Positions 1-9,326 of a stretch of 9,326 nucleotides of DNA are shown here, one piece after another. The DNA is from a bacterium (lineage in GTDB: Bacteria > Chloroflexota > Dormibacteria > UBA8260 > Bog-877). Location of the stretch: assembly GCA_021791455.1 (NCBI GenBank), contig JAJYWM010000020.1:1-9326 (forward strand), read 5' to 3'. The notes under the pieces were generated by a model. The model was not told the origin of the DNA. It ran no database searches and worked only from the letters and a program-made list of their open reading frames with translations. The position numbers and the translations under genes were made by a program. The stretch's first letter is position 1; each line of letters opens with the position of its first letter.

Positions 1-29
1 ATCAGTTTGACAAGGAAAGAGGCGTCGTG

Positions 30-395
30 TTACGTTTCCCAGGACCGGTCACACAGGGTGAACGCAAGTACGGATGTTTGGGGGTACTTAGCCTCTACTA
101 ATTCTCCGTTGCGAATCCACCCGTGCCAAACGCCGATGACGTGAATGGAGGGGGCAACCGTGATTGCCGGCGGCGTCCCGGTCACCGTCCACATGGGGTC
201 CCCCGCCTCGTCCGCGCGTGACCGGGTGTGCCAGACAATCGGCCACTCGTGACCCGCCGCGTCCCTGTGCCGGCGTAGGACCACCGAGTAACCGGCGTCC
301 GAGGGGCCGTAGAGCTCGCTCGGCCACATCATCCCCGCCTCCCAGCCAGCCACGTCGTCGGGCGGCTTGTCCAGGAGCCGGAGCTTTATGCCCAC
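30..395 (-). CDS. Small protein resembling the DUF6527 phage family (121 aa)
   Basis: The core PMWTVTGTPPAITVAPSIHV (residues 67-86) followed by WHGWIRNGELVE (90-101) matches the general pattern of DUF6527-like phage proteins (W-x-x-x-G-x-x-PT-x-x-PS, then CH-x-x-x-x-x-G-x-[IL]). Here Trp replaces the usual Cys before His, and the N-terminal CxxC pair common in that family is missing, so the match is partial. The function of the family is unknown to me. I chose GTG 395 because GAGGTG (402-407) precedes it by 6 nt; GTG 404 (124 aa) is the alternative, with no site of its own. It lies a few bases downstream of the lysin candidate and is the last complete gene before the window edge. Confidence 0.66.
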   Translation of the reverse strand: MGIKLRLLDKPPDDVAGWEAGMMWPSELYGPSDAGYSVVLRRHRDAAGHEWPIVWHTRSRADEAGDPMWTVTGTPPAITVAPSIHVIGVWHGWIRNGELVEAKYPQTSVLAFTLCDRSWET

Positions 396-401
396 GCAAG
401 A

Positions 402-407
402 CACCTC
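402..407 (-). promoter_or_regulatory. Ribosome binding site deciding the GTG start at 395
   Basis: GAGGTG on the minus strand, six bases before GTG 395. It overlaps the TGA stop of the lysin candidate. Its GTG (404-402) is itself a possible start, but it would have no upstream site. Confidence 0.5.
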
Positions 408-1161
408 AGGGGATAACTAGCGAAGCCCCTCCGGGCAAGGTGTAACTCCCCGGGCCGAGAACCGTCGGAGACGGCGGAGGGTCCGGTGCCGGTGATGGAG
501 CCGGCACCGGACCAAAGCCCGGCCATTCGATCACTGAGAAGTCTACCCCAAACCCCGCCACCTTCACACCCCCCGCGAACTGCCAGCCCCGCTGGCCGTC
601 AACCGACCACAGGCCGTCTGCCAGGCCCTCTATGGAGGCCGCTGAGGCGGGCCAGGACACTCCCCCTGGATAGTAGGCGGCCCATACCCTCTCGGGGCGC
701 TGTGAGGCCGGGAGAGCCGATAGCGTCGAAAGACCGGACGGGGAGCCGTACTGGCAGGAGCGAACCTCATCGAGCTCGAACCAGGCCGCGGCCAGCTCCC
801 GGCATAGAGACTCGTTTGCGGTGAAGTCCCCCGCCTCCAGGTCGAAGACCACCGAGCCCGCAGCCGAAGTATCCGCGCCTATCTCCCCCAGCCAGTCCAT
901 CAGCAGCTGGTGCCCGACTCCAAGCGCATCCGGAGCGGGCAAAGGCTGGTGGTTGGGATCTAGGATCGGGACTACCTGCCAGCCGACCGAAAGGGCGATC
1001 TTCGCGATGCCCGTGGGGTCCGGGGCCCCCAGCACCTTTGGGGTGCCCCAGCCTGGGACGTAGAGCGCGATCACCGTAGCTCCCGTGGATGCCCTGATCG
1101 CCGCCAGGTCCGAGGCCGTGCTCGGGGGATAGAGGCAGTCGACCATCCTCTGGAGGCTCAT
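406..1161 (-). CDS. Glycoside-hydrolase-like lysin candidate (DUF1906/Rv2525c type)
   Basis: This 251-aa protein has a TIM-barrel-like domain at residues about 5-215, as in the DUF1906 glycoside-hydrolase-like family used in phage and actinobacterial cell-wall enzymes. Strand-end motifs are in order: MVDCLYPP (D8), TVIALYVPGWG (29-39), WQVVPILDPN (61-70, D68), SVVFDLEAGDF (103-113, D107 and E109 likely catalytic), RVWAAYYPGG (158-167) and GWQFAGG...GFGVDFSVI (192-211). A Pro linker (PVPAPSPAPDPPPSP, 218-232) leads to a short C-terminal segment (GPGSYTLPGGASLVIP) of unknown role, perhaps a binding tip. It has no signal peptide, as expected if release needs a holin. ATG 1161 overlaps the preceding stop as ATGA. 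It could instead be a virion-bound enzyme. Confidence 0.82.
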   Translation of the reverse strand: MSLQRMVDCLYPPSTASDLAAIRASTGATVIALYVPGWGTPKVLGAPDPTGIAKIALSVGWQVVPILDPNHQPLPAPDALGVGHQLLMDWLGEIGADTSAAGSVVFDLEAGDFTANESLCRELAAAWFELDEVRSCQYGSPSGLSTLSALPASQRPERVWAAYYPGGVSWPASAASIEGLADGLWSVDGQRGWQFAGGVKVAGFGVDFSVIEWPGFGPVPAPSPAPDPPPSPTVLGPGSYTLPGGASLVIP

Positions 1162-1454
1162 CGCAGGAAGTGTAGCACCAGGTCGAGCGCGGAGACGACC
1201 AGGCTGCACCCCGCGATCGCGACGACCGCAGTGGCCGCCCGCCTGGCGTCGCGCTTGTCCTTGCTGGTCAGCAGGCTCTCCCGCCAGGAGTCCTCCTGCT
1301 CCCTGGAGACGATCTTGAGCAGGGACTTGCGGTCGTCATCGGAGACCAGGGGCAAGTGCGAGGAAGACTCATAGCTCGGGTCGCGCAGCTGCACCAGCGG
1401 GATCTGGGGGCCGGGCCGGCCCCCGCGTCTAGCCTGAACCGTGTCTCTCTCCAT
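1158..1454 (-). CDS. Tail-anchored small protein, possible holin-like partner (98 aa)
   Basis: Residues 1-72 are hydrophilic. They start with a basic segment (ARRGGRPG), then a charged helix (DDDRKSLLKIVSREQEDSWRE, cited here as residues about 39-59) and a basic patch just before the membrane (KDKRDARRAA, 65-74). A single C-terminal helix at about 75-96 (VVAIAGCSLVVSALDLVL) ends the protein, so it should be tail-anchored with its bulk inside. This layout is seen in XhlA-type lysis helper proteins, and the gene directly overlaps the lysin candidate (ATGA, 1158-1161), which favours a lysis role. A structural membrane role is also possible. ATG 1454 overlaps the spike gene's stop by one base; longer readings of this frame run over the spike gene and are rejected. 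Confidence 0.66.
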   Translation of the reverse strand: MERDTVQARRGGRPGPQIPLVQLRDPSYESSSHLPLVSDDDRKSLLKIVSREQEDSWRESLLTSKDKRDARRAATAVVAIAGCSLVVSALDLVLHFLR

Positions 1455-2833
1455 CAGTATTGATCGTATGTCAGCGTGACCGCCTGCTGCCCGTCTGCCG
1501 TTCCCTGGGAGAGGTGGATATATATGCCGTCGCCCTCGGGCAGCTCGAAGCCCTCGAAGTCGAAGTCGATGTCCAGCGCGTTGTTGTCCGCCCACCAGGT
1601 GAAAAAGGCCGTGCCGGAGGCCGAACCGGACAGAAGCTGCCATGCGGCGCCGCTCGCGGATGTCTGGCAGGTGATCGACAGATGGCGGAGCCGGATCGAC
1701 TCGCCGCTGACGCCCGCGACGACTTCGGTGCCCGAGTTGGAGTAGCTGTTGGTGACGATGTTCTGTGGAGGCACCGGAGCCACGGGCACCGCGGCGCCCG
1801 AGGAAGCCTCCGTACCCTGCACGACCATGTCCACGGTCCGGGGCAGCGCGCTCCCGGCCTTGTAGGCGGCAACGCCCGCCACAAGCACATCCGGATAGTC
1901 GGATACGTCGTGGGTCGATTCCGCGAACTCGGAGGCGAAGGTGCCGAGCACCAGCTGGTCCACCCCGTCCGGAGTCCCATCTGTGGACATGAGCTGGGCC
2001 GCGTAGGAGCCACTCGAATACACCGGAGCCGACGGGGGGTTGTCGACCGTGACCACCGAGTTCCCCAGGTACTCGAAGACCTGGGCGATCGCGTAGGCCG
2101 CGCTGGGCAGGGTGTCCGAGGTGATCTCGACGATCAGGTCCTCAAAGTTCCCGTTGACCTGGCATGTCAACAGAGACCCGCTCGCTCCCAATAGACCGTT
2201 GATGTCGTCGGTGTCGATGTACTTCACACCGGTCGTCTCCCCGGTGACCGAGCACCCCAGCGTGGCCGCGCCCTGGGGAAAGACAAGCACCCCGAGCCCG
2301 GTCGCACTCGCGTCGGGAGTGACCGTCTGGGTCACCGTTATCGGAGCGGTGTCGGGGAGGTACATGGTCGTGCCCAGCTGCACCGGCGGGGTGTCGATCG
2401 AGACGTTTACCCCCTTCTGCCCCGACTCGATCGTGACGTCTCCTGAGTCCACGATGATCGTGCCCCCGGAGACCTGCGTGAGGCTGCCCGCGCTCGACTG
2501 CGGCGACTGCGGAGAGTTGCCCGCCTGGATCGTGCCCTGGAGGACCCCCTGGAGCGTCGAGCTAGCCGTTCCCCCGGTCACCGTGATCGCAACCGTCTGG
2601 CCGCTGCCGGCCGCGAAGGTCGGAGACTGGGTGCCCCCGTGCGCCACCACGACGCCGGAGACCGAGATCGCGAACAGCTGCCCATTAGGACACTCGCTCA
2701 CCACGGCATAGGCGAGCCAGTTGGTGCCCAGGTTCGGGGCGCCCAGGTTGGTGCTGCCGTTCCCCGAGGCATCCAGCTCGACCGAGAACGGCTGCCAGAG
2801 CGTCGTGGGAAGGTTCGCGGAGGATACCGTCAT
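1454..2833 (-). CDS. Large beta-rich spike or receptor-binding protein candidate (459 aa)
   Basis: The largest gene in the window. It has no membrane segment. Composition is rich in Gly, Ser, Thr and Val with almost no Lys or Arg, typical of extracellular beta-structured fibre or spike proteins. Three regions can be drawn: residues about 10-105, a beta domain (LWQPFSVEL, NWLAYAVVS, GQTVAITVTGG); 106-170, a repetitive Ser/Thr/Val region (GTIIVDSGDVTIESGQ) that may form a shaft; and 171-459, further beta domains ending in IRLRHLSITCQTSAS (380-394), DIDFDFEGFELPEGDGIYI (421-439) and VTLTYDQY. ATG 2833 has no clear ribosome site and lies 7 nt after the previous stop. The TGA overlaps the next ATG by one base. 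Host attachment is my inference. A tail protein of a tailed phage is the main alternative. Confidence 0.75.
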   Translation of the reverse strand: MTVSSANLPTTLWQPFSVELDASGNGSTNLGAPNLGTNWLAYAVVSECPNGQLFAISVSGVVVAHGGTQSPTFAAGSGQTVAITVTGGTASSTLQGVLQGTIQAGNSPQSPQSSAGSLTQVSGGTIIVDSGDVTIESGQKGVNVSIDTPPVQLGTTMYLPDTAPITVTQTVTPDASATGLGVLVFPQGAATLGCSVTGETTGVKYIDTDDINGLLGASGSLLTCQVNGNFEDLIVEITSDTLPSAAYAIAQVFEYLGNSVVTVDNPPSAPVYSSGSYAAQLMSTDGTPDGVDQLVLGTFASEFAESTHDVSDYPDVLVAGVAAYKAGSALPRTVDMVVQGTEASSGAAVPVAPVPPQNIVTNSYSNSGTEVVAGVSGESIRLRHLSITCQTSASGAAWQLLSGSASGTAFFTWWADNNALDIDFDFEGFELPEGDGIYIHLSQGTADGQQAVTLTYDQY

Positions 2834-2840
2834 GTGGGGC

Positions 2841-3035
2841 TCAGGAGGGAGTGGTTGGCACCGAGAGGTTGTATGCCCCGAGGCCCGCCACGATCAGAGC
2901 GGTCGAGAATGGGGTGCCCAGGCCGTGCATCGCGGGAACCGCGAATCCGCATATCCCGATGCCCACCGCGATCAGGCCGCCGACCGGCTTGCTCATCGCC
3001 TTGAGCGCAGAGCTCAGGCTCGACGTCGCGCTCAC
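2841..3035 (-). CDS. Two-helix small membrane protein (64 aa)
   Basis: The start is GTG 3035, overlapping the preceding TGA as GTGA. The product begins with a Ser-rich, weakly amphipathic region (SATSSLSSALKAMSK). Two hydrophobic segments follow at about 17-35 (VGGLIAVGIGICGFAV) and 42-57 (FSTALIVAGLGAYNL) joined by a short HGLG turn, making a helical hairpin. The end (SVPTTPS) is polar. This small hairpin resembles both virion-membrane peptides and class II holins; context does not decide. The stop is 7 nt before the start of the 459-aa spike candidate. No family recognised. Confidence 0.68.
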   Translation of the reverse strand: MSATSSLSSALKAMSKPVGGLIAVGIGICGFAVPAMHGLGTPFSTALIVAGLGAYNLSVPTTPS

Positions 3036-3205
3036 TCCTGCCCCCGAAAATCCCGCTCGGCCTCCTCCCTGAAGGTGTCCCTCGGAGCCTCCGCCTTTTC
3101 CGATAGCTTGGCCTCCAGATCCTCCACGCGATGGTAGAGCTCGGAGAGGTAGCGGCCTACCGCCCCGCCGATCTCATGCAACACCTCGTCACCCCTTGCC
3201 GCCAT
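3032..3205 (-). CDS. 57-aa charged helical protein with very strong ribosome site
   Basis: A short gene from ATG 3205 to TGA 3032-3034. The 57-aa product is highly charged and looks like one long helix with heptad-like spacing (HEIGGAVGRYLSELYHRVED, then LEAKLSEKAEAPRDTFREEA). It has no membrane segment and no cysteine, so a small coiled-coil oligomer is likely. Its AGGAGGTGAG site (3208-3217) is the best in the window with about 5 nt to the ATG, suggesting it is one of the more highly translated products. It overlaps the next gene's GTG by four bases (GTGA). Family unknown. The stop of the preceding gene lies within its ribosome site. Confidence 0.7.
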   Translation of the reverse strand: MAARGDEVLHEIGGAVGRYLSELYHRVEDLEAKLSEKAEAPRDTFREEAERDFRGQE

Positions 3206-3207
3206 GT

Positions 3208-3217
3208 CTCACCTCCT
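3208..3217 (-). promoter_or_regulatory. Near-perfect ribosome binding site of the 57-aa gene
   Basis: Reads AGGAGGTGAG on the minus strand, five bases before ATG 3205, and overlaps the TAG stop of the preceding gene. It is the strongest such site in the window and fixes the start of a gene only 57 codons long. Confidence 0.75.
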
Positions 3218-3458
3218 ATGGTCGCCACAGTCTGAAAACGTCCGCGAAGTGGACCAGGAGCAGCATGATCACGGCCCCGGCCACGAATGCCCACACCGCC
3301 CCGGCCCTCGGATGGTCGGTCAGCTCGCCCGCCACGACTGCGGAGATCGTCGTGTTGTTCGTGAACCAAATCCCGATCGCCTCCCCGATGCAGAGGCCCC
3401 CCAGGGCGAGCCCGCAGATCGCGAAGAAGGCCCCCGCGAGAATCCGGCCCAGATCCAT
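3216..3458 (-). CDS. Two-helix small membrane protein (80 aa)
   Basis: Two long hydrophobic segments are clear: residues about 5-32 (ILAGAFFAICGLALGGLCIG then EAIGIWF) and 54-73 (AVWAFVAGAVIMLLLVHF), joined by a polar loop (TNNTT... GELTDHPRAG). The C-terminus is short and basic (FRLWRP), so both ends probably face inside. ATG 3458 is 1 nt after the stop of the 168-aa gene (TGAGATG), consistent with coupled translation. The TAG stop (3216-3218) overlaps the AGGAGGTGA ribosome site of the next gene. A holin could have this shape, but the gene is far from the lysin candidate at 1161-406; a virion-membrane protein is equally possible. Confidence 0.7.
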   Translation of the reverse strand: MDLGRILAGAFFAICGLALGGLCIGEAIGIWFTNNTTISAVVAGELTDHPRAGAVWAFVAGAVIMLLLVHFADVFRLWRP

Positions 3459-3459
3459 C

Positions 3460-3966
3460 TCAGAGAGTCCACCTGGCAGCGACCGGATCGTTTGCGATCT
3501 CCTCCATTGCGAGCCCGCCCAGCTGGTAGGAGTCGCCCGCAGTCCCGCCCGTCACCTTGCAGATGATCCGCTGGGGATACGTCAGCACGACCATGCGCGA
3601 GGAGTAGAACTTGGCTATAGGAAGAGAGGCGGCCTGGTCGAAGCAGAACGCCGAGATCAGGGCATTGGAAGACTTGCTCGACGACAGGAAGAGGAAGGCA
3701 GAGCCCGCCGTCGTGGCCGTCGGATCGGTGCCCCCCAGGAACACCCTGCGCAGCACCCACGCCTTTCCCAGGGTGGGGCCGCCGCAGTCCATGATCAGGT
3801 CACCGCTGGATGGGAACTCATCGGAGGCCTGGATCTGGGCCGCGATAGGGATCAGGCGCTCCAGGCGGTCCTCGCGGTCCTGGCCCCGCTTGATCTGCTC
3901 GGTGGATGCATCCAGAGCGGCGCAGAGCTTCAGCTCCAGATCGCCGCCCACTGCCAACTCAGCCAT
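3460..3966 (-). CDS. Beta-rich structural protein with N-terminal helix (168 aa)
   Basis: Residues about 8-45 form a charged helix, possibly a coiled coil for oligomerisation (EQIKRGQDREDRLERLI). The rest looks like a beta-sandwich: GDLIMDCGGPTLGKAWVLRR (55-74), FLFLSSSKS, SAFCFDQAASLPIAKFYSS (105-123) and VVLTYPQRIICKVTG. The pattern of a GP-x-G-x-x-W-x-x-R-R strand and an LP...YSS turn recalls small virion or tail-associated proteins of actinobacteriophages; I know of no assigned function. I chose ATG 3966, with GGAGG at 3972-3976 and a 5-nt spacer, over the TTG at 3978, which would overlap the lysozyme gene. The ATG is 1 nt past that gene's stop. A vertex or capsid-surface role is inference. 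Confidence 0.72.
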   Translation of the reverse strand: MAELAVGGDLELKLCAALDASTEQIKRGQDREDRLERLIPIAAQIQASDEFPSSGDLIMDCGGPTLGKAWVLRRVFLGGTDPTATTAGSAFLFLSSSKSSNALISAFCFDQAASLPIAKFYSSRMVVLTYPQRIICKVTGGTAGDSYQLGGLAMEEIANDPVAARWTL

Positions 3967-3967
3967 C

Positions 3968-5107
3968 TCAGCCTCCAAACACCGCTTTGAACTTGTCCGG
4001 CTGCTCCATTCTCGCGCGGCGCAGCTTCTGGCGGGTGCGGATCGCCTCGGTGCCGGGGTACTGCGCCGGCCGCCGGGCCTCCGCCCGTTCCCGGCTCAGC
4101 TTCTCCCGGTAGCTGCGAGCGGCCGACTGGTACGTCTCCCGATCTCCCGCATCCCGGGCCCTCGATTCGCTCACCCGGGCCTGGGCCCGGGCCTTGCGAA
4201 GCCGCGCCCGATCCAGCGCCGCCCGATGCTCCTGGCGCCGCTTGGATTCGGCCTCAGAGGCCGCCTGGCGCTCTCCCTCGGCCCTGCGGGCACTGGAGGC
4301 CGCACGACGGCCCCGGACCACCTGAGCGGGCTTCTGGGCGGCGCCCACGACCTGTCCCAGCCCCGCGGCCCCGAAGGCGCGGCTAGCCGTCTTGCCCGCC
4401 TTGGTCTCAGTCAGCGTCGCGATCACGATGAGGCCGAATCCGATCAGGACCACCAGGGCGCCGCCCGTCATCAGCAGGCCTCCTTGGATCTTCGCCACCT
4501 GGCCGTTGGTGAGGATGCAGAAACCGATTCCGTTGATCGCGCACCCGTTCGGGTCCGAGCTCGAGCTCGAGCCGCTCGCCCCCGCGGTCGAGCCGGTGCC
4601 CGATCCACCGGTCTTCGTCTCATAGGAGAGATAACTCTGACTGCCCAGGATCGAGGCGACGCCCGCTCCATTGGTGCCCCAGGGCGAGGCCGTGAGGGCC
4701 GCCGGCAGACTCTGTGAGGCGTTGCCAGAGGCGAAGGCGCTCCGGATCCCAGCATATGCCGGCAGCTTCAGGGTGGCTACCGTCGCCTGGATCCCCTGGC
4801 CCCAGGAGGTGTACTTCTTGACGCCCTGGCTGTTCGTGCTTACCGCCCCGGAGGCGTCCATGGTCGTGTTCAGCGGATTGTAGGAGTCGGGGTTCTCCCA
4901 GTTGCCCCCCTCCTGCTCCTCCCATGCGACCATCGCATTGATGTTCGATTGCGTCTGGGGCCAGCCCATCGCCGACAGGATGGATGTCGCGAACCAGAGC
5001 GGAGTCGCCGCGGCCGCGGTCGCGGGAGCGGACCCCTGGCCGGAGGAACCGCTGCCCGTGGAGGCCCCGGCCGAGGATCCCGTCGCGCCCGACGCTCCGG
5101 TCAGCAT
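3968..5107 (-). CDS. Membrane-anchored lysozyme-like (transglycosylase-type) virion protein with Arg-rich tail
   Basis: This 379-aa protein has four parts. Residues 1-35 are a Gly/Ser/Ala linker. Residues about 37-155 resemble the lysozyme-like/lytic transglycosylase fold found in actinobacterial phage proteins: AWEEQEGGNW (61-70) with E66 as the likely catalytic acid, NPLNTT (77-82), then YTSWGQGIQATVATL (99-113). After a Ser linker comes one membrane helix at about 206-231 (flanked by C189, C197). Residues 235-379 are an Arg/Ala/Glu helical region, strongly basic. By the positive-inside rule the basic tail lies inside and the enzyme outside. PRD1 P7 is a membrane-associated virion transglycosylase, a useful parallel for local peptidoglycan opening during genome entry. 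ATG 5107 is the only start after an in-frame stop. It has no ribosome site, so translation probably depends on the nuclease gene upstream. Confidence 0.8.
   Translation of the reverse strand: MLTGASGATGSSAGASTGSGSSGQGSAPATAAAATPLWFATSILSAMGWPQTQSNINAMVAWEEQEGGNWENPDSYNPLNTTMDASGAVSTNSQGVKKYTSWGQGIQATVATLKLPAYAGIRSAFASGNASQSLPAALTASPWGTNGAGVASILGSQSYLSYETKTGGSGTGSTAGASGSSSSSDPNGCAINGIGFCILTNGQVAKIQGGLLMTGGALVVLIGFGLIVIATLTETKAGKTASRAFGAAGLGQVVGAAQKPAQVVRGRRAASSARRAEGERQAASEAESKRRQEHRAALDRARLRKARAQARVSESRARDAGDRETYQSAARSYREKLSRERAEARRPAQYPGTEAIRTRQKLRRARMEQPDKFKAVFGG
4556..4571. repeat. Short CGAGCT tandem repeat in the Ser linker
   Basis: Two and a half copies of a palindromic CGAGCT hexamer within the lysozyme-like fusion gene. 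They encode part of the five-Ser linker (residues about 180-184) just before the membrane helix. It is a low-complexity coding repeat that may vary in copy number; no regulatory role is apparent. Confidence 0.5.
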
Positions 5108-5658
5108 CAGGAAACTTCAGACAGAACTTCGAAGAGCCCTGGGCCGGCATCGCTCAATGCCTGGCGCTTCCGCCGGCGGCTTAGAGCATTCTGGCACTCG
5201 CGGCATTCGCGCAGCGTCCTGCCCGCATTTGGCCCTCTCAGAGGGTGGCGAACTATGAGGTTGGGTCCAGACAAGGGGTGCCCTCTCTTGCACTCCTTCT
5301 TGTCACGATTGCGATTGATCGCCGGGCGGCGGGCTTCCGCCTCCTTCCGGCACTTTATGATCTGCTCTCGTTTGACGTCTCCGAGATACGGCCACAGGAG
5401 CGAGCAAACTTGCAGAACGTCGGCCTCTTTGCTACAGCTCCAGACGATCTGCGGTGACCACTTTCCGGGGAGCTGGCTCTTCTTGTTTCTAACGTGTCCG
5501 ACGTTGCCGACGGCTGCCTGGAACCTCCAGATCGATCTGAAGTCGACCTGCGCGACGGTCATTCTGGGATACGCTCCCCGGCTGTTCCTTTCCAACGAAG
5601 TGCAGCCTTCGCCGTCCCAGAACCCGGCCGCCCAGGCGATTTCCGTTTGCTTGCTCAT
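5107..5658 (-). CDS. LAGLIDADG-type homing endonuclease with C-terminal Cys/His cluster
   Basis: This 183-aa DNA endonuclease is a selfish homing enzyme. Residues 7-18 (IAWAAGFWDGEG) match the single LAGLIDADG helix ending in the catalytic acidic residue(s) (D15, E17). One copy of the motif implies action as a dimer. A basic beta-rich core follows. The C-terminus holds CKRGHPLSG (C123, H127) and RECREC (C152, C155), a pattern seen in zinc-binding tails of phage homing nucleases, then a run of Arg/Lys. I chose ATG 5658 because it overlaps the preceding stop as ATGA; an ATG at 5679 in frame would overlap the membrane gene further. The TGA overlaps the ATG of the lysozyme-like gene by one base. 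Hand counts give about 57% GC in 5341-5520 against about 73% in 4141-4200, suggesting acquisition. Confidence 0.87.
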   Translation of the reverse strand: MSKQTEIAWAAGFWDGEGCTSLERNSRGAYPRMTVAQVDFRSIWRFQAAVGNVGHVRNKKSQLPGKWSPQIVWSCSKEADVLQVCSLLWPYLGDVKREQIIKCRKEAEARRPAINRNRDKKECKRGHPLSGPNLIVRHPLRGPNAGRTLRECRECQNALSRRRKRQALSDAGPGLFEVLSEVS

Positions 5659-5969
5659 GAGGGATGGGAGGCACTCCATTCATACCCGGCCAGGAGGACA
5701 GCGGTCACCGCGGCCGTCACCCAGAAGGGAAGGGCGCTGTCTGCCGCCAGGGATGCCCCGACCCCCACGAGGAGAGCCAGGCCCCCGCCGATCACCTCAC
5801 CCTGCCGTAGGCGCTTCAGGTTGCCCTCACGGTGCTCCTGAAAGAATGGGCTCGCGATGGTCATATAGGAGGGACACGCCCCCGAGAGGAAGTTGGCCGC
5901 GTCGCCTGCGGCCAGAATCGCTATGCCGACGGTTCCCGCCGTGAGTGCGGCCTTTCTCTTCGGGTCCAC
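5655..5969 (-). CDS. Small multi-pass membrane protein (104 aa)
   Basis: The GTG start at 5969 has a weak AGGA site about 7 nt upstream and overlaps the previous TAG. The basic N-terminus (DPKRK) is followed by a hydrophobic segment at about 8-27, then a hydrophilic loop (FFQEHREGNLKRLRQGE, 42-58) and two close hydrophobic segments at about 59-76 and 82-96. One cysteine (C32) lies just past the first helix. There is no recognisable motif. The stop overlaps the start of the LAGLIDADG nuclease gene as ATGA (5655-5658). Before the nuclease gene arrived, this gene was probably directly upstream of the lysozyme-like fusion at 5107. Likely a virion or host-membrane protein. Confidence 0.68.
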   Translation of the reverse strand: MDPKRKAALTAGTVGIAILAAGDAANFLSGACPSYMTIASPFFQEHREGNLKRLRQGEVIGGGLALLVGVGASLAADSALPFWVTAAVTAVLLAGYEWSASHPS

Positions 5970-6175
5970 TAGCGGATCCTACGAGAGGACAGCCCCCGCC
6001 CCACCTGCTGGTTCTCGTATTGAAGTTGTGCGGTGAGTTGAGGGCTGATCCTCTCAGGAGAAGGATAGGGCAGGTTCAGGCTGGGAGAGCCCCCGAGGTC
6101 CATCGCCCTAGAGGGGTCGGCGGGGTAGGCCTGGGGCTGCTCCAGGACGCGGTGCGGAGCGATCGACATGATCAT
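5969..6175 (-). CDS. 68-aa soluble protein of unknown function
   Basis: A short hydrophilic protein, Pro-rich in its first two thirds (LEQPQAYPADPSRA, NLPYPSPERI) with a Gln-rich stretch (QLTAQLQYENQQ, residues 47-57) and a basic end (SSRRIR). It has no membrane segment and no cysteine. ATG 6175 overlaps the preceding stop as ATGA; ATG 6169, two codons in, is an alternative. The TAG stop (5969-5971) overlaps the next gene's GTG by one base. I recognise no family. It may bridge other virion proteins, as its composition is similar to that of the 167-aa Pro-rich protein two genes upstream, but there is no direct evidence. Confidence 0.6.
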   Translation of the reverse strand: MIMSIAPHRVLEQPQAYPADPSRAMDLGGSPSLNLPYPSPERISPQLTAQLQYENQQVGRGLSSRRIR

Positions 6176-6870
6176 GCCGCGGCCACCGCCGGCGCCGTGG
6201 TCGAGCTTGCCGCCGTGCTCGCGTTGCCAGCCGTGTTAGCGGGCGGAGCGGGGTTGCCTCCCGTGCCCGAGGGGATCTGCACATACAGCGGGGTGCCCGG
6301 GGCAAGGTTCGGGCTCCCGATCGGGGCGGGCAGGAAGACTCCGGGGAGCGGCTCATAGTAGATCTGCTCTCCCGCGGCCTGTAGAGACCCGTACTCGCTG
6401 CCATCGACCCACTCGTAGGTGTTGCCGTTGGCGTCGGTGATCGGGCTCTGATATCCAGGGCCGCCGTTGGCCTCCGCCTGCGCGGCCGATGCGCTTGAGG
6501 GCGGCTGCCACCAGCCGGAGCCGGACTGCACCTGGAAGGGCAGGGTCGTCGTGGTCGGGGAGCTCGACGTGCTCGAAGACTGCCCGGTCGTGGAGCTGCT
6601 CGAGCCCCCGTACACGGTCGGCGACGCACCGCCATATCCGCCCACGCCGAATCCCGACGTGGGAGTCGTCGATGCGGTCGTGCCCGTGGTCGAAGAGGTC
6701 GAAGATGAGCTCTGACTCGCTTCGTACTTCGTATACAGCCAGTACGCGAGCACCCCTCCGCCTATGACCGCGGCCCAGCCCCAGACGGGAAGGCCGGCCA
6801 TCTTCTTCTGGAAAAAGGACTGCCCCCCGGAGATCTTGGCGGGAGCGGGCGCCGGCGCGGTGTCGGCCAT
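6172..6870 (-). CDS. Membrane-anchored Ser/Thr-rich stalk protein (232 aa)
   Basis: The family is unknown. A short N-terminal region (MADTAPAPAPAK) with K22-K23 precedes one membrane helix at about 28-47 (PVWGWAAVIGGGVLAYWLY). Residues 50-110 are an extreme Ser/Thr/Gly stalk. A folded-looking region at about 111-205 contains an acidic/aromatic patch (NTYEWVDGSEYGS, 150-162), and the end is Ala/Ser/Thr/Pro-rich. The lysines suggest an N-inside, C-outside topology with the distal domain displayed at the end of the stalk. I chose ATG 6870 over the adjacent ATG 6873 because GGGAGG (6877-6882) is then 6 nt away and the ATG overlaps the previous TGA by one base. The stop overlaps the next start as ATGA. 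Possible role: a virion-membrane component or vertex-linked stalk. Confidence 0.7.
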   Translation of the reverse strand: MADTAPAPAPAKISGGQSFFQKKMAGLPVWGWAAVIGGGVLAYWLYTKYEASQSSSSTSSTTGTTASTTPTSGFGVGGYGGASPTVYGGSSSSTTGQSSSTSSSPTTTTLPFQVQSGSGWWQPPSSASAAQAEANGGPGYQSPITDANGNTYEWVDGSEYGSLQAAGEQIYYEPLPGVFLPAPIGSPNLAPGTPLYVQIPSGTGGNPAPPANTAGNASTAASSTTAPAVAAA

Positions 6871-7373
6871 CATGTGCCTCCCGGCCCGAAGGTGGGCCAG
6901 TTGGATTGCGGGTTCGGCCAGTTGGTCACGCGCCGCCCTCCGATGCGAGCCGGACGCTGCGCGACCGGGTTGCTCGACCACGCCTGCATCGATGGCACGG
7001 GCAGAGGATGGTCAGAGAACCGCCGCGTCTTCTGGGCGTAGCCAGGGGCCATCTTGGAAGCCCACAGCCTAGGCCGCCAGTAGCGGTTGCGGCACTGAAC
7101 CTTGGTCAGCAGCGGCGCGTTGGGAACCACCGCAAGAGGCATGACGTTCGGAGTCCCCACCTTGAAGGTGCCCAGGGTGTTCATGGGCACCATCTTTCCC
7201 CCCGAGGCCGCCTCTGGGGTCAGAGGCCGGATGACGGGCGCCTGGGTCGGCGAAGTGGGGACTTCCACCGGACCCCAGGCGGCCCGCCACTGGGAAGGGA
7301 AGAGCGAAGGTCCACGGGTAAGCGGGGGCGGTGTGTTCTGCACCATCCCCTGCGTGCCCGTCATGATACCCAT
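6870..7373 (-). CDS. Pro-rich basic soluble protein (167 aa)
   Basis: I do not recognise this protein. It has no membrane segment. It is rich in Pro, Arg, Trp and Asn: PPPLTRGPSLFP near residue 15, a central hydrophobic patch (MPLAVVPNAPLL, 78-89), then a basic region (CRNRYWRPRLW, 94-104) and Asn/Trp/Pro repeats at the end (NWPNPQSNWPTFGPGG, 151-166). Extended Pro-rich chains of this kind often act as scaffolding or glue between capsid and membrane layers, but that role is inference. ATG 7373 lies 3 nt past the preceding stop and has only a weak ribosome site; ATG 7364 is an alternative. The stop overlaps the next gene's ATG as TGATG and its final codons contain that gene's GGGAGG. Confidence 0.68.
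   Translation of the reverse strand: MGIMTGTQGMVQNTPPPLTRGPSLFPSQWRAAWGPVEVPTSPTQAPVIRPLTPEAASGGKMVPMNTLGTFKVGTPNVMPLAVVPNAPLLTKVQCRNRYWRPRLWASKMAPGYAQKTRRFSDHPLPVPSMQAWSSNPVAQRPARIGGRRVTNWPNPQSNWPTFGPGGT
6877..6882 (-). promoter_or_regulatory. Ribosome binding site deciding between two adjacent ATGs
   Basis: GGGAGG on the minus strand. It is 3 nt from ATG 6873 and 6 nt from ATG 6870, so the second ATG is the more likely start of the 232-aa stalk protein. The site lies within the final codons of the 167-aa gene. Confidence 0.65.
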
Positions 7374-7376
7374 CTG

Positions 7377-7556
7377 TCAGCCGCTCGTATAGCGGTAGGT
7401 GGGATTGTTGCCCAGGAGGCCCTGCTCCGAGGGCACCGTCAGAGCGGTCAGGCCGTTGAAGGCCGTGGCCGTCCCGGAGGGGTGTGTGAGAAAGTCGGCG
7501 ATGATCAAACCCATGACCACCAATCCGACCACGCCGACGAGGGTCGTGGGTTTCAA
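7377..7556 (-). CDS. 59-aa single-pass membrane protein with TTG start
   Basis: The gene starts at TTG 7556 with a strong GGAGGT site (7563-7568) and a 6-nt spacer, and ends at TGA 7377-7379. The TTG overlaps the stop of the HNH nuclease gene as TTGA. The product begins KPTTLVGVVGLVVMGLIIAD after the start residue, giving one membrane helix at residues about 5-20. A short exposed region ends NPTYRYTSG. No family is recognised. A good ribosome site, exact fit between its neighbours and a helix like those of the surrounding genes support it. Position 7542 offers a GTG in frame, but the ribosome-site spacing favours TTG. Confidence 0.66.
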   Translation of the reverse strand: MKPTTLVGVVGLVVMGLIIADFLTHPSGTATAFNGLTALTVPSEQGLLGNNPTYRYTSG

Positions 7557-8158
7557 GACGCTACCTCCAACTGTATGGCCCGCGCCGATCCAAGGTACCG
7601 GATGGCGCTCGCCATCCTCTCTTCATCGTCGCCGAAAGATCCTAGCCCCACATTACACAAGGTGCAAAGAGCGCCGCGGACGGCGCCGCTAGCATGGTCG
7701 TGATCAATAACGAAGGCTCGCCTTTTACTGAAATCGAATGCCTCACCGCATATCGCGCAGCGGTTCTCCTGGGCCGCCAGGAGCAACGCCAAACGCTCGG
7801 CGGTCAGCCCGTATAGAGCCTTGTATCTATAGCGGCGGTAGGGATGAGTGGCCCTCGCACGAGCGTTCAGGAGTTCGCGGCAGTTCTGGCAAGAGGTGAG
7901 CCCCGTCACAGCTGGAGCTGCGCAATGGACACAGAGCCCCTCGGCCTTGCGCTGCTCCCGTATCCTCTTGGATGCGGTGCGCGAAGACGCGATCTCCTGC
8001 TTGCGATTCGCATAGTAATAGGCTTTGCGCTGTTCGCGAAGACGCTCGGCATTCGCGGCGTAATGCTTCCGCTTGCGCTGCTTAACAAGCTCGGGGTTGC
8101 GGGCCTGATATTCCTTCTGGGCCTGGAGGCTGCGAGCCCGCTTCTCTTCCGGGGTCAT
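7553..8158 (-). CDS. Endonuclease VII-type HNH homing nuclease
   Basis: This is a 201-aa DNA endonuclease of the recombination endonuclease VII (His-Me finger/HNH) family, typical of free-standing phage homing nucleases. Residues 15-60 carry basic, Tyr/Asn-spaced repeats (NPELVKQRKR, NAERLREQRK), a common DNA-binding lead-in. A zinc-ribbon-like CxxC...CxxC follows at C76, C79, C90 and C93. The catalytic core has CAIC (134-137), the VIDHDH motif (150-155, with D152 and H153 matching the active Asp-His), and the second zinc pair plus Asn in CTLCN (165-169). All key residues are present, so it should be active. The ATG at 8158 overlaps the previous stop (ATGA) and lacks a ribosome site. GC content is visibly lower than in its neighbours, consistent with later insertion. 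Confidence 0.92.
   Translation of the reverse strand: MTPEEKRARSLQAQKEYQARNPELVKQRKRKHYAANAERLREQRKAYYYANRKQEIASSRTASKRIREQRKAEGLCVHCAAPAVTGLTSCQNCRELLNARARATHPYRRYRYKALYGLTAERLALLLAAQENRCAICGEAFDFSKRRAFVIDHDHASGAVRGALCTLCNVGLGSFGDDEERMASAIRYLGSARAIQLEVAS
7563..7568 (-). promoter_or_regulatory. Ribosome binding site deciding a TTG start
   Basis: GGAGGT on the minus strand, six bases before TTG 7556. It lies inside the last codons of the HNH nuclease gene and is the main support for the 59-aa membrane gene, letting it be translated without relying on the nuclease. Confidence 0.7.
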
Positions 8159-8427
8159 GCCGCAGCCGCCTGGGTTGTGTTTGAAGTGGTTGCCGGCAGG
8201 CCGCTGCCTGGGAGCAGCTTCGGGTTCTGCAGCAACTGCGCGATCACGAATCCCCAAGCGGCGAGCGATGCGGGCGTCGGCGCAACCTCTCCCAGCAGAG
8301 CCAGGAGGGCCATGATCACCGAGTCTCCGACGAGCACCCCCGGCACGGGCAGGCCCGTACCCTCGCGCACGCTGTTAACCGTGCTGAGGGTCATCGAGAA
8401 GATCCAGGCGAGAGCGACACCCTTCAC
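8155..8427 (-). CDS. Small multi-pass membrane protein (90 aa)
   Basis: The start chosen is GTG at 8427, which overlaps the preceding stop as GTGA; longer readings of this frame would run back over the 91-aa gene. The product has up to three hydrophobic stretches: residues about 4-18 (VALAWIFSMTLSTV, possibly amphipathic), 30-48 (GVLVGDSVIMALLALLGEV) and 52-67 (PASLAAWGFVIAQLLQ). A Thr/Asn/Ala-rich tail ends the protein. No charged catalytic motif is visible. The size and two to three helices would also fit a holin, but there is no adjacent lysin gene here, so a structural membrane protein is at least as likely. Its TGA overlaps the ATG of the HNH nuclease gene (ATGA, 8155-8158). Confidence 0.68.
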   Translation of the reverse strand: MKGVALAWIFSMTLSTVNSVREGTGLPVPGVLVGDSVIMALLALLGEVAPTPASLAAWGFVIAQLLQNPKLLPGSGLPATTSNTTQAAAA

Positions 8428-8699
8428 GGCTGCCCCGCCCCGGGCGGAGCCGCGTTGGCGACGCTGCGCTCCCCGCCTGGTTGTGTGACGTACTTGCTCC
8501 CCGAGGGCAGGCCGTTGGCCTGCGTCCCGGGGTTCGCCGCGTTGTACTGACTCACCGGCGCGGTCGCACCCCCGCACGGCTGGAACTTCCCGGGCCACAT
8601 CACGTCTATGAATGACTGCGAGCAGCCGTTATAGACCTGATAACCCCAGAAGCCCAGGCCGTAGCCCACCACCGATACGAGGATGCCGACTGCGAGCAT
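8424..8699 (-). CDS. Small N-terminally anchored protein with two cysteines (91 aa)
   Basis: The N-terminal residues 1-22 are hydrophobic (MLAVGILVSVVGYGLGFWGY), either an uncleaved signal anchor or a signal peptide. They are followed by a short domain with two cysteines (C26 and C42, around YNGCSQSF and FQPCGG) that could form a disulfide outside the cytoplasm. A disordered Pro/Gly/Asn-rich tail runs to residue 91. The start ATG at 8699 has no good ribosome site of its own but lies 3 nt past the stop of the 34-aa gene, so coupled translation is likely. The TGA stop overlaps the next gene's GTG (GTGA, 8424-8427). Family unknown; likely membrane or virion-associated. Confidence 0.7.
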   Translation of the reverse strand: MLAVGILVSVVGYGLGFWGYQVYNGCSQSFIDVMWPGKFQPCGGATAPVSQYNAANPGTQANGLPSGSKYVTQPGGERSVANAAPPGAGQP

Positions 8700-8702
8700 A
8701 GG

Positions 8703-8807
8703 TCAGCTCGACTTTGCGCCAGGGATTGGGCTCACGAAGTGGTGGATGGCGTACACAACCACGACGCCGGCGATGACACCGACCCAGAAGTCTCCAGACT
8801 TGAGCAT
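8703..8807 (-). CDS. 34-aa single-pass membrane mini-protein
   Basis: This is a very short gene. ATG at 8807 is preceded by AAGGAG (8814-8819) with an ideal 6-nt spacer, and translation ends at TGA 8703-8705. The 34-aa product begins MLKSGDFW, has one hydrophobic segment at residues about 7-24 (WVGVIAGVVVVYAI) and a short polar C-terminus ending in KSS. It fills exactly the space between the 77-aa gene (stop overlaps its ribosome site) and the 91-aa gene (ATG at 8699, a 3-nt gap), which strongly supports a real gene despite its size. No homologue is recognised. Virion-membrane peptide or holin-like peptide are the two plausible roles; I favour the former from context. Confidence 0.68.
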   Translation of the reverse strand: MLKSGDFWVGVIAGVVVVYAIHHFVSPIPGAKSS

Positions 8808-8813
8808 TTGAAT

Positions 8814-8819
8814 CTCCTT
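8814..8819 (-). promoter_or_regulatory. Ribosome binding site of the 34-aa gene
   Basis: AAGGAG on the minus strand with a 6-nt spacer to ATG 8807. It overlaps the TAA stop of the 77-aa gene, linking the two genes, and is key evidence that the 34-aa reading frame is real. Confidence 0.68.
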
Positions 8820-9051
8820 AAGCGGGAAGTGAATACCAGAGGGCGACTAGCGCCACGACCGAGCCGACTCCGATCCAGAAGGCCATGCCCGCCGGGTGAG
8901 TCGGTGCCAATGGGTTGCGACCAGAGCTCTGCCCGGAGGCCATCACGCCTCCGGGGCTGAGCGCGGACCCGTTCGATGCACCCGAGCCAGATGAGCCGAC
9001 CCGGGCCGACGCCGCGCCGAAGGCGCCACCGCCGATACCGGTTGCGAACAT
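8818..9051 (-). CDS. Small Gly/Ser-rich membrane protein with C-terminal anchor (77 aa)
   Basis: The family is unknown to me. Residues 1-50 are low-complexity Gly/Ser/Ala (motifs such as GIGGGAFGAA and GSSGSGASNGS). Residues about 55-74 form one hydrophobic helix (MAFWIGVGSVVALVALWYSL), leaving only LPA after it. This is a tail-anchored single-pass layout with no cleavable signal. The ATG at 9051 is preceded by GGGAGG at 9061-9066 with a 9-nt spacer. The TAA stop (8818-8820) sits inside the AAGGAG ribosome site of the next gene. The gene belongs to a run of four small membrane proteins (9051-8155), which fits a set of virion-membrane peptides. Confidence 0.72.
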   Translation of the reverse strand: MFATGIGGGAFGAASARVGSSGSGASNGSALSPGGVMASGQSSGRNPLAPTHPAGMAFWIGVGSVVALVALWYSLPA

Positions 9052-9065
9052 TGCTCAGTGCCTCC

Positions 9066-9323
9066 CTACATCTCCAACAGGCCGGTCAGCATTGCCCGGG
9101 ACGGCACGAACTGGCCGGCGAGGATGGTCAGGGTTGCGGGCGCGTTGCTGATCGTGCCCCAGGTTCCCTGCACCTGCACCGATGTCCCGGGGTTGGTGCT
9201 GAGGTAGCCCTCGCCCGTGTCCAGAAGCCCGAGGCTCACCTGGTTGAGCGAGGTCTTGCGGGTGAAGACCAGGACGCCGGTCTCGCGGAGGTACCCGCTC
9301 GCCAGCTGGAACTGGTTCGCCAT
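9066..9323 (-). CDS. Small beta-rich structural protein candidate (85 aa)
   Basis: I do not recognise the family. The 85-aa product has no membrane segment and no cysteine. It alternates hydrophobic and polar residues with many Gly, Thr and Ser (for example SVQVQGTWGTIS around residues 48-59), which suggests a compact beta-sandwich as in small virion proteins. The ATG at 9323 lies three bases from the window edge, so its ribosome site cannot be seen and a start further upstream in the same frame cannot be excluded. The stop TAG (9066-9068) abuts the GGGAGG ribosome site of the next gene. As the most upstream gene seen in an operon of membrane and virion-type proteins, a minor capsid or vertex role is plausible but unproven. 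Confidence 0.7.
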   Translation of the reverse strand: MANQFQLASGYLRETGVLVFTRKTSLNQVSLGLLDTGEGYLSTNPGTSVQVQGTWGTISNAPATLTILAGQFVPSRAMLTGLLEM

Positions 9324-9326
9324 GTC

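Follow-up and report, generated by a model that had tools for sequence, protein, structure and literature searches.

Gene content of the window

The stretch of DNA analysed here (9326 bases; hereafter the window) carries 21 minus-strand genes, which span 9247 of its bases (Table 1). Eleven of the 20 junctions overlap, the remaining nine are gapped by 1–14 bases, and the 20 complete ORFs together with a partial capsid gene are uninterrupted and tightly coupled. A clear hydrophobic segment (KD) was found in 10 of the 21 products and a borderline one in an eleventh, compared with 5 of 63 other-frame ORFs; this confirmed the packed minus-strand operon rich in small membrane proteins that an earlier note on this DNA had described. 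Among the window ORFs scanned, Pfam, PHROGs and NCBIfam (10 ORFs in the last case) named only two nucleases and a DUF6527 protein, and for the latter no match was obtained in PADLOC or, by tblastn, in phages.

Table 1. Genes of the window, from the capsid gene to the operon end. L062 and pSCO2 are relatives described in the text.
Feature	Coordinates	Strand	Evidence
Major capsid gene, 3' end	9066..9326	-	C-terminal 86 aa; runs off window edge
77-aa protein, C-terminal membrane segment	8818..9051	-	KD 1.95; 42% to L062:5661-5876; pSCO2 45% over 40 columns
34-aa single-span membrane peptide	8703..8807	-	KD 2.01; same-slot tiny ORFs in L062 (4e-5) and pSCO2 (weak, 0.003)
91-aa protein, N-terminal membrane segment	8424..8699	-	L062 38% (7e-14); pSCO2 30% (0.002, weak)
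90-aa membrane protein	8155..8427	-	pSCO2 44% (3e-12); L062 31% (2e-10)
Endonuclease VII/HNH gene, free-standing, inserted	7553..8158	-	PF02945 8.2e-22 (longer ORF 7553-8257); phrog_2914 1e-30
59-aa single-span membrane protein	7377..7556	-	pSCO2 52% (2e-17); L062 44% (8e-9)
167-aa soluble virion-protein candidate	6870..7373	-	L062 31% (6e-13); pSCO2 25% (5e-5)
232-aa protein, N-terminal membrane anchor, then Ser/Thr-rich stalk	6172..6870	-	Borderline KD 1.49; pSCO2 30% over 66 columns (7e-5); WheeHeim 11390-12106 27% (4e-7; low-complexity caution)
68-aa ORF	5969..6175	-	70-aa ORF in same slot of L049; no L062 match at E<=0.05
104-aa membrane protein	5655..5969	-	KD 1.75; L062 55% (9e-35); hhalign 91.8% to Toil/P19 family of Toil 12705-12992
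HNH/LAGLIDADG-like endonuclease, free-standing, inserted	5107..5679	-	phrog_5046 2.9e-12
379-aa membrane-anchored lysozyme-like entry-enzyme candidate	3968..5107	-	Enzyme ~39-146, span 211-229, Arg-rich tail
168-aa soluble protein, putative vertex/penton candidate	3460..3966	-	L062 39% (7e-36); pSCO2 26% (2e-11)
80-aa two-span membrane protein	3216..3458	-	KD 2.36 and 2.35
57-aa soluble protein	3032..3205	-	Helical-looking by eye
64-aa membrane protein	2841..3035	-	KD 2.05; 56% to L062:10263-10508
459-aa soluble receptor-binding/spike candidate	1454..2833	-	Position
98-aa protein, C-terminal membrane span, putative holin candidate	1158..1454	-	KD 2.36
251-aa endolysin candidate	406..1161	-	Glycoside-hydrolase-like from motifs by eye only
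124-aa DUF6527 protein, operon end	30..404	-	PF20137 27.7 bits, cutoff 23.6

A syntenic relative

With the 379-aa lysozyme-like product as query 42 proteins were found, of which two carry the label Candidatus Dormibacteraeota MAG. Eleven of these homologues were aligned with the window protein (A1), and a scan of one genome per GTDB species with this alignment gave 10 loci, of which only L049 matched beyond the enzyme domain. This locus lies on L062, the 13,442-base contig JAJYXT010000003.1 of MAG FK3.bin63. Matches to L062 ORFs at E<1e-3 (composition correction off) were obtained for 11 of the 21 window genes, namely the capsid end and the genes at 8818, 8703, 8424, 8155, 7377, 6870, 5655, 3968, 3460 and 2841; the rows for 6172 and 406, both at E 0.003, were taken to hit wrong-frame ORFs and left uncounted. 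Ten of the 11 keep the window order, the exception being the homologue of the 64-aa membrane gene (2841), which sits in another block of L062 on the opposite strand, so this gene would seem to move independently of the operon.

An inverted terminal repeat was looked for in the L062 contig and none was found. Polymerase-like motifs were noticed by eye only, in L062 ORF 11386-12615 and in a DNA-polymerase-B-like 409-aa ORF of L049 (299-1528, minus strand); neither a family nor a profile match was obtained for the candidate, and the 409-aa ORF is perhaps a miniaturised polymerase of the kind mentioned in the accessible text of Yutin 2018.

Capsid protein and packaging ATPase

The capsid fragment of the window aligns with residues 294-381 of the 381-aa L062 capsid protein (60% over 88 columns, 3e-28) and with its pSCO2 counterpart (52%). 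The full-length relative is predicted to be a single double jelly-roll protein with the PRD1 fold. This protein has no Pfam family and no PDB relative by sequence or profile, and its best PHROG row was "tail fiber" at a non-significant E of 0.14; its identity thus rests on the fold model, on a tblastn link to tectiviruses (1e-6) and on profile comparison, where hhalign with Toil/P19 gave 99.5% for the capsid and 99.9% for the ATPase. These data support a PRD1/tectivirus-type double jelly-roll, as modelled. The nearest named viruses are the actinobacterial Tectiviridae, with 25-27% identity in the capsid protein and 25-30% in the ATPase.

The FtsK/HerA-type ATPase gene adjoins the capsid gene in L049/L062, lies on the opposite strand in pSCO2 and is outside the window; the phrog_2666 matches belong to this packaging ATPase. 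The earlier note had suggested looking upstream for such an ATPase and a double jelly-roll capsid protein; in the syntenic relative the two genes indeed lie immediately upstream of this block. The note had also placed both beyond the window, which is correct for the ATPase but not for the capsid gene, whose 3' end lies inside. A small HExxH metalloprotease-like ORF, seen by eye between the ATPase and capsid genes (L049 5233-5691), had no Pfam or PHROG match; Toil carries a tiny gene at this slot.

Relatives filed as plasmids

In a tblastn search of plasmids with the capsid protein 2 of 72,556 records matched. The Streptomyces collinus Tu 365 plasmid pSCO2 (NC_021986.1, 19314 bases) gave a capsid match of 55% over 93%, and compared with L062 its capsid protein reaches 57% (1e-143) and its ATPase 42% (8e-63). 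It carries the capsid gene and nine further window genes in the window order (two of them weak, E 0.002-0.003), the last being the homologue of the 3460 gene, which lies beyond an opposite-strand block. Of its 34 listed genes, 31 are annotated as "hypothetical protein" and three are named. Unlike the window, pSCO2 carries a GH25 gene, and it matches the membrane anchor of the window lysozyme-like protein (31%, 5e-10, residues 173-315) but not the enzyme head. A protein-primed family B polymerase was sought, and the region 1895-3832 gave PF03175 at 4.4e-4, below the Pfam cutoff, and 36.9% in hhalign. The Tectiviridae trait used for comparison was a linear genome of ~15 kb with inverted terminal repeats of ~100 bp; the two ends of pSCO2 match over 54 columns at 81%.

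No paper combining Streptomyces collinus, plasmid and tectivirus was found in the openly searchable literature, and "collinus" is absent from the accessible main text of Yutin 2018, Caruso 2019 and an actinobacterial prophage survey, the supplements of which may list members. The 17.7-kb linear plasmid of Micromonospora sp. NBC_01405 (L064) has a capsid homologue at 13582-14730, plus a ParA gene; by sequence match (30% identity over 54%) this homologue is more distant than that of pSCO2.

Candidate entry and lysis proteins

The lysozyme-like nature of the 379-aa protein is supported, with the catalytic candidate Glu66 invariant in alignments A1 and A4. Its domain (window 4652-5020) gave no significant Foldseek match and no PDB match by profile (VIA covered 7 chains), and the protein had no tblastn match among plasmids. 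The domain also occurs on MAG contigs mostly labelled Actinomycetota. Because pSCO2 keeps the anchor while the head is unmatched, the comparison suggests that enzyme heads may be swapped on a fixed membrane anchor.

The 459-aa protein, for which no family above cutoff and no phage-record match by tblastn was obtained, is by position a candidate receptor binder. The slot behind the 3460 homologue is occupied in L049 by a pectate-lyase-like protein (PF12708 1.4e-9), which would fit a slot whose content changes with the host. The 251-aa protein likewise had no family match and no tblastn match in phage records; its gene lies after the spike gene at a position similar to that of the DUF1906 gene in P19, and this position makes it a candidate endolysin. 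For the 168-aa protein tblastn found no relatives in phages, and its role as a penton is a guess; its sequence is present on 8 contigs, of which the longest has 13,444 bases.

Inserted nucleases

In the window the endonuclease VII gene stands between two membrane genes whose counterparts are immediate neighbours in both L062 and pSCO2, and the HNH gene separates the 104-aa and lysozyme genes, which are 3 bases apart in L062. The GC content is 0.61 in the endonuclease VII gene and 0.60 in the HNH gene, versus 0.67 in the rest. Both look like free-standing, putatively homing endonucleases that entered gene junctions and left the operon unbroken.

Relationship to known tectiviruses

The gene order of Toil and P19 (Epsilontectivirus), i.e., ATPase, small gene, capsid, small genes, entry lysozyme, receptor-binding protein, and endolysin or DUF1906 gene, is that of the present lineage; however, the capsids are only 25-27% identical, and among 12 gene families compared by hhalign the 104-aa membrane protein was the only one above 90% beyond the capsid and ATPase. 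PRD1 and PR772 (Alphatectivirus), the hosts of which are Gram-negative, show 12-16% sequence identity to the capsid of the relative. The Deltatectivirus members WheeHeim and Forthebois and the proposed Zetatectivirus MuffinTheCat have related capsid and ATPase proteins and a similar two-block genome plan, while the capsids of the present lineage form a separate clade (100/100) across ~3 changes per site.

In a capsid tree of 58 rows the 49 lineage rows (window, L049, pSCO2, Kitasatospora and 45 taken at random from the listed matches) formed a 100/100 clade apart from 9 references, which comprised 5 named phages, 1 plasmid and 3 IMG/VR contigs, with Alpha-, Beta- and Gammatectivirus left out. 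The capsid therefore falls outside the genera Deltatectivirus, Epsilontectivirus and the proposed Zetatectivirus in this tree, whose rows were picked by similarity to L049, so that intermediate groups may be missing. The window fragment, with 22% of columns filled, is nearest to P0044/P0045 (support 84/64; 67% over 83 columns with P0045).

Extent of the lineage

The capsid search of a protein collection from public genomes and metagenomes scored 7996 candidates, of which 1455 reached E<=1e-3. The best 120 of these 1455 are 53-61% identical (the query's own record aside) and lie on contigs of up to ~22 kb; one of the 120 listed comes from Kitasatospora sp. NPDC057198. By contrast, two scans of 2.9 million IMG/VR contigs with capsid alignments (14 and 63 pattern stretches) found 0 relatives, while a control scan with the Toil capsid found 8; these scans demand exact short-peptide matches, two patterns each, which makes the absence strong but not absolute. 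Single-protein IMG/VR scans with two window proteins and megablast against phages also gave no relatives. Thus the lineage appears large and to have been missed by a major virus catalogue, which probably under-counts tailless phages of this type. In GTDB, a search of the phylum of genome G001 gave a match in 1 of 400 genomes (G001 itself), another search 0 of 6, and one of the phylum of genome G403 0 of 396, with at most 4 first-look candidates scored per listed genome in the larger searches. The accessible text of Yutin et al. 2018 (PMC5894146) describes, as a Toil group, actinobacterial elements whose small polymerases are divergent.

Interpretation

The window comes, with a probability of about 0.93, from a tailless dsDNA phage in the PRD1 (double jelly-roll) lineage and covers the 3' portion of its virion and lysis operon. 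On this reading the phage stands near the actinobacterial tectivirus genera known so far but belongs to none of them; the assignment draws on gene data, from a window that contains neither ATPase, polymerase nor genome ends. It is based on the gene order, on the capsid and ATPase homology in relatives and on the predicted capsid fold, which also support the tailless internal-membrane virus proposed in the earlier note. Probably, the capsid is PRD1-like and encloses an inner membrane, although the membrane, the life cycle and the host are what we infer. The window virus belongs to a known kind but diverges deeply within it, and its relatives include a supposed Streptomyces plasmid. The actinobacterial host considered earlier would agree with relatives on actinobacterial plasmids, but two lysozyme relatives are recorded as Candidatus Dormibacteraeota.

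In the PRD1 model, as given in the accessible text of PMC11768872, the capsid protein surrounds an internal membrane, linear DNA enters at a vertex by means of a packaging ATPase, and a delivery tube arises from the membrane. On this pattern capsid-protein trimers would build a shell over a host-derived membrane carrying many small single-span proteins, among them presumably the conserved tiny products encoded behind the capsid gene, and the upstream FtsK/HerA-type ATPase would pump in the linear genome. The 459-aa protein may bind the host surface, the membrane-anchored lysozyme may open the cell wall at entry while the membrane forms the delivery tube, and lysis of the cell may fall to the 251-aa protein, for which a small membrane protein would serve as holin. 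Relatives would persist as linear plasmids, and two homing-endonuclease-like genes would have invaded junctions of the operon. Among the tiny membrane proteins of the conserved block are candidate membrane and tube proteins of the lineage.

An even chance may be given to a broader proposal: a family-level lineage of tailless membrane phages, which would be maintained in linear plasmid form by Terrabacteria (streptomycetes, perhaps Dormibacteraeota), be common in metagenomes yet absent from the catalogue searched, combine swappable lysozyme heads with a conserved anchor, and be targeted by homing endonucleases at virion-operon junctions.

It is improbable that the window represents a remnant of virion genes residing on a linear plasmid or in a chromosome, with a capsid operon that has ceased to yield infectious particles. 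pSCO2, the clearest named relative, is filed as a plasmid; its record gives a circular topology, while the accessible text of PMC8743542 calls it linear and gives it telomeres of the SCP1 type as well as tac/tpc genes. In pSCO2 the ATPase and its partner gene are opposite in strand to the capsid operon. However, the window ORFs are uninterrupted and tightly coupled, the capsid search gave its 1455 matches, and betatectiviruses too replicate in linear plasmid form and are able to go over to lytic growth (accessible text of PMC6950372), so the plasmid state of pSCO2 would fit a temperate tectivirus-like life cycle. As the carrier is a cultivable streptomycete, the virus nature of this "plasmid", nearly all of whose genes are called hypothetical, can be tested directly.

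Origin from an ordinary tailed phage, whose lysis and baseplate/tail module this would be, with the small membrane proteins as accessories, is very improbable. The lysozyme domain does recur at 36-54% identity on 48 IMG/VR contigs of 4.5-98 kb, in many cases within large ORFs, and the L049 spike-slot protein and one pSCO2 protein match profiles that PHROG labels "tail spike", "minor tail" or "pre-neck appendage"; we read these as shared surface-binding modules. But the same gene block is accompanied by a packaging ATPase and a capsid protein of the double jelly-roll type, the capsid fragment in the window itself contradicts a tailed phage, and the relatives are small (13.4-kb contig, 19.3-kb plasmid). 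Caudoviricetes hallmarks (HK97-type capsid, terminase, portal, tape measure) had no PHROG match in 20 window, 8 L049 and 10 pSCO2 ORFs; neither terminase, portal or tape-measure genes nor a chromosome lacking a capsid gene, named in the earlier note as signs against its reading, were seen in the ORFs scanned.

The PRD1 or P23-77 kinship proposed earlier was borne out for the PRD1 double jelly-roll type, while a P23-77-like virus (Helvetiavirae) with two single jelly-roll capsid proteins, to which the many small membrane proteins and a weak ATPase match to the Thermus phage phiKo (5e-4) might point, deserves hardly any credence and is contradicted by the single 381-aa protein of the relative, modelled as a double jelly-roll.
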